The notes under the pieces were generated by a model, which was not told where the DNA came from, made no database searches, and worked only from the letters and a program-made list of their open reading frames with translations. The position numbers and the translations under genes are program-made. A stretch of DNA of 64,000 bases from Batrachochytrium dendrobatidis JAM81 (taxonomy: Eukaryota > Chytridiomycota > Chytridiomycetes > Rhizophydiales), in assembly GCF_000203795.2 (NCBI RefSeq), contig NW_006281106.1:1165813-1229812 (forward strand), in the 5' to 3' direction. Every line of letters starts with the position of its first letter. Positions within the stretch are counted from its first letter, which is position 1. This document shows positions 1-64,000 of the stretch, in pieces.

Positions 1-363
1 ATTTCATTAGTGGTCAAGTCAAAGTGTCCTAGTAATATAGGCATTTCTGGAATTGTAATCAAGGACACTGAGAATATGTTTCATCTTATTTCTCGTAAAA
101 ATACTCTCAAAGGTGAGCTTGTGATTGCTTGCACTAGTTAAATGTACATGCTGTTTGGGTCAAGTTTTTATGCAATGGCATGCTTAATAAATCTAAACCC
201 TGCTATGCCGGCCCATTTTGTGGTAGCTATCCCAAAACAAGGCAACGTATTCACGTTTGGAGTCGGCAATTCCCTCATTACCTTGTATGGAAATCAGTTT
301 CGTACTCGTCCCGCAGATAGAGCCAGCAAGAAATTCAAGGCAAAGCCAAGTGTTGCGCTTTGA
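1..363 (+). CDS. POP4: Ribonuclease P/MRP protein subunit POP4 (Rpp29), 3' part
   Basis: This is the C-terminal part of the Rpp29/POP4 subunit of RNase P and RNase MRP, which binds the catalytic RNA and helps process tRNA and rRNA precursors in the nucleus. Two exons are visible: 1-112, entering from outside the window in frame 1, and 227-363. The GT..AG intron is 113-226. The first exon carries the family motif around ISGIVIKDTENMFHLISRKN. The second carries IPKQGNVFTF, LYGNQFR and RPADRASKKFK, the Sm-like barrel end typical of POP4. The stop is at 361-363. The 5' half and the start codon lie upstream of the window. Identification rests on several well-conserved family motifs in the correct order. 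Confidence 0.9.
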
Positions 364-529
364 TTCGTTACTTTTTAAATCCACCATTCAGTAGACTAGT
401 TCATCTCTCAAATCAAACTATGCATCTACGACCATATTCACATCAATGAACCATTTTCTGTATTATCTTGCAGTAATTTGAGTCTGGAATAAATCATTGG
501 ATATCCGTTGCGTATTCTTACTACAAATG

Positions 530-760
530 GACTGTACTGATTCTTTAGCTGGTATTCTCAATCCTTTCAAACACAACATCCATTATATGGTGTACAATCT
601 ATCAAGTCGTCTTTGTATTGTGAAATATATGTTTTTGCTCTAGTTCAAGAAACTAAAGATTACAGGTTGTCTTGATGCCGATCGTCGAGAAAAGGACTGG
701 CAAACTTTAAAGAGTTGACACCCTTATTTAATATTTTACGTGGAGATGGTTGTAGAGATG
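530..760. repeat. Decayed copy of the dispersed terminal-repeat element
   Basis: The gap 364-873 has no convincing gene. Its middle holds a worn copy of the element family described at 35242-35627. Around 564-580 it shares a short word with the copy in the Ca2+-ATPase intron (about 21938-21954). Near 717-745 it has the family's right-end pattern, CCCTTATTTA followed by TTTTACGTG. The left inverted end is not recognisable. Confidence 0.4.
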
Positions 761-873
761 TTCAATAAACAAATACCAGTTCAAGATTATGGCTCAAGTG
801 ATTTGACTTGTTCATTATACAGAATATTTGATAGTGTATGAACAAAAGAATCAGAAATCAATACAATGATTCA

Positions 874-3800
874 TCACGTAGCAGTTGCAATGACACCAGC
901 TTCTGAAATAGTTTCAATGTATGGGTTGCTATGACGTTTTGTACTGCTATGATCTGATGCAATAGATGATCGGGATCGCCAGTTGGTGCTACTGGCTGTA
1001 CCTCCAGTACTGGTCGTGCTTTGTTTCCTGTTTGCAGCCGATTGATACTGACCATTGGTGCTTGTGGCGTTTTGGCGAGAATTGGCCGAGTTGTGGTATC
1101 GACCATTATAGCTTGCTGAACTTCGACGACGATCAGAATTTTGATAGGAATCATCCGAGTGCTGAGAGTTGTTGCTTTGACGACGATTTAGACCATATCC
1201 TCCACGATTCCTATTCGATGTGAATTCACGACATACAACAGGAACCAGCAGTTCATTGACCACGCCTGGAGTATCAGAACCCACAAGATCAGCAGCTCTA
1301 CGAAACTCTTTCAATAGTCGAATCAGGCTGGTTGTAGTAGTGTTTCGAGTGCAGTTGCGATCCGCTTCAAATGGATCCTCAACAATCAAAACAAGATTAC
1401 CATTCCGACCACGTTTTCCCTTGCTAGCTTGATCAGTCGTTACAGTTTTGAATCCATTTCCATCTTTAATCGACACACAGTTTGATGCATCGTATACATG
1501 TTCGTAGCCAAAGTACCTCATAAATCCATAAAATAATGCTACAACTCCGCGTGGTGATCTGAAAATATCATCGACATTATCCCATCCAAGAAGCATGGTT
1601 GCTTCGGTATATTTTCGTAATAGAGGGCTGTCGAGATTGTGCTCAAAAGTAACATCCACTTCTCGCATTAAAGGTGCACCTTTTTTGCCAGACTCGTTTC
1701 TTTTGCCCCTTGCTCTAATGGTAGGACAAGGCACATGCGCAACAGAAACTGTTCCTGGCGGCACGGCCAGTTGCAAGGACGGTAAAAGTCCCAGCTTTTG
1801 CATATAAGCTATAGCCATAATGGAGTATGCATACGAGCTCAAGGTTCCTGAATAAAAATGACATATTCAAATAGGTATTTAGTAGGTTGCAATCAAGATG
1901 ACTGCCTGAATAGCAATATTATAATCATATTACCTCCACTTGAAGGATTGTTTAGATCTCGGGCTTTTGACCAAAGTTTGATGAGCAGAATAAAAGGCTT
2001 TACTCTAGGATCCAGCAACGTGTATGCTTTCAAAAGTGCAGAATTGTAAACACCAAGACTATGACCAACATTGATATCTGCATGCACACAGAGCTTGGGA
2101 TCATAAAATTTGCAAATGGGAACTCGAGCGTGAGAGATTGCTACGACTTCTTTCATGCCTCCAGCTCGCAGTATTCCAGCCAGATGATGCATGTTTTTAG
2201 CCTTGTGATTTGAAATCAGCTCGGGAGAAATCTCAATTGTCATGTCTACATCCGATGTGTTGAGTCCAAGATTGTTGACAGACGAGCCAAAAAGATACAC
2301 ATGTGCAGTATTGTTGTATGCCTGATTAAGAATCTTTTGTACTTTATCAACAAATTCACGGCGATCAGGCTGTCCTGCTAGCCTTGTAAACTCCTAAAAT
2401 CAACAAAATTCAAGCATTATTATCAACGTATTAATACACAAGAGTCTTGGATTGTTCAAATCGCATTAGTAACAAATAACTTTGGATCTGGGTATTTACC
2501 TCGTAAAAGTTTTGTAAATCAAGAGCTGTTTCAAGATCGTATACTTGTACAGGTGCAGGAGCCTCAACAGTCAATAGGTCAAGTGCTTCTGGAGAACTGT
2601 CATTCGGTTCTATAGTGTCCTCATCCGACATGCTGGATTCGTCTTCAAAGCACTCCTGAGCAAAATCGACCCAACTGTCTTGGATTGGAATGGCATCGGC
2701 TATTTCTTGTGGTGTTGGATTGACAACCATGTTGAGAAAGATTTTACGAAGTCCGTTCTTGAGGGGAGCCGAACGAGATAGCGTCCAGATTTCTCCGCGA
2801 ATGACAACAAGAATAGGATCGATTAGATTTAAAAATCCAAGAGATCGTAGCTTAGGCAGGGATTCAATTTCCTCTTGATTGGTCTTGAGCAGCCAGTTGG
2901 AGAGAGCCTCATGAAAATCTCGTAGTGGACTTCCCAGGTCATTGTTAAAGCAGGATTTGTCCTCTACGAAATAGACGCACAAAGCACAGACAATGACTTG
3001 GATACGAATCTTGGGAAATTGACGCACGTTGAGCTCTGTAGAAACAGAATTGCCTTGCACTGAAGGTTTAGACGCAGAGCTAAAAGGTGAGGCCTGACTA
3101 GTTCGCAGTGGGGATTTGAGTGTTTTTGGCAGAGGTTTACCTGAATGACCCTCGGATGCAACAGAGACTTGAATGGGTGTTTCAGGTTTGCTTTTAGATT
3201 TAAGCTTTGAAGGCGATTTGTTTAGAGTTGACTCGAATGTCTTTGCCATATCAAGAAGCAATGGCAGCAGTTTTGGAACATAAGTCAAGGGAGTATGCAA
3301 CACATAGTTCCAGTCTGCAGCAAGCTGACGGAGTCTTAGTTGCTGAGGCATGTCTGAAGTATCAACAGGATTTTGATGTATAACTTCTTTACAGTCAGAT
3401 ACCAGCTCCAACTGGAAGATGCCAGCATTATCAACATATACAGGATATGGATGAGTCAAGAAAAACTCGGCAAGACCACCAGATGGAATGAGAGCGTCCA
3501 TATATTTCTGTCGTTCATACATTGAAAGCTTTGAACCGGTTAGTATGTCATTTTCCTCAAGACATCGAGAGTAGAGCGACAGCGTGCGTGTCGTGGCATC
3601 AGTAACAGACAGAGTTCGATCTTGAGCCCAGTAAAGAGTAGCAGCGCATAACACAACCAATTCCAATATCAATCGCTCATCGTCAGTTGGCTTGGTGGAT
3701 GCCAACATAACATCCTTGACACTCTGATGATTTATCTGACGTTGAGGCTTGAGAGTACCTTTGGCATTACTGAGCGATTTTGAGCTTCGACCATCCGACT

Positions 3801-4356
3801 TTGGCTTCAAACCATCTTTTTTTACATTGACATTTGACTCGGATGCATTCAATGCATGATTGTGAAGGTTGGAAGTAATGGTTTGACGAACACTAATGGC
3901 GAGTGCTATAAGACGACCGTCGATATTTACAGCATCAGAAATATCCAATGCATCCGTATCAGAAGGTTTACTAATAGCACTCAACGAGTACTGGCCAGGA
4001 TTAGAAAAGTTTAGCTGCCAAGAAGCCTTGTTAATCAGAAACACAGTGGGTCCGTTGGCCAAGTATTCAATTAATTGATTATCTGATAAAAGCATAGGAG
4101 CATCCTGACTATTACATTTGTCAGACTGTTTGATACCATCATCCAAGTCTGCAGTATTTGACAAGATACGTTGTTCAATAGCCAACGAATGCATCATACG
4201 GACTCTACGCTGAATCTCATGTATATCACAGCGATATCTCTTTGTAGACCAAATAGCAAGGACAGACATGCAACGAATCATATCATTGACAAAGAGTTCG
4301 GGAGAAGTCATTCCGTCAAGTTGGAGTAAGAATGCAAACTCGACTTGATAAAACAT
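874..4356 (-). CDS. Cid1/TUTase-like non-canonical nucleotidyltransferase
   Basis: Predicted template-independent RNA nucleotidyltransferase (poly(A)/poly(U) polymerase of the Cid1/TUT/PAPD group) that adds tails to RNA 3' ends. Exons read on the minus strand are 4356-2500, 2393-1934 and 1847-874; both introns are GT..AG and the joined frame gives about 1096 residues. Exon 2 has the polymerase-beta-type signature: GSS followed by NTSDVDM (two catalytic Asp), then a third Asp in HADINVGH. Across the second join the PAP core reads PSSGG-TLSSYAYS. Exon 3 holds the PAP-associated domain (DNVDDIF, VALFYGFMRYFGYEH) and a low-complexity Asn/Ser/Arg tail. The long first exon (about 619 residues) is not recognisable beyond disordered Ser/Lys-rich stretches. 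Whether it adds U or A cannot be told from sequence. The ATG at 4356 is the first in frame; an earlier exon is possible. Confidence 0.85.
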
Positions 4357-4771
4357 TTATATATTCACTAGTGGCACAGCTTGCTTATCAACTCATGGCT
4401 TCTATTGTCATTCTATTGTTTTATTAGAGCGGCACTGTCAACTAAAAGAATTGCGCTAAGCAAACGGTAGTCAAATCCATTCAATTGCTTTGTTGTGGTT
4501 TTTGTTTCCAAATTCCTTTTGTAACCGATTGTCTGTTGATCAATCTTGCTGACTTGATAGTCATGTCAAGTGCATATCAAACTATACACTCTGTCAACCT
4601 AAATGACTTTGATCATTCAGTATGGTTTTATTGGTCAAATCCTAGAGTTCAACTCTAAACATTTTGCGATACCCATCAAGATATTTATTGTGGTCAGATT
4701 CGTTAATAGTTGATTAAAAACAAGTTACTTGTCAAGTAAACAGCACATGCACTGCTGACTTTAGTAGTGAA

Positions 4772-7322
4772 TCATTCAACAATCTCCTTTAAAGTGGTGT
4801 CATCCGAGTCAGTGTCATGTAAATATGCAGCAATTCTGGAAAAGAAACGTTGTGCCATGTCGATAGTAAATTCAATCTCTTCTTGCAGAAACATGGGCAA
4901 ATTAGGAATACCTCCATTTAACATGGTCACTTTGGTGGGATTGAACATGCAAATAGCAACATCTTTGTTGCATGGCGCGTAAAAGGAAAACTCCATTGCT
5001 ATAATGTTGAAAGATTAAACAAATATAAATGACATAGCTTAATAACCTATTGAATAACATATGGCCATTACTACACATACCGTGTCTGGGACCATTCTGC
5101 TGGCACCTAAACTCGTTAAAAGGTAAATCTCGGCTACATCCTGAATCGTCATCCACACTACGCACAACCCTTTCCACACCAAGAATGTGAATACCAGTAA
5201 AGGCTTTGTAGATCATGCTCATTTTTTCAAAAGTGGCCAGTTTCTCTAAATACTCGTCTGTTGGTTTTGGCCGAGTAGCCTCTGCAGCACTCGGTTCCAC
5301 CGACCCTTGTACAGGACGAGCAAGAGCATCAACTGAGTTTATGTTATCAACAGTCCATTTGCATACAGGTTAAATTCAACCGCAAATAAATCATTTCAGT
5401 TAAAACCTATGTACCTGTATTGCAAGATTCTTTGCTTTCAGTACTGTCCGGCTTAAATTTCCACTCTTTAACAAATCTCTCAAATATTCCCGTTTCTATC
5501 GTTTGCTTGGTCGCATGAGACTGATCTTGCAATCCAGACAGAGTGTCCAAAGTAGTTTTAGAAGCTGGTTTCTTTAATTTAATGTTTTCTTTGGATAGAG
5601 TTTCAACGCGCTCAAGCAATCGCTTATTCTCACTAGTAAGATGCTCTGTGAGCTCGTTACATGCTATATGGCACAATACGATACCAAGATACAGGGTTAA
5701 CTTGCCATTCTATCCAGAGATCATAACACAAACCGTATTATTTACCTTGTAAGCGAACATTTGAAGCGGTTTGAAAAGAATCAAAAGTCTTTTTGGCTTC
5801 TACAATTCCAACCAAAAATAGTTCGTCGTATTGCTTTTTAAGAATCTGCAGTTCCTTTTTAATCTGGTGTAGTACATGTTAAATGGTAAGATTAGCCATT
5901 TTGGTTGAAAAGCATGCTCTTGACAAAATATCCAACCTTGAGTAATTCAGGATGATCCGACCGAGTAGATACATGTGTACTGGTGGTCTTGGTATCTTTA
6001 CAATGACTGCAGTGCTCTTGACTATCCGACGTACAAGGTGCGTTGGATTGACTAGATGGCTGATGTGCATCATGAACATCATGAACATCCAATGCAGATA
6101 CGGAATCTTGACTAGTTTTTAAACCGTTTGATTTGGATATTGCACTGCTATTTTGGCAAGCATCCTTTTCAGCGTATTCTGCACTTGAGAGATTGGAGCC
6201 TTTCAGTGCGGATTGACCAGCATGGGGTTGAGTAACCATTTTACCCATAGCAGCTGGTTTAGATTCAGCCTTTCTTTTTGTTTCACTAACAATGCTCGAG
6301 TCTAGTAAAGTCTCGTTGGCGGGTAGTAAAACAGATTTCTCAGATGGATCTTGCACATGCTTGACTCGCTTATTATGTCGCTTACGGCGAACTTTTGCTT
6401 CTAGCAACTCATCGTTTGAATACACATCACGATGATCTAAATGAGGATGATTCTCGACCGTGTGAGCACGGACCTTGGTTAGGGATGTAGTGTCATTCAT
6501 GGCCTGATTGGAATCTGTATCTATACAACATCAAGTAAAGTTAGTATATATTTACTGAACGACCGATATTACTAGATGGAGCCAGCATTCATTTTGAAAA
6601 TGTACGAATACCTTTTGAAACGACTTTTGATGACTTTTTTAAATTGGACTTGTATACAACATTGGAGTGCGTCGGTGAGTGTGAATGGGGAATACCAGCG
6701 GATACATCAGACTCATTTTGCTGGTCATCATCGTCTAGCTGATCGTCTATATCTCTAACTTTCCAAAATTCCCGAGGGGGTACTCGCTTTCTCTTGTCGT
6801 TGTTGAATTCGTTCTCCTTTTCAATCGAGTCATTGTCAGGCTGGGTAGATTCGTCCGGACATGCATGCACGTTTGAAGTTGATTCGTATAAATGATTTCC
6901 TCTAGCTGTGGTGGATTTAGAGGTTGCCTTGACAACAGGCGATACAACAAATTCCTTGCCACTGACCTGGTTGGCAGATATTCCCTGATAGGCAGATGTA
7001 TAAATGTCAATATTGGGATAGTAATAAACTGAAACACTCGGAAATGGAACAATGGCCAAGCCGACTCAAGGCAGACTAATGAGAATATATCTAATAAAAA
7101 GGACTTTGGATATCATTCAAGAGTACCAAAACATGGACATCTTGAAACTGACCAACGAATGCACACTCCACTTACTAAACGTGATGGTGAGGATGGACTG
7201 TGATGTTTGCTGACAAGAGATTCAGTGTCCAACTGAGTAGTATTTGGAGGAATATCAGACACCGAGTTTGAAAAAGTAGCTGCAAGAGGTTTTGCAGCAT
7301 GCAGTCGATTCCGCTTGACCAT
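4772..7322 (-). CDS. Csm1/Pcs1-domain kinetochore protein with a CENP-C-like motif
   Basis: Seven exons on the minus strand (7322-7176, 6984-6612, 6520-5937, 5863-5746, 5663-5415, 5332-5081, 4998-4772) join in frame to about 649 residues, all with GT..AG introns. The C-terminal ~150 residues match the Csm1/Pcs1 globular (RWD-like) fold: YKAFTGIHILG, a strand with FSFYAP, then LPMFLQEEIEFTIDMAQRFF. A coiled coil precedes it (exons 4-5, e.g. IKKELQILKKQYDE and a heptad stretch in LTSENKRLLERVETLSKE), as in monopolin. Near residues 113-128 (about 6750-6795) lies KRKRVPPREFWKVRDID, which aligns with the CENP-C motif (R-x-R-[LV]-x-P-x-E-[YF]-W) that binds CENP-A nucleosomes. In yeasts Csm1/Pcs1 cross-links kinetochore microtubule sites and binds kinetochore proteins. 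The central region is basic and Ser-rich with no recognised domain. The start is the ATG at 7322; the longer frame above it has no ATG. Confidence 0.8.
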
Positions 7323-7647
7323 TGAAAAAGACAAGATTGTGTGAGCTGATGTTGGGGAAAGTCACGTCTGTAAAGTGATGTTCAGATATTGCGATGGATT
7401 GTTATTTCGATTAGATTTGGTTTCAAAAGTAATCGACAATTGTTAATCGATACGAATAATATCTGATTGTGTTGGATAGAAAATCCATTGGATTTATATA
7501 AAAAGGTTTTGATAATACAACTGATTGTCAAGTTGACAATCCAAGTTGAGATTAAATCTCATTCTATCGAGTTCAACATATCGATTTAATCTCAACTTTC
7601 TTTACAGCATAACTACTTGGTCAACTACAGTCTTGCTTACATTCACT

Positions 7648-8435
7648 ATGGCTGCCACTGGTCAATTTCTTTCATTTGGAAAACCTAATACTCTTCAAAC
7701 TCATTCACTATTGGCCTTTAACCCTACAAGTTTATTTCCAGATCCACCATCCGACTTGGAAAAGACTGTCATAACTCAGTCAGTTGCTACTACCATTGTA
7801 CAACCTAACCCATCATTAGACAGTCTGCACGAACTACAATCTAACGAGGTTTGTCTTGATCACTCAAGCAATGACTCTGGCTTGCCTTTGTTTCCATCTC
7901 CGCTTACCAACGTCAGTGCCCTCCCTGCCGTGTATTCCGCAACTCAAAAACAGCCATTTGTTCAAATGACTCCATACATTAAGCTAAACGGTAAGATTGA
8001 TGGAGTTTTTATTTCTCGCAAGGATGCAGATAAGCTAAGCATATCTACCATCGGAACAGCAGAAACCTGCTATGGTGAAGTCAACAGGTAAATAGCTGGT
8101 TGTTGGTAATATGGTTTCTTTTTAATGTCTTGTATTCCCATCAAGACTAACTCTTGCAAACTCATCCATTTCAATCATCTAAACCTCTACACTTTAGACT
8201 GTCTCCTTTGGGTTTGATGCTATTCAACAAGCAGGTCGTTGTTCAAAATGTATTTGAACTCCCCTCTGCCTTTGCCAACTCAGTCTATGCCAATGGTGTC
8301 GTTGGGTTAGATACAATTCATGCACTGGGACTATCTGTCATGTGTGATCGAGGCATGGTCTATGTGTGGAATCCTGAACACTCTTCCTATCACTCTAAAG
8401 ACTCGCATGAGCCCATTGATCTTCACCTCAGCTAA
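7648..8435 (+). CDS. Small two-exon protein with degenerate retropepsin-like traces
   Basis: Exons 7648-8087 and 8198-8435 (GT..AG intron 8088-8197) give about 225 residues from the ATG at 7648; the open frame extends upstream without another ATG. The first ~100 residues are Ser/Pro/Gln-rich and probably disordered. The second half has the order of elements seen in retroviral-type aspartyl proteases: IKLNGKI, then ISRKDADKLSI, then NGVVGLDTIHALGLSV near the end (compare the family's LNG..., FIS...A..LGL, and IIG.DFL...). The catalytic DTG/DSG triplet that should sit between the first two is absent, so if the resemblance is real this is an inactive, domesticated relative. The call is tentative; a lineage-specific protein of another fold is equally possible. 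It is divergently placed from the Csm1-like gene, sharing about 325 bp of promoter. Confidence 0.55.
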
Positions 8436-9043
8436 ATACTGCAGCCAATATTGAATCAATCTATTGAAAGCTAATCACCTTGTCCATAAAATTGTCATTT
8501 ATTTGATCTATACTTGCAACCATATTTGTTAAGTGATTGCTCTTGGCTATCTGCATCTTGATACTACAGTCAATCAGGTGGATAATCAGTTGTAATGAAC
8601 TATTTTTCAATAAAAGTCTTTTTCAATTTACATGTCTTGAGAAGGGTCAAATCCAGCCAATATCACTTGCTCATACAAACAATTCGTACATGCGACAGAT
8701 TGAATAACCTATTTTACACCACGTGAATCGAGACAAATCTGGCGTTTTTAATGTTTTAAAAGGCTTGGTGCTCGCTCTATATCCAATCTTCCAGAATTAT
8801 ACTATTCTCAGTGCAAATACTGTATCGTATGTGTCATATATGTAATTTGATTCATTTTCTGTTATCACTTGCTCAATATTCTTACATGTACAAATAATAA
8901 CCTAATTCCATTCGACCTATTCAGACATGGCAACCATCTTGTCGAGTTTACACTAGAAACTACCTCTCAATCACAATCAAAAAACATCAACAAAATTGAT
9001 ACGTTTCAATATCAACCTTTACATTAGATCAATCCAAGCACCA
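8436..9043. other. Intergenic, 608 bp, no gene seen
   Basis: AT-rich spacer between the small protein and the CNBD2-like gene. It has a possible polyadenylation signal region (CAATAAAAG near 8609-8617) but no open frame with coding character and no repeat that I could match to others in the window. Confidence 0.5.
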
Positions 9044-12000
9044 ATGGACCATTTTGAAAGTCAGACTCGAGTCAATTCTCCATCACAGCATCAAAAGCAC
9101 ATGAGGTTTTCTACAAAAAATAATACAGTCAAGAAAATCAAGTATATGGATTGTATTAACACTTTTAAATCCATTCAGGATGAGACATGTTTAGTTAGAC
9201 ACGCATATCCTCAACATCACTTGCCACTGACATTAAAATCTATACATGCAACCCATGTGTTTTCTAAAATGGGATCGGATTATTCACTAACCTGTATGCC
9301 CAAATGGGATGATTCGCTACGCCATACAAATATATTGAAACCTGTTGGCACACATCCAGCTCGAAGTGTGACTGACAATCAAGTAGCGTCTTGCAGGACA
9401 ATTAAAACGATTGCTCCCCAAATACATTCGAGTATGGACAATCAGGTGCAAAAAAAGCATGTGCATTTTTTAAAAACTAATCTGTATCCATCTACCGAGC
9501 TGTGTGAATCTGGAACAGAGGTTCTTCCACCTATTCGAAAACATAAAGCGCGTATGGATGGATACCACCCATGTGGTAAAGAAACTTTGGCGTTGGATCA
9601 TGCACGTAGTCGAAAGAATGGATCCACAACTATTTATATTCAACACACAAAAGATCATTTACTCTATGATTCACAGGCAGATCTGAAACAGGGTAATGTC
9701 TACTATAATTTGCAAAACAATATACATATCTTTGGTATATTCCAAGACAACAACCAGTTATGCTTGTATAGGTTAATTGGAAATCATTGTGTTTCTGATT
9801 TTCACGGTCGAGTGTCAGTGCAGTCTTGATAACTCATTTATTTTTCTAGTTAATTCTAGTATGGATAGTATATCCACTACGACTACGCAAAGCGTTCAAT
9901 CACGCACCTTGGAAAGTCATGGCACACGATCTCAGCTCAAAACTCTTCAACCACGACGTATTTCTGTATTTTCAACTCTGATCAAAGGTAATACAGGCAC
10001 GCTTTATTCCATTCCAGATATAAAAAGATCAGAATACACTGGCGAATCATCAAATTTAATGAAAACACTTGTGGCTGGTTCAAAAGCATCCTTGAGCACA
10101 GTCATGTCCATCACAATGCTAATGAAGGAGCGCAATACGGAAATGGATTTGAAATACAAACATAATGTTCCAACCTCGATAACCTTGCCCAAAAAAAAGG
10201 CAAGTCATTTGATTCTAATTTGTTTGATTATAGAATGCCATTTAAAAAGTCGTACATGACCAACTAGGTTTGCACATTTGATGCTGTGCCAGAAGATAAC
10301 TGCTCTGTTGATGTTTCTTCATCATCGTTTACATCAGACCGAGTTTCAACCTATTCCAACGAATCAACTCAGGACACGTTACTAAATCATACTCAATCTA
10401 GTGGTGATGATCAATTTGATGCACCCACCATTGCAGTTACAAAGGGTTCAACATCTAGTATCGAGGTTGACCCTTTGAATCCTACTGTTCACAATAATCA
10501 CATTGACTTGACACAAAAACCACCTTTGGTACCGGCCTCATCCAATGTGACCATGAATGACACAAGAAAAGTGACATATCCTTTATTTACCACTTCTGAA
10601 CAAGAGAATGAACCCCATAATGACTCGTTTTTAGATATTGGTACCTTGATTCGACAAGCGATCAAGGTACAAACCCCCATGACAAGTATTTCGCGTAAAC
10701 CACGGTTTGACGGTATGCATGTGCCCAACATCACAGTTCAACCCAATAAACGTTGGCAGTTTGCAATACGGACAGTTTTAAAGTTACTACGAGGAGTAGA
10801 ACACAACAGTACATTGACGGATCTGTCGAATGGAGGATTGCAAAAAATTGATAATGCACCCGGAGTCAATGAACGAAGCTTAATGCACGTTCTTAAAGCA
10901 TTTCAATATCAAGGAGATTTAGTATTGACCACAAAGGTAGGACATGGTTTTTTACACTAGCTATAAAGGTTTCATGTGTGATCCATTGCATCATTGTAAT
11001 CTGTCATGTAGTTTTAAACTCTGATATATACCTATGCTAGATTCAACAATTTCTTTCACAGAGCTGTGTTTGGCAAGGTTCTGAAACGGAAGAGAATGTA
11101 GCCATGCTGAATCGGCTGCTCATGACTCGTATTTCATCATTTTCCAAATTCCCGTATGATCAGCGAATTCGATTTTGTTCCGTCATGACCTATGAGGCAC
11201 ATCGAAGAGGAGCTACAATTATTCAGCAAGGACATGAACCTTGCTATTTTTATTTTATACTTAGCGGTCAAGTTGAAGTTCTCAAGGATCGCAGTGATGG
11301 GGTTACTGGAAAACTCCGATTAAATCTGTTAAACCAAGGCGACTGTTTTGGAGAAGTTGCTTTGGATGGATCATATCAAGAAAGACGAACCACCAGCATA
11401 GTATGCACTGCTCCAAGCGAGTTTCTTCGAATTGATAAAGGTACATTCTACACGTTGTTTTTACAGGAATCAATGTCTTGGCCAACATGGCTGCGGTGCT
11501 TTTTAATGAGGGGTTTATTCTAGACATTTACGTTGATAGTATATACCATTCAACAATGACTATTTTAGATGCATATCGCAAGATTCTCATTGGAGAAGAC
11601 TCGCAATCCGACTTGTCAAAGCGTTTAAAACTGTTAAAGGAAATTCCCGTATTTTCACATGTAGATGATCAGATTCTTGAGCAAGCAGTACTCAAGTCAC
11701 AGGTACATCACTTTGAGCGAAACACGATTATACTTGTAAGTTTAAAGCATCCGAATTTTAAACTGGAATCGGGAATGAATTGCAAGTGATGTAACTTACT
11801 GTCTAATTCTATTTGACCATTTAACACGATTCTAATGTGATGTTTTACCATCAACTTGTAAATATCTGCATCACAATATTATTGTTTGAATACTAGGAAG
11901 AAGGCAAATCCAATCGACGACTGTTTTTTATATCTTCTGGTTCGTGTAGATTGGATAAACATCTTCCTCTTATTAGAAAAAGAATAGGAAAATCGCAATG

Positions 12001-12645
12001 GCAACTTCGACGACCAGAAGTAGATACAGGTATGTTGAATGTGCACATTGAATGCGTTGCTGCGACTCGGGTCATGTTATCTGAATCCATATTGAATCTG
12101 TACATGTGTATATGATTTACAACTCACCAGATACACGGATTGGTGCTGGACAACTTAATCCATCATTCACACTTGCTAAAGGAGAGCAGTACTACCTTCA
12201 ATGCGTTAGTTTGGCAGAGGTTGGACCAGGACAGTCATTTCCTGAACCACTTCCAACACACATTTCTGTGACGGAATCTGCTACTACCGAGAGATTGGAT
12301 CTGATTTCCAAAATCAATGATCACGATGCACTGAGTATGAATCGAGCCTATGTTACAGTGACAGCCACTCGTCCTGTTGTGTGTATCACTATGGAGCGAA
12401 TTGATTTTGCACGCATCATGACATGGTCCATGCTTAAATGCCTATTGGATGCCTCTATCCTGTATTCAATCCCAGTGATGGCCATGCAGGATCAATGGAT
12501 ATTGCAGCAAGGCTGGAAAGATTACAAAAGACGTGTCGTGCAGGAAACGATACTGCAAAAGTCGAGAGAGAAATGGGTCAAAAGGATTGAGCTTCAGCAA
12601 TGGCATAATCTTCGAATTCCATCCACTCAATGTTATCACCATTAA
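9044..12645 (+). CDS. CNBD2-like protein with two cyclic-nucleotide-binding domains
   Basis: Seven exons (9044-9771, 9860-10199, 10268-10936, 11062-11440, 11524-11735, 11897-12029, 12131-12645) join in frame to about 991 residues. The first ~570 residues are Ser/Thr/Gln-rich and unrecognised. From about residue 605 a cyclic-nucleotide-binding (CNB) domain is clear: RGATIIQQGHEPCYFYFILSG, then GDCFGEVAL. A second CNB-like unit follows (LLKEIPVFSHVDDQ, then IILEEGKSNRRLFFISSG). The C-terminal stretch after it is amphipathic and Lys/Arg-rich. This order matches animal CNBD2, a sperm/flagellum-associated protein, which fits a fungus with flagellated zoospores. Intron 10200-10267 has a GC donor (AAG|GCAAGT). 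Intron 11441-11523 is chosen because it restores the frame. The phosphate-binding cassette is partly degenerate, so ligand binding is uncertain. The fusion of exon 1 to the rest is inferred from frame only. Confidence 0.78.
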
Positions 12646-12893
12646 AGCCATCAAGAAATATACTTTCAAATGATATGTTGCAAGGTTTAAATTGGGATTT
12701 CTAATCCAGTTGGGCTATTTTTATAAAACTGCCGAATTTGGCATAATCCATCAAACCTATTTTTGTGGAGCAGACTCTTATTTTTTTACCAATACATCAG
12801 CTACCGACTCACTTTAAGATAGTGGAAACAATTACATTTCTACATCCATAGCTGTTTTCATTCTGTAGATTTACATTACGGATTGACGTTGGA

Positions 12894-13813
12894 ATGTCCA
12901 AGACATCAATGAGCAGTCGCTCATGTGCACCACCATCAGAAAATGTCTTTTTATTTGTTCCCAATCTCATTGGATATGCCAGAATTGGACTAGCTGTTCT
13001 ATCATTTTATTATATGGCACACAATCCATGGATGTCCATGTCCATGTATGCTGTATCGTGCTTGCTGGATGCAGTGGATGGACATGCAGCTAGATGTTAC
13101 AATCAAAGTAGGTCAACAGTGATGTATTTGACGTGATACAAGTGCAAGGACATGACCAAAACAGTAGAGATCGGTGTTGAAATCATCTTACTTGACCTAA
13201 CCCTTTCAGTTAGACTTGTTGGAATGGCAGGTTTATTTTATTCATTTGGAGATGTTGCAAGAATTTTATTAATATTGATATCATCTTGTGTGGTTTAGGT
13301 TCAAAGTTTGGTGCTGTTTTGGATATGGTTACTGACCGGAGCACAACTTCGGCTCTTGTTGTGTTTTTGGCTACACAGTATCCAGGTTATGCATTTCCAC
13401 TTCAGATTCTTACTGCTTTGGATTTGTCCTCACATTACATGCAAATGTACGCATCCCTGACGTGTGGTCATGCGTCCCATAAGACTGTGTCGCCATCTGC
13501 ACCGTGGATACTGCGAATGTATTACACTAGCAAGCCGGTCTTATTCAGTGTATGCATGGGGAACGAGTTTTTCTTTATTGGGCTGTACCTGCGTGCATGG
13601 GGAGCAAAGCAGCTAGGATTGGAAGTCGGTATGGCGGCCCTTTTATGGTCTCTCATTATGGTTTGTTTTACTATATCTATTCCTATAATGGCATTTAAGC
13701 AGGTGGTAAATGCCATTCAACTTGTCGAGGCTAGTGAAATGCTTGCACAGGCTGATGTCAAGTCTAGATGTGCGCAAAAAGCTTGCGAGTCTTCTGTGCG
13801 ACGATCTGACTAG
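12894..13813 (+). CDS. PIS1: Phosphatidylinositol synthase (CDP-diacylglycerol-inositol 3-phosphatidyltransferase)
   Basis: Integral ER membrane enzyme that makes phosphatidylinositol from CDP-diacylglycerol and myo-inositol. Two exons, 12894-13107 and 13299-13813, give about 242 residues, a normal length for the family. The CDP-alcohol phosphotransferase signature D-x2-D-G-x2-A-R-x8-G-x3-D-x3-D is complete across the splice: DAVDGHAARC in exon 1 and FGAVLDMVTD in exon 2. The following TALDLSSHYMQMYASL is typical of the PIS subgroup. The intron is 191 nt with GT..AG ends. Four to six hydrophobic segments are visible. The gene converges on the NHP6-type gene downstream. Confidence 0.93.
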
Positions 13814-14115
13814 ACTATTTCTACTCGTGGAAATTGGATCATCAAGCCAACTGATCTTTGCGAGCGGAGTTGTATTAGCATAAATAAAGTTGTAAGCCAC
13901 TGCAATGTGTAGTTACTAATACAGCATACCATTGGCTCGGGTGCCAAGTGAGTCTATTAAACATGTCAAAGTAGACTACAAACTGATCAACATACTGAAA
14001 GCCCAATAACCGATAAATATCAAAAGTAATAAAACGATCAACTGATGTATTTTGGGAACAATTCAAAACATATTCCTGAAATCTGAAGTAAAAAATCAAC
14101 GCAATTAAAAAAGGT

Positions 14116-15053
14116 TTAGGTTGGCTTGTAGGTCGACATTTCACGCTCATAGCGTCCCTTGTCCTCGTCTGCCTTGTCAGTATAAACCTGCTTATCCTTG
14201 TCATTTAGTTCTCTCCATGCCGCTCCAAGAAGTTTTCCGAGATCACCTAGTTTACAAAGTTAAAGTTAGACACTTGTAGATTAGAAAGGAATGGGTGCTA
14301 CAGTTGAGTGTCCAATCTCGAGCCATAATTTTAAAAAAGAATAGTGTTGTCCAAGTGTGGGATCAGACAGGGTAATATGAAGAGCGAATTAAAAGCAAAG
14401 TAGGATTCGTTGCTCATAGATGAAGCTGTGATAGCCACGATTGTTTTTGGGACAAGAAAGCAAGGTTGGTTTGGAGTGGGAGTGACGAGTCTCCCACCAA
14501 CACATGGACGAGGGTGCGGCCAAACAAGTACCACGGGGCCGTGAATATGGGAAAAAAGGGAAGCGTTATCCAGAGTAACGAGTGTCTTGGTCCACCACCA
14601 CAAGACAATTTGCAAGGGATGATGATGGCAAGTAGGATATAAATGGGTTGCCACTGGCCCATTGATGCCGTCTTGCATTTAATGTATGCAGACAGCTTAT
14701 GCAGGTCAAGCACTTGGTACATGCTGTAGAGGGTTTGGAGACATCCACATCATCTCTATGGCTAGTATGAGCAGGTGGCAGTAAGGATGTGGAGGGATAC
14801 GAACAATAATACGGACATGTATGATTCGGGACACCAACCAACCAGCAATAGGAGCAACATTCGCTAGTATTCATGACCACTTACCAAAGGATGCATCTGG
14901 GTTTTCTTCTCTAATCCTAGGACGGTTTTCCTTTGAAAAGATCATAAAGGCAGAGAGAGGACGCTTGGGAGCATCTGGATCCTTGCGAGACTTCTTCTTG
15001 TCGTCTCCTCGTTTAGCGACTTTTGTGCCAGCCATAGCTTGCTTTGGTGCCAT
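14116..15053 (-). CDS. NHP6: NHP6-type HMG-box chromatin protein
   Basis: Small non-sequence-specific DNA-bending protein of nuclear chromatin, partner of FACT in fungi. Exons 15053-14885 and 14246-14116 encode about 99 residues: a basic N-terminus, then one HMG box beginning DPDAPKRPLSAFMIFSKENR and continuing across the splice with LGKLLGAAWRELNDKDKQVY and ending in ERE(M)STYKP. Length and composition match yeast Nhp6. The intron (14247-14884) is 638 nt, several times longer than most in the window; it holds no repeat or gene I can identify. The ATG at 15053 gives the full basic tail. Confidence 0.93.
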
Positions 15054-15568
15054 ATTGAAATCAAGAGGGGATTGTGTGTAGTGGAGAGTAATGGGTAGCA
15101 GTGGTGAGACACTAGTGCGATATATGAGCGAGGGAGGAAGCCAAGAGAAAAGGCTACACAGCTACTGCAGTAGCGACCTGCGCTTTTTTCTAGTGGCGAC
15201 GCACTCTCATATTCTCTCGCTTCGGCCAATCACTGCCTTTTTGCCCCAACCCATTCATGCGCCACACCCCAACCTTTGTTTCGCCAGCCAACTGAATCTA
15301 CATCAAATAAAAGTTTATTGTATACAAGTGAAGGGCAAACTCCAGACATTCATGGGTGAACAAGTGCCAAGAAAGATTATTGCCAAAAAATTCACAATAT
15401 GGGTCTATTTTGTCCAAAAATAGTAGTATGTAGTCCGATGAGTTGGATTGAACTGGTGCTACAAGAGCTTGGCTATTCGGTATAATATCATGAAATGCCA
15501 GGACTCGATTATAATCCATTGCCAAGAAGCACTCACTTTAGCTTGGATGGTGTTGAAATTCAAAGAGT

Positions 15569-17527
15569 CTACGATTGGCGTAGACCAAGCGATTGATCAA
15601 AAGTAGAGTTCATAGGTCCAGAATTTCCAAATCCGCTTGAAAGTATGCTGTTTGAAAGATTATCTGCTCCAGCCAATGCTAGAGAAAGCGACTGGTCTTG
15701 CATTAGCTGCATATGAAGTTGCGGCTGGTACAACTGGGTATTCATTGTTGGCGTCATAGAGGCAACATTGCTTACAGGAAATGACGGTGCTACATTGGCG
15801 GACATTTGATCCATAATTGCTTGCTGCAGCGATTGTTGCTGCACTAGATTGGTAAAATTTGAGTTGAACATGTTGTTGGTTGCAGTATGAAAGGGCGAAA
15901 ATAGGTCAGGCATTGCTATGGTCGAAGACAAAGAAGCGTTGCAAACAGAAAGCGACGATGGAGTGTTTGAATTGGCCAGCTGCAAGTTGATGTGATTAGA
16001 GAGTGTTTCTTGGTCTAGCGACGAAGAGTTTAGCAAGCCCATGTCTATGCTAGATCCAGTCATGATTTGAGGCATAAAGCTAGAAACATTGGCAGTATTT
16101 TGTAGGTGATCCAATGATCCTATAAAGGACTGTTGTGCCGGTTTTTGTTGAAGTGGAGTGGGTTGAAATGCATTGTCAAATGTCATGGTGTTTGGTAGTG
16201 CAGGCATTGTACCAAACAGTCCTAGTGATGGATGAGATGTATTGTCATTAGCAACAGCGGTTTGGGGTGGGGTTTCGGAATACAAAGCTTCAAAGATACT
16301 AGGGCTATTGGTGTTGAGCGTGTGCAATGCTAATGGTTTAGATATGTCAATGGAGGGCTGTCCATTGTGCTTCGTGGGGGAGGTAGGTTTGGAAAATTCA
16401 TATTGCTTATAGTGCCCTGTATTGCTGCTGGCCCGGGGGTTTATGTGATTGATACTGTCAGGCACTGGCATGGAGTCCATGGTTGATCCATTCACTGTCA
16501 GTGGCTTTGAATAAAAAGTAGCCGAGTTGGCTTTGGTAGTGTTCAGGATACTGGCAAAGTTACTGCTGTCTGTACTTGTTTTCCGCTCCATAGACCGCAT
16601 TTTCGATCGTCTGTTTTGAAACCAAACTTGTATTGTACGAACCGGCATGCCAATAGTAGCAGCAATCAAGCTTCTAGTGGCCGAGTCCGGTGATGGATCA
16701 GTAGAAAATGCATTCAATAAAAAGTGGCTCTGGTCCTTGGTTGCTCTAAACCGCTTGGGTTTGGACTGATTGCGATAAGCATAAGGCCTGTCTGATTGAA
16801 ACGTAGACGGATCAACAGTCACAAACTCTATATGCTTTTCCGAAAAGACTTCGCCTAGATTATTAGTAGTACCATTGGTAATAGCACCAATTGGCCTAGT
16901 GTTTATTATGTGGCGTTGTCTGGCAGGGGACAGGTCTGTAGTCTTTGAAGCCTCCAGCGCTGAAAACTGCTGCTTTGGAGATGGATTGTTGTTCACCATG
17001 GCCTTTCGCAGTGGGGTGCTGCTCGCTGATGTATTTGAAGCAGTGACGGATTGATCATTGGTACTAACCGTTGGTGCATACGGATGATGGCGTAGCAGCG
17101 ACAATAGAGAGTGCTTGCCGCTGTATTGACACTCCACACCCAGCATTGGTGGAGAAGGTGTTGGACATGGAGAGGGTAGTTGTGGTATGAGTGTTAAATG
17201 CATTAGATGGTCTAATGCATTTCCTTCTGCAGGCGACAAGCATTCCCTAAGAGCGTCTTGGTGCGACTGTTGATACATTGCAGTCTTGAAACTCTTGGTA
17301 TGTGAAGTTGGGCTAAAAAACCTACTATAGCCGTATTCATAAAACAGCCTAAATAAGGGTGTCGAATGCATAAAAATAGCCAGTCTCATGACACGATGAA
17401 TGCCTTTGCACTTACTGGGCGACATTGTGCCCTTTAAACCCTTGACCAAATCCCATTGGTTTATCTGCTTGTTCTTGTATAAAGAACTAAACGAATGTCC
17501 ACACAGCTCTAGCAAATCTCCTTTCAC
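15569..17527 (-). CDS. Homeodomain transcription factor
   Basis: Single-exon frame of 652 residues. The homeodomain lies at roughly residues 255-320: KPKRFRATKDQSHFLLNAF, then a helix 2 region (ATRSLIAATIGMP) and the recognition helix IQVWFQNRRSKMR, with the invariant W, F, N and R present. The domain is most like the fungal Pho2/Grf10-type homeodomains that carry a Pro between helices 1 and 2, but no more precise orthology can be claimed. The rest is Ser/Thr/Asn/Gln-rich, typical of a disordered regulator. The start at 17527 is the first ATG in frame; the N-terminal ~80 residues look weakly helical. The protein should act in the nucleus; targets are unknown. Confidence 0.88.
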   Translation of the reverse strand: MKGDLLELCGHSFSSLYKNKQINQWDLVKGLKGTMSPSKCKGIHRVMRLAIFMHSTPLFRLFYEYGYSRFFSPTSHTKSFKTAMYQQSHQDALRECLSPAEGNALDHLMHLTLIPQLPSPCPTPSPPMLGVECQYSGKHSLLSLLRHHPYAPTVSTNDQSVTASNTSASSTPLRKAMVNNNPSPKQQFSALEASKTTDLSPARQRHIINTRPIGAITNGTTNNLGEVFSEKHIEFVTVDPSTFQSDRPYAYRNQSKPKRFRATKDQSHFLLNAFSTDPSPDSATRSLIAATIGMPVRTIQVWFQNRRSKMRSMERKTSTDSSNFASILNTTKANSATFYSKPLTVNGSTMDSMPVPDSINHINPRASSNTGHYKQYEFSKPTSPTKHNGQPSIDISKPLALHTLNTNSPSIFEALYSETPPQTAVANDNTSHPSLGLFGTMPALPNTMTFDNAFQPTPLQQKPAQQSFIGSLDHLQNTANVSSFMPQIMTGSSIDMGLLNSSSLDQETLSNHINLQLANSNTPSSLSVCNASLSSTIAMPDLFSPFHTATNNMFNSNFTNLVQQQSLQQAIMDQMSANVAPSFPVSNVASMTPTMNTQLYQPQLHMQLMQDQSLSLALAGADNLSNSILSSGFGNSGPMNSTFDQSLGLRQS

Positions 17528-19024
17528 CCAAGCTAAATACTATAACATTGGGCGATCAAATATTGACAGTGGGTGATTGGCATGTATAGTTGCATTCTTG
17601 AGTGTACATTCTTGCTTCCCTGGACTGGATGCAGGATATCCAAATCTTTAAAATACAACAGGGTAGAGTTTGACAACATCAAAACAATCGAACCCAATAT
17701 CCGGATTGCAAGGGATAGAGCCTGATAGTTCTACAATATATGGCTATGCCAAAAGTGGATAATCTCGGTTCAAAGTTACAGTTTGTAAGAATTGATGGAC
17801 GCTGTTTATTCGAGTCAAGAATGCCTATTGAAAAACTAGTGCAGTAGAATACACATTCAATCATGGTCATCCTAAAAGAACAATCCTGCGAGATAAACTA
17901 CAAGTGTTTTATTTCACGTGAATATGGCAGTAATGCATTGATACTAGATGCGTATGCGATGGCATTGTCAACGGTTTACGGTCAATGGCCATTTGGAATA
18001 AAAAGTTTAATGTACCGCTGGGCTGATGCCTAGATGAAACGATTCAACAATCCAATGTATCATCCTTGTTGTCAATATGCATTGTTACTATAACAATAGA
18101 ATCGACATTTCATGACAAGATAAACCTAATAATCCACTCTAGTGTTACCATAACTTATTTCTGGCATCAGCTATTGAAAACTAGCAAAAATCAATCATTT
18201 GATAGACATGACAAGTATCCATACCTGCAAAATCTTGTCAAGAAATAGTCTCGAGCAGATGTATAAAAAGCATCGCTCTACTCCATGTTGATCGAGTCTC
18301 AGTTGCAGTAGACTGATTTTGCAAGTAAAGGTTTCAATTGCCAAATAATTTAATCTGGGATATGCATAGAAAGCAATTAGGTCGCAATCCAATCCCGGAT
18401 AAACCCAATGCTACCAATTTTTACACTGCGCCAGATACTCGATCATTCCATCAAGCAAAACAACAAGTATTCAACATGAAAAATGGAACTTGAGCCTCTT
18501 TCATTGTCCAACTGCTGAGAATAAAGCTACTCAGCTACTACCCATTCTTGAACAAAGCGGGACTCTGGTTGAAACCAAAGTGGACTTGAGCACGAGTGCA
18601 CTAAAAAATAATGCAGCAAAGGAACAATGCAAAATCGCGCATATTAGCTTTTACAAGCGGAGCTGAGCATATTGACTACATGAAATTATGCATCGCGTTG
18701 GTTTGTACAAAACTTCAGTTCAATTGCGCCGCATTGCTAGCGTCAATCATATTGTAAACTTGGATTGTAGACGGAAGTTGCCATTTCATCTGGCATAAAG
18801 TGGCACTCCGCATGTAATTGCTATGCATAGGCGGACTACTTTTGAAATTCATGGCTCAACCCAATTCGTTAAAAAAGTATTTAAAGGACCCAGTCTGCAC
18901 AGTCTTGTAAATTCATTCAGACTCAGAGTTTCGTTGCATTTATTGTTTATTTTTTGCTGTTAATACTTGAACGTCTATACTTTTCTGTTTTTAACCACTC
19001 GCAGACATTCATTTACACTTTGAA
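17528..19024. other. Intergenic, 1.5 kb, with a possible repeat remnant
   Basis: No supported gene. Around 17905-17935 there is a TTTTATTTCACGTGAATATGGCAG segment resembling the right end of the dispersed terminal-repeat element. At 18485-18660 a short plus-strand open stretch has some coding look but no start, no splice partner and a stop. A TATTTAAAG at 18879-18887 lies about 140 bp before the next gene and may be its TATA element. Confidence 0.4.
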
Positions 19025-19870
19025 ATGCTTTCCGCTTCTTTTCTTACTACTGCCTCTCTTCTAACCCTGCAGCTTGCCATTACTACTGCAGCGCAATCAT
19101 TTGCTGGTGAGGCTACGTTTTTTAGCAATCGTCCTGGTGCTCCAGGAGCGTGCGGTGTGGGATTTACCGATAATGAATTTATTGCAGCCGTGTCCCAAGA
19201 CTTGTTTAAAGGATTTGCAGATCCAAGCTTTTGCGGTAAAAAAGCAAAAGTAACCTTCAAAGGCAAAACTATTACAGTCGTATTGATTGATAGCTGCCCT
19301 GGATGTAAACCCACTAGTCTAGATTTGTCTCCTGTTGCATTCAAGGCACTTGAAGATCCAGATATCGGTGTGATACCTATTCAATGGTCTTTAGATGGCA
19401 GCGACTCACCTGAACCTACTCCAAATTTCCCCGAAACTATTTCACCTGAACAAACTAACCAGCCAGATTCACAGACCGATTTCCCCGAAACTACTATTTC
19501 ACCTGAACAAACTAATCAGCCAGATTCACAGACCGATTTCCCTACAGACACAGCTGATTTCCCCGAAACTATTTCACCTGAACAAACTAATCAGCCAGAT
19601 TCACAGACCGATTTCCCTACCGCTCCTTGCACCGAGAGCACTGATGCGCCGTTTGAAACCGAAGCGACATTACTATCTGATGAAAGTGATGACGACAATA
19701 CTGATAATGAACAAGACGATGAACCAGAGCAAGATGATGCCACCGGTCAATCATCAGAATCACAACCACAAGATACAAACTCGACTGATACTTCCAAAAA
19801 TGGTCAGCCTTGCAACGACCAAAGCAATGATGCATCCCTTGTTCGTCGCTCTCTATGGAGACGTCGTTGA
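19025..19870 (+). CDS. Secreted DPBB (expansin/RlpA-like) protein with acidic repeat tail
   Basis: Single-exon frame of 281 residues from the ATG at 19025. A hydrophobic signal peptide (about residues 1-22, ending near TTAAQS) is followed by a double-psi beta-barrel of roughly 100 residues: FAGEATFF, ACGVGF, IDSCPGC, and LDLSPVAFKAL. This is the layout of small fungal expansin-like/barwin-like secreted proteins, which bind or loosen cell-wall polysaccharides but often lack hydrolytic activity. After the domain comes a Pro/Glu/Thr-rich low-complexity tail with three copies of a ~20-residue repeat (see 19425-19620), then an Asp/Glu-rich stretch and a basic end (RRSLWRRR). A second carbohydrate-binding expansin domain is absent. 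A wall-remodelling role is inference. Confidence 0.85.
   Translation: MLSASFLTTASLLTLQLAITTAAQSFAGEATFFSNRPGAPGACGVGFTDNEFIAAVSQDLFKGFADPSFCGKKAKVTFKGKTITVVLIDSCPGCKPTSLDLSPVAFKALEDPDIGVIPIQWSLDGSDSPEPTPNFPETISPEQTNQPDSQTDFPETTISPEQTNQPDSQTDFPTDTADFPETISPEQTNQPDSQTDFPTAPCTESTDAPFETEATLLSDESDDDNTDNEQDDEPEQDDATGQSSESQPQDTNSTDTSKNGQPCNDQSNDASLVRRSLWRRR
19425..19620 (+). repeat. Three in-frame tandem repeats in the DPBB protein
   Basis: Three near-identical units encoding FPETISPEQTNQPDSQTDFP follow one another; the second has one extra Thr and the third is preceded by a short TDTAD insert. The DNA copies differ at very few sites, so the expansion looks recent or homogenised. Such acidic Pro/Thr-rich repeats usually form extended, often glycosylated linkers. 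Confidence 0.9.
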
Positions 19871-21098
19871 ATACTCAATACTTGATTTTTTTATAAACAA
19901 TGATAATGGTCGTACAATTCATAGCAGACTAAACGCGATCAAAGCTAATAATATCAGATTTACTCTTATCGTCATTTCATTATCCAATTTTTTGGGGTGG
20001 TTTATTTAGATTGGGTTTAGTGGTGGCTTTTGTAATAGTAGAACTTGGCGTGTATAACACATGTCTGATTGATGTCAGTTCCCACCACATTACCGCACAA
20101 TGTGCTTGTTCTTATAAAACCCAAGCGAGTACTCAAAGCAGCGCTCGTATCTTGGCACTTGTCCAGCCTCAGTTTACCTCTTTTCCAAACTCGACATTTC
20201 AAGTTTCCATACCAGTCGACCAAGGGTGCGAAATGTATCAAAAGAGAGATGTGAATGCTGCTTTGAACACTTGCTCAGTTTTTATACAAAATGAGCACGA
20301 AAACCAGTGAACTTCAAAAAGGGTTCAGAGAGCGCGTTGTTGCCCAGCAAATGTGAAATTATCATTTCATGAGGCTGGCTGTTTATTATGCATCGAAGCC
20401 CTTATTTAGTGTTTCATCTATGTGAATACGACTGTAAATGACATAGTTTTATTACTACGCACTAGATTGACACGTTGTTTAGGGTCGTTTCAGTATGCGG
20501 CCCGCTGCTGATGCCCAACAACACTTTTGATATAGATTTGCGCTGCAGACGCAATCACCAAGCTTTCTTTTTACCAAGTACTTGAACGTAAATCATCTTA
20601 CTCGTACATAGCCCTAATTCAATCGGCTGATTGTGGCATCACTTGGCTTAAAAGTAGTCTATTTGTTTTATACAATTAACTAGCAGTTTCATTTATTTTG
20701 GTCAATTCATCTACCTGAAAGGATCCAGACAGTATACTGAATACTCTAGTAAGTCTGGCTTGTTTCATAGCTATTCAAATGCAATTAATCGTTATTTCAA
20801 GATGTGTTTCGCTGCATGAATGCAACTGCATGATGTTGATATGCAGCAGTATCTATGGTAGTATCTATGGCGGATTTAACCGAGTCACTTGACTAACCTA
20901 CTTTAATGGGATTTGCATTTTGTATTTTGAGCTCAGCAGTCAATATTTTAACAAGACGAGCTTGGCACTGTACTTGACTCTTATAAATAGTCGTCTTCCA
21001 CCTGTCAAGACACCACTCCCAACCGTTAGCAAGCTTGGTACATATTTCTGCTAGTATAATCTCTTGCTCTTTTAACGGATCACTATATCTTGTTTGCC
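19871..21098. other. Intergenic, 1.2 kb, with a solo right end of the dispersed element and a promoter
   Basis: At 20343-20436 there is a clear right-end segment of the dispersed element (ATCATTTCATGA, then CCCTTATTTAGTGTTTC, then GTGAATACGACTGTAA) without a matching left end. A 99-codon plus-strand frame at 20011-20310 has no family likeness and I do not call it a gene. The remaining ~650 bp is the upstream region of the Ca2+-ATPase gene. Confidence 0.5.
20982..20990 (+). promoter_or_regulatory. Possible TATA box of the Ca2+-ATPase gene
   Basis: TATAAATAG lies 109 bp before the ATG at 21099, at a distance consistent with a short 5' leader. Confidence 0.4.
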
Positions 21099-24000
21099 AT
21101 GGCTTCTACCAACAACGAGCGTGACAATATGAAGCACAATGACGGCTCTACCGAGCTTGTTGTGTCAGGCATGGCGAACAGCTCTGAACCTCTATCAACC
21201 CCTGATGCTTCTAAAGCCATTTCAACATTTTCAGTCACTCCAGAGCGTATGCTAGACTTGCTTGACCCAAAAAACCCAGAACTCTACTTAGAATGGGGCA
21301 AAGCTGCAGGTCTTGCAAAATCACTGCAAACGGATCTCAAAAACGGACTTGCAAAAGTATGTTGTAGCATGCTTGACTTAATTCATTGTATCCATACACA
21401 TGGTTATTGTAGGATATCTGCAGCATTACACAAGAGTGCGGTTAGCCTATCGGTTATTTTGACTCGATAGTCAAGTACTATTTTAAGGTCGCGTGAGGTT
21501 TTGGTGCCCAGTTATTCACCAAATTCTTATTGCTGACTAGTAAGTCGATGATGAGCATTACTAGTGATGGCATTCAGCTGAATGTAGCTGTTGTGCTACA
21601 TGTGGATTTCAAACCTGAATGCCATTTACTGTGTTGTGTACTGGTTTGACCCAGTTTTCAGTCATCGCACAAGTCCTTGGTTTTCAACTGTTGCTTGGAG
21701 TATTTGCTTGATGCTTGGATATGGCGATTCTTTATCGACATCCAATTCGTCAGGTGTCGAAATCCACCCTTCAACTGTTTGAAATTCGGTGCTTGGCTAT
21801 CCACGAGATTCACTGCACATTGGATGACTACTCGATCAATCCACCATTTAAATGTTACAACTGTACTTGATAGAGGCCTCGCATTGACTGCCCTATTTGC
21901 TTTAGAATAAGCAATGCTTATTCTCTGCTTTATAGAAATGGGCACTTTCAATCCTTTCAAACGCCCACCATGAGACTGGCGGTTCATCATGTACTTTGAT
22001 ACCCCTATTTAACATTCCGTTTTACGTGAATAAGGCTGTAATATACCAAGTGGAATATTCCACCTTGGCTTGGATTCCTTTAGATTGCAATGATATAGAT
22101 CACATACTAATTTATTTATTCTAGGATTCGTCTTTACATCAAGATCGTTTAGACTTTTATGGCACCAATTCACTTCCCGAGCCAGCATCTAAAAACATTT
22201 TCCAATTCATGTGGGATGCTTTGCAAGACAAGACACTGATTGTTCTCTGCGTTGCTGCCTTTGTCGAAATGGCTATTGGCATCTACAAATTTAGATTTGC
22301 TCCCATTGGAAAGCGCGATAATCTCGGTTTGATTGATGGTGCTGCAATTGTAGTTGCTGGTGAGTTCAAGTTTGACTTGTTGGATGATTTTCTTTCCATG
22401 TGAAATATTTGATTCTGATACACTACTTTTATAAACTCTCAATAGTGCTGATTGTCGTTTTGGTTGGGTCCATTAGTGACTACCGAAAACAAAATCAATT
22501 TCGTCAACTCTCTGATTTCTCCAAATCACTTTCTGAAACCAAGGTTGTTCGAGATGGCGAGACTATTTTTGTTCCAACCGAAGATATTTTGGTTGGTGAT
22601 ATTGTAATGATTGAGACGGGTGACATTGTTGTTGCCGACGGTGTTTTGGTTGAAGGATTTCAAGTAAAGACCGATGAAAGTACACTTACTGGTGAGCCCA
22701 ACTCGGTCAACAAGGATTTGGCTCGTGATCCATTTTTGCTCTCTGGCACCAAAGTGGTTAATGGTGTAGGTCGTATGATTGTCGTTGCCACGGGAATCAA
22801 CTCGCTTAATGGTCGATCTCTACTAGCTTTGGAAGTAGAGCCGGAAGCTACACCTTTGCAAGAAAAACTTGGTCGTATTGCTGACATGATTGCAAAGTTT
22901 GGTGTAATTGCTGCATTTGGCATGACTGTCGTTCTATTGATATCATACTTTGTGGCTTCTCCTCCTGCTGGAAAAGACTCGTTCCAAATATCGCAGGATA
23001 TTGTTGCACTTTTGATTTTGGCCATTACAATTGTTGTTGTTGCTGTACCTGAAGGTCTTCCTTTGGCTGTCACCATTTCTCTGGCTCATGCTACGCTCTG
23101 TATGCTTAAGGATAATAATTTAGTGCGTCATTTGGCTGCGTGCGAAACTATGGGTAATGCCACAACGATTTGCTCTGACAAAACTGGTACGCTTACTATG
23201 AACAGAATGACGGTTGTCGAAGGTGTGATGCTCCAGGTTGATTTTAAACATGCCGATATTCCAGAAACATTAAAAAAGAGCATTTTTTCCAACGTGACGG
23301 TTGGGGCAGTTGAAAAACTGCTTGGATTCATTGCCATGTCTCTTAATGTCAACTCTACTGCCAGCGAGTCCAAAGACAAGGAAGGTGTTTTGTGCTTTAA
23401 CGGATCCAAGACAGAAGTTGCATTGCTCGAGTTTACTCGACTTCTTGGATTTGAATATCAAAAGGACAGAGATACTGCCAAGCTTGTCGCGATTCAGCCT
23501 TTTAGCTCCGATCGTAAACGCATGTCTTGCGTGATGCGTATTCCCGTCAATTCGGACCTTGAAAATCAGCTTGGACTTGCTCCTAACGAAATGTCATCTT
23601 CAGATGCTACAACCAAGGACTGGGTTTGCATTAAAGGTGCATCAGAAATTGTTTTAGGACTCTGTGATCGTTATGTAGATGCTAATGGCAAGGTCCAGCC
23701 TTTGACTGAACAAGACCGTGCTCATTATACGGAACTTATTAGCTCTTATGCCTCCAATGCTCTACGTACCATTGGTGCTGCCATTCGTCCTTTGCAAATA
23801 GATGACAGGACCACGGCCAATGGCAAGTCTGATTTGATTCCAAGTGGTGATCAAGCCGAGGAGCAGGAACAGAGTATTCCCGATGACAGTAATTTGATTC
23901 TTATTGGTATTTTCGGTATTCAAGATCCTCTTCGTCCCGAAGTTCCAGCTGCTGTTGCTTCCTGCCAGTCTGCCGGCATTGTTGTTCGCATGGTTACCGG

Positions 24001-26032
24001 AGATAACATTCAGACTGCGCGTGCTATTGCTCGTGGTTGCGGTATTCTGACTGCCGACGGTCTTTCTATGGAAGGTCCCAAGTTCCGTATGCTCACTGAA
24101 GCCGAAATGAACGATGTTCTCCCTCGCTTGCAAGTTTTGGCTCGTAGTTCACCTCTCGACAAGCAAATTCTTGTCAACAATCTTAAGCGTCTTGGCGAAA
24201 CGGTTGCTGTTACTGGTGACGGTACCAATGATGCACCTGCTCTTGCAGCAGCCGATGTTGGATTTTCCATGGGCATTGCTGGTACTGAGGTTGCCAAGGA
24301 GGCTTCCGACATTGTGCTCATGGACGACAACTTTGCTTCACTGGTCAAGGCTGTCATCTGGGGTCGATGTGTATACGATTCCATTCGCAAGTTTTTGCAA
24401 TTCCAGCTTACTGTCAACGTTTCTGCCGTTTTGCTTACTATTATTACTTCGTTCTATACCACTGTTTCTGGACCAAAAACTGTGGTGTCGGTTCTCAGTG
24501 CAGTCCAACTTTTGTGGATTAATTTAATTATGGACACTTTTGCTGCTCTTGCTCTTGCCACTGATCCACCTTCGCCCGACCTGTTGAACCGTAAGCCATC
24601 TAATCGATCCGAATCCATTATTTCTCCAGACATGTTTAAAATGATTGTTGGTCAGGGCGTTTATCAGATTGCGGTTTGCTTGGTGCTTTTCTTTTGTGGA
24701 CCTAAATGGTGGGGAACTCATACTGGCTCTATCGATGAAATTGAGGCCATCAAGGAAACTGGTGTTGATATTACCACCGCCTCGATCATCTTCAACTCGT
24801 ATGTATTCTGTCAAGTATTCAACGAAATCAATTGCCGCTCTATTACAAGCGCTGAAAAAAACATCTTTAGAGGCTTTTTCGCAAACAAAATGTTTCTCGG
24901 TATTCTCGCCCTCACCATCTTCTTGCAGGCCATCATCATTCAATTTGTTGGTGTCATTTTCAAAACTAGTCCGAATGGCTTGACCGGCGTTGGCTGGGGA
25001 ATTTCTCTTTTAGTTGGTTCGGGAAGTCTTATTGTTGGATTTTTAGTCCGTTGTCTTCCTGATTTCCCACTTCCAAAATTCTTGTATCCTACTCAGCCCA
25101 AGAAAACTGGTCGTGGCGTCGATGGTTCTATTGTCGATACTCCTGTCACTGTCACGGTTACCAAACCCAGCTTGGACGGTTTTAGACCTGACGGTACTGC
25201 TGGTGCTATCATGCCGGCTTCCGACAAGGACAGCTATACCGAAAAGCTTATTGTTACTGGAGCGGATATACCCGTAAAGATTCATGGTGAAGAAAAGGAG
25301 GAGTTTGGTGCTCTTGCTATTGGAGACTCTGATCATTTGAACTCGGTGACTGAGCGCAACAACAGTCGCCAATTATGGAATTCGGCCATTAAAAAGACTC
25401 GTATACAACTTCGCGTTGTTGGTCACTTTACAGCACCAGCGGGCAGCCGTGTCCGCGCCATGTCTTCTGGAAAGTATCATTTTACTTCTACTGCACCACC
25501 CGAACTTTCTTCTACGTTTGGGTCGCTTCATCTTCCTGCCACTTCAGCAACGCCAAGCGGCGTTAGCATGCGCTCACCACCTTTGGATTCAACCTTCAAT
25601 ACAGCTTCAGCTTTCTTGTCACCTGGAATGGGAGGTTCCAAGATTGATTCTACAACTGCAGATTCTGCAGGGGCAGATGGTAAGCAAGGATCGTATTTCT
25701 TGGACAAACACACAGCGGAACATTCCGCTACTCAATCTGCATCCACTGCACCAACATCATCCTCATCACAATGGCTGACTGTTCGTGATCTTGTCCGAAC
25801 TGTGTCAGTTGTCAATGCGTTCCGAACAGGCCGTTCCAAACGTATTGATTTTACAACCCTTCAAGTGGTCGATGTCAACTCTATTCGTCGCACTCGTGCC
25901 ATACATGCTCGTCAAATGATTGCATCCCGTGCATCGCATCTTCCTCCAAATAGCCGAGCTCCCGCAGTCAAGAGCTCCATTGATGCTGGAAGCAATTCTG
26001 GCAGCGTCAGTGGATCCAATCGACTAGCTTGA
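21099..26032 (+). CDS. Plasma-membrane-type Ca2+-transporting P-type ATPase
   Basis: P2B calcium pump (PMCA/PMC1 family) that exports Ca2+ from the cytosol to the outside or into the vacuole. Exons 21099-21356, 22125-22359 and 22446-26032 join to about 1359 residues. Core motifs are intact: TDESTLTGEP, PEGLPLAVT in TM4, the phosphorylation site CSDKTGTLTMNRM, the nucleotide-site KGASE, MVTGDN and TGDGTNDAPALAAADVG. The C-terminal tail after the last membrane segment is long (about 320 residues). It has two stretches resembling the calmodulin-binding region of animal PMCAs: TRIQLRVVGHF (about 25396-25430) and VSVVNAFRTGRSKR (about 25804-25842). That implies autoinhibition relieved by calmodulin, as in animals; yeast Pmc1 has no such tail. 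Intron 1 is unusually long (768 nt) and contains a repeat remnant. Confidence 0.95.
21935..22042. repeat. Right-end remnant of the dispersed element inside an intron
   Basis: Within intron 1 of the Ca2+-ATPase gene, the segment ending near 22042 carries the element's right end (TTTGATACCCCTATTTAACATTCC, TTTTACGTGAATAAGGCTGTAAT). The upstream part shares a TTTCAATCCTTTCAAAC-type word with the copy near 564-580. No left inverted end was found. Confidence 0.55.
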
Positions 26033-26765
26033 GAAATGGAAGGAGAAGCAGCAACTTGTCTAGTTTTTATTTTCATATCTTTTTAGTCTTATTTTTCCAA
26101 TCATCCAGTTACTTGTAGCTATTCTACCATTTCTTATAAAAAGGACTTTTTGATCCATGTTTTTATAATGGAGTATATTTAGTCGTATTCACGTAAAATG
26201 GAACACTAGAAAAGGAATCGATGCATAATAAATAGTTTCCTGAAATGATGTGTCCTAAACTGTAGCTGACTGGTCTCTTGGTCAGCATGGAAACAACTGT
26301 TGCATTGTTGAAGGTGCGATCACTGTTTTGAGCTGGAACGTATCTGAGTTTCTAGAGCATAAAAGTTTGTACGGACCTGGAAACAGGCTCATATTTAGTT
26401 TTAAATTGGTGATCATACAATGCATGACCCCCAAAAATCCGAATCAAAACTATAGTTGCATGCATTATGCAATGGATGTTGCTTGAAAATTGAAAACGCC
26501 AGTCTATAATGCAAAGGTCAAATGATGTCTAATTGTTTATCATGGAGCAGAATGGTTGCTGTGAAACATAAAAATATTTTATGAAAACACAGCTGAGATT
26601 GATCTTGTGATGATGCAGATAAATCAATGACAGAAACACACGACCAACTAACTCGGCGTCCTTTTAGGTCTCGGAATGTTAGAATCATCCGCAGTGGATC
26701 ATGTGATGCAAGTGGTTTTGCATATAAATTAAAACCCGATCGAATGTCCAAACTTATCAATTATT
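26033..26765. other. Intergenic, 733 bp, with a left end of the dispersed element
   Basis: A TAGTCGTATTCACGTAAAATGGAACACTAG segment starts at about 26180, the left-end signature of the dispersed element, with no matching right end nearby. Otherwise AT-rich spacer with no supported gene; the last ~100 bp is the arginase leader. Confidence 0.5.
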
Positions 26766-28007
26766 ATGGCTTCACTTCCTGATCAACTTTTTACTAAAAC
26801 CCACACTGTCAGTCTGGTTCTCGCTCCCTTCTCTGGCGGTCAGGCAAGATGAATTTGCATTTTTTTGTTGTTTTGTAATTCAGCTAGTTGCATACTGATG
26901 GTATGGCTGGATGATCAAACCGAGACTTGTATACTTACCGTCATGCACATTAAATTGAAATTTTATTATTAAATTCTTGGCATTTTTTGTTTGCGACTGG
27001 CAATGATCTGAAATTTCAACATGCAGCCCAGAGGCGGTGTTGAGCATGGTCCTAACCAGCTGCTCGAGGCTGGCATCGGCAAGCAACTGAGATCTCTTGG
27101 ATGGACTGTTGAGGGTGATCAAGTACCGTTGCCTAATTTCGATGCTCATTGTCCTGCAACTGAAGTTTCGCATGGTCTGCTTAAGAACATCACCTATGTT
27201 TCCAAGGTCACCGAGATTGTCCACCACCAGGTGAAGGATGTTTGCTCTACTGGAAAGATCGCCTTGACTCTTGGAGGTGATCATTCGCTTGGAATGGGCA
27301 CCGTTTCTGGATCTGCTGCAGTGTATGACAATCTGGGCGTTATTTGGGTTGATGCTCATGCTGTAAGTAGAATACATTCACAACAGAGAATTGATATTTT
27401 ATTCAGCCACTATTCCAGTCTTGTGCTAACCCAATCTTTGATGTAACCACATGCTTATAATTGACTACATGTTTAGGACATCAACACTCCTGAAACGAGT
27501 GACTCTGGAAATCTTCATGGATGTCCAGTTTCTTTCTTGATGGGCATTGGTCAAAAGGTTTCTGCCTTTTCCTGGCTCAAACCCTGCATTAAACCATCAC
27601 GCCTTGTTTACATTGGCTTGCGTGATGTTGATCAGGGAGAAAAACGTATTCTCAAAGAGTATGGCATCAAGGCCTTCTCTATGCACGAGGTAGACAAGTA
27701 TGGTATTGGAAAGATCATGGAAATGGCCTATGATTACCTTGGACGCAGCAACCCTATTCATCTCAGCTTTGATGTCGACGCTCTTGATCCCAGTGTTGCT
27801 CCTGCCACTGGCACTCCTGTTCGTGGCGGCCTTTCGTTCCGTGAAGGTCACTTTATCTGCGAGTCTATATTCGAAACTGGATGTCTTGTCTCGATGGATA
27901 TTATGGAAGTCAACCCTACTCTATGTAGCGACCACGCTTTGCTTACTCAGACTGTGCAAGTGGGATGCTCCTTGGTCCGCTCTGCTTTTGGTGAAACTCT
28001 CCTTTAG
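26766..28007 (+). CDS. CAR1: Arginase
   Basis: Binuclear manganese enzyme that hydrolyses L-arginine to ornithine and urea. Three exons (26766-26843, 27027-27362, 27477-28007) give about 314 residues, the usual length. Metal ligands are in the expected motifs: GGDHSLGMG, DAHA-DIN (across the second splice) and SFDVDALDPS. PFSGGQ|PRGGVEHGP spans the first splice and fixes it. That first intron (26844-27026) therefore has a GC donor (CAG|GCAAGA); a GT alternative just upstream breaks the frame. A hydrophobic N-terminus (VSLVLAPFSGG) is the first beta strand, not a signal peptide. Confidence 0.96.
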
Positions 28008-28240
28008 ATTTTGGAGTCCGAAACCTTGAAACTCGATTAGAAATGACATTTAATTATCTCTATTTCAAGCCTTGACCATCTTTTATGGTTATTTATCATT
28101 TTGCCTACTATTCATCTCATCACTGATTTCAATCTAACATGATAATGTCTTGGCGTACTTGTTGACAATCAATAAATATACTTGCATGCTGAGCTTTTTT
28201 CACAACTGCTAGTGTATTCTATTATTTGGTTTCAGGTGTT

Positions 28241-28449
28241 TTTACGACTGTATTCATACAAAATGAAACACTAGAATAAACTATGATCTTGAACTGATTG
28301 CCCCTTTCTCTGCATTTAATACATTCATATATTGTACAATCTCCACATATTGAACTCGATCATTTTAATGTTGAGCTCATTTGTAGTTTTAAAATCTCAG
28401 ATATTTAGTATCCAGTTCAAGAAAACAAGATTACACAATCAGTCATGCA
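28241..28449 (+). repeat. Truncated dispersed element, upstream copy of a direct-repeat pair
   Basis: Starts with the left-end signature (ACGACTGTATTCATACAAAATGAAACACTAG). From 28272 to 28449 it runs nearly identical to 29415-29589 on the other side of the secreted coiled-coil gene. The right inverted end is missing. Confidence 0.75.
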
Positions 28450-28701
28450 GTTGTTGTTTCTATGCCAGCCATGAGGAAATAATGCTTCATTTTACTCCAA
28501 TATGGCAATGATTATTTCAAAAACCCTACAAGTACAAAAAGCCCTACAATACATACCACTATCCAGGTGTCCAGTCCTATTCCATTAAAGGGCGTATTGG
28601 ATATCGTCACCACAAACACAAGCATGTGTGTTCTGTAACATATCAAGCAGTATTCTAACCCTTATTGAACACAATTCCACTCGTTAACATACTCTGTATT
28701 T

Positions 28702-28710
28702 GATATAAAT
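28702..28710 (+). promoter_or_regulatory. Possible TATA box of the secreted coiled-coil gene
   Basis: GATATAAAT lies about 85 bp upstream of the ATG at 28792. Three other secreted-protein genes in the window have a similar element 50-95 bp before the start. Confidence 0.45.
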
Positions 28711-28791
28711 GAACAGAGCAGTCTTGTTCAAACTTTATCAAATACAGAGTATTCATTGCTTTTATCACCAGTTTAGATTTAATCAGGTTTG

Positions 28792-29376
28792 ATGAGGTTT
28801 ACAGCATTTCTAACCGTGTTGACTTTGGCTGCAACTGTCAATGCAGCAGTCATTTTACATGATACGACAACTCTGTCACAACACTTGTCAAAACGTAGTC
28901 CTGGCAAAGACTTTGAAAAGAAAGTGGGTGATTCCGACTCAAGCGATGGAAATCAGTCAGGTCACGGAGGATATACGAATTTTGGATTTGTGGATGGAGA
29001 TGGAGAACCTCGTGAAGATTTAAAAAGTGAGGAATCAACGGAAAAGAGCATCGAGGAATTGGAAGAAGATTTAAAGGTTGCCAAGCATACCATGAAGGTT
29101 GAGTGCGAGAAATATCTAAATCAAAAGGTACTACTCATGAACCAAAAGACACGTTTGTTTGGCGGGCCTATGCCTTCCGAAACATCTCACCACTCGTTTG
29201 AATCCCATAAAAACCGAATGTCGGCGCTTACAAAAGAGATGAAAGAAGAAATGATTGAGCTGAAAAAAGTTTGCAAGACTGCAAAACAGAATGTAAAGGA
29301 CATAAAGGAAACAATAAAAAAGCTCAAGCCTCCGAAGCCAAGCAAGTTTTCACAATTCAAGAACATGTTCATGTAA
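28792..29376 (+). CDS. Small secreted lysine-rich coiled-coil protein
   Basis: Single-exon frame of 194 residues from the ATG at 28792. A signal peptide (MRFTAFLTVLTLAATVNA) is followed by a pro-like stretch ending in LSKRS, a likely Kex2-type KR cleavage site. The mature part is Asp/Glu/Gly-rich, then strongly charged and helical (IEELEEDLKVAKHT; EMKEEMIELKKVCKTAK) with three or so Cys. No enzymatic domain is seen. It shares this architecture (signal peptide, KR site, charged coiled coil) with the gene at 51090 and, less closely, 57044, suggesting a lineage-specific secreted family; an effector role is inference. The gene is flanked by near-identical direct repeats. Confidence 0.8.
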   Translation: MRFTAFLTVLTLAATVNAAVILHDTTTLSQHLSKRSPGKDFEKKVGDSDSSDGNQSGHGGYTNFGFVDGDGEPREDLKSEESTEKSIEELEEDLKVAKHTMKVECEKYLNQKVLLMNQKTRLFGGPMPSETSHHSFESHKNRMSALTKEMKEEMIELKKVCKTAKQNVKDIKETIKKLKPPKPSKFSQFKNMFM

Positions 29377-29589
29377 AATGAAATACTATTTTGCAGACAA
29401 TTTCTATTTCACTATAGAATAAACTATGATCTTGAACTGATTGCCCCTTTCTCTTCATTTGATACGTTCATATATTGTACAATCTCTACATATTGAGCTC
29501 GATCATTTTAATGTTAATATCTGTCGTTTTAAAATCTCAGATATTTAGTATCCAGTTCAAGAAAACAAGATTGCACAATCAATCATGCG
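29373..29589 (+). repeat. Truncated dispersed element, downstream copy of a direct-repeat pair
   Basis: Begins immediately at the stop of the secreted coiled-coil gene with GTAAAATGAAATACTATTTTGCAG, the element's left-end block. From 29415 to 29589 it matches 28272-28449 with only scattered substitutions and one short indel. Confidence 0.75.
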
Positions 29590-29860
29590 GCTATACATGC
29601 CAATTACTCGATATTTGGCTTGAATAAAAGGAGAGTTTGAGACCGAGTGAAACAGTAATGTGAATATTCGATTGTTTTTATTTTATGAATATCTTGGTGA
29701 ATGCTTACCAATTTTAGTATACTTGATTACAAGATTGACAATTCTATCAAGTCACGTGGATCTGAATGGGTTTGAATGCAAAACATGAGCGATTTTCTTT
29801 CCTGATGAAGATCAGATTGTAGTGGATTGACCAAGTAGAATACAGTTGGAACTAAAAATA

Positions 29861-31105
29861 ATGATTTGTAAAGGTGCATTGTCTCTTTCTGCTGCTGGAA
29901 AAAGAGTCTTGTCCTATTGCTCAACAACAGATTTGCAACAGCCAGCAGCAGCACTTTGGCATCATCACCACAGGACGACTGCAGGATTACTCAGGTCGAT
30001 CGACAATATCAGCAATCATGCATGGTCATTGAATCAAGTTCGTCATAAAACATTTCGTAAAAACCCCACAAAGGCTTATACCAAGCGTAAGATCTGGATT
30101 AAGCAGCTCAAGGCCGAAGGAAAACCTATTCCTGAACAGACTTTTCCTGTCATGGAAAACAAGTTCTGGCGAGTTGTTGGCAAGATGAAAATCTACAAGT
30201 CAGTCTCTCCAGGCTCTACTAACCGTCGTCATGCCACTCGTTTTCATCTACATAAAGGCTCATGTGTTTGGCGTCTGTCTTATGGCAAACGATCTACTGG
30301 AGGTCGCAATAACACTGGCAGAATTACAGTCCGTCATCGAGGTGGTGGTCACAAGAAACGAGTGCGACAGGTCGACTTTAACCGAAACGTTCCTGGAAGT
30401 TTTGAAGTTGTTCGTTTGGAATACGATCCTAACCGATCTGCTGAACTGTGCCTACTGCGGCATCTTTCTACCAACGAATTCAGTTACATTATTCGTCCTG
30501 CTGGTGTTGATCCTGGCCAGATTCTATATTCATATCGATCTGGTATTCCTGTATCCACTGACCCCAATGTTCCGTCTATTTCCAAGTCTGAGCTTATCCA
30601 GCCTGGAAATTGTCTACATCTCAAGGATATTCCTGTAGGTACACTGATTCACTGCATTGGTCTGCATTCAAATGGTCCTGCCCAGCTATGTCGATCAGCC
30701 GGTACTTCTGGCCAGCTAATCTCTACTCCAATCGCCACGCTTTCATCAACTGTTGCCAATTCCAACGATGATCTTCCACAGCCCGTTCAATACGCGCAGG
30801 TGCGTTTGTCCAGTGGGGAAGTTAGATTGATTCCTGCCGATGTTTGTGCCACGATCGGAGTTGTTGGTAATGAACTTCACATGCATCGCAACTGGGGTAA
30901 AGCAGGTGCTCGCAGACGTAAGGGATGGCGACCAGCAGTCCGTGGTATTGCCATGAGTGCACACAAGCATCCTCACGGTGGTGGTCACAAGAGTAAAGGA
31001 AACAAAGCACCTCGTAGTCCATGGGGATGGAAGACAAAGGGGTACAAGACTGTACGCAGGAAGCGATGGTTTGTGGTAACTCCCAAATGGAAGGCCAAGA
31101 AATAA
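29861..31105 (+). CDS. RML2: Mitochondrial large-subunit ribosomal protein uL2m
   Basis: Component of the mitochondrial large ribosomal subunit near the peptidyl-transferase centre. Single-exon frame; the first ATG is 29861 (414 residues). The N-terminal ~65 residues are Arg/Ser/Ala-rich, suitable as a mitochondrial targeting sequence. The uL2 body contains STGGRNNTGRITVRHRGGGHKK and, at the C-terminus, AGARRRKGWRPAVRGIAMSAHKHPHGGG, including the conserved His (VRGIAM..H) near the catalytic centre. An insertion before the uL2 core (HKTFRKNPTKAYTKRKIW...) is an N-terminal extension seen in mitochondrial forms of some lineages. Confidence 0.95.
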   Translation: MICKGALSLSAAGKRVLSYCSTTDLQQPAAALWHHHHRTTAGLLRSIDNISNHAWSLNQVRHKTFRKNPTKAYTKRKIWIKQLKAEGKPIPEQTFPVMENKFWRVVGKMKIYKSVSPGSTNRRHATRFHLHKGSCVWRLSYGKRSTGGRNNTGRITVRHRGGGHKKRVRQVDFNRNVPGSFEVVRLEYDPNRSAELCLLRHLSTNEFSYIIRPAGVDPGQILYSYRSGIPVSTDPNVPSISKSELIQPGNCLHLKDIPVGTLIHCIGLHSNGPAQLCRSAGTSGQLISTPIATLSSTVANSNDDLPQPVQYAQVRLSSGEVRLIPADVCATIGVVGNELHMHRNWGKAGARRRKGWRPAVRGIAMSAHKHPHGGGHKSKGNKAPRSPWGWKTKGYKTVRRKRWFVVTPKWKAKK

Positions 31106-31583
31106 ACTCTGAATACCACATGAACAAACGTATGAGTGGTATAGATTTGGATACAGTCGGCAGATTGAATATAACTGCTTGCCCTATACATGTTGAATCT
31201 GTCAGTATTAAACCGTCCAAACTATGCTTTTCCACATGAATACAAAAACTTGTTTACAAATTGTTTACAGCTCAAGACAAGGAATGGGAATATTTATAGT
31301 TCAATCATTCACTTTTATTGTTTTAAAAACATTCAATACATTGAATAGACTGTTGTATCGTGACATGAATTCAATCGCAAACCTTTACAATTGTTTCAAG
31401 CTAGTGTGCAGACTATAGATCAAGTATTGAAACTGTTGTGTTGGAACAAGAGCAAGCCAGATTGTCACCATATTGCAGGAGAAATGAACGATAAATAATC
31501 CAGCCATTCAAATTGATGTTTGCAAAGCATCCAGTGTTGCCAAGAATTTCTCATTTCATCCTCACTGTTACCAGCCATAAAAC
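31106..31583. other. Intergenic, 478 bp, no gene seen
   Basis: AT-rich spacer between uL2m and the DUF952 gene. Short open frames here overlap the uL2m end in other frames and have no coding character. I see no repeat matching others in the window. Confidence 0.5.
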
Positions 31584-32051
31584 ATGGCAGAACCAGCAAC
31601 AAGACCAACAGTTTCCTACAAGATCCTGACATTTGAAGAGTACAATGGTATCAAAGATATGATTCCTATAATCGCTGAATCCAGTTCTATCAGCACTAAA
31701 TGGAATGGCACTGCATTGGACTTGAATGATGGTTTCATTCACCTTTCAACTCAGGCTCAAGCACTTCCAACTGTTGATCGATTTTTTTCAACATTGTCTC
31801 AAGTGATCCTTCTTGAGGTGAATCTAGTTCAATTATCTGGAGATTCTCTTCGTTGGGAATTGGCTCCTTCTGTTCAAAAAGGTTGTATGGATGCTGGAAT
31901 GGGTGTCAAAGATGCTACGATAGCAGCTACATTCCCTCATATACATGGCGGACTGGATCTAAAGGCTGTTGTTCGAGTTTTGGTTGTGGAGAGGCAGATG
32001 GGCAAGGATGGCCTCCATGAGACTTGGAAGTCTGTTTGGCCATTGCATTGA
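31584..32051 (+). CDS. DUF952 family protein
   Basis: Single-exon frame of 155 residues. It matches the DUF952 family by its ordered motifs: an N-terminal YKILTFEEYN, then DLNDGFIHLSTQAQ, LLEVNL, LRWELAP, and FPHIHGGLDLKAV near the end. Family members are small soluble proteins with an ADP-ribosyltransferase-like/ASCH-type fold prediction but no established reaction, so no function is assigned. No signal peptide. The length is typical. Confidence 0.88.
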   Translation: MAEPATRPTVSYKILTFEEYNGIKDMIPIIAESSSISTKWNGTALDLNDGFIHLSTQAQALPTVDRFFSTLSQVILLEVNLVQLSGDSLRWELAPSVQKGCMDAGMGVKDATIAATFPHIHGGLDLKAVVRVLVVERQMGKDGLHETWKSVWPLH

Positions 32052-32272
32052 TTGTTTTGGAGAGATTGGATTGCAATAATAAACGGTTGCTTAGACCTCA
32101 GTTGCAAGTGTCGAGATTTAAATCAATTCTACATCAAGATATCAAAACACAATCTACATTAATGTTGGATTTATTCTAAATAAATCCTAAATACTATCTG
32201 AGCAAGAGCGAGTATAAAAAGAAGTTGTAAATATAAACTAATAGCGAACAAACAGATTTTCAACAGTTGCGT

Positions 32273-35184
32273 CTATCTCGATCTCGCACCACCATTACTA
32301 ACCAATAAAACCGATTTTTTACCTCCCCGCTTGCTCCGATTGCCTCCACTAGTGATGCTTGATTCACCAATATGTGTATCCATCAATTGGGATTCTAGAT
32401 TGTCAGCCCATCCGTGTCGATCATCCACGCCCCAATCATCTCCTGGCAACCACGATGATGGCGTGTCTGTCGCTCGTCTTGCAGAAGAAACTGCCGCCAT
32501 ATCTGCAAATGATCCCCCATTCAAAGGCCGTGACAATGAACCCATGTTCCGATCACTACCATCTGCGGATTGAGAACCACCAACAACTTCAGCACCACCA
32601 AATGACTGCTGCAGCCATGCCGAGTCTTGCAGGTTGGAAGCACCACCAGAGTTGGAATGGTAAACTCCAGTCGTGTTGTAATCAGTACCTGAAGCATTAG
32701 CAATCATCTGAGATGCTTTCTCAGCTTCTTGAATATGCTTGGTTAATCTTGCCGCCCGACTTGCAATTTCCTTTGAAAATTGTTCAAGCACACTTGCTTC
32801 AACTACTCCATCCAACTCTACTTGACAAAATGTAACATCGCAGGATAAAGGCAAGTGACAGAGATATTTGCACCGCTTGCGTAGATCTGTAGTCATGGTA
32901 GATTCCTGTGCTGAGATGAGTTTGAGTGTAAGCGTGTCAGGAAAAAGCTCATATTCGCCATATGCACTCTTGAGAATCCTGACATCTAATGGATGAAGAA
33001 AGGCTAGCTGACCATCTGCAGATTGATAAAAGTACATATATGGCGCTTGGCTGGTTTGGGAATGAACTGGTGACGTGGTAGATGCACGAGTATTGGGTGT
33101 GGGCAATATCTTTTCTGTTTTTGAGATACGATCACTTTGGTGAGGCCGATGCTGCTGTGTAGATACAGAAGTTTGATACCGAGCCATGAATGGCTGTTGT
33201 TTTCCTCGGGGTTGTGGGGTTGCACGAATAGTACCACCTCCAGCAATGATTTTCTAGATTATTGTATACAATCATAAATTAGATATACGGGTTACAAATA
33301 GTGCTGGTATTTCAAGAGTATGAGCACAAGGTTCGCATCTCAATTGCACTTTACCTCGATATCCATTATACACGAGTCTAAAAACGGACGTTCAGAGTCT
33401 ATACCAGGAGTACCCTTAAATTTAGTTGTCAGCTCAATGTGCTCTTTGAGCAGCTGAGCCAACATATCTCTGTCTTGCTGTGCAACGTGTAGCATATATT
33501 CTGGAGTAGATACCATCATTCGTCCAAACAACATCGCATCCTGGTTTTTTGTAATTGAAGCAGTAGAATCAGTAGGGCTGTTTACATGTTCATCATCTTT
33601 TGTAATCATGGATTGAATCCGAGTCATGACACAAGGTGGAGCTGCACGGTTATTCCATTTTGAAAACGCATGTCTCGGCAACGCAATAGTTGATCCTATC
33701 ATTCTCTTCATCAAGGTAAACGTCACAGTTTTACCAGCACACCCCAATGGACTGCTGTGACCAAAACGACGTGAGATTGCATCTCCGCCTTCAACAAAGC
33801 AAACACTTTTTAGATCGGGTGCATAGACTGAATCATAGCAAATAGGACACTTGCGCCATGCCTTTTCTCCTAGCACCAAGTAGTGTCTGATGCATGGCCA
33901 GCAAAAAACATGGCCACATTTGGCGACTCTGGGAGCGGCTGGTATAGAAAGGCATATTGGACAAATTGACGAGTTTTCCAATGCAGACGAAAGTAAAACA
34001 ACCTGATCAATATCTTCCCATTCAATAATAATATCAGGATCAGAAAGTGGTGCCTGATAGTTGTTGTCGGGCGTCAAGATAAATCGAAAGCTATTAAACA
34101 AAAATTCATACAGTTTGTCAAAGTGGTCAACAAAACAAGTATTTATAAATTCAAAATCTGAATCTGATGATCGTACAATGCATGGTTATGTCAAGAATGA
34201 GGAAAGGAGTGATTTTAATTCAAAGTAATAGTTTGATTTGTATGTATCATATAATGGATGGAGTGTCTATTCAAGTCAACTTCCAACAAGTGTTACGGCT
34301 GTAAATAAATCACAAGCAAAACTTACTTTGCATTCACGAACCGTTGCTTGTTGAACGGCTCGATATATTCCTTTTTCCTGCGTCTAGCGGCAGTAGAACT
34401 GTCACCCAAAGGCGATGACGAGCCTCCCAACACTGTTTGTATTGTCTGTTGTCTTGGTGGAAATGAAAAGTTGATGAGATGGTTAAGCGATACCTGGCCT
34501 CGTTTATTTGGTACCAATGGCTGATCAGCCAAGCTTTTGTCTACAAGATAAGAACTAGGCTCGCCAGTAGCTGAGATGGCATCTCGATCCAACTCATTAG
34601 ATGCAGTATCTGCAGTGCTGGGAGATGAGCTGACTTCGATGACATTCTGTGATCGCCTGTTGGTCCTGTTGCGACCAGATTTGGAAGATCCTATATTGAT
34701 AGAATATTAATCATTATAGGTTAATCATGCGAATCTTACTATCTGATGCTTGTACAAGTACAGATTAGATATTCCAGTCGAGTGAATCCACTTGGGATAC
34801 GCAGTAATCCTGAAAGCATATCAATAATAGATTGTGTATACAGGGAAACTGTTACCAAATAGTAACATGAACATACTCTTCTGCCGTTGACTGTAGTCGG
34901 GGTTAGTCATGGAATGGTTGGCATTCATCTCAGATACAGGCCGTGGTTGATGAATGTTGCTAGACTGTCGTCTCTGAGTAGTTACAGATAAAGACCCAGT
35001 GGTGGCATGAAGACTATGACTGGATGAAGACCTACGTATAGTCGGAGCAAACGTTCTACCACTGCTGTTGCTTGAAGGAATAAAGTCTTGGACAGGAGCA
35101 CTGAACCATGGCAATCATGGTGAGTATATTCCCAATATCTGTAGAATTGATAGCAGTGGTCATCACATACACTCACTTGGCCAT
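32273..35184 (-). CDS. RNF10: RNF10-type RING E3 ubiquitin ligase
   Basis: RING E3; animal RNF10 (yeast Mag2) ubiquitinates 40S ribosomal proteins at stalled ribosomes. Exons 35184-35177 (tiny), 35100-34877, 34690-34327, 34090-33355 and 33253-32273 give about 770 residues; starting instead at the ATG at 35114 also stays in frame. Orthology markers in order: VSLNHLINFSFPPR, YIEPFNKQRFVNANFRF, the RING CPICL...CGHVFCWPCI...CPICYDSV, DLKSVCF, YFYQSADGQLAFLHPLDVRIL and RKRCKYLCHLPLSCDVTFCQVEL, and a basic C-terminal end (GGKKSVLL). The RING has C3HC4 spacing. N- and C-terminal regions are Ser-rich. Confidence 0.93.
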
Positions 35185-35241
35185 GGCTAATAGTAGTTGA
35201 TAGTGTATGCTCTTCACCAACAATACTGATGGTGAGTTGCA

Positions 35242-35627
35242 GTTACAGCCGTATTCACGTAAAATGAAACTTTTGTATTGCAGATTGCTTCAGAATAGAA
35301 ATGACTCGAGTTTTTGTACTGCAAATTGGTATTCTTGAACCTTTATAAAATACAAACTGTAGTTTTGAGTCAGATTTCTTCTTTTTTGGTATTCATGCGT
35401 TGTTACGATTAACAAGTTTGAATTCTGTTGTTGTTAAACTCAGATCTTGGACACGTTCTAATTCAGAAAATCAAGATTGTATATCTCGCTAATGCAATTG
35501 TTGTTTCTATTTGGATTACCACAAAAAAAACAAGATTATCCAGTAAACTGACAATCATTTCATAAAATTGACTGTTTATGCACCTTGATACCCTTATTCG
35601 TATTCCATTTTATGAGTATAACTGTAA
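35242..35627. mobile_element. MITE-like element with terminal inverted repeats (best copy)
   Basis: The left end TTACAGCCGTATTCACGTAAAATG faces an inverted right end that reads, reverse-complemented, TTACAGTTATACTCATAAAATGG. TTGCA flanks both sides (35237-35241 and 35628-35632), a candidate 5-bp target duplication. About 386 bp, no coding capacity, AT-rich. Related ends occur near 20343, 21935, 26180, 28241, 29373, 42641 and 45474. No transposase gene of the family is in the window, as expected for a non-autonomous element. Confidence 0.75.
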
Positions 35628-35746
35628 TTGCAATGAAAAAACTCAAACCTTGTACTTGAAACCATTCAATAATTCTTTAAATATAGTCAAACTCCTGTTT
35701 ATAGTTTATTTCTTATAAAAACTTTATATTGGTCAATTTAAACTTT

Positions 35747-38437
35747 TTAGTAGAGCTCTCCTCCCAGAGCTGCATAGACTGTGTATGCATCCACAGCATC
35801 TGCCATTGTATTACCATTGAAATTCACTGATCCGTTTATACTGCCTTCAATACTACCTCCACCTGTGGTCATACTTCCAGATCGTCCTCCTGCATACACA
35901 CCCCCAGTAGATTTTCTTTCGTGTCCATTGCGTGTTGCAGCAAGCGCTGCTCGTAATCCTAGCCCTCCGCTACTATTACTCAACAGGTTATACAGAGGAG
36001 ATGGTGCTATAGTTCGTGGCTCCATCCATGATAGCGCATAGTTTGATTCATCAGCGTTTCCTGCCAAGTATGCATTCCATGTCAGATCCTCAGTTCCAGA
36101 AATAGGTGCATTATGCATGGTTTTGAGCAGCAATGAGCTTCGCTTTGATGAAAACCCACCATCGCGCGACGAGCAAGTTGATGAAGTGCGAGCAGATATG
36201 CTTCCAATCGAGCTTGAAGATGCAGTAGCCAGCGCGGCTGCAAGACGATCTAAACCTGTCATGCTTGACAAGTGTTCGTCACTTGCTTTGAGAAGGTCTC
36301 GAATACTTGGTGTTCCTGGTGCTGATATATCTCCACATTTAGACATGGCCGCTATAGCTCTTGGATCCATTGTATCAGTCTGCCCTCCATATGCTGAAAA
36401 CACGGCCAAAGCAGAAGCAGGCATGGTTCGTTTTGGCGTTGTGGAGGGATATCGAGACGTAGAGCCTATATGCTGTGAATATTCTTGAGTCTCCAATGAT
36501 GGTTGTTGATTCTCTTGGGATAGCTCTTCCATCCATCCAAGATTTCCGCCGGCTGATTGCAATACCTGAGCAATCTCGATCAATCCCGACTGAAATGCTG
36601 CCCAAATGCAATCGTTGCGAATGTAAAAAGGCGTGACACGCTCAACCGCTTTAGCTGGTTCGCCTACTTTCAAATTCTGAGTGTCTTGTAATGACTGTTT
36701 TTTTGCAGATGCATCTGATTTACTGCCAGAAAACCCTGACGATAACAAAAATGTAATCATTTCAATCCGGTGGACCTTGACCGATTCGACCCACGTTGAA
36801 AATTCCGAAATATAGTAGCTGGGAAAAATGGCTTGAAATAGTTTGAGATCAGAAAAACTACAGTATCTAAACATGAGTTCCTGGCGACGCTCAGTCCGAC
36901 CAAGTGGTAGATTTCCCAACAATTCTAACCCAGCCTTGTCGAAAGCTGACTGAATTCCTAGTGTCGTGACAAGACTATTGTTATTGATGGCATTCACGGC
37001 TAGTTTAGTTCCACCTGTAGTTCCATTTTGAGCCGTCATCAATGAACTCAATGCACTAACCCGTCGCGACATGCCATATCCTCTAGGAATACTATCCACC
37101 AACGCATCCACAATATTTTCATATTCACCGTTCAATGCCACTGCAATCATTTTTACCGTGATTTCAAGTCTGTAAAGTGCAATCTCTGGATCCAGTGCCA
37201 TTTTGAGCAATCCCTGCACAAGAAGTATATGTCCCTTGGCACAAGCAATTTCAAGCAAAGCTTTCCAATGCGCAGAAAGAACTTCTATACGCTGATAAGT
37301 CGTTGTTTTTAGGCTAGAGTCAGTATGTGTGCTTCCAGTGGTAGCCATTGGTAATCCCGGCACGGCTCCAGACTGAATTGTAGTAATACATTTATGCATT
37401 CGTGTACTTAGCAACTGAATAATTTGTTCGATCGATTCAGTGTTATCTCCATTGTTTTGAATTGCCAATGCGTGTCTCCAACTTTCAACAGCTTCTGCCA
37501 CATCCTCTGAAATGATCTTGCACGTAAGAATGTAATCAATCAATGCGATGTTTTTGTTTTGTTGAGCGTAATTGAGAAGATGTACAACATGCGAGTCAAG
37601 TTGATATTTGAATTGCTCAATAAGACATTGAACGTTTGGAACATGGCCCACCCGCATGGAAAAATAATGCAAGTCTTTTAAAGTTTCAGTTGGTGCAGGA
37701 ATCAGCGACACGATGGATTTCAAAAACGATGGATTTGGGGATTTTATATACTGAACTGCAGCAAACGCAGTTGGTTTGAGTAAATCCAATGAAGTCGCTA
37801 TTTGAAAGTTTTTGAATAAAGTCAAAGAGGTTGGAGTTGAGGATCGGGTTTGAAGATTGAATATTTGCTCAAGAACTTCTACAGCACCAAGATAGGCACA
37901 CACGATCCAAAGGGTTTGTTGAAGACAAGTGAATTGCTGAATCAAGCTCGAGTTGTTGACTATTTTTGCTCTCCAGGTCGCACCCAAGGCAGCATCACCC
38001 TCTACTTTAATGGTTTCATTGTTGAGATTGAAAATAAATTTTCCATTAAGAGTTTTGCAGGGAATATCAAACGCAGCAGCGCACACTTTTCCACACATTC
38101 GACTGCCGCCTTTCACAAATAGCTTCGCGACTTTTCCTAGTCCTACAGGCTTTCTCATGCTTTCAACGGCAACCACCCAGTCGAGTTTGAATACGGGTGG
38201 TGTGTATCCTTGTATAAAATCTTGTCCCCATTTGAGGACCTGGTCAGGATGGTTGTATACCCACTTGATGATCCAATTGCTATTTCGTGATATGGTCAAT
38301 GTTGAACGGTCAGTTTTTGAAAAAATAAATGGGTCGTCTGTAAATGCCAATATGTGTGTTAATATTTCTGGAGTTTGCAATGCCAGCTGGGCCGAGTTGC
38401 GTTGCAGCTGTGGCATGGTTGATGAAAAGCCTTTCAA
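35747..38437 (-). CDS. Large F-box-like / ankyrin-like repeat protein
   Basis: Single-exon frame of 896 residues. Residues 16-60 (LALQTPEILTHILAFTDDP) resemble an F-box. The next ~450 residues are helical with degenerate ankyrin-like units (e.g. TLWIVCAYLGAVEVLEQIF; KALLEIACAKGHILLVQGLLKMAL). The last ~270 residues are Ser/Gly/Thr-rich and probably disordered. No catalytic motif is seen. Proteins with this layout are frequent in chytrids; if the F-box is real it would act as a substrate adaptor of an SCF ubiquitin ligase, but this is inference. An upstream exon cannot be excluded. Confidence 0.65.
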   Translation of the reverse strand: MKGFSSTMPQLQRNSAQLALQTPEILTHILAFTDDPFIFSKTDRSTLTISRNSNWIIKWVYNHPDQVLKWGQDFIQGYTPPVFKLDWVVAVESMRKPVGLGKVAKLFVKGGSRMCGKVCAAAFDIPCKTLNGKFIFNLNNETIKVEGDAALGATWRAKIVNNSSLIQQFTCLQQTLWIVCAYLGAVEVLEQIFNLQTRSSTPTSLTLFKNFQIATSLDLLKPTAFAAVQYIKSPNPSFLKSIVSLIPAPTETLKDLHYFSMRVGHVPNVQCLIEQFKYQLDSHVVHLLNYAQQNKNIALIDYILTCKIISEDVAEAVESWRHALAIQNNGDNTESIEQIIQLLSTRMHKCITTIQSGAVPGLPMATTGSTHTDSSLKTTTYQRIEVLSAHWKALLEIACAKGHILLVQGLLKMALDPEIALYRLEITVKMIAVALNGEYENIVDALVDSIPRGYGMSRRVSALSSLMTAQNGTTGGTKLAVNAINNNSLVTTLGIQSAFDKAGLELLGNLPLGRTERRQELMFRYCSFSDLKLFQAIFPSYYISEFSTWVESVKVHRIEMITFLLSSGFSGSKSDASAKKQSLQDTQNLKVGEPAKAVERVTPFYIRNDCIWAAFQSGLIEIAQVLQSAGGNLGWMEELSQENQQPSLETQEYSQHIGSTSRYPSTTPKRTMPASALAVFSAYGGQTDTMDPRAIAAMSKCGDISAPGTPSIRDLLKASDEHLSSMTGLDRLAAALATASSSSIGSISARTSSTCSSRDGGFSSKRSSLLLKTMHNAPISGTEDLTWNAYLAGNADESNYALSWMEPRTIAPSPLYNLLSNSSGGLGLRAALAATRNGHERKSTGGVYAGGRSGSMTTGGGSIEGSINGSVNFNGNTMADAVDAYTVYAALGGELY

Positions 38438-39037
38438 AGTGCTATTATGTATTCTATTTTGGGTCGAATAAGCTTGGTTCTAAATGCCAAACTTTTCTGG
38501 CTGCACTTTAGCAGATATAGATGCTTGCAGTCGAGTATTCGCGAGATTTGTGTGGTCAAGTACAGGTTAGGATTAAAGAAACGTATATCTGCTTATCTCG
38601 GTCCGCGTATACACTAGCTTTAGTCTTTAAAAATCCTGATTCAATCAATATTGAGGTTTCTACTAGATCAATATGGGTGTAAATGTGGCAAGAAGCACTT
38701 GGTGACTTGACAACTTACTCGGCACTGTAATAAGTAGAAGTTGGCAAGATTTTGAAAATGCATCAACGTGAATAAATGAGCGACAGCGTGTATGCTGGTA
38801 TTCTTACTATGGTCGCTGACCAAGTGAATTGCCACTACTTGACAAATCATCCAATTTAAATACAAACTCCAACGCTTTACTACTATTTATTGATAGTAAA
38901 AAGGTACTCTTTGCAAGGATGGTTTATATTTAGTAAGCAATGACTGATTTGTATGTGCATCACTTGCAAGTAAAAATTTAATGCGTATTAACAATGATCC
39001 AACTTCGGAATTTGATCTTGAACACTATCGGTACTTG
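38438..39037. other. Intergenic, 600 bp, no gene seen
   Basis: Spacer between the F-box/ankyrin-like gene (reading away) and the 3' end of SPO11. It holds AT-rich sequence with no supported frame and no repeat that I can match. Confidence 0.5.
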
Positions 39038-40489
39038 CTATTCAAGCCCTTCGCAAACCCATACACCTGAAAATTCCTGGATCTCACACTTGCAGTTCAT
39101 AAACACCATTCGAGACAACTGCCGCTGGTATTCTTTGCAAGATCGAATATGGTTACGATCCAAAAGTCGGTATACCTTGCATCTGTCGTGTGGCGTGAGT
39201 GGAATTAAGCTGTCGGCATCAATGGTCAGCATCCAAGAGGTTGGATGGATACCAACCCATATAGAGGATGGACATGCAAGAAGCGTGTTGTAAGCCATCG
39301 ACTTTGATCCAAATTTATATGTACAATAGATTTCGAATCCAGATGGATCACCATCAACAAGAACTAACACCATCAAATCCGATTCTGTAGTCGTTAAAAC
39401 TTGACCCAGCTCAATCTCGGTTGATCTGCCAAACTCGACTTCAAAATCTGACATAGTTCTTGGGTTTATTCGATACATGCGCGACTGGCTGAGCATGCAG
39501 ACAAGTCTCCTTGTAGCCATATCAGGAAACCCACGACCAGTAATGAGAATAATGTGTGGGTGCGTGTGCCAGAACCCATATTGTAGCATGGAAAAGAATA
39601 CAGCGTCTTTTTCCACCACCAATACCGTTGTGACACCATCGCCAACTGTAAACCCAATGATTGTATCTGCATTTGGAATCAAAGTGCCAGACGTAGTATT
39701 GCTACAACAGTCAAGAATATCTCCCTTGCTTGTATGAATCCACAGCCGGCCATATACGACTCCTTTTGAGGCGGCAACAATCATCAACTGATCGCGGGAA
39801 ATACCAAATGAGCAAGCCAAATCTTCCACAATTTCATCCACTTGTTTCTGGGTACGAAACTGGTGAATATTGCGATAGTATATATCTCGTTTTGTGCAAC
39901 GACTCTGGGTGAATAAAAGTGAATGAATGCATTTGAGAATGGATACGATGGCATCAAAGGTGGAGATGGATCTGCCGATACGTTTAATGAGTTTGTATTT
40001 AGGATTAGCTGAATCTACCGAGTTTTTACCCGTAAACGAGTCAAACCTGTCATGCATGTCAAATATAGTTTAACGTCAGTAGTTGAATTGGATTAGCTTT
40101 GATGGCAATATATTTAAACTGTACTGTTTGAATCAAGTGAGTTACGTTGTGGATTTATAGCGACAAACAAGCTGCAAGGCAGGAATATGGTTTCTGCCCA
40201 TCACACTTTGGATAGATTCAAGAATACTGAAAATATGTTTTACCAAAAGGGTTTTGGTAGGTGGAGTAACTGGAATGAGCATCACAGACAGAGTAGGTGA
40301 AATGGTAGTATTAGCACATGGCTGTAAGGACTTGCAATCCATCAAGTTGAGCTCATCAGGAAACAAGTCGGGGAGTAAATCGGGAAACAAATCGGTTTCA
40401 TCAGACATGATATCCCAATCCAACACTGTTGAACTAGTTTGCATATCCATGCAGACGTTGTCATTGACACAGCAGCAGTTGGGTTCCAT
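39038..40489 (-). CDS. SPO11: SPO11 meiotic DNA double-strand-break enzyme (TopoVI-A-like)
   Basis: Makes the double-strand breaks that start meiotic recombination. Exons 40489-40146 and 40046-39038 join to about 450 residues. The catalytic tyrosine motif KRDIYYRN is at about residue 160-170 (the second Tyr is the nucleophile in the family). LACSFGISRDQL and VVAASKGVVYGRL follow. The Toprim domain shows EKDAVF, ITGRGFPDMATR and VDGDPSGFEIYCTYKFGS; the usual DxD is present as DGD. The N-terminus (about 100 residues) is acidic and unconserved. The open frame continues above 40489 without another ATG. Presence supports a sexual or parasexual capacity in this lineage. Confidence 0.93.
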
Positions 40490-40680
40490 ACTGTTTGTGA
40501 GACTGTTCTCTGCATTGATATTCAAAATCAATCGCACGTCTCGATTGCTGTCTCAACGCGTTACATTTATCCACATGAATTCTATCGAGTTTCATCTGGA
40601 ACCCAACATAACTGAACTAGGCCATAAAGAACTTTTATTTCAATTCAAATCCAAACTTGTTTAGTTCCAACTGTGTCTAT

Positions 40681-41963
40681 TTAATCAACGTGCGATTCCG
40701 AAATGGGTTGCTTTGAATATTCTTCCTTTCTGACCATATGCCCTCCAAGTCCCTAAAATACATTGTTATGGATTCAGCCATTACTGTTATCCATTTCAGC
40801 TACATGTTATCCAGGTAAAAACACTTACCCTGTTCATTTGATACATATCCAATTGATCTACTTTGAACATGTTTTTAAACTTTTCATCGCAAATAATCAT
40901 TCGCTTATTCAATGGATCTTGCAGTTTTTTGTCCTTGATATATAGCCAAATCTCTTTAAGAGCCTGTGCTCGAGAAAGCTCACTTACACCAACAATGCTT
41001 GCAAATTCAGGACTCAGTATACGTGGTTCATTGAGTGGGCTCAGTTCTGCTGCTAATTTTAATCTATCTGATCCTCGCTTTCTTTTAGGTGGTTTGGGCT
41101 CAACCACGGGTTGTTCTTGCAAGCTTGCTTTTTTGTGCATGAATTGGTAATCACTGTATAGGTGATTCGAAAGTTTCTTGTTCATGCTAAACATGTTGAC
41201 TCGTTTTGATTTCATCACCGCCTTTAGCTTTTCATCACACAAAATGAATCGCCTGTCGATTGGGTCTTGAAGATTGTGTTCTTTGATATAGTGCCATAGT
41301 TGTTTATTAAGGTCTATCTAATCATATTGTTGTACACATTCGAGTCAGTTATTTAGTAGTTGTGTCGAGATTGTACAAAGTCAATTTTTTGTGAATTCAC
41401 ATGGAGTAGGTAAGGGTCGAATGATAACATGCAAAGGATTCGAAAAGATGGATGCATGTCATAAAGCAGTTCAACAAGATGGCAATATCCCGATCAGGGT
41501 GTGGGTAAAAAAGGATTCTGAATTGAATATGAAAATTGTAACTATAAAATCAACTTACTCGAGAAATAGGATCGGTTGTGCCCAAAAGTTGAGCAAGAGA
41601 ATTACTGGTTCCGAACAAATGTTGTCGGATATTTCGTCTAGATTTAATATTGCTTTTAATTTCCACAATCGCATCATCATCGGTTTTATCGTCATCAGTA
41701 TCAGTTTTGGAGTTGTCAAGTGATTCATCCATAGTATCGACCTGCGTATTGTTTTCCTTGCTTGAAGCATTACAACTGACGTCTTGGGTTAGACTCATAA
41801 CCAGCTCTTGAAATGCATTTTTGTATTCGGTCAAATCAACCTTGAGTTCGCTTTCAGCTTGGGTTCGTAACTTTCGAATGGAAAGGACTTCTAGGTCTGC
41901 CTCTGCAAGAACTTCCTTGAGTCTGGGAGTATATTCAGTCAAGAGTTTGGATATGTCTGTCAT
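40681..41963 (-). CDS. DEK_C plus double SWIB-domain nuclear protein (Uaf30/Tri1-like)
   Basis: Exons 41963-41559, 41317-40829 and 40752-40681 join to about 321 residues. The N-terminus (LLTEYTPRLKEVLAEAD ... LSIRKLRTQAESEL) matches a DEK_C domain. Two SWIB/MDM2 domains follow: ISR-IDLNKQLWHYIKEHNLQDP...ILCDEKL and a second with LKEIWLYIKDKKLQDPLNKRMIICDEKF, separated by a basic linker (PPKRKRG). The last small exon completes the second SWIB domain. Yeast Uaf30 (RNA polymerase I upstream activating factor) and Tri1 share this layout with one SWIB domain; the duplication is the notable difference. An alternative ATG at 42059 adds 32 residues. Confidence 0.85.
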
Positions 41964-42082
41964 GCTAATTGAGTATTGAAATATAAAAAAGCGGACTAAA
42001 AGTTTGTCAATTTTTGACGGCATTGGTTCAACGCCCACAGGTATCAGATAAATGGCCATCTGATATGCTGATCATGAATATT

Positions 42083-42636
42083 TTATTTTGATAGTCTTGG
42101 TTCAACTGCCTCGAGTTCGGCTTCAAGACTCTCGATGAATTGATCCTTTTTTACTATAGTAGAAACAGTAGGTGTAGAAGGTTTGGGAAGTTCTACTTCA
42201 GATGGATCCGTTAGATAGATTCCCAGTAGTGAGATCCCCAAAAGCCCTAGTGATGCACCACAGTTCCAGACATAAAGCAAACAAGTGTTTACAGCCATGG
42301 CATACAGGATTAAATGTCTATTTTGGCTTGGTTTAGCAACAGTAGCATGATTGGGTTACCTATACTCAGTCCAATCCGAGACGACCGAGGCAATTTAGAA
42401 TATCGCTTAGCAATCTCGGACAGCTGAGGTGCCTTGCTCAACCCATCGAGTGATTGTGCAGTAGGTTCAGAGCCCGATGCATTCGCTTGAGGTGACACTC
42501 CAATAGGTCGCAAGGTAGTTGAGCCAGAGTGTGAGATTGTGCTCTGTGGTGGATGCTGTTGAGCAGCCCGTCTTATTCTCTGCTGTTCCTTTTTTATCAG
42601 GTCTGCCTGATGTCGATGCTGCGGCAGTGTACTCAT
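42083..42636 (-). CDS. Small single-pass membrane protein, unrecognised
   Basis: Exons 42636-42360 and 42246-42083 (GT..AG intron, 113 nt) give about 146 residues. The N-terminal ~90 residues are polar (Gln/Ser/His-rich) with a basic patch (KKEQQRIRRAAQQ). The splice creates one hydrophobic segment, IGLSIGLLGISLLGIYL, followed by an acidic Pro/Thr tail (TDPSEVELPKPS). That the join forms a complete membrane helix supports the model. The topology suggests a tail-anchored-like membrane protein, possibly of mitochondrion or ER; no family is recognised. A MITE-like element starts only 5 bp upstream of the ATG. Confidence 0.65.
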
Positions 42637-42640
42637 CTTG

Positions 42641-42928
42641 CTACAGTCGTATTGGTAAAATGGAGCACTTTATCTTGCAGTCACTATTTTGCTTTGGAAT
42701 AGTCCAACATTCATTCGTTTTCCTACTAGAAATTAACGATATTTGATTTTAAACTGGAACGATCCCTTTTTTCATTTGACATTTTAACTGACATCCTTAA
42801 AGACTTGCAGATACATTTTAGTTTAAAAAGACTGAAAGGTTTAGTGGATTTGGTGTGAATTATCGTTTCATGAGATTATTTATTACGACTCCCTTTTTAG
42901 TATTTCATTTTACATGAATACGACTAAA
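42641..42928. mobile_element. MITE-like element, second intact copy
   Basis: Left end CTACAGTCGTATTGGTAAAATGGAGCACT; right end, reverse-complemented, TTTAGTCGTATTCATGTAAAATGAAATACT. About 288 bp. It fills most of the space between two divergent genes (starts at 42636 and 42977) and so must contain or displace both promoters. Confidence 0.75.
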
Positions 42929-42976
42929 CATACTCGAATATAATTAATAACCCTATCGAGTACAAATCGTTTCGTA

Positions 42977-43711
42977 ATGCGCATATCAGAACACCAAGAT
43001 TCCACCAATGTACATCAACTTAAAGAAGCATGGGTGGTAGTGCATCAATCTGGTACCAAGTACTGTAGCAGCACGATTCTCGTCCATCCATTACAGACAC
43101 TGGATGATTTGCGAGACCGGATTCTTCAAGAATTTGCAACTGTTTTTCAAGAGCAAGCATCCCCACAACTTATTGTTCAAGACTCGAACGGCGAAGAGAT
43201 TCTTTCAGGCACACTGGTATCGAATATGTGCATTACAGACACGCAGCCATTAAGAGTGACAGTTGCACAGGCCATGCGAGCACCCGTAATCAAGAACAGT
43301 TATGGTGGATGTAGGACCAGTAAGGGATATTTTTCATGCAAGGCATTTCTAGCGAGCATAGCAGCATCGCTTGAACTCAAATATGAGCTTGTGAAATTAG
43401 TCGAGGATCGAACAGCAACATTTGTGGATATTCAATGGAATGTCAAGCAGGGCTTGGCAACAAGACGAAAAGGGACACTAGTGCCCTTGAACAAAGTGTT
43501 TGATCAAGTACAGTGGGGATTGTTGGGAAGACTGCACGATGCAGTGCATGATGACTTTCACCATGAGATGCAGCTGGAGAGAGATGGAAAGCACAAGACA
43601 GTGATGATGCCGCAACCTTTTTATTTAGTGGCAGAGACGATGCAGTCGATAGCTCATGCAGCGGGAGTGGTTAATGAGAAGAGTGATTTAGTGGTGATTA
43701 AAGAGCCTTGA
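42977..43711 (+). CDS. Unrecognised protein, possible ubiquitin-like N-terminus
   Basis: Single-exon frame of 244 residues with good coding character and no signal peptide. Residues ~17-100 (EAWVVVHQSG...ILVHPLQTLDDLRDRILQEF...LIVQDSNGEEILSG) follow the strand-helix-strand rhythm of a ubiquitin-like fold; this is inference. The rest is mixed alpha/beta with no motif I recognise. Its start is 48 bp from a MITE-like element. Confidence 0.6.
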   Translation: MRISEHQDSTNVHQLKEAWVVVHQSGTKYCSSTILVHPLQTLDDLRDRILQEFATVFQEQASPQLIVQDSNGEEILSGTLVSNMCITDTQPLRVTVAQAMRAPVIKNSYGGCRTSKGYFSCKAFLASIAASLELKYELVKLVEDRTATFVDIQWNVKQGLATRRKGTLVPLNKVFDQVQWGLLGRLHDAVHDDFHHEMQLERDGKHKTVMMPQPFYLVAETMQSIAHAAGVVNEKSDLVVIKEP

Positions 43712-43800
43712 TGGAGTGAATTGTGGGAATAAAGTCAAATGGTTTACAAAAGTAATGATTTTTTACTTGGCCAACAAAGCGTTTGTCTTTTGCCAACTCA

Positions 43801-45295
43801 ATGACCCAGAGAAAGCGTTCCCCAGAGAGAAAGAGTCCATCGCCTGCTGCTGTGACTGAGACCAGTTTCTTACCCAAGTCTCAGTATACTCCCATCAGTC
43901 ATGCTGGACCAAGACCACCAGTCTCGACCAGAGATTTTACTCCCCACAAGCTGCTCAAGGAATTTAGTCGCTTATCAAAGGTATTATCTTGACCATCTAC
44001 TATGTCTAGAGACTCTGTTTTAACTCTGCTATTAGAGCCAGCTGAATTCCAATACTACAGAGGCTAGCTCCCTTGTCGACTCTGACCATCCACTACCATT
44101 GCTAGATCTTGATGTCCATAACCAAAACCCATTCATCGAATCTCTGTCTGTTTCCACCATTATTCATGAATCGGAGGAAGATTCTACTTTGGATATGGAT
44201 CATCTTGAAAGTGATGGTTGCTACGAAATTCAAAACGTTCAAGATCAGGATGATCTTGGAAATGAATCCTATCAAGTCGGCGAGACATATGATGACTATG
44301 AATTGGAAGAATTAGATCGACCCAAGGATGAGGATACAGTTGGATCATTGCAGGACGAAGTTCCACCCACTCTCCTAGTTGAAGGTATTGAGTTGGACAT
44401 TCGGCTATCTGAATCGCTTTCACATGGTAACGACTTGGATCTGGAATCTCCTCCAAATGCTCTGAATCTACAATTAGACAGCTCCAGTAATGGCCAAGAC
44501 TCTCCCATCAGTGTGCCTCGTTCATTTTCTACACCTATTCCTGAAATACCTCACTATAGCTCTGCCAAGGGTTGCTTCTCTTTTGATCCTGCTTTTAGCC
44601 CAGATATTCAGTCTAATCCACAACTCAATGCAGAATGGCATCGTATTCTCGATCTTGTAAACTCTATTTCCGTATATTCAAAACATACCAGTACATTGTC
44701 AGTTTTGGAGTCTCTATCTTCCTCTGATGATCTTTACATATCTTTGCGTCAAGTTTTGCTTGAGCTCAAAACCGTAATGCGAGATCATGTTCAGCAAGAG
44801 TCTGAGAAACAATCTCAAATGACTGCCAATCTAAACCAACTCGAACAAGATATAGCCAGTATGACAAAAAACAAGGACCAGTCAAAGATTGATCTTGATA
44901 TTATCCTTCTTGAAATTAAGCAAGAGCAAGCCCGTATCTATGATACAGACAAAAAAATCGACGAATTGAAGCAGTTTGAAACCAAACTGAGAGCTGATAT
45001 TCTTGCGCATGAAAATATCTGCGATGATGTGTCTGCTCGCGAAAAATTGCTACAGCTCCAGTGCGATACAGCAAAAAGTGTTCATGCCAAGGCCAACCTA
45101 CCTATTACGCTTTATGAACGCCTTCAAGTGATTATGAAGGCGGTTTGTAAACACTGTTCCATGTTGGCCATTATGTTCTTTTTTGTCGTAATGGTCGAGG
45201 CCTGCGTTGTTTACTATATGTTCAAGTTGAGTGATGGTCATTTAATAAGTCCAGATTGCCAAAAGTTTATTACTAAGCGTGTTTTTGATATTTAA
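43801..45295 (+). CDS. Coiled-coil protein with C-terminal membrane anchor, unrecognised
   Basis: Exons 43801-43980 and 44036-45295 (55-nt intron) give about 479 residues. The N-terminus is basic and Ser/Pro-rich and holds STRDFTPHKLLKEFSRLSK; then an acidic Ser/Leu region (about residues 80-220). A long coiled coil follows (residues ~290-400, e.g. LNQLEQDIASMTKNKDQSKI). Near the C-terminus is one hydrophobic helix, SMLAIMFFFVVMVEACVVYYMF, with a short tail. The layout suits a tail-anchored protein of the nuclear envelope, ER or Golgi (golgin/SUN-partner-like), but no family is recognised. Confidence 0.7.
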
Positions 45296-45473
45296 TTAGG
45301 GTTAAACACCAAACCAATATCATGAATCCTGAGTTTAGAGATTCTTCGCGGGATATTGAAGGGGGTATGATGGTCACCAACTTTCCTGGTATATGGATTA
45401 TACCTGTTTTTGATGGATTGATATCGCAAGTTGCATGGATATTTGATTTTTTATGGGTGAAAAATGCTGAAGA

Positions 45474-45716
45474 GACCGTATTCACATTTTAAATAAACTG
45501 AACAGTTTAGTCAGACTAGACAAATGGTCGTAGCTATACAATCTTGATTTTCTGAATTAGAACGTGTCCAAGACTCGAGTTTAACAACAACAGAATTCAA
45601 ACTTGTTAATCGTAACAACGCATGAATACCAAAAAAGAAGAAATCTGACTCAAAACTACAGTTTGTATTTTATAAAGGTTCAAGAATACCAATTTGCAGT
45701 ACAAAAACTTGAATGC
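45474..45716 (-). mobile_element. MITE-like element, inverted truncated copy
   Basis: From 45535 to 45710 this is the near-identical reverse complement of 35311-35486 inside the best MITE-like copy. The left part has a rough end (ACCGTATTCACATTTTAAATAAA); the opposite inverted end is missing. It fills the gap between the coiled-coil membrane protein and PEN-2, which otherwise holds nothing supported. Confidence 0.75.
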
Positions 45717-45975
45717 AAAATAGTGACTGCATGAGTAACCTGACATCAGGTGACTCGCACAGTTTCATCTTGAATGGCGTCATGACGATGCAAGTTTTAC
45801 CATCAACTACATACTTGCTACCAGTACTAATATGTGAGTGTTCATGGAGGTTTCTGGGTATACATTTTGCATGTCTATCCTTTTCCATGTATTGAGATGA
45901 TACACAAGTATTGCATTGGCAAAGTCTATCAGCTGACGGGCTACTTTTGTAAACTGTAGGACATCCATTGACCGT

Positions 45976-46325
45976 ATGAAGGAGCAAGAGATTATCTTGC
46001 TTGCTCGTAGATATTTTCAGCTGGGATTTATTGGACTGCCATGGTTGTGGCTTGTCAACTTTATATACATATATCCTGCTATTCGCAAACGGCCTAACCT
46101 TTCTCCAGTTATCCGCAAGTGTGAGTCCCGCTTGCATCAATAGAACCCAAAACTATATTCAGTCTATTCATATAATGATTACTTTCAGATGCAATCTACT
46201 CTCTCATTGGTTCGTTGGTGTGGCTGGTAGTCATTGCCGCCTGGTTATCAGTTTATCTGACTCGACGAAATTCTTGGGGTGCTTTTGGCGATAAAATATC
46301 TGTCAATATTCCTCTTGGAAAATAG
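45976..46325 (+). CDS. PEN2: Gamma-secretase subunit PEN-2
   Basis: Small membrane protein that activates presenilin in the gamma-secretase complex. Exons 45976-46120 and 46189-46325 (68-nt intron, GTGAGT donor, CAG acceptor) give about 93 residues. The family signature runs in order: LLARRYFQLGFIGLPWLWLVN (hydrophobic hairpin), Y-YPAIRK, the second membrane helix IYSLIGSLVWLVVIAAWLS, then SWGAFGDKISVNIPLGK at the C-terminus, matching the PEN-2 ending W-G-x-x-G-D-x-x-S-x-x-x-P-L-G that is needed for complex assembly. The start may be slightly further upstream in another exon; animal PEN-2 is about 101 residues. Dikarya generally lack gamma-secretase, while presenilins are known from some chytrids. 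It ends 168 bp from the convergent transporter gene. Confidence 0.88.
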
Positions 46326-46493
46326 CACTTGTAAATCGTATCGCCGAAAACCTTGTGCTTGTCACCTACTGTTTCGTCTAAAGTATTCATGTAATCATCG
46401 TTTCTGGCTAGGTCCAGTTTATACCAAGAATTCTATTTATCAAAGTCATAATTACGGAATCCAACTTCCAATCTGGACAAGTTGATTTTACTA

Positions 46494-48476
46494 TTACATC
46501 ATTTCAATCTGGTTGTCGTCCACATCGGCTTGTCGCTGGTATTCTTGTCTTTGCAATAGTTCCTTGATATTGTCAAACGGAAGCACAGTTACAACAGCGG
46601 CTGCTGCCCACATAAAGCATATATGCATCACATCTATATTTTCAAATAACAATCATGAGTAGTGATAGACAGCACGCATGATACTGTCATGTAATAAAGT
46701 AGCTATAATTTACCTTCACATGTCACGCTGTATCTAGATCCAATCCAATAAATAGGTATCCCAGCCAATAGAAACAGTCCTGCTGCTGCTGCCTCTATAG
46801 GTGCTTCCCAAATACTAAATACCAGGAGACACACTGTTCCAAAACAAAACAGAATCGGCACACCAATCCATACCACAAATGGACGCTCGGCATAGGGTTC
46901 AGTGAATCTCATCACAATCAATCCCAGCACAGCCAAGAAATAAAATACCCATGCAATCATCGAGTAAAAATTAACTAGGGATTTAAATGAGCCAATGCTG
47001 ATGAGAACAATAGAAAGAAAAGACTGGGTTATGAGCGCATTAATGGGTGTTCGAGTATGTGAATTAATGTTGGAAAGAAACTTGGGTGCATGACCAGTTT
47101 GTGCTGAAACAAACAGGATCCGTGAGCCAGTATACAGCGTTGCATTTGCCGCTCCAAAAGTTGACCCAATCACGATCAAGGGAATAATAATCCCACCGAC
47201 ATGTCCAAATACACGTTTACCAAAATCCTTTTGCAATAGATGTAAGCAAAACTATACTGTTCAAGTATGCATCAACTATTGACATTTAAAAACTATACCA
47301 TTCCAACAGTCGTTGAAGAAGCAACAATGGATCCAGGAAGCACGGAAAAGTACGCCAAATTTGTTGCAACATAACATAGCGTAACGATAATCGGGCCACC
47401 AATGATTGCTCTCGGCAGATTCTTTTCTGGATTTTTAAGTTCTCCAGCAACCATATTCAAATTATTCCTAATCGTATAATATTGTCATAAAATCATAGAG
47501 ATATTAATACGGTATCTACTAGTAAGTTTAAATCGTTCTGGTCTACATCTTTAGCTCACCATCCGTCATAAGCCCACAATGCAGAGTAAAGAGCCAATGC
47601 ATAATTTCCCGGATACATGGATCCGCCATAAAACAATCCCTTTTGAAAGTTTCCACTTGACAAAGGATCCCGCCACAGTTGTAATATCCCAAGAGCTCCA
47701 ATCCACGCTAGCGATCCAATTTTGAGTATTGTGAGAATGTTTTGCATGGTTGTGCTCGCTCGTGATGACAAGATATTAATACATGTGAGGATTACAATGA
47801 TTCCTATAGCAATGGCTTTGACTAGATACGGTGGAGATGAAAATGTGGGATCGGCATTATAATATATCAAGCGACATGCGTATTCGGCAGATATGACTGT
47901 GATGATGGACAAACTTCCAGGTCGAGTAATGGTGATTCCAGTCCAAGAAAATAAAAATGCGGGCAAGGATCCATGGGCCCTCAACAAGTATGGGTGTTCT
48001 CCTCCAGATGATGGGATCATTGTTCCAAGTTCTAATGGGTCAGGGTCAGTTTGATCCAATTTTACAAATTACAGTCATTCAATGCAACATAATGAAATAC
48101 CTGCGTAGCACAATGCTCCAGCCATGGCTAAACATCCTGCAGCAATCCAAACCAACAATGCACCACCAACACTTCCAGAATACTCGAATACAGGACCAGG
48201 CGAGGCAAAAATACCAGATCCGATTGACACTCCCACAATCAATGCAATGCCACTCCACAACGACACGGTGCGATCCAACTCTGTTTCGCTTTTGGACAAT
48301 GTCGTTGACAGTGGAATAGAATAGACTGTATTGGAAAATTCAAAAGATGTAGTGGATGGTAGCTGAGCGTTGTCTTGGGATTGTCGAAGAAGAGGCTCGT
48401 TTAATTCTTGAATTGGGAATGCAAGCAATATGTTGTGGTTAACAATATGTCCACATGTAAAATTATACTTGAACAT
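46494..48476 (-). CDS. LAT-type amino-acid transporter (APC superfamily, SLC7-like)
   Basis: Plasma-membrane amino-acid permease. Exons 48476-48101, 48031-47560, 47467-47299, 47227-46714 and 46633-46494 join to about 556 residues with ~12 hydrophobic segments. Markers of the family: ALIVGVSIGSGIFASPGPV (TM1 unwound GSGIF motif), [68 protein letters not shown], and TGSRILFVSAQTGHAPKFL. This is the layout of LAT/Mup1-like exchangers. An upstream minus-strand frame at 48930-48783 ends in a GT donor and would join in phase to an AG at 48408-48407, giving a 582-residue form with a Ser/Asn-rich N-terminus; I consider that at least as likely as the start at 48476. Confidence 0.9.
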
Positions 48477-48782
48477 CAATGGTTGAAGCTGATTATGGAA
48501 GAGTAGATGGACTCAATCTATCAAGCATGTGGTGGATCATTGAAGAGTCGTGCATTCGATATGGTTTTTTAAATTGCAAGCCATGGTATGCATACACTAG
48601 AATATACCTTGCTTACTGGCACTGTTTCTCAAGTCAATTTCGCTATCGTTTGCAGACCTGCAAACTGGGGTTAATGGAGCACCTAAAAGAAATTGATAGA
48701 CTCGCATCAATTTCTGAGCATTGTCATTGAGGCTCAATGATTCAATTCATTCAAGCCAAGACACTATGTAGTTGACAATTAC

Positions 48783-48930
48783 CGTTCATCTCGTCGTCAA
48801 TGCCAGACAAAGGTTGGTTCTTATGGCTTTGATCAACACCACTACTATTCGCAGTATGGCTGACTTGGTCTAAAGAGGTCGAGGGTGGCCAAATGGGTGA
48901 ATTCAATCTAGGAACTTTGTTTGAATGCAT
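48783..48930 (-). other. Candidate first coding exon of the amino-acid transporter
   Basis: From the ATG at 48930 the minus strand stays open for 49 codons plus one base (polar, Ser/Asn/Pro-rich) to a GT at 48782. The phase fits an acceptor at 48408-48407 (376-nt intron). The remaining sequence up to the tRNA holds nothing else supported. Confidence 0.5.
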
Positions 48931-49405
48931 GCTAGAAACAAGACTCTTTGTTGATGATATGAATAGTTGCCGTGAGTGTATATGGAGTTGATTGGCACAA
49001 TATGCCTAGGAAAATCACGAAACCAGAGATGCTATTGTATTGATAATAAAGTGTATTGGGCAAAGTAATTTTACTCTTGTTGGTGTCAAATGATTCAAGT
49101 GGTTTCCGCCTGTTGCTTTGACTTTTAAGCACATCTGTTGCAAAATGCTACTCGCTTACTGGAGTTTGTTTTGCAAATATTTGATTTGTCGATTGCAAAG
49201 GTTTAAAGCCATGTGCATATTTGAACCAAGTGTGCTGCATATGCATTTAACTTGGTTTAACTTGGTTTGGTGCTGACCAAGACAGCTTTTTTAAGCTGGA
49301 TTATTGGGTATTTATAAAAATATAATATTTGTGTAGATTGGAATGTTGCAATTGTTGGATCAAACTATGTTTTCTTGATAATATTGCAAAATGAAAAATA
49401 AAAAA

Positions 49406-49478
49406 TGCTCCGTACAGGGATCGAACCTGTGACCTTTGCGTTATTAGCACAACGCTCTACCGACTAAGCTAACGGAGC
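49406..49478 (-). tRNA. tRNA-Ile (anticodon AAT)
   Basis: On the minus strand a 73-nt cloverleaf is complete: acceptor GCTCCGT/ACGGAGC with discriminator A, D-arm with AGTCGGTAGAGC, anticodon stem TTGTG/CGCAA around loop CTAATAA (anticodon AAT, read as IAU for isoleucine), and T-arm with GGTTCGATCCC. There is no intron. The A/B-box-like internal promoter sequences GCTTAGTCGGTAGA and GGTTCGATCCC are present. Confidence 0.95.
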
Positions 49479-51089
49479 ATATCTATTTTCCCAAGCTATG
49501 TATATACAATTTTGTTATATGTTAATTGATACTAATTTGGAATGGCTGTTTGAGCTTTTTTCATAACGATTGCAACCTTTTGTTTGCTGTCTTGAAACCA
49601 GCCCAGATTAGCATCCAAATCAATCGAATGGATCGTTACATCTGGGTCGACCCTACTCATCACACATATCACTGTGTACCACACGAAACTCTGTGTACAC
49701 CGAACGTTGTTTGATCAGTTTGAGTGCATTGAGCTATATGCGTATCAATCATATCGGGTGTAGACTACCATCATCTTGACACAATGTTCATGATCCATGG
49801 ACGCACTATCACAATCATGACACCAATCAACCGACCGTGTAATTGTGTCATTGTATGATCAGCGGTCAAACCATATACTAACCACTTGCCAACATCTACA
49901 CATGAATTATTGTGCTGTTGGACATTACACACAATGGATAGCACAAGTGTTGTATCTGACTGATCTGATTGACATTACATGTATGAATACAATCACATTT
50001 GGGTTTGACAACATCGGAATGTTGATGTTCAAATTGAATACTTGGTATTGGAATCCAGACATTTAGTTTGATGAACCATATCATGATCACGTAGTTCAGT
50101 CACGATCCAATTGACATGAACAGTCGAGTCGTGTAGTTTGGGTTCAGCTTGACACATTTGTATTGTCAATCTCGGACAAAACGTCAAAAGTGGATCAATG
50201 TCAACTGAAACAACCAACAGACTGGATCTAGTATGTGTAGTCGAACTGGGTTGTATATACTGATCACAGTAAACAACTCGAGTGTCATTTTACTGGTTGT
50301 GGTTATGGGGACATGCCAGTGTTGGATACATACAGCGTTACAATGATGGGTCAGCAACAATGTGATGGAACTGGATGCGTAATATCAAAACCATGTCCAG
50401 AATACGTGATATAACGACAACTTGCAACCATATTGATGTAAATGGACCACTAAATAACAGTGTCGGTGTGTGATAAACAGTTGCATTACTGACATGTGTC
50501 ATGATCGTATTTGTGATTCAGAATACAACAAATGTGTAGAGTTGTATTGACATCAGACCAGTCAAACACAACATATGAATATGGGTTTAAGCTTGTTGAT
50601 CGTACACTGTATGATTACTAAAAGTGCACAAAGTGTAGATTCAACATTATGGTTTGATTGTGATTATTAAAAAATTGAAAATATAGTCAATTTCCATCAA
50701 GAAACCACAATAAATATGAAACCATTGTGTGTTGCAATGCAGAACACAGTCACTTCAGGATGAATATCAAAGTGATCCATTTGACATGAACACGGTTGTA
50801 AAAGGGTGCGTTTACAAGGCTACACAACACTCCTGAAGGGTGCTTTTCAAGACATCTGATAAAAGGGTCGTGGAGGTATAGTATGATATTGTGGCTAGGG
50901 AGTAGCATGCTGTCTAGTTTGATAGTAGCCCATCGCAAGCGATCAAGCAACCATGTGTAGTTGACTAACCTAAAAGGGTTGGTTTGCTATACAAAATATA
51001 AGTACTGTCAAGTCGCTCAGTTTTAGAATTGACACCAGTTTCAACACTCTACTTTTGTACCAACTGTTTAAACATATTCATTAGACTTG
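49479..51089. other. Gene-poor spacer, 1.6 kb, of unusual word composition
   Basis: No supported gene. The stretch is crowded with TGACA/TGTCA, GACAT and TTGTAT-type words and lacks the A/T runs of upstream spacers. It contains the repeat at 49592-49657. The last 100 bp, with TATAAGTA at 50997-51004, is the likely promoter of the next gene. Confidence 0.45.
49592..49657 (-). repeat. Repeat shared with the 3' end of the secreted gene at 57044
   Basis: About 65 bp resembling 57016-57082 (CCAGATTAGCATYCAAATCAATYGGATGGATCGT...). In the other copy this covers the last codons and stop of a secreted protein gene, so this copy may be the tail of a lost paralogue; the sequence beyond does not match. 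Confidence 0.6.
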
Positions 51090-53066
51090 ATGAAAATCAC
51101 CGACATTTTATTTGTATTGAGTGCGGCAGTAACCGCTAATGCAATGCTGGTCTCGACTGGTAGCAATGGTTCGTTCGAAGCATCTGGCTTAATTGCTGGA
51201 TTCAGTCCAAGAATTTACAAACGAGGTCGGGAAACCCCATTTGATAAAGATCAGTCAGATAATAATGGCTCGAATCAAGGGACTACATCAAGTAAAAAAA
51301 ATCAACTCATTCGTCGATTAGAGAGAGAACTTCACGAAGCTGATATCGCAGAAGAAGTCGCAGCTGATGCTTTCCATAGGTATGAGAATCTTAAACACCG
51401 TCAAGAAATGTTAGCGTTGAAAGGAAAAGCGATATCTGGAGAAAAGCATAGTGAACAACGTCAACAGGAATTGAAAAAAGAGTGGGGTGCTGCATTAGAA
51501 AAATTCGTCCTTTTGAGAGAAAAGTTACAAACCGAATCAGCCACTCCTAGTCGAGACCGGAAACACTCGATTGATGATCCCGGCTCAAGTACTTCTGGTC
51601 GAGGTCGGAAACACTCGGTTATTGAACCTAACCCATGCACTACCAAACAAAGCCGGAAACTCCCATCTGATAAAGAACAGCCAAGAGAAAACCGTGAGCT
51701 CATTCGTCAATTAGTGAAAGAACTCGAAGCTGCTGATGCTGCAGAAACAGCCGCATGCGAGGCTTCATATGCGTATAGGGTTATTGAATATGAACAAAAA
51801 AGGTTAATATCGCAGGGCAAACCGATAATTGGGAAAAAGCATAGCGGAATACATCAATGTCGATTAGATAATCAATGGCAAACTACAGGAAAAAAAGTAG
51901 AACGCCTGGAACAACAATTACAAGAAGCCAGATTAGCCACTCCTAGTCGAGACCGGAAACACTCGATTGATGATCCCGGCTCAAGCACTTCTGGTCGAGG
52001 CCGGAAACACTCGGTTATTGAACCTAACCCATGCACTACCAAACAAAGCCGGAAACTCCCATCTGATAAAGAACAGCCAAGAGAAAACCGTGAGCTCATT
52101 CGTCAATTAGTGAAAGAACTCGAAGCTGCTGATGCTGCAGAAACAGCCGCATGCGAGGCTTCATATGCGTATAGGGTTATTGAATATGAACAAAAAAGGT
52201 TAATATCGCAGGGCAAACCGATAATTGGGAAAAAGCATAGCGGAATACATCAATGTCGATTAGATAATCAATGGCAAACTACAGGAAAAAAAGTAGAACA
52301 CCTGGAACAACAATTACAAGAAGCCAGATTAGCCACTCCAAAACAAAGCCGGAAACACTCGATTGATGATCCTGGCTCAAGCACTTCTGGTCGAGGCCGG
52401 AAACACTCAATTGTTAGACACCATTCAGATACTGATTCAGATCAGGGAATTGCACCAGCCAAAAAACATAGACCCACTCATCAACTAGATATAAATCTTG
52501 AAAACGCTGAAAGAGCAAGAGTGGCCGCATGCAATTCCTACTATGAATATAAAGCTACTCGACTCGAACAGAAAAAGTTGAAATCAAACGGTCAAAAGAT
52601 ATCTGGAAAAAAGTACAGTTCAAGGACTGAACATGAATTGAAAGAAAAGTGTAGGAAGGCAAGTAAAGCAAAACACTACATGATACGACAGCTAGAAGGA
52701 ACAAATGGAAACACTCCCAGTCGAAGCCGGAAACACTCAGTTGTTAGACACCATTCAGATACCGATTCGGATCAAGAGACTTTATCAAGAAAAAAGTATA
52801 GGAAGCTTGTTCGTAAACTAAAAAGAAGAATCAAAGAGTATAGAAGGAGACAAAAGGATGTATGCAAAGAATATCGTGAACATCAATTCTTTGTATCCAA
52901 ACAACAGTCAAGATTAACAAGGGGTAAAAGTGTATCGAAATCATTCTACGACTTAGAGGATTTAGAGAAGCTGGAAAGAAAATGTAAAAGGGCAGGAAGA
53001 AGGGTAGAATATCTGGAGCAAAAGCTAAGAAAACTTATGGGTGAGTCAGATTCAGATTCAGATTGA
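51090..53066 (+). CDS. Secreted coiled-coil protein with internal tandem repeats
   Basis: Single-exon frame of 658 residues from the ATG at 51090. A signal peptide (MKITDILFVLSAAVTANA) is followed by a stretch ending in IYKRG, a likely KR processing site. The mature protein alternates long charged helices (e.g. NRELIRQLVKELEAADAAE) with Ser/Arg-rich linkers built on RKHS and SGRGRKHS motifs. A 132-residue unit occurs twice in near identity (see 51540-52331), and a more diverged third unit follows. The C-terminal ~100 residues are very Lys/Arg-rich and end in ESDSDSD. No known domain. Strongly basic secreted coiled coils of this sort are lineage-specific; an effector or nucleic-acid-binding role is inference only. 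Confidence 0.82.
   Translation: MKITDILFVLSAAVTANAMLVSTGSNGSFEASGLIAGFSPRIYKRGRETPFDKDQSDNNGSNQGTTSSKKNQLIRRLERELHEADIAEEVAADAFHRYENLKHRQEMLALKGKAISGEKHSEQRQQELKKEWGAALEKFVLLREKLQTESATPSRDRKHSIDDPGSSTSGRGRKHSVIEPNPCTTKQSRKLPSDKEQPRENRELIRQLVKELEAADAAETAACEASYAYRVIEYEQKRLISQGKPIIGKKHSGIHQCRLDNQWQTTGKKVERLEQQLQEARLATPSRDRKHSIDDPGSSTSGRGRKHSVIEPNPCTTKQSRKLPSDKEQPRENRELIRQLVKELEAADAAETAACEASYAYRVIEYEQKRLISQGKPIIGKKHSGIHQCRLDNQWQTTGKKVEHLEQQLQEARLATPKQSRKHSIDDPGSSTSGRGRKHSIVRHHSDTDSDQGIAPAKKHRPTHQLDINLENAERARVAACNSYYEYKATRLEQKKLKSNGQKISGKKYSSRTEHELKEKCRKASKAKHYMIRQLEGTNGNTPSRSRKHSVVRHHSDTDSDQETLSRKKYRKLVRKLKRRIKEYRRRQKDVCKEYREHQFFVSKQQSRLTRGKSVSKSFYDLEDLEKLERKCKRAGRRVEYLEQKLRKLMGESDSDSD
51540..52331 (+). 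repeat. 396-bp in-frame tandem duplication
   Basis: Two head-to-tail copies, 51540-51935 and 51936-52331, each encoding 132 residues that begin ATPSRDRKHSIDDPGS. They differ at only a handful of sites (for instance the Arg/His before LEQQLQEA). A third partial copy starts at 52332 with the linker part and then diverges. Near identity means recent duplication or gene conversion. Confidence 0.93.
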
Positions 53067-54555
53067 TGATGTGTCGATGAATTTGATTTTGAATAAATTT
53101 AAGCTTTCTGATGTGTTGATGTTTGTCGAGTATCGTGAATGGGTCAACAACCATATCATTGATTGTGTATACTGTGTTGGGTATTATATCAACAGTTACT
53201 GGATTGTTGATTGGTTCATTGTCACGGTTTGTTCCATATACATCAATAACCTGATAACAACCAGTGTTACTTGTAACTACCAGTCATACTTGCAATCACT
53301 TGTCAGTTGCATGATACTGTGAGACATTAGTAGTGTGTAATTGTAGACATTTCTGAATAGTTTATAATAATCAGAAACTCTCAATGACATTTGAACTGGG
53401 ATTCATATAGCTTTCTTCCCGTGTTCCTCCACTATATAAACACATTCTCTTTCCTCTCTTAATAAAACAACGCAATCAGTCATTGGTTCATTTCTTCACA
53501 TCTTTGATCTACTGTAACAAACTTTCCAATAATAACAACTATCGATATGCCGTCAGATGTCCACAATCTACAGTTTGAATGTTTCAAGGTGAATGTACTT
53601 GTTACTTGTAGCACAATATACTGCAGCATTGTCTTGAATGTTGTGCACATTTGGTGAATACAAGTACAGTTGGATGTCACGGATAGCAACAATCGACATG
53701 ACAGTGGACACTATTGGACATGTACACTTCAATGTGACTGTCAGCAACCATCACCATCAGTGGGTATCATGTGTTTAAAAAGTACTCGCATGCATTGGAT
53801 TCAACACCACGTTTGTGATTGGGTTTGTATTGATTTGTATTGGTGGTGTTGTATTGCATATATCAGTAGATTGTGTGCTGATTTGAATGACATTATCATC
53901 CATTGTGGTTCATGTACCACGATGACAATCTGACCTGTTGACACGGCCAGTTTGTTGAACGACCTGCCAATCTCCAATTCAATTATAGTACAATGTCACT
54001 CATTCAGTGTAGCGGCGACAGATTGCCGAGTTTGATGTTGATCATGTTGTGACACAATCAGCAGTGTTTGATGTATACAGTCTACATTAACCTAAAATGA
54101 CCATGCAGTCATACCAATGGAAAAGTCATGATTTGAAATACTGCAACAGGCTGTTTGATGCTGTTGTGTTCGAGTGATCCAAAACACGACCAATCAAACA
54201 ATCAGTCAAGTATTTGGTATACAGTGACAGTATATGTTGTAGTAATGGATTGTAAATGTGATGATAATTATCCACAATCAGAGTGACAATTTGAAACTAC
54301 CTGGTTACTGGATACATGACCGCAATTGGGAATATCAACACAGCATACTAGTCAAATTGATTTTTTCCACTAACAGTAATGACTGTATATTGATTCTCCC
54401 TACAGGGTGTTTCTGGGGTTGTTCACCCTACACACATACTTGTGTTTTCTAAATATTCATTTGGAAATTGCTGACTGCCACCCTTGAAGCTACCGTAATT
54501 ATAAAATGGCAGTCATGTATCAGACTCGAAGCTTTCCATTACAATACTCGATAAA
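53067..54555. other. Gene-poor spacer, 1.5 kb, with an orphan promoter-like start
   Basis: At 53433-53440 a TATATAAA is followed by a CT-rich stretch and an ATG at 53547 that opens a 36-codon frame beginning MPSDVHNLQFECFK. A GT (GTGAAT) at 53589 could be a donor. That opening recalls Crinkler N-termini but nothing downstream can be joined to it. The rest has the same TGACA-rich look as the preceding spacer. No gene called. Confidence 0.35.
54500..54506 (+). promoter_or_regulatory. Possible TATA box of the pepsin-like gene
   Basis: TATAAAA lies 50 bp before the ATG at 54556. Confidence 0.45.
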
Positions 54556-56149
54556 ATGCTGATTACTCTAGAATGCGTTATACTTGCGTTACAGACGGTT
54601 GCTGCAGTTCGACTTGCATTAGAATCACCTTCTGGAACTTCCAGTCAATCAAGCAATAGGCTGTCAAAACGATCACCTGTTGAATTGGGTGGTGATGCTT
54701 ATCAATGTTACACAATGAAATTTAATGTTCACGGAACTGATGTATGTATCATGTCATGCATTGTAGTTTGATATCAATTTGCACCACGTTGAATCAATCT
54801 CACACTTGTCGTGTTTAAAATAGTTGAATTTACGAGTCGATTCAGCAATGTCTGATATAATCGTACCACTTCCTAGTTCAAGCAGCGATATAGGCTTGGC
54901 TCCGCAACACACTCCAAGTGGGGAACCCGTTACTATAGGTTACAAAGGCAAAGAGTATAAAGGAGTTACATCTACAGCCGTTGTGACGATTCCGGGTACT
55001 AGGATAACTGACATCAGTTTACCAATACTAGCAGTTAGAAAACAATCGGCAGATCTAGTTGGTATTAGTTCAAATTTTGATGGAGTATTTGGGTTTGCCT
55101 ATTCCTCGTTGTCAAAGCATCATCCACCAGCCACTGCGATGGATGTTTTGTACACCAGTGATGTCATTCCCAGTAACGAGATTGGCATTCAACTATGTCC
55201 GTATGAAATGATTTCAGATAGCTTCATCAATATAGGAAACACGGACGTAACTGCAAAATGCGGAACGAATGGAAGAAGTGTTGCATGGGTACAATCACCA
55301 TCAGACGATTATTTTACTGTCAACATCAAGAGTATACTAGTCAATGGCAAACGAGTGGAGCTGCCTGCTGGATTCCAAAAAAAGGTGGAACATGGACGTA
55401 CTTTGTACTCCGTTATGGAAACATGCTTTACATATATGCAATTTCCTAAAGTAGTCGTGGCTGCGTTGGTTGATGCCATTGTTGATAGCAATGCAATTGC
55501 TATTGACATTTTTAATTTTAAATACAGGCTCAATAATCTGCAGATTGAAAACCTATATTGGAAAAACCATTTAATGCCTGAAAAATACTTTAGTATCAAT
55601 TGGGGCAAGCTGCCGTCGCTTTCGATTGTAATGCATGCTGAAACTCCCGTGACTGATGACAACTACAACTCTGTTGTAACAATCAGACTGGGTCCTAGAG
55701 ACTATATACAGAGAGTTGATTCTAAAAATTGTAAATATTTGACAATTGTATGCAATGTGTTTTGTTTGATTAACCTGACTAATATGCATGTTGGATTATA
55801 GTTGTGTTTGCTATAAAAGCTGGTCTAAATGACAAAGCAACTCTTGGCATGTCATTTATGAGCCGACTTGGATTGACATTTGATCGAGCACATACACGCA
55901 TTGGGTTTGGTGCTGGATGTGGATGCGAAGTCTCGACTAGCAAATATCCTACTATTTTAAATAGTGATCAAGTGCTCTGGCCATTACCACGGTAAGTTGT
56001 TTGATATTGATGTATGGATGTGTCAATTGATACTGATTATGAACTTGATGCATAGTGTTAGATTGCCTAAACCAACTACTTCAGGTTCAGATGGCACATT
56101 TATTCGCAGAAGGAAATCAAAAACTACACGATCAAGTAGTCGTACCTGA
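54556..56149 (+). CDS. Secreted pepsin-fold protein with degenerate catalytic motifs
   Basis: Exons 54556-54741, 54824-55730, 55802-55991 and 56056-56149 give about 458 residues. A signal peptide is followed by RLSKRSP, a KR propeptide site. The body follows the A1 aspartic-protease layout: RVDSAMSDIIVP where active enzymes have DTGSSDLWVP; FDGVFGFAYSSLS for the usual DGILGLG; PSNEIGIQLCP for the usual strand after it; and near the C-terminus LGMSFMSRLGLTFDRAHTRIGFG for LGD.FLR..Y.VFD....RIGFA. The first site keeps Asp but has lost TG (DSA). At the second site the DTGT is replaced by METC, so its catalytic Asp is missing. It is therefore probably not an active protease. The last exon adds a basic Ser/Arg/Lys tail. 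Secreted aspartic proteases are expanded in Batrachochytrium. Confidence 0.82.
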
Positions 56150-57015
56150 AAACACTCACCACACTGTCAAGAGTCACACAACGACTCTCAATAAACTCGA
56201 CTGAATACAATTCATTAGTGACAAACTGATACTATATGTATTTTTAATGTGGTGTGTCCATGTTTGATTGTGTGATATGTTCAAGCCGTGCATGTGTTGG
56301 ATCAGTTGAGTGTGTATTGTAGTTGTTTGGTACACAATGATCACGCATACTATTGCATTAGTAATACATGGTATTGATTGAATACACATGATCCAAGTGT
56401 ATCAATCATGGTATGCATTGTTGGAATCCATCACTGTATATCTGGATGATCATGTCGATATTGGATGCGCAATATCAACTGTTGGAATATGGTATACTGC
56501 TGCAAATATCATGATTATCACATTCCATTAATGTGTGATCATATTGCATCAATCGACCAGTATACGATCATTGGATACATCAACATGTGCATAATGACCA
56601 TATTGTTGGTAGTTTATATTCAACATGGGATATTTGACACACGACAAAGCTGATACTGCGACTGATGTGTGTGATCAGTCAGGCTATTGATGCAACCATT
56701 TTGACACCACAATCAACGAGTCAAACCAGTCAAATTGGTTGGATCTGATATCAACACACATGACTATTGTTGATATTGGTATTGTATGTGTCAATACGAC
56801 ATGTCAAGCAATATCATATCGACACAATACACACATGCATGTCAGCATCATCAATGTATACAACTATGCAATATACAATCAACTGTATTGTATTGGAAAT
56901 ACAAGTGTCAATGTACAATATGATATCATGTCAACCAAAACTGTGTACAATGGTCAGATATAATGCATGCAAATCCAATTTTATTGTAAATTAAATAAAA
57001 TGACAATTGAATCGG
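56150..57015. other. Gene-poor spacer, 0.87 kb
   Basis: No supported gene. Rich in CAATAT, TGTGTAT and TGATCA-type words like the other spacers of this half. It separates the convergent 3' ends of the pepsin-like and secreted coiled-coil genes. Confidence 0.45.
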
Positions 57016-57082
57016 CTGAAACAAGTCCAGATTAGCATTCAAATCAATTGGATGGATCGTCACGTCTGGGCTGCCCTACTTC
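57016..57082 (-). repeat. Repeat shared with 49592-49657
   Basis: Spans the stop and last dozen codons of the 57044 gene plus 28 bp beyond it. The match to the 49.6-kb copy continues past the stop into noncoding sequence. Confidence 0.6.
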
Positions 57083-57937
57083 TAAATTTAAAAGGTTTTC
57101 CACATATTGGAATAACCACTCTAAACTGGAAGTTACTTGAACGGGCTGGGCTATAGGTATATCTGTTTCCTCGGATGACGGTTCCTCGAATAACGGTTCC
57201 TCAGTTAGCGGCTCAGATGATGGACTTTCATGATATTGTGATGAACTCTGGCTCCCACTAGTGGAGGTTTGCTCAGATCCTGACTGTTGGTTCATTATGA
57301 GATTAAGAGATTCGTATATGCCTTGAACAAAATCACGATTTAATTCCAGAAATTGCATGTGAGAAAGGATTAGTTCTAAATCCAGATCTTCAAACAAACG
57401 CTCTGCAAGATTTTCTTTGTTGGAATACAATTTCAAATCAAGGATGAAAAAATCGTGATAGAGTTTTTGACACTTTTTTTCAAGCTGTTTGAGTTTTTTT
57501 CTCTCTTGTTGAAGCTTCAGTCTAGAATTTTTAAGCTCTTTTTTATATACTGGATTATTCTTGTTTTTCCGAGGTTTACGTAACAGCTTCGCATGTTTCT
57601 TATTCAGCCGTTCTACTAATATCCTTTGATCAAGCTCTTCAGATTTGGCCAAGTCATACGCTTTTTTCATATCTTCATATTCTTGCTCCATTTCTAGGCA
57701 ACCTTCGATTAAGCTTAAATCACTTTCTGAAAGTTGGCTCATATCAACTAAATTTGTAGTTTCTTCATTAGAAGCTGCCCAAAGCCCAGATTCAGTACTT
57801 GTAGTTGCAGTGGGAATGACGGTTGAAGTGCTAGCTTCAGCACTTGTAGTTGTAGTTGCACTGGGATTGACTGGATTGGCTGTAGTAAAAGAGCAAGTAA
57901 ACAGAATTGATGTCAATACTGTGACTGCAAGTTTCAT
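57044..57937 (-). CDS. Secreted charged coiled-coil protein
   Basis: Single-exon frame; the ATG at 57937 (297 residues) is chosen over 58003 because it starts a clean signal peptide (MKLAVTVLTSILFTCSFTTA) and a TATA element lies within the longer frame. After a Thr/Ser-rich stretch comes an acidic patch and a long Lys/Glu-rich helix (RLKLQQERKKLKQLEKKCQKL), then a hydrophobic-acidic helical region, then a Ser/Glu/Pro-rich linker with EEPLFEEPSSEE and a C-terminal helix. No known domain. Similar in layout to the genes at 28792 and 51090 but without a clear KR site near the signal. Confidence 0.78.
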   Translation of the reverse strand: MKLAVTVLTSILFTCSFTTANPVNPSATTTTSAEASTSTVIPTATTSTESGLWAASNEETTNLVDMSQLSESDLSLIEGCLEMEQEYEDMKKAYDLAKSEELDQRILVERLNKKHAKLLRKPRKNKNNPVYKKELKNSRLKLQQERKKLKQLEKKCQKLYHDFFILDLKLYSNKENLAERLFEDLDLELILSHMQFLELNRDFVQGIYESLNLIMNQQSGSEQTSTSGSQSSSQYHESPSSEPLTEEPLFEEPSSEETDIPIAQPVQVTSSLEWLFQYVENLLNLEVGQPRRDDPSN

Positions 57938-57989
57938 TATACTGGTTTGCCAAGTTGTAATGGTTGTTTGATGAGTCGGTTTTGGACTG

Positions 57990-57997
57990 TATTTATA
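57990..57997 (-). promoter_or_regulatory. Possible TATA box of the 57044 secreted gene
   Basis: On the minus strand TATAAATA sits 53 bp upstream of the ATG at 57937, which supports that start. Confidence 0.5.
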
Positions 57998-58409
57998 TCT
58001 CATTGAACGGATCAGATTAAAAGCACCTTCCTTGAATGACCGCTCTAAGGGATTTGTGTTGTCAAGGGTTAGTAGCGATTTGTTATCAATGTCGAATTTT
58101 GAAAAGATGACCCTTTATATAACAGCCCAGTTTTAATTGAACCGCCGCTTGGCTATGCATTCAAATATGATTGATTGTGTAATGTTGTACAAACAACTGA
58201 CAAATCAGGTTGTCAAGTACAGGCCAAATATGACGATAGAATGTTGATCATTCAGGTATTGGATGACCAAACCATCACATCGACTAAGCAACCAACTTTC
58301 ACAACTCATGCAATCATCAAACCGTCAAGTCAAAATGGCGGCAAGTCATGATTCACATCGATCAAATGATTGACATTCAACTCATCTAGTGTCAATATGC
58401 ATATAGGCG

Positions 58410-61400
58410 ATGAAATCATGCATAGAGTTTTACAGTTATAAACGCTGGAGTGAAGAGTGTAAATTTGATTTTAAGCCAATGGTTGATATTATTGTTCACG
58501 AGTCCGATCAACAAGTGTTCACATTGGCGATTAACCTGTTCTTGCAAGTTTGCAGTTATATTGACGATGAAAATGTATGTTTACAATGATACAATATTGG
58601 ATCAGTTTGGACAGTGTCCTGTCATGTCATGTTTTGTTGATTGTATACTTGACATTGAACAATATCATTAGTTTGGCATCGTGGTATCAAGACTTGTTTC
58701 ACGACTGGAATCATCCAGTGGTTCAGTTGCTGTTGGTTTTATCAAAAATCTCCAAGCCATGTATTGGAATATTCATCGTGATAACCCAGTAAAAGCAGTG
58801 AAATGTGGTATCATTCCAGCACTGGTCAATATTCTCAGGTATGTGGTATTATGCATGAATGTATGTTCAGTCATTACAATTGATGAATTTGACATGGTTG
58901 GATTGACATGACATGAATACAGGAGTGTCGATCAAGAAGTGGTTGATCAAAGTATTGCTGCTATTCAGAGTTTTTGCGACTATAAAGATTGTGAAGTGAT
59001 TTCAGCCGAGTTGATAAGATCGGGATTTGATCAAACACTGAACGACTTGTGTATCAGATACAGCGACAACTTTGAACTAAAAAAACGCATGATCTGGATA
59101 GCAGGAACAATTGCATCTGGTATGCGCGACTTTCCTGTATCGCTTGTACGATCGTTGGTTTTTGAGCAATTGACGATATTGATGTGCGGTCTCCGCATGA
59201 ATGGCTGTTTGTACCTGTTTGATTATGTCAACGACATGATTCAGAAATCTACAAACAAGGCCGAGATGATCAAGGTGTTTCAAGAATATGGAATTGTAAA
59301 GCAACTCAGCACTATTCTTTCACGCAGAGATATACGTTTGTGTAACAGTCCTGTTCCTGATATTGTAAAACTACTCGAAACACTTGCTGATTTTGCTGAC
59401 AATCATCCCGACAGTTCGATACGTACCGAGTTGGAGCAAGGCGGGATGTTTGAAAATCTAACGGCTATTGTAAAATCGGATACTACTCACTACATGAACA
59501 AAAGGGCTGCTGCTCAGATCATTGAAACGTGTTTCCAGCATCTGGTTCAGACTGCTAGTTCGGACATTCAGCCATACAACGACAATGCCGAAATTGATAT
59601 GAAATCTGGAATGGCCGGATATCCATATGAACAGGTGCGCACACTTGTCGAAATGCGGTATATCCATTATCTGCAATGTATACTTTGCAAACCCATGTGG
59701 TGAATCGATATCACAAACCAGCATATTGTGGAGCAATGGAGGGCTGACTCACTCGATCAGAATATATCACCATCAACATTTAATCTTGCGTTGGAACAAC
59801 TCGGGGTTTTTGTCAAACAGCTTGTTTGTAATGGCAGTGATGGATTGGGCACAATTGTACCAGGACCTGTTGAACTGACGTATATACTGGACAATGGCAT
59901 ACCTGACAATGTATATACGCGATTGATGACAAATGTATCGGATATTGAACATGGATCAAATCACAACACTGATCAAATGGTGCACAATCTGATTGATGCA
60001 TCAATGTACAGTGTTGTATATGGACAAACGATGATTGCACCACTGGATATACGACTCGAATACACCAAAATGGTACCATGCGATATATTGTTATCGACTC
60101 GACTTGTTTCAGATATGCCCATCATTGAAGGCAATTCCGAGTTTATATCACTCAAGTCTCAATGTCTTCCGAGTGAATTCCGTGTCGAACAGGATGACAG
60201 TGTGACCATCAACTCATACATCAACAATCTGAATCCGATATGGCATCGAGACATGTACAAATGCATTGCCAAAATATTCAAATGTTTTGTCCCAATGTTT
60301 GAAAGTCTGTTCAGAACGATGGATCCAATGTTCAGGTATATTGATATTTGCAATGGCACAAAGGGATATAAACCGTCAAGTCAGTCATATCATGATGATA
60401 TGGAATCAGACACTCAAGTCATTCGTCCCGTGTATGTACCAATGTTGGAATATCCAGACGGATACTCTTAAGCGGTAACCTGTGGCAAAGCTAGTTCTAA
60501 AAAGCGCCAACTTAAACACAAGTTAAATCCTTTCATCACCAAAAATTCCATGTGCACAGTAACTCCATTACACTCATTTCTAGGACTCGAGCTCTCTATA
60601 AACGGGTAGACGATGCCATTATTAAATTTACTAACTCCAGAAATCAACACTATTGGTTGTAACTCTCGTTTACAACCTCTCATCATTTAACGGGTTAATT
60701 GTTCGTATCACAAGACACAAACAATCAACTACTATAAAAGCTAGAACGCTTACTCTTATCAATAAACAACTCTTCAAACTATTTCATCTGTCTAACTACC
60801 TTATCAAACCCTTTTCACTACGGTTGAAAAGACTAAGTCTGTTGATTTTGATTTCAAGTGCAACTTCCTCTTACACTTCTGATTTGTTCTCTTCTGATAA
60901 CTACTAACAGTTACAGATTATACTTTACCTACTTTACTTTACTATCAAACAAATCAACGAAGCTCCAAATACTCTGACAACCAACACTTCCGGAGCATTT
61001 TGAACCCAAATACGAATCAGCAAAACCAGTATCACTGCGTGGTCGTAATCTACAAGTCATTGTCAAACTCACCAACATTCAACTGACACCATCCAAACCT
61101 AAATACAACGAGGGAAACTGGCACATTGAAGGTCCAATTAACGAATCGATTGTTGCAACTGGACTGTATTACTACGACGTGGAAAATATCACCACACCCA
61201 AACTCGATTTCCGCGAGGCTGTTGATCGTTTTGAATATCAAGTAGCATCTGATATGTATTGGAAAGATGTGTACGGCATTGATCAAGAATCACCGCATAG
61301 TCAGTATATAGGATCGCTTGAAGTACCAAATGGTCGGTGTGTAGTTTATCCCAATCGATACCAACACAAAGAACAATCATTTGAACTTGCAGATCCAACT

Positions 61401-61685
61401 CAACCAGGACACTGCAAGATTTTGACATTTTTTGTAGTGAATCCGTCTCGTCGGATTGTTTCGACTGCGCATGTGGCTCCACAACAACCACAATGGTACA
61501 ACTCGAGTCTTGACAAGGCACACATACCGCCTGAACTGTGGAATGATATCACGCAGTATATTCAAGGTGTTCAATCACCAGCTAAAGCCAAACACTATCG
61601 AGATGAATTGACAAGTGACCGAACTCAAATCACAGCAGCATACAACAAATACATATATGAGCGGGTGTATAATCTTGATAATTGA
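58410..61685 (+). pseudogene. Broken ARM-like + DUF4246 gene
   Basis: Exons 58410-58574, 58672-58838 and 58923-59703 encode a helical, armadillo-like repeat region (LVNILR-SVDQEVVDQSIAAIQSF) of about 370 residues. Exon 3 runs on in the same frame into the start of a DUF4246 domain (YEQVRTLVEMRYIHYLQ..KPMW) but meets TGA at 59701-59703. After it the same frame continues as DUF4246 (IVEQWRADSLDQ; INSYINNLNPIWHRDMYKCIAKIF) to a stop at 60469. A 0.5-kb insertion follows, and the rest of the domain resumes at about 60978 in another frame: LRGRNLQVIVKLTNI, NWHIEGPINESIVATGLYYYD, CKILTFFVVNPSRRIVSTAHVAPQQ, ending at 61685. DUF4246 is a fungal family with features of an Fe/2-oxoglutarate oxygenase (inference). 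The stop, insertion and frame change argue for a pseudogene, although the long intact stretches imply it died recently. Two shorter genes remain a possible alternative. Confidence 0.75.
60469..60968 (+). mobile_element. 0.5-kb insertion with LTR-like signals (solo LTR candidate)
   Basis: The insertion interrupts DUF4246 coding sequence and is flanked by ATACTCT at 60462-60468 and 60969-60975, a candidate 7-bp target duplication. Inside are TATAAAA (60733-60739) and AATAAA (60761-60766) at LTR-like spacing, and a short hairpin (GGTTGTAA...TTACAACC, about 60653-60678). Termini are not TG...CA, so class and exact ends are uncertain. No coding capacity. Confidence 0.55.
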
Positions 61686-62159
61686 TGATGGATTGTGAGG
61701 TTGTGATTTTACAACAATGAGTTGCAATGCCAGTCAGATCTATGCAATTAAATGGATCGAATAAATTGAATGAATTGAATCAATCATGTCAATCATGCCA
61801 GTGACTGTTGATTATATTGACTGATTGTGTACAATTGATTGATACAAGTGATATGGATGCATCATTTGGTGTTGTTGAATCAGATCATTGCTTGATTCTG
61901 TCAATGTGATCAAATGGATTACTACAAAACTGTACATGCTCAAGTTGAATCAAGTATTGAATCGAGTATTGGATTGATATTTACACACAACCACAATTGC
62001 AATTACAATTGCAATCAGCACAGTCTGAATATTAGACATTTGAACATCACATATCGAGTTGTGGATAAATGCGAGTTGGCATATTGGACTGTTTTTGTAG
62101 TTTATTAATGATTTGATTCACGACTGTTTGAATTCAAGGCTCAATATGGATTACAACTG
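61686..62159. other. Gene-poor spacer, 474 bp
   Basis: Rich in TTGAATCAA, TGATTGT and CAATTGCAATTACAATTGCAAT-type words, including a short palindromic run near 61991-62016. No gene supported. Confidence 0.45.
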
Positions 62160-63640
62160 GATTGTCGTTGTTTCCATTTGTGATGACAAATCTGTCAATG
62201 TGTTGATTGATTGCTAGTCCATTGACCAAATAATAATCAATTCCACCAGCAATAGTGTCCGTCACATTCGAGTTGTTGGGAAATACTTTTGATAGTTTTG
62301 GTTAGATTGAACAGTCTGGTTTAGTCAAGTAAACCAATATCTCCATAAACATGTGCTGTAAAGTTGTTTCATTTGGAAAACCGCATGACGAAACAGATTC
62401 CAATACATTGGTCGATATTGATGAGACAACATTGCGTACGAGTTTTTGAAGAGACAAATGTTGTGATGCAAAGCAGTTTGTGAATGTCCATTTGAATAGT
62501 ATTTTTTGACCAACAGCAAAGTAAAAGCAAGTTCAAGGTCGAGCGACTCCATCAATATTCCAGCCTTTTGAGTGATGAATAAGATTCCATATTTTGTTGG
62601 GTTTCCAAGTTGTCCAATCGATGATTTTTGTCAGACATTTCTTGAGTAACAGTTTAAAACCATTTCTAATCAGATCTGAATGGTCGCTTCCAAAACAACG
62701 AGTCATATCCAACATGGAATTGTTTGATAGACAGTATTGTAGTAGATCTGCTCGAGTGGGTTCAATGTTGTTTAGACATTGTGTTTTTATATCATCAATC
62801 GACACACACAGCGCACCAACAAGACCATCACATTCCGTTACAAGAACATGTTTCAAGGTCTCATTGCTCATGTTGTTTGGCAACCCAATAACGAGTAAAT
62901 CCAGAAATTCATGGAATTCACAGAGTTTGGCTGGAATAAGTAGAAAATCACTTTTCAAGACCTGAAAGACTACCGAGTTCAACAGGACTTGAAATTCCTC
63001 CAACAAAAAGATGGTTTGATGCAATGATAAATCGCATGCTTAATGACAACCAACTCAGCGATGCTTTGATTAAAAGTCTCCATAAACTTGTGTCTTGTAA
63101 TTACTGTTGAGCATCATCAAGAAACAACAGTTTTACTTTTTCCAATTCTATCCGTTGTTGTTTGGAACAATCAATGCATTTCCAACAAAAGTGTCGTGCA
63201 ATCTTGTCCAAGAAACAAATCCAAATGACATTTGTTTGAGACTATGTTGATACATATTAATGAATATAGGTTTTGCAGAATCAGATGAACAAGTCAATAT
63301 GACAAACCGATACTCAAACCAAGTATACGAGTTTGTCAAGTTGATCAGGTCTTTTGAGATGATTTGTAGAAACATTGATACCATTGATCTGGATAGTTTT
63401 CTTGAAATAATTGTATGAACCAGTGATTGTTGGGTTTGAGCCAACATCATTCTTGGATTTGATGATGAGTGGACTGGATCCAACAGTCCCATTTGCTACA
63501 AGTGCAGCAAGCGAGTCCCATGCGTTGTGATTGATCTCGACTTGATCCACCAGAGTGGATATTCAGTTAGTGTATCGACCAAAAGTGATCCTGTCTTGTA
63601 ATCTGCGACCAAGCCAACAGGTTCTATTGCTGAACAACAG
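62160..63640 (-). pseudogene. Decayed Crinkler-type NTPase/nuclease gene
   Basis: Read on the minus strand, pieces in shifting frames keep the order of a Crinkler-type (CRN) protein with a P-loop NTPase and a restriction-enzyme-like C-terminal domain. They are: an N-terminal stretch (VEINHNAWDSLAALV, about 63480-63535); a worn Walker A region (SSDSAKP, about 63266-63286); a Walker B-like LLFLDDAQ (about 63112-63135); a sensor-like RFIIASNHLF (about 63010-63040); GLVGALCVSIDDIK within the longest intact frame (62533-63024); and a nuclease-like GGIDYYLVNG (about 62220-62250). Stops and frame changes separate the pieces, and key Walker A glycines are lost. It therefore looks like a dead copy. 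The family is known from chytrid and oomycete effectors and related transposon-encoded proteins. The assignment is from motif order by eye and is moderate. Confidence 0.55.
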
Positions 63641-63660
63641 CCTGTTGTTGACTTGGTCGC
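63605..63660. repeat. Inverted repeat between two head-to-head gene remnants
   Basis: GCGACCAAGCCAACAGG at 63605-63621 faces CCTGTTGTTGACTTGGTCGC at 63641-63660 across a ~19-nt spacer. The arms are the starts of the homologous segments that run outward on either side. Confidence 0.8.
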
Positions 63661-64000
63661 AACCACCATCATTGAGACAACTAAAAGGCTTGTTGGTATT
63701 CCAGTCGACCATCAACTTCTTACTTTCCACTTTGTTGTTGATGGAGTGGAAATAACTTGCAACTCTTGGAACTCCATTGCTGTTCTTGGACTAGATTGAA
63801 CCACTGGAACTGATCCACTCATCAAATCCAACACATTATGCCTGGTCAAACTCTGTATCATCAACACTAGACACTGTAATGGACATGAACTCACTTTACA
63901 AACCACTCTTGTGAACCTTGTCCAGTCGATACACTTGTATGATGAACACAACTGTTGTGTGTCCAACATTCAATCAAAACCATTCATTTGGATCATACCA
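63641..64000 (+). pseudogene. Second, head-to-head remnant of the same Crinkler-type family (cut by window edge)
   Basis: The plus-strand translation contains RLVGIPVDHQLLTFHFVVDGVEITCNSWNSIAVL and then, after an in-frame TGA, a TTGTDPLIKS-type segment. The VVDGVEITCNSWNS and DPLIKS parts are homologous to VDQVEINHNAWDS and SPLIIKS on the minus strand at 63440-63550. GIPVDHQLLTFH recalls the ubiquitin-like header common in Crinkler proteins (inference). The copy continues past 64000. Confidence 0.5.

What the first reader, a model, noticed from the sequence alone, without database searches (positions are those of the whole stretch)
4772..7322. CENP-C-like motif and Csm1/Pcs1 domain in one protein
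Residues ~113-128 (KRKRVPPREFWKVRDID) align position by position with the CENP-C motif core (R-x-R-[VL]-x-P-x-E-[YF]-W-[RK]), and the same spliced frame ends in a coiled coil plus Csm1/Pcs1 globular domain. In fission yeast, Pcs1 and CENP-C (Cnp3) are separate proteins that interact. A fusion would make monopolin bind CENP-A nucleosomes directly, a potentially new kinetochore architecture. The motif and the domain are seen in sequence; the functional link is inference.
Basis: partly seen in the sequence, partly recalled or inferred. Interest (0 to 1): 0.78.

Follow-up and report, generated by a model that had tools for sequence, protein, structure and literature searches.

The report
Csm1 protein with a CENP-C-type motif
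In the frog-killing chytrid fungus and two relatives, the chromosome-segregation protein Csm1 carries a short, conserved tag resembling the one that CENP-C uses to grip centromere chromatin, which suggests that Csm1 may hold centromeres directly and not only through other proteins.

The parts
4772..7322 (-). Csm1/Pcs1 gene, 7 exons: 7322-7176, 6984-6612, 6520-5937, 5863-5746, 5663-5415, 5332-5081, 4998-4772; 649 aa
   Evidence: open frame, GT..AG introns; same splicing in MT418_005227
6760..6795 (-). CENP-C-type motif KRKRVPPREFWK, residues 113-124 (exon 2)
   Evidence: alignment with two orthologues, PSSM and column shuffles, PDB profile search
6811..6819 (-). KEN tripeptide (possible APC/C KEN box; that reading is recalled), residues 105-107, invariant in all three chytrid proteins
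6937..6972 (-). Second conserved N-terminal island NQVSGKEFVVSP, residues 54-65; ends in an S-P site
   Evidence: (7 of 13 columns invariant)
5572..5951 (-). Coiled coil, residues about 364-438 (spans introns 3 and 4)
   Evidence: AlphaFold helix, block pLDDT 77-94; coordinates
4814..5270 (-). Csm1/Pcs1 C-terminal globular domain, residues about 512-636 (spans intron 6)
4868..4882 (-). EEIEF, residues 614-618; Ile616 aligns where Sc Csm1 L161 / S. pombe I241 line the Dsn1-binding cavity
   Evidence: alignment, coordinates and PMC6823300 section 37

Best explanation
The gene encodes the Bd Csm1/Pcs1 (monopolin) subunit. Its long disordered N-terminus carries a functional CENP-C-type nucleosome-binding motif. 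Proposed mechanism: Arg114 (Trp minus 9), helped by Arg116, docks on the H2A-H2B acidic patch, and Phe122-Trp123 pack on the hydrophobic C-terminal tail of CENP-A. The coiled coil makes Csm1 a dimer, so it presents two motifs. The C-terminal domain holds the Mis12 complex through Dsn1 Box 1. Csm1 would thus be a second link, parallel to CENP-C, between centromeric nucleosomes and the outer kinetochore, and could cross-link neighbouring CENP-A nucleosomes or microtubule-binding units. Shown here: gene model, domain identity, motif conservation, and the presence in the genome of CENP-A with a hydrophobic tail, CENP-C, KNL2 and Dsn1 with a Box-1-like motif. Inferred: nucleosome binding, dimerisation, Dsn1 binding and the linking role.
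Against: No binding data. A 5-sequence CENP-C HMM gives only P 0.026-0.11 per protein. The single Bd peptide finds nothing in the PDB up to E 10, and the profile hit is E 0.98, with an unrelated NFATC2 sequence next at 1.3. The aromatic is Phe, not Tyr (though plant KNL2 has PLEFW); the RxxR and GERxxY flanks are missing. KRKR could be only a nuclear localisation signal. PSSM width was chosen after seeing the motif, and two of its seven training rows are Bd's own. Only three species, all chytrids (of the order Rhizophydiales, recalled). Fifteen of the 18 rows in the domain-model alignment are yeast-type Csm1, which may favour that fold. The acidic part of Box 1 was not located in Bd Dsn1.
Confidence: 0.62

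Rival explanations
1. Conserved but different: the basic run KRKR is a nuclear localisation signal and PxEFW is a docking peptide for another partner (a kinase, phosphatase, condensin or nucleolar factor), so the likeness to CENP-C is convergence without CENP-A binding.
For: Csm1, Lrs4, Pcs1 and Mde4 concentrate in nucleoli as well as at kinetochores (passages of PMC1931489); KRKR is NLS-like; Phe replaces Tyr and the CENP-C flanks are absent; the CENP-C HMM score is weak.
Against: An NLS needs no invariant P-x-E-F-W-x-V at fixed spacing; the Arg, aromatic and Trp known from CENP-C/KNL2 mutants are kept in three species; a CENP-C chain is the top profile hit, though at E 0.98; the host protein belongs to a kinetochore family.
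Confidence: 0.22
2. The motif binds the acidic patch of any nucleosome, H3 or CENP-A, and anchors Csm1/monopolin to chromatin in general (rDNA, pericentromere), with kinetochore specificity coming from Dsn1.
For: The CENP-C motif is less CENP-A-specific than the central region (passages of PMC7333888) and selectivity of CENP-C in vitro is modest (passages of PMC5371998); monopolin has rDNA roles in yeast (recalled).
Against: The two aromatics that would read the CENP-A tail are invariant.
Confidence: 0.12
3. Chance resemblance or a mis-joined gene model.
For: Core pattern at chance level in six-frame DNA (5 places against 9 reversed); no transcript data.
Against: Same domain order annotated in three species; 0 of 200,000 column shuffles; the other 4 genomic hits lie in open frames of 31-46 aa.
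Confidence: 0.04

Closest known systems
Csm1/Pcs1 monopolin subunit (S. cerevisiae, C. glabrata, S. pombe; Arabidopsis CSM1/TTN9)
   Same: Coiled coil followed by the C-terminal globular domain; Dsn1-cavity residue kept as Ile (as in S. pombe); the host genome has a Dsn1/Mis13 with a Box-1-like motif
   Different: Long disordered N-terminus (about 360 aa) with KEN, F[LV]VSP and a CENP-C-type motif; 0 of 57 other Csm1 proteins retrieved has a motif-like site (best 2.9 bits), but these are only 105-252 aa long. S. pombe and Arabidopsis sequences were not retrieved
CENP-C motif of CENP-C/Mif2
   Same: Core RxxxxPxx[aromatic]W, second basic residue at Trp minus 7, basic residue after Trp
   Different: Phe for Tyr; no upstream RxxR Arg; no GERxxY; no cupin; Bd has a separate CENP-C gene
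CENPC-k motif of KNL2/M18BP1
   Same: Same core; plant consensus ends PLEFW, so Glu-Phe-Trp is shared; shows that the motif already occurs outside CENP-C, including in chytrid KNL2 (passage of PMC9210943)
   Different: No SANTA domain; Bd has a separate SANTA protein with its own motif TRSGRTVVKPLAYWKSER

Membership tests
Csm1/Pcs1 | Csm1 C-terminal domain recognisable by sequence profile (PF12539) | tested here: met
   Met through the orthologue P. stewartii: 32.3 bits, cut-off 22.6. The window's own sequence is below the cut-off: 14.9 and 16.3 as pieces, nothing listed for the whole protein; B. salamandrivorans 17.2 and P0001 13.0. hhalign of the chytrid domains against 26 yeast-type Csm1: P 0.00039, probability 35%
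Csm1/Pcs1 | Csm1 globular fold | tested here: met
Csm1/Pcs1 | Coiled coil before the globular domain | tested here: met
   Long helix 361-435 in P0001 numbering, block pLDDT 77-94
Csm1/Pcs1 | Hydrophobic Dsn1-binding cavity (Sc L161 / Sp I241) | tested here: met
   Ile616 aligned at that place; only this one residue was checked
Csm1/Pcs1 | Lrs4/Mde4 partner in the same genome | tested here: inconclusive
   PF10422: no match, but the control rang nowhere either
Csm1/Pcs1 | Forms a dimer and binds Dsn1 | not testable with these tools
   needs biochemistry
CENP-C motif | Core RxxxxPxx[Y/F/W]W | tested here: met
   R114, P119, F122, W123, invariant in three species; published core is YW or WW (PMC4830207 passages), FW in plant KNL2
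CENP-C motif | Vertebrate flanks RxxR upstream and GERxxY downstream | tested here: not met
   Asn, Pro, Gly at Trp minus 12; no GER
CENP-C motif | Binds CENP-A nucleosomes | not testable with these tools
   needs binding assay
CENP-C protein | C-terminal cupin (PF11699) | tested here: not met
   No cupin in the window protein; the genome's cupin lies on C8
KNL2/M18BP1 | SANTA domain (PF09133) | tested here: not met
   Not in the window protein; two SANTA genes elsewhere

The most novel reading that the evidence does not exclude
In these chytrids (and possibly ancestrally in fungi) Csm1 is a third reader of CENP-A nucleosomes beside CENP-C and KNL2. A Csm1 dimer with two nucleosome motifs and two Dsn1 sockets forms a CENP-C-independent bridge from centromeric chromatin to the Mis12 complex, cross-linking neighbouring CENP-A nucleosomes; an adjacent KEN box may time its removal.
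Probability: 0.4. Interest if true: 0.8.

Novelty: new variant of a known kind. Interest (0 to 1): 0.62.

Why it matters
In the papers I could search (ten searches) I saw the CENP-C motif described in two protein families, CENP-C and KNL2/M18BP1. A third family, already known to bind the Mis12 complex through Dsn1, would show that CENP-A reading has been added to outer-kinetochore linkers more than once, and would offer a direct answer, in one clade, to how monopolin finds centromeres. It makes a testable prediction: a short Csm1 peptide should bind CENP-A nucleosomes and compete with CENP-C and KNL2.

Tried and rejected
Profile HMM of five CENP-C motifs against the three chytrid proteins: right site, weak score, P 0.026-0.11. 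Single Bd peptide against PDB: 0 hits up to E 10. DNA pattern of the core across the genome: 5 against 9 reversed, so useless alone. PF12539 in six frames of the genome: none at E 0.001, three weak matches on C27, C1 and C12 at E up to 10, none the window; I read them as non-coding, two of them copies of one repeat. C-terminal half against PDB sequences: no Csm1 among 5 hits up to E 10. BLASTP of the Bd domain against yeast Csm1: no alignment. Homologue searches with Bd alone found only Bd; the mixed alignment found the relatives. Fold search with the full-length model: inconclusive. Lrs4/Mde4: not found, uninformative. Considered and dropped: that CENP-C's motif had moved to Csm1, because Bd CENP-C keeps its own.

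Not done: no Csm1 from S. pombe, filamentous ascomycetes, basidiomycetes, Mucoromycota or other chytrid orders was retrieved, so the age of the motif is unknown. No transcript data. No complex modelling. The Bd CENP-C, KNL2, CENP-A and Dsn1 genes were read in pieces, not spliced in full. That S. pombe Pcs1 binds Cnp3 (CENP-C) is recalled, not read here.

Full report
What was checked. The window belongs to Batrachochytrium dendrobatidis: the spliced protein is 99% identical to MT418_005227 of that species (642 of 646 aligned residues). The minus-strand gene 7322-4772 has seven exons and six GT..AG introns and reads open for 649 codons. The donor of intron 3 is the unusual GTTGGA, but P0001 and the reading frame agree with it.

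The motif. In the three-species alignment A3 the N-terminus has 34 invariant of 360 columns and the C-terminus 67 of 286. The best 13-column window of the N-terminus is the motif: KRKRVPPREFWKV, KRKRIPPREFWRV, RRKRSKPKEFWRV. Published work gives the core as RxxxxPxxYW or RxxxxPxxWW, with Arg and the aromatics needed for full nucleosome binding (passages of PMC4830207). Plant KNL2 has KRSRSGRV/LLVSPLEFW, with the seventh-place Arg (Trp minus 9) and the Trp needed for targeting (passages of PMC9210943). The chytrid Csm1 motif keeps Arg at -9, Pro at -4, the aromatic at -1 and Trp at 0, and like plant KNL2 has Glu-Phe-Trp. It lacks the upstream Arg and the GERxxY of vertebrate CENP-C.

Is it chance? 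A 12-position PSSM was made from seven known motifs (yeast, chicken, rat, human, human central region, Bd CENP-C, Bd KNL2; species recalled for the PDB rows), with no Csm1 sequence in it. The best site in the window, B. salamandrivorans and P. stewartii proteins is this island (17.4, 15.1 and 18.5 bits), reached by 0, 4 and 0 of 3000 shuffles. With the 214 ungapped N-terminal columns shuffled as columns, which keeps conservation, 0 of 200,000 reached the joint score of 51.1 (highest 37.2). The other 57 Csm1 proteins have no site above 2.9 bits. In a search that did not name CENP-C, a profile of the three islands against 177,635 PDB sequences lists two: a CENP-C chain first and an unrelated NFATC2 sequence second (E 0.98 and 1.3). 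Results against: a plain HMM of five CENP-C motifs gives P 0.026-0.11 per protein; the single Bd peptide finds nothing; and the DNA pattern of the core is no commoner than its reverse (5 against 9), although the other 4 places lie in open frames of 31-46 aa.

The rest of the CENP-A system in the same genome. CENP-C is separate, on C8: its pieces are an N-terminus MSVPCFRKTGWAQ..., its own motif RRSRRTKVQPVAYWKNERVIY, and the PF11699 cupin over cut-off; the motif region matches CENP-C/Mif2 chains in the PDB (6 rows, best E 2.4e-5). KNL2/M18BP1 is on C1, with a SANTA domain (66.3 bits) and the motif TRSGRTVVKPLAYWKSER; KNL2 with this motif in chytrids is already in print. CENP-A is on C31: H3-like exons at 55-76% identity, a longer loop 1 by my reading, and the tail RRIRGPWGGLG; human CENP-A ends LEEGLG and CENP-C's aromatics contact that tail (passages of PMC5371998). 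Canonical H3 is on C33. Dsn1/Mis13 is on C2 (PF08202) with KGFVFTVKRRK at what I read as the start of an exon, like the S. pombe Box 1 peptide PEEQEGFVFVRKG that binds Csm1 (section 37 of PMC6823300); the acidic residues expected upstream would be in an exon that I did not resolve. In Csm1 the cavity residue is Ile616, Ile as in S. pombe.

How it most likely works. The known route of Csm1 to the kinetochore is Dsn1 Box 1, proposed as ancestral and universal by its authors. The chytrid protein keeps that end and adds a nucleosome-reading end. A dimeric Csm1 would then touch the CENP-A nucleosome with disordered arms and the Mis12 complex with its heads, the same topology as CENP-C. In S. pombe, Pcs1-Mde4 is proposed to clamp microtubule-binding sites of one kinetochore (passages of PMC1931489); direct nucleosome contact would suit that. 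The identity of the protein and the conservation of the motif are shown; nucleosome binding, dimerisation, Dsn1 binding and the linking role are inferred.

Novelty. Ten text searches of open PMC papers were made. Five of the listings were complete with papers (12 of 12, 62: 4 of 4, 82: 18 of 18, 97: 9 of 9) or empty (22 and 43: none), and four showed only the best 20 (42: of 52, 54: of 28, 55: of 1,591, 83: of 60). I read passages of nine papers (PMC6823300, with its section 37 whole; PMC7333888; PMC9210943; PMC12595034; PMC1931489; PMC5371998; PMC4830207; PMC13294675; PMC11879092) and saw no report of a CENP-C-type motif in Csm1, Pcs1 or any monopolin protein; the carriers named there are CENP-C and KNL2/M18BP1. 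Subscription papers and supplementary files were not seen. I therefore call it a new variant of a known kind: a known family with an added, known type of motif.

Limits. Three species from one group, no transcripts, no binding data. The motif could still be a nuclear localisation signal joined to another docking site, or a general nucleosome anchor.

Noticed in passing
window 6811-6819: Invariant KEN tripeptide a few residues upstream of the motif in all three chytrid proteins; possible APC/C degron (recalled meaning).
   Followed up: partly
window 6937-6972: Second conserved N-terminal island NQxSxxxF[LV]VSP, ending in an S-P site; partner unknown.
   Followed up: partly
L023 (G000:C7:205500-214500): A second SANTA-domain gene (64.6 bits) whose open frame also has zinc-finger-like repeats by eye; unlike the KNL2 on C1 it shows no CENP-C-type core in the 9 kb scanned.
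   Followed up: no
window 39041-40069: Spo11 (TP6A_N and Spo11 Toprim domains), a meiosis gene, on the minus strand about 32 kb from Csm1.
   Followed up: no
window 51072-53063: 664-aa open frame with repeated, nearly identical segments (RDRKHSIDDPGSSTSGRGRKHS...) and a signal-like start by eye; only a below-cut-off Pfam match.
   Followed up: no
L010, L011: Two non-coding-looking copies of one repeat give weak PF12539 matches (20.9 and 19.9 bits), a warning about six-frame hits at that level.
   Followed up: partly
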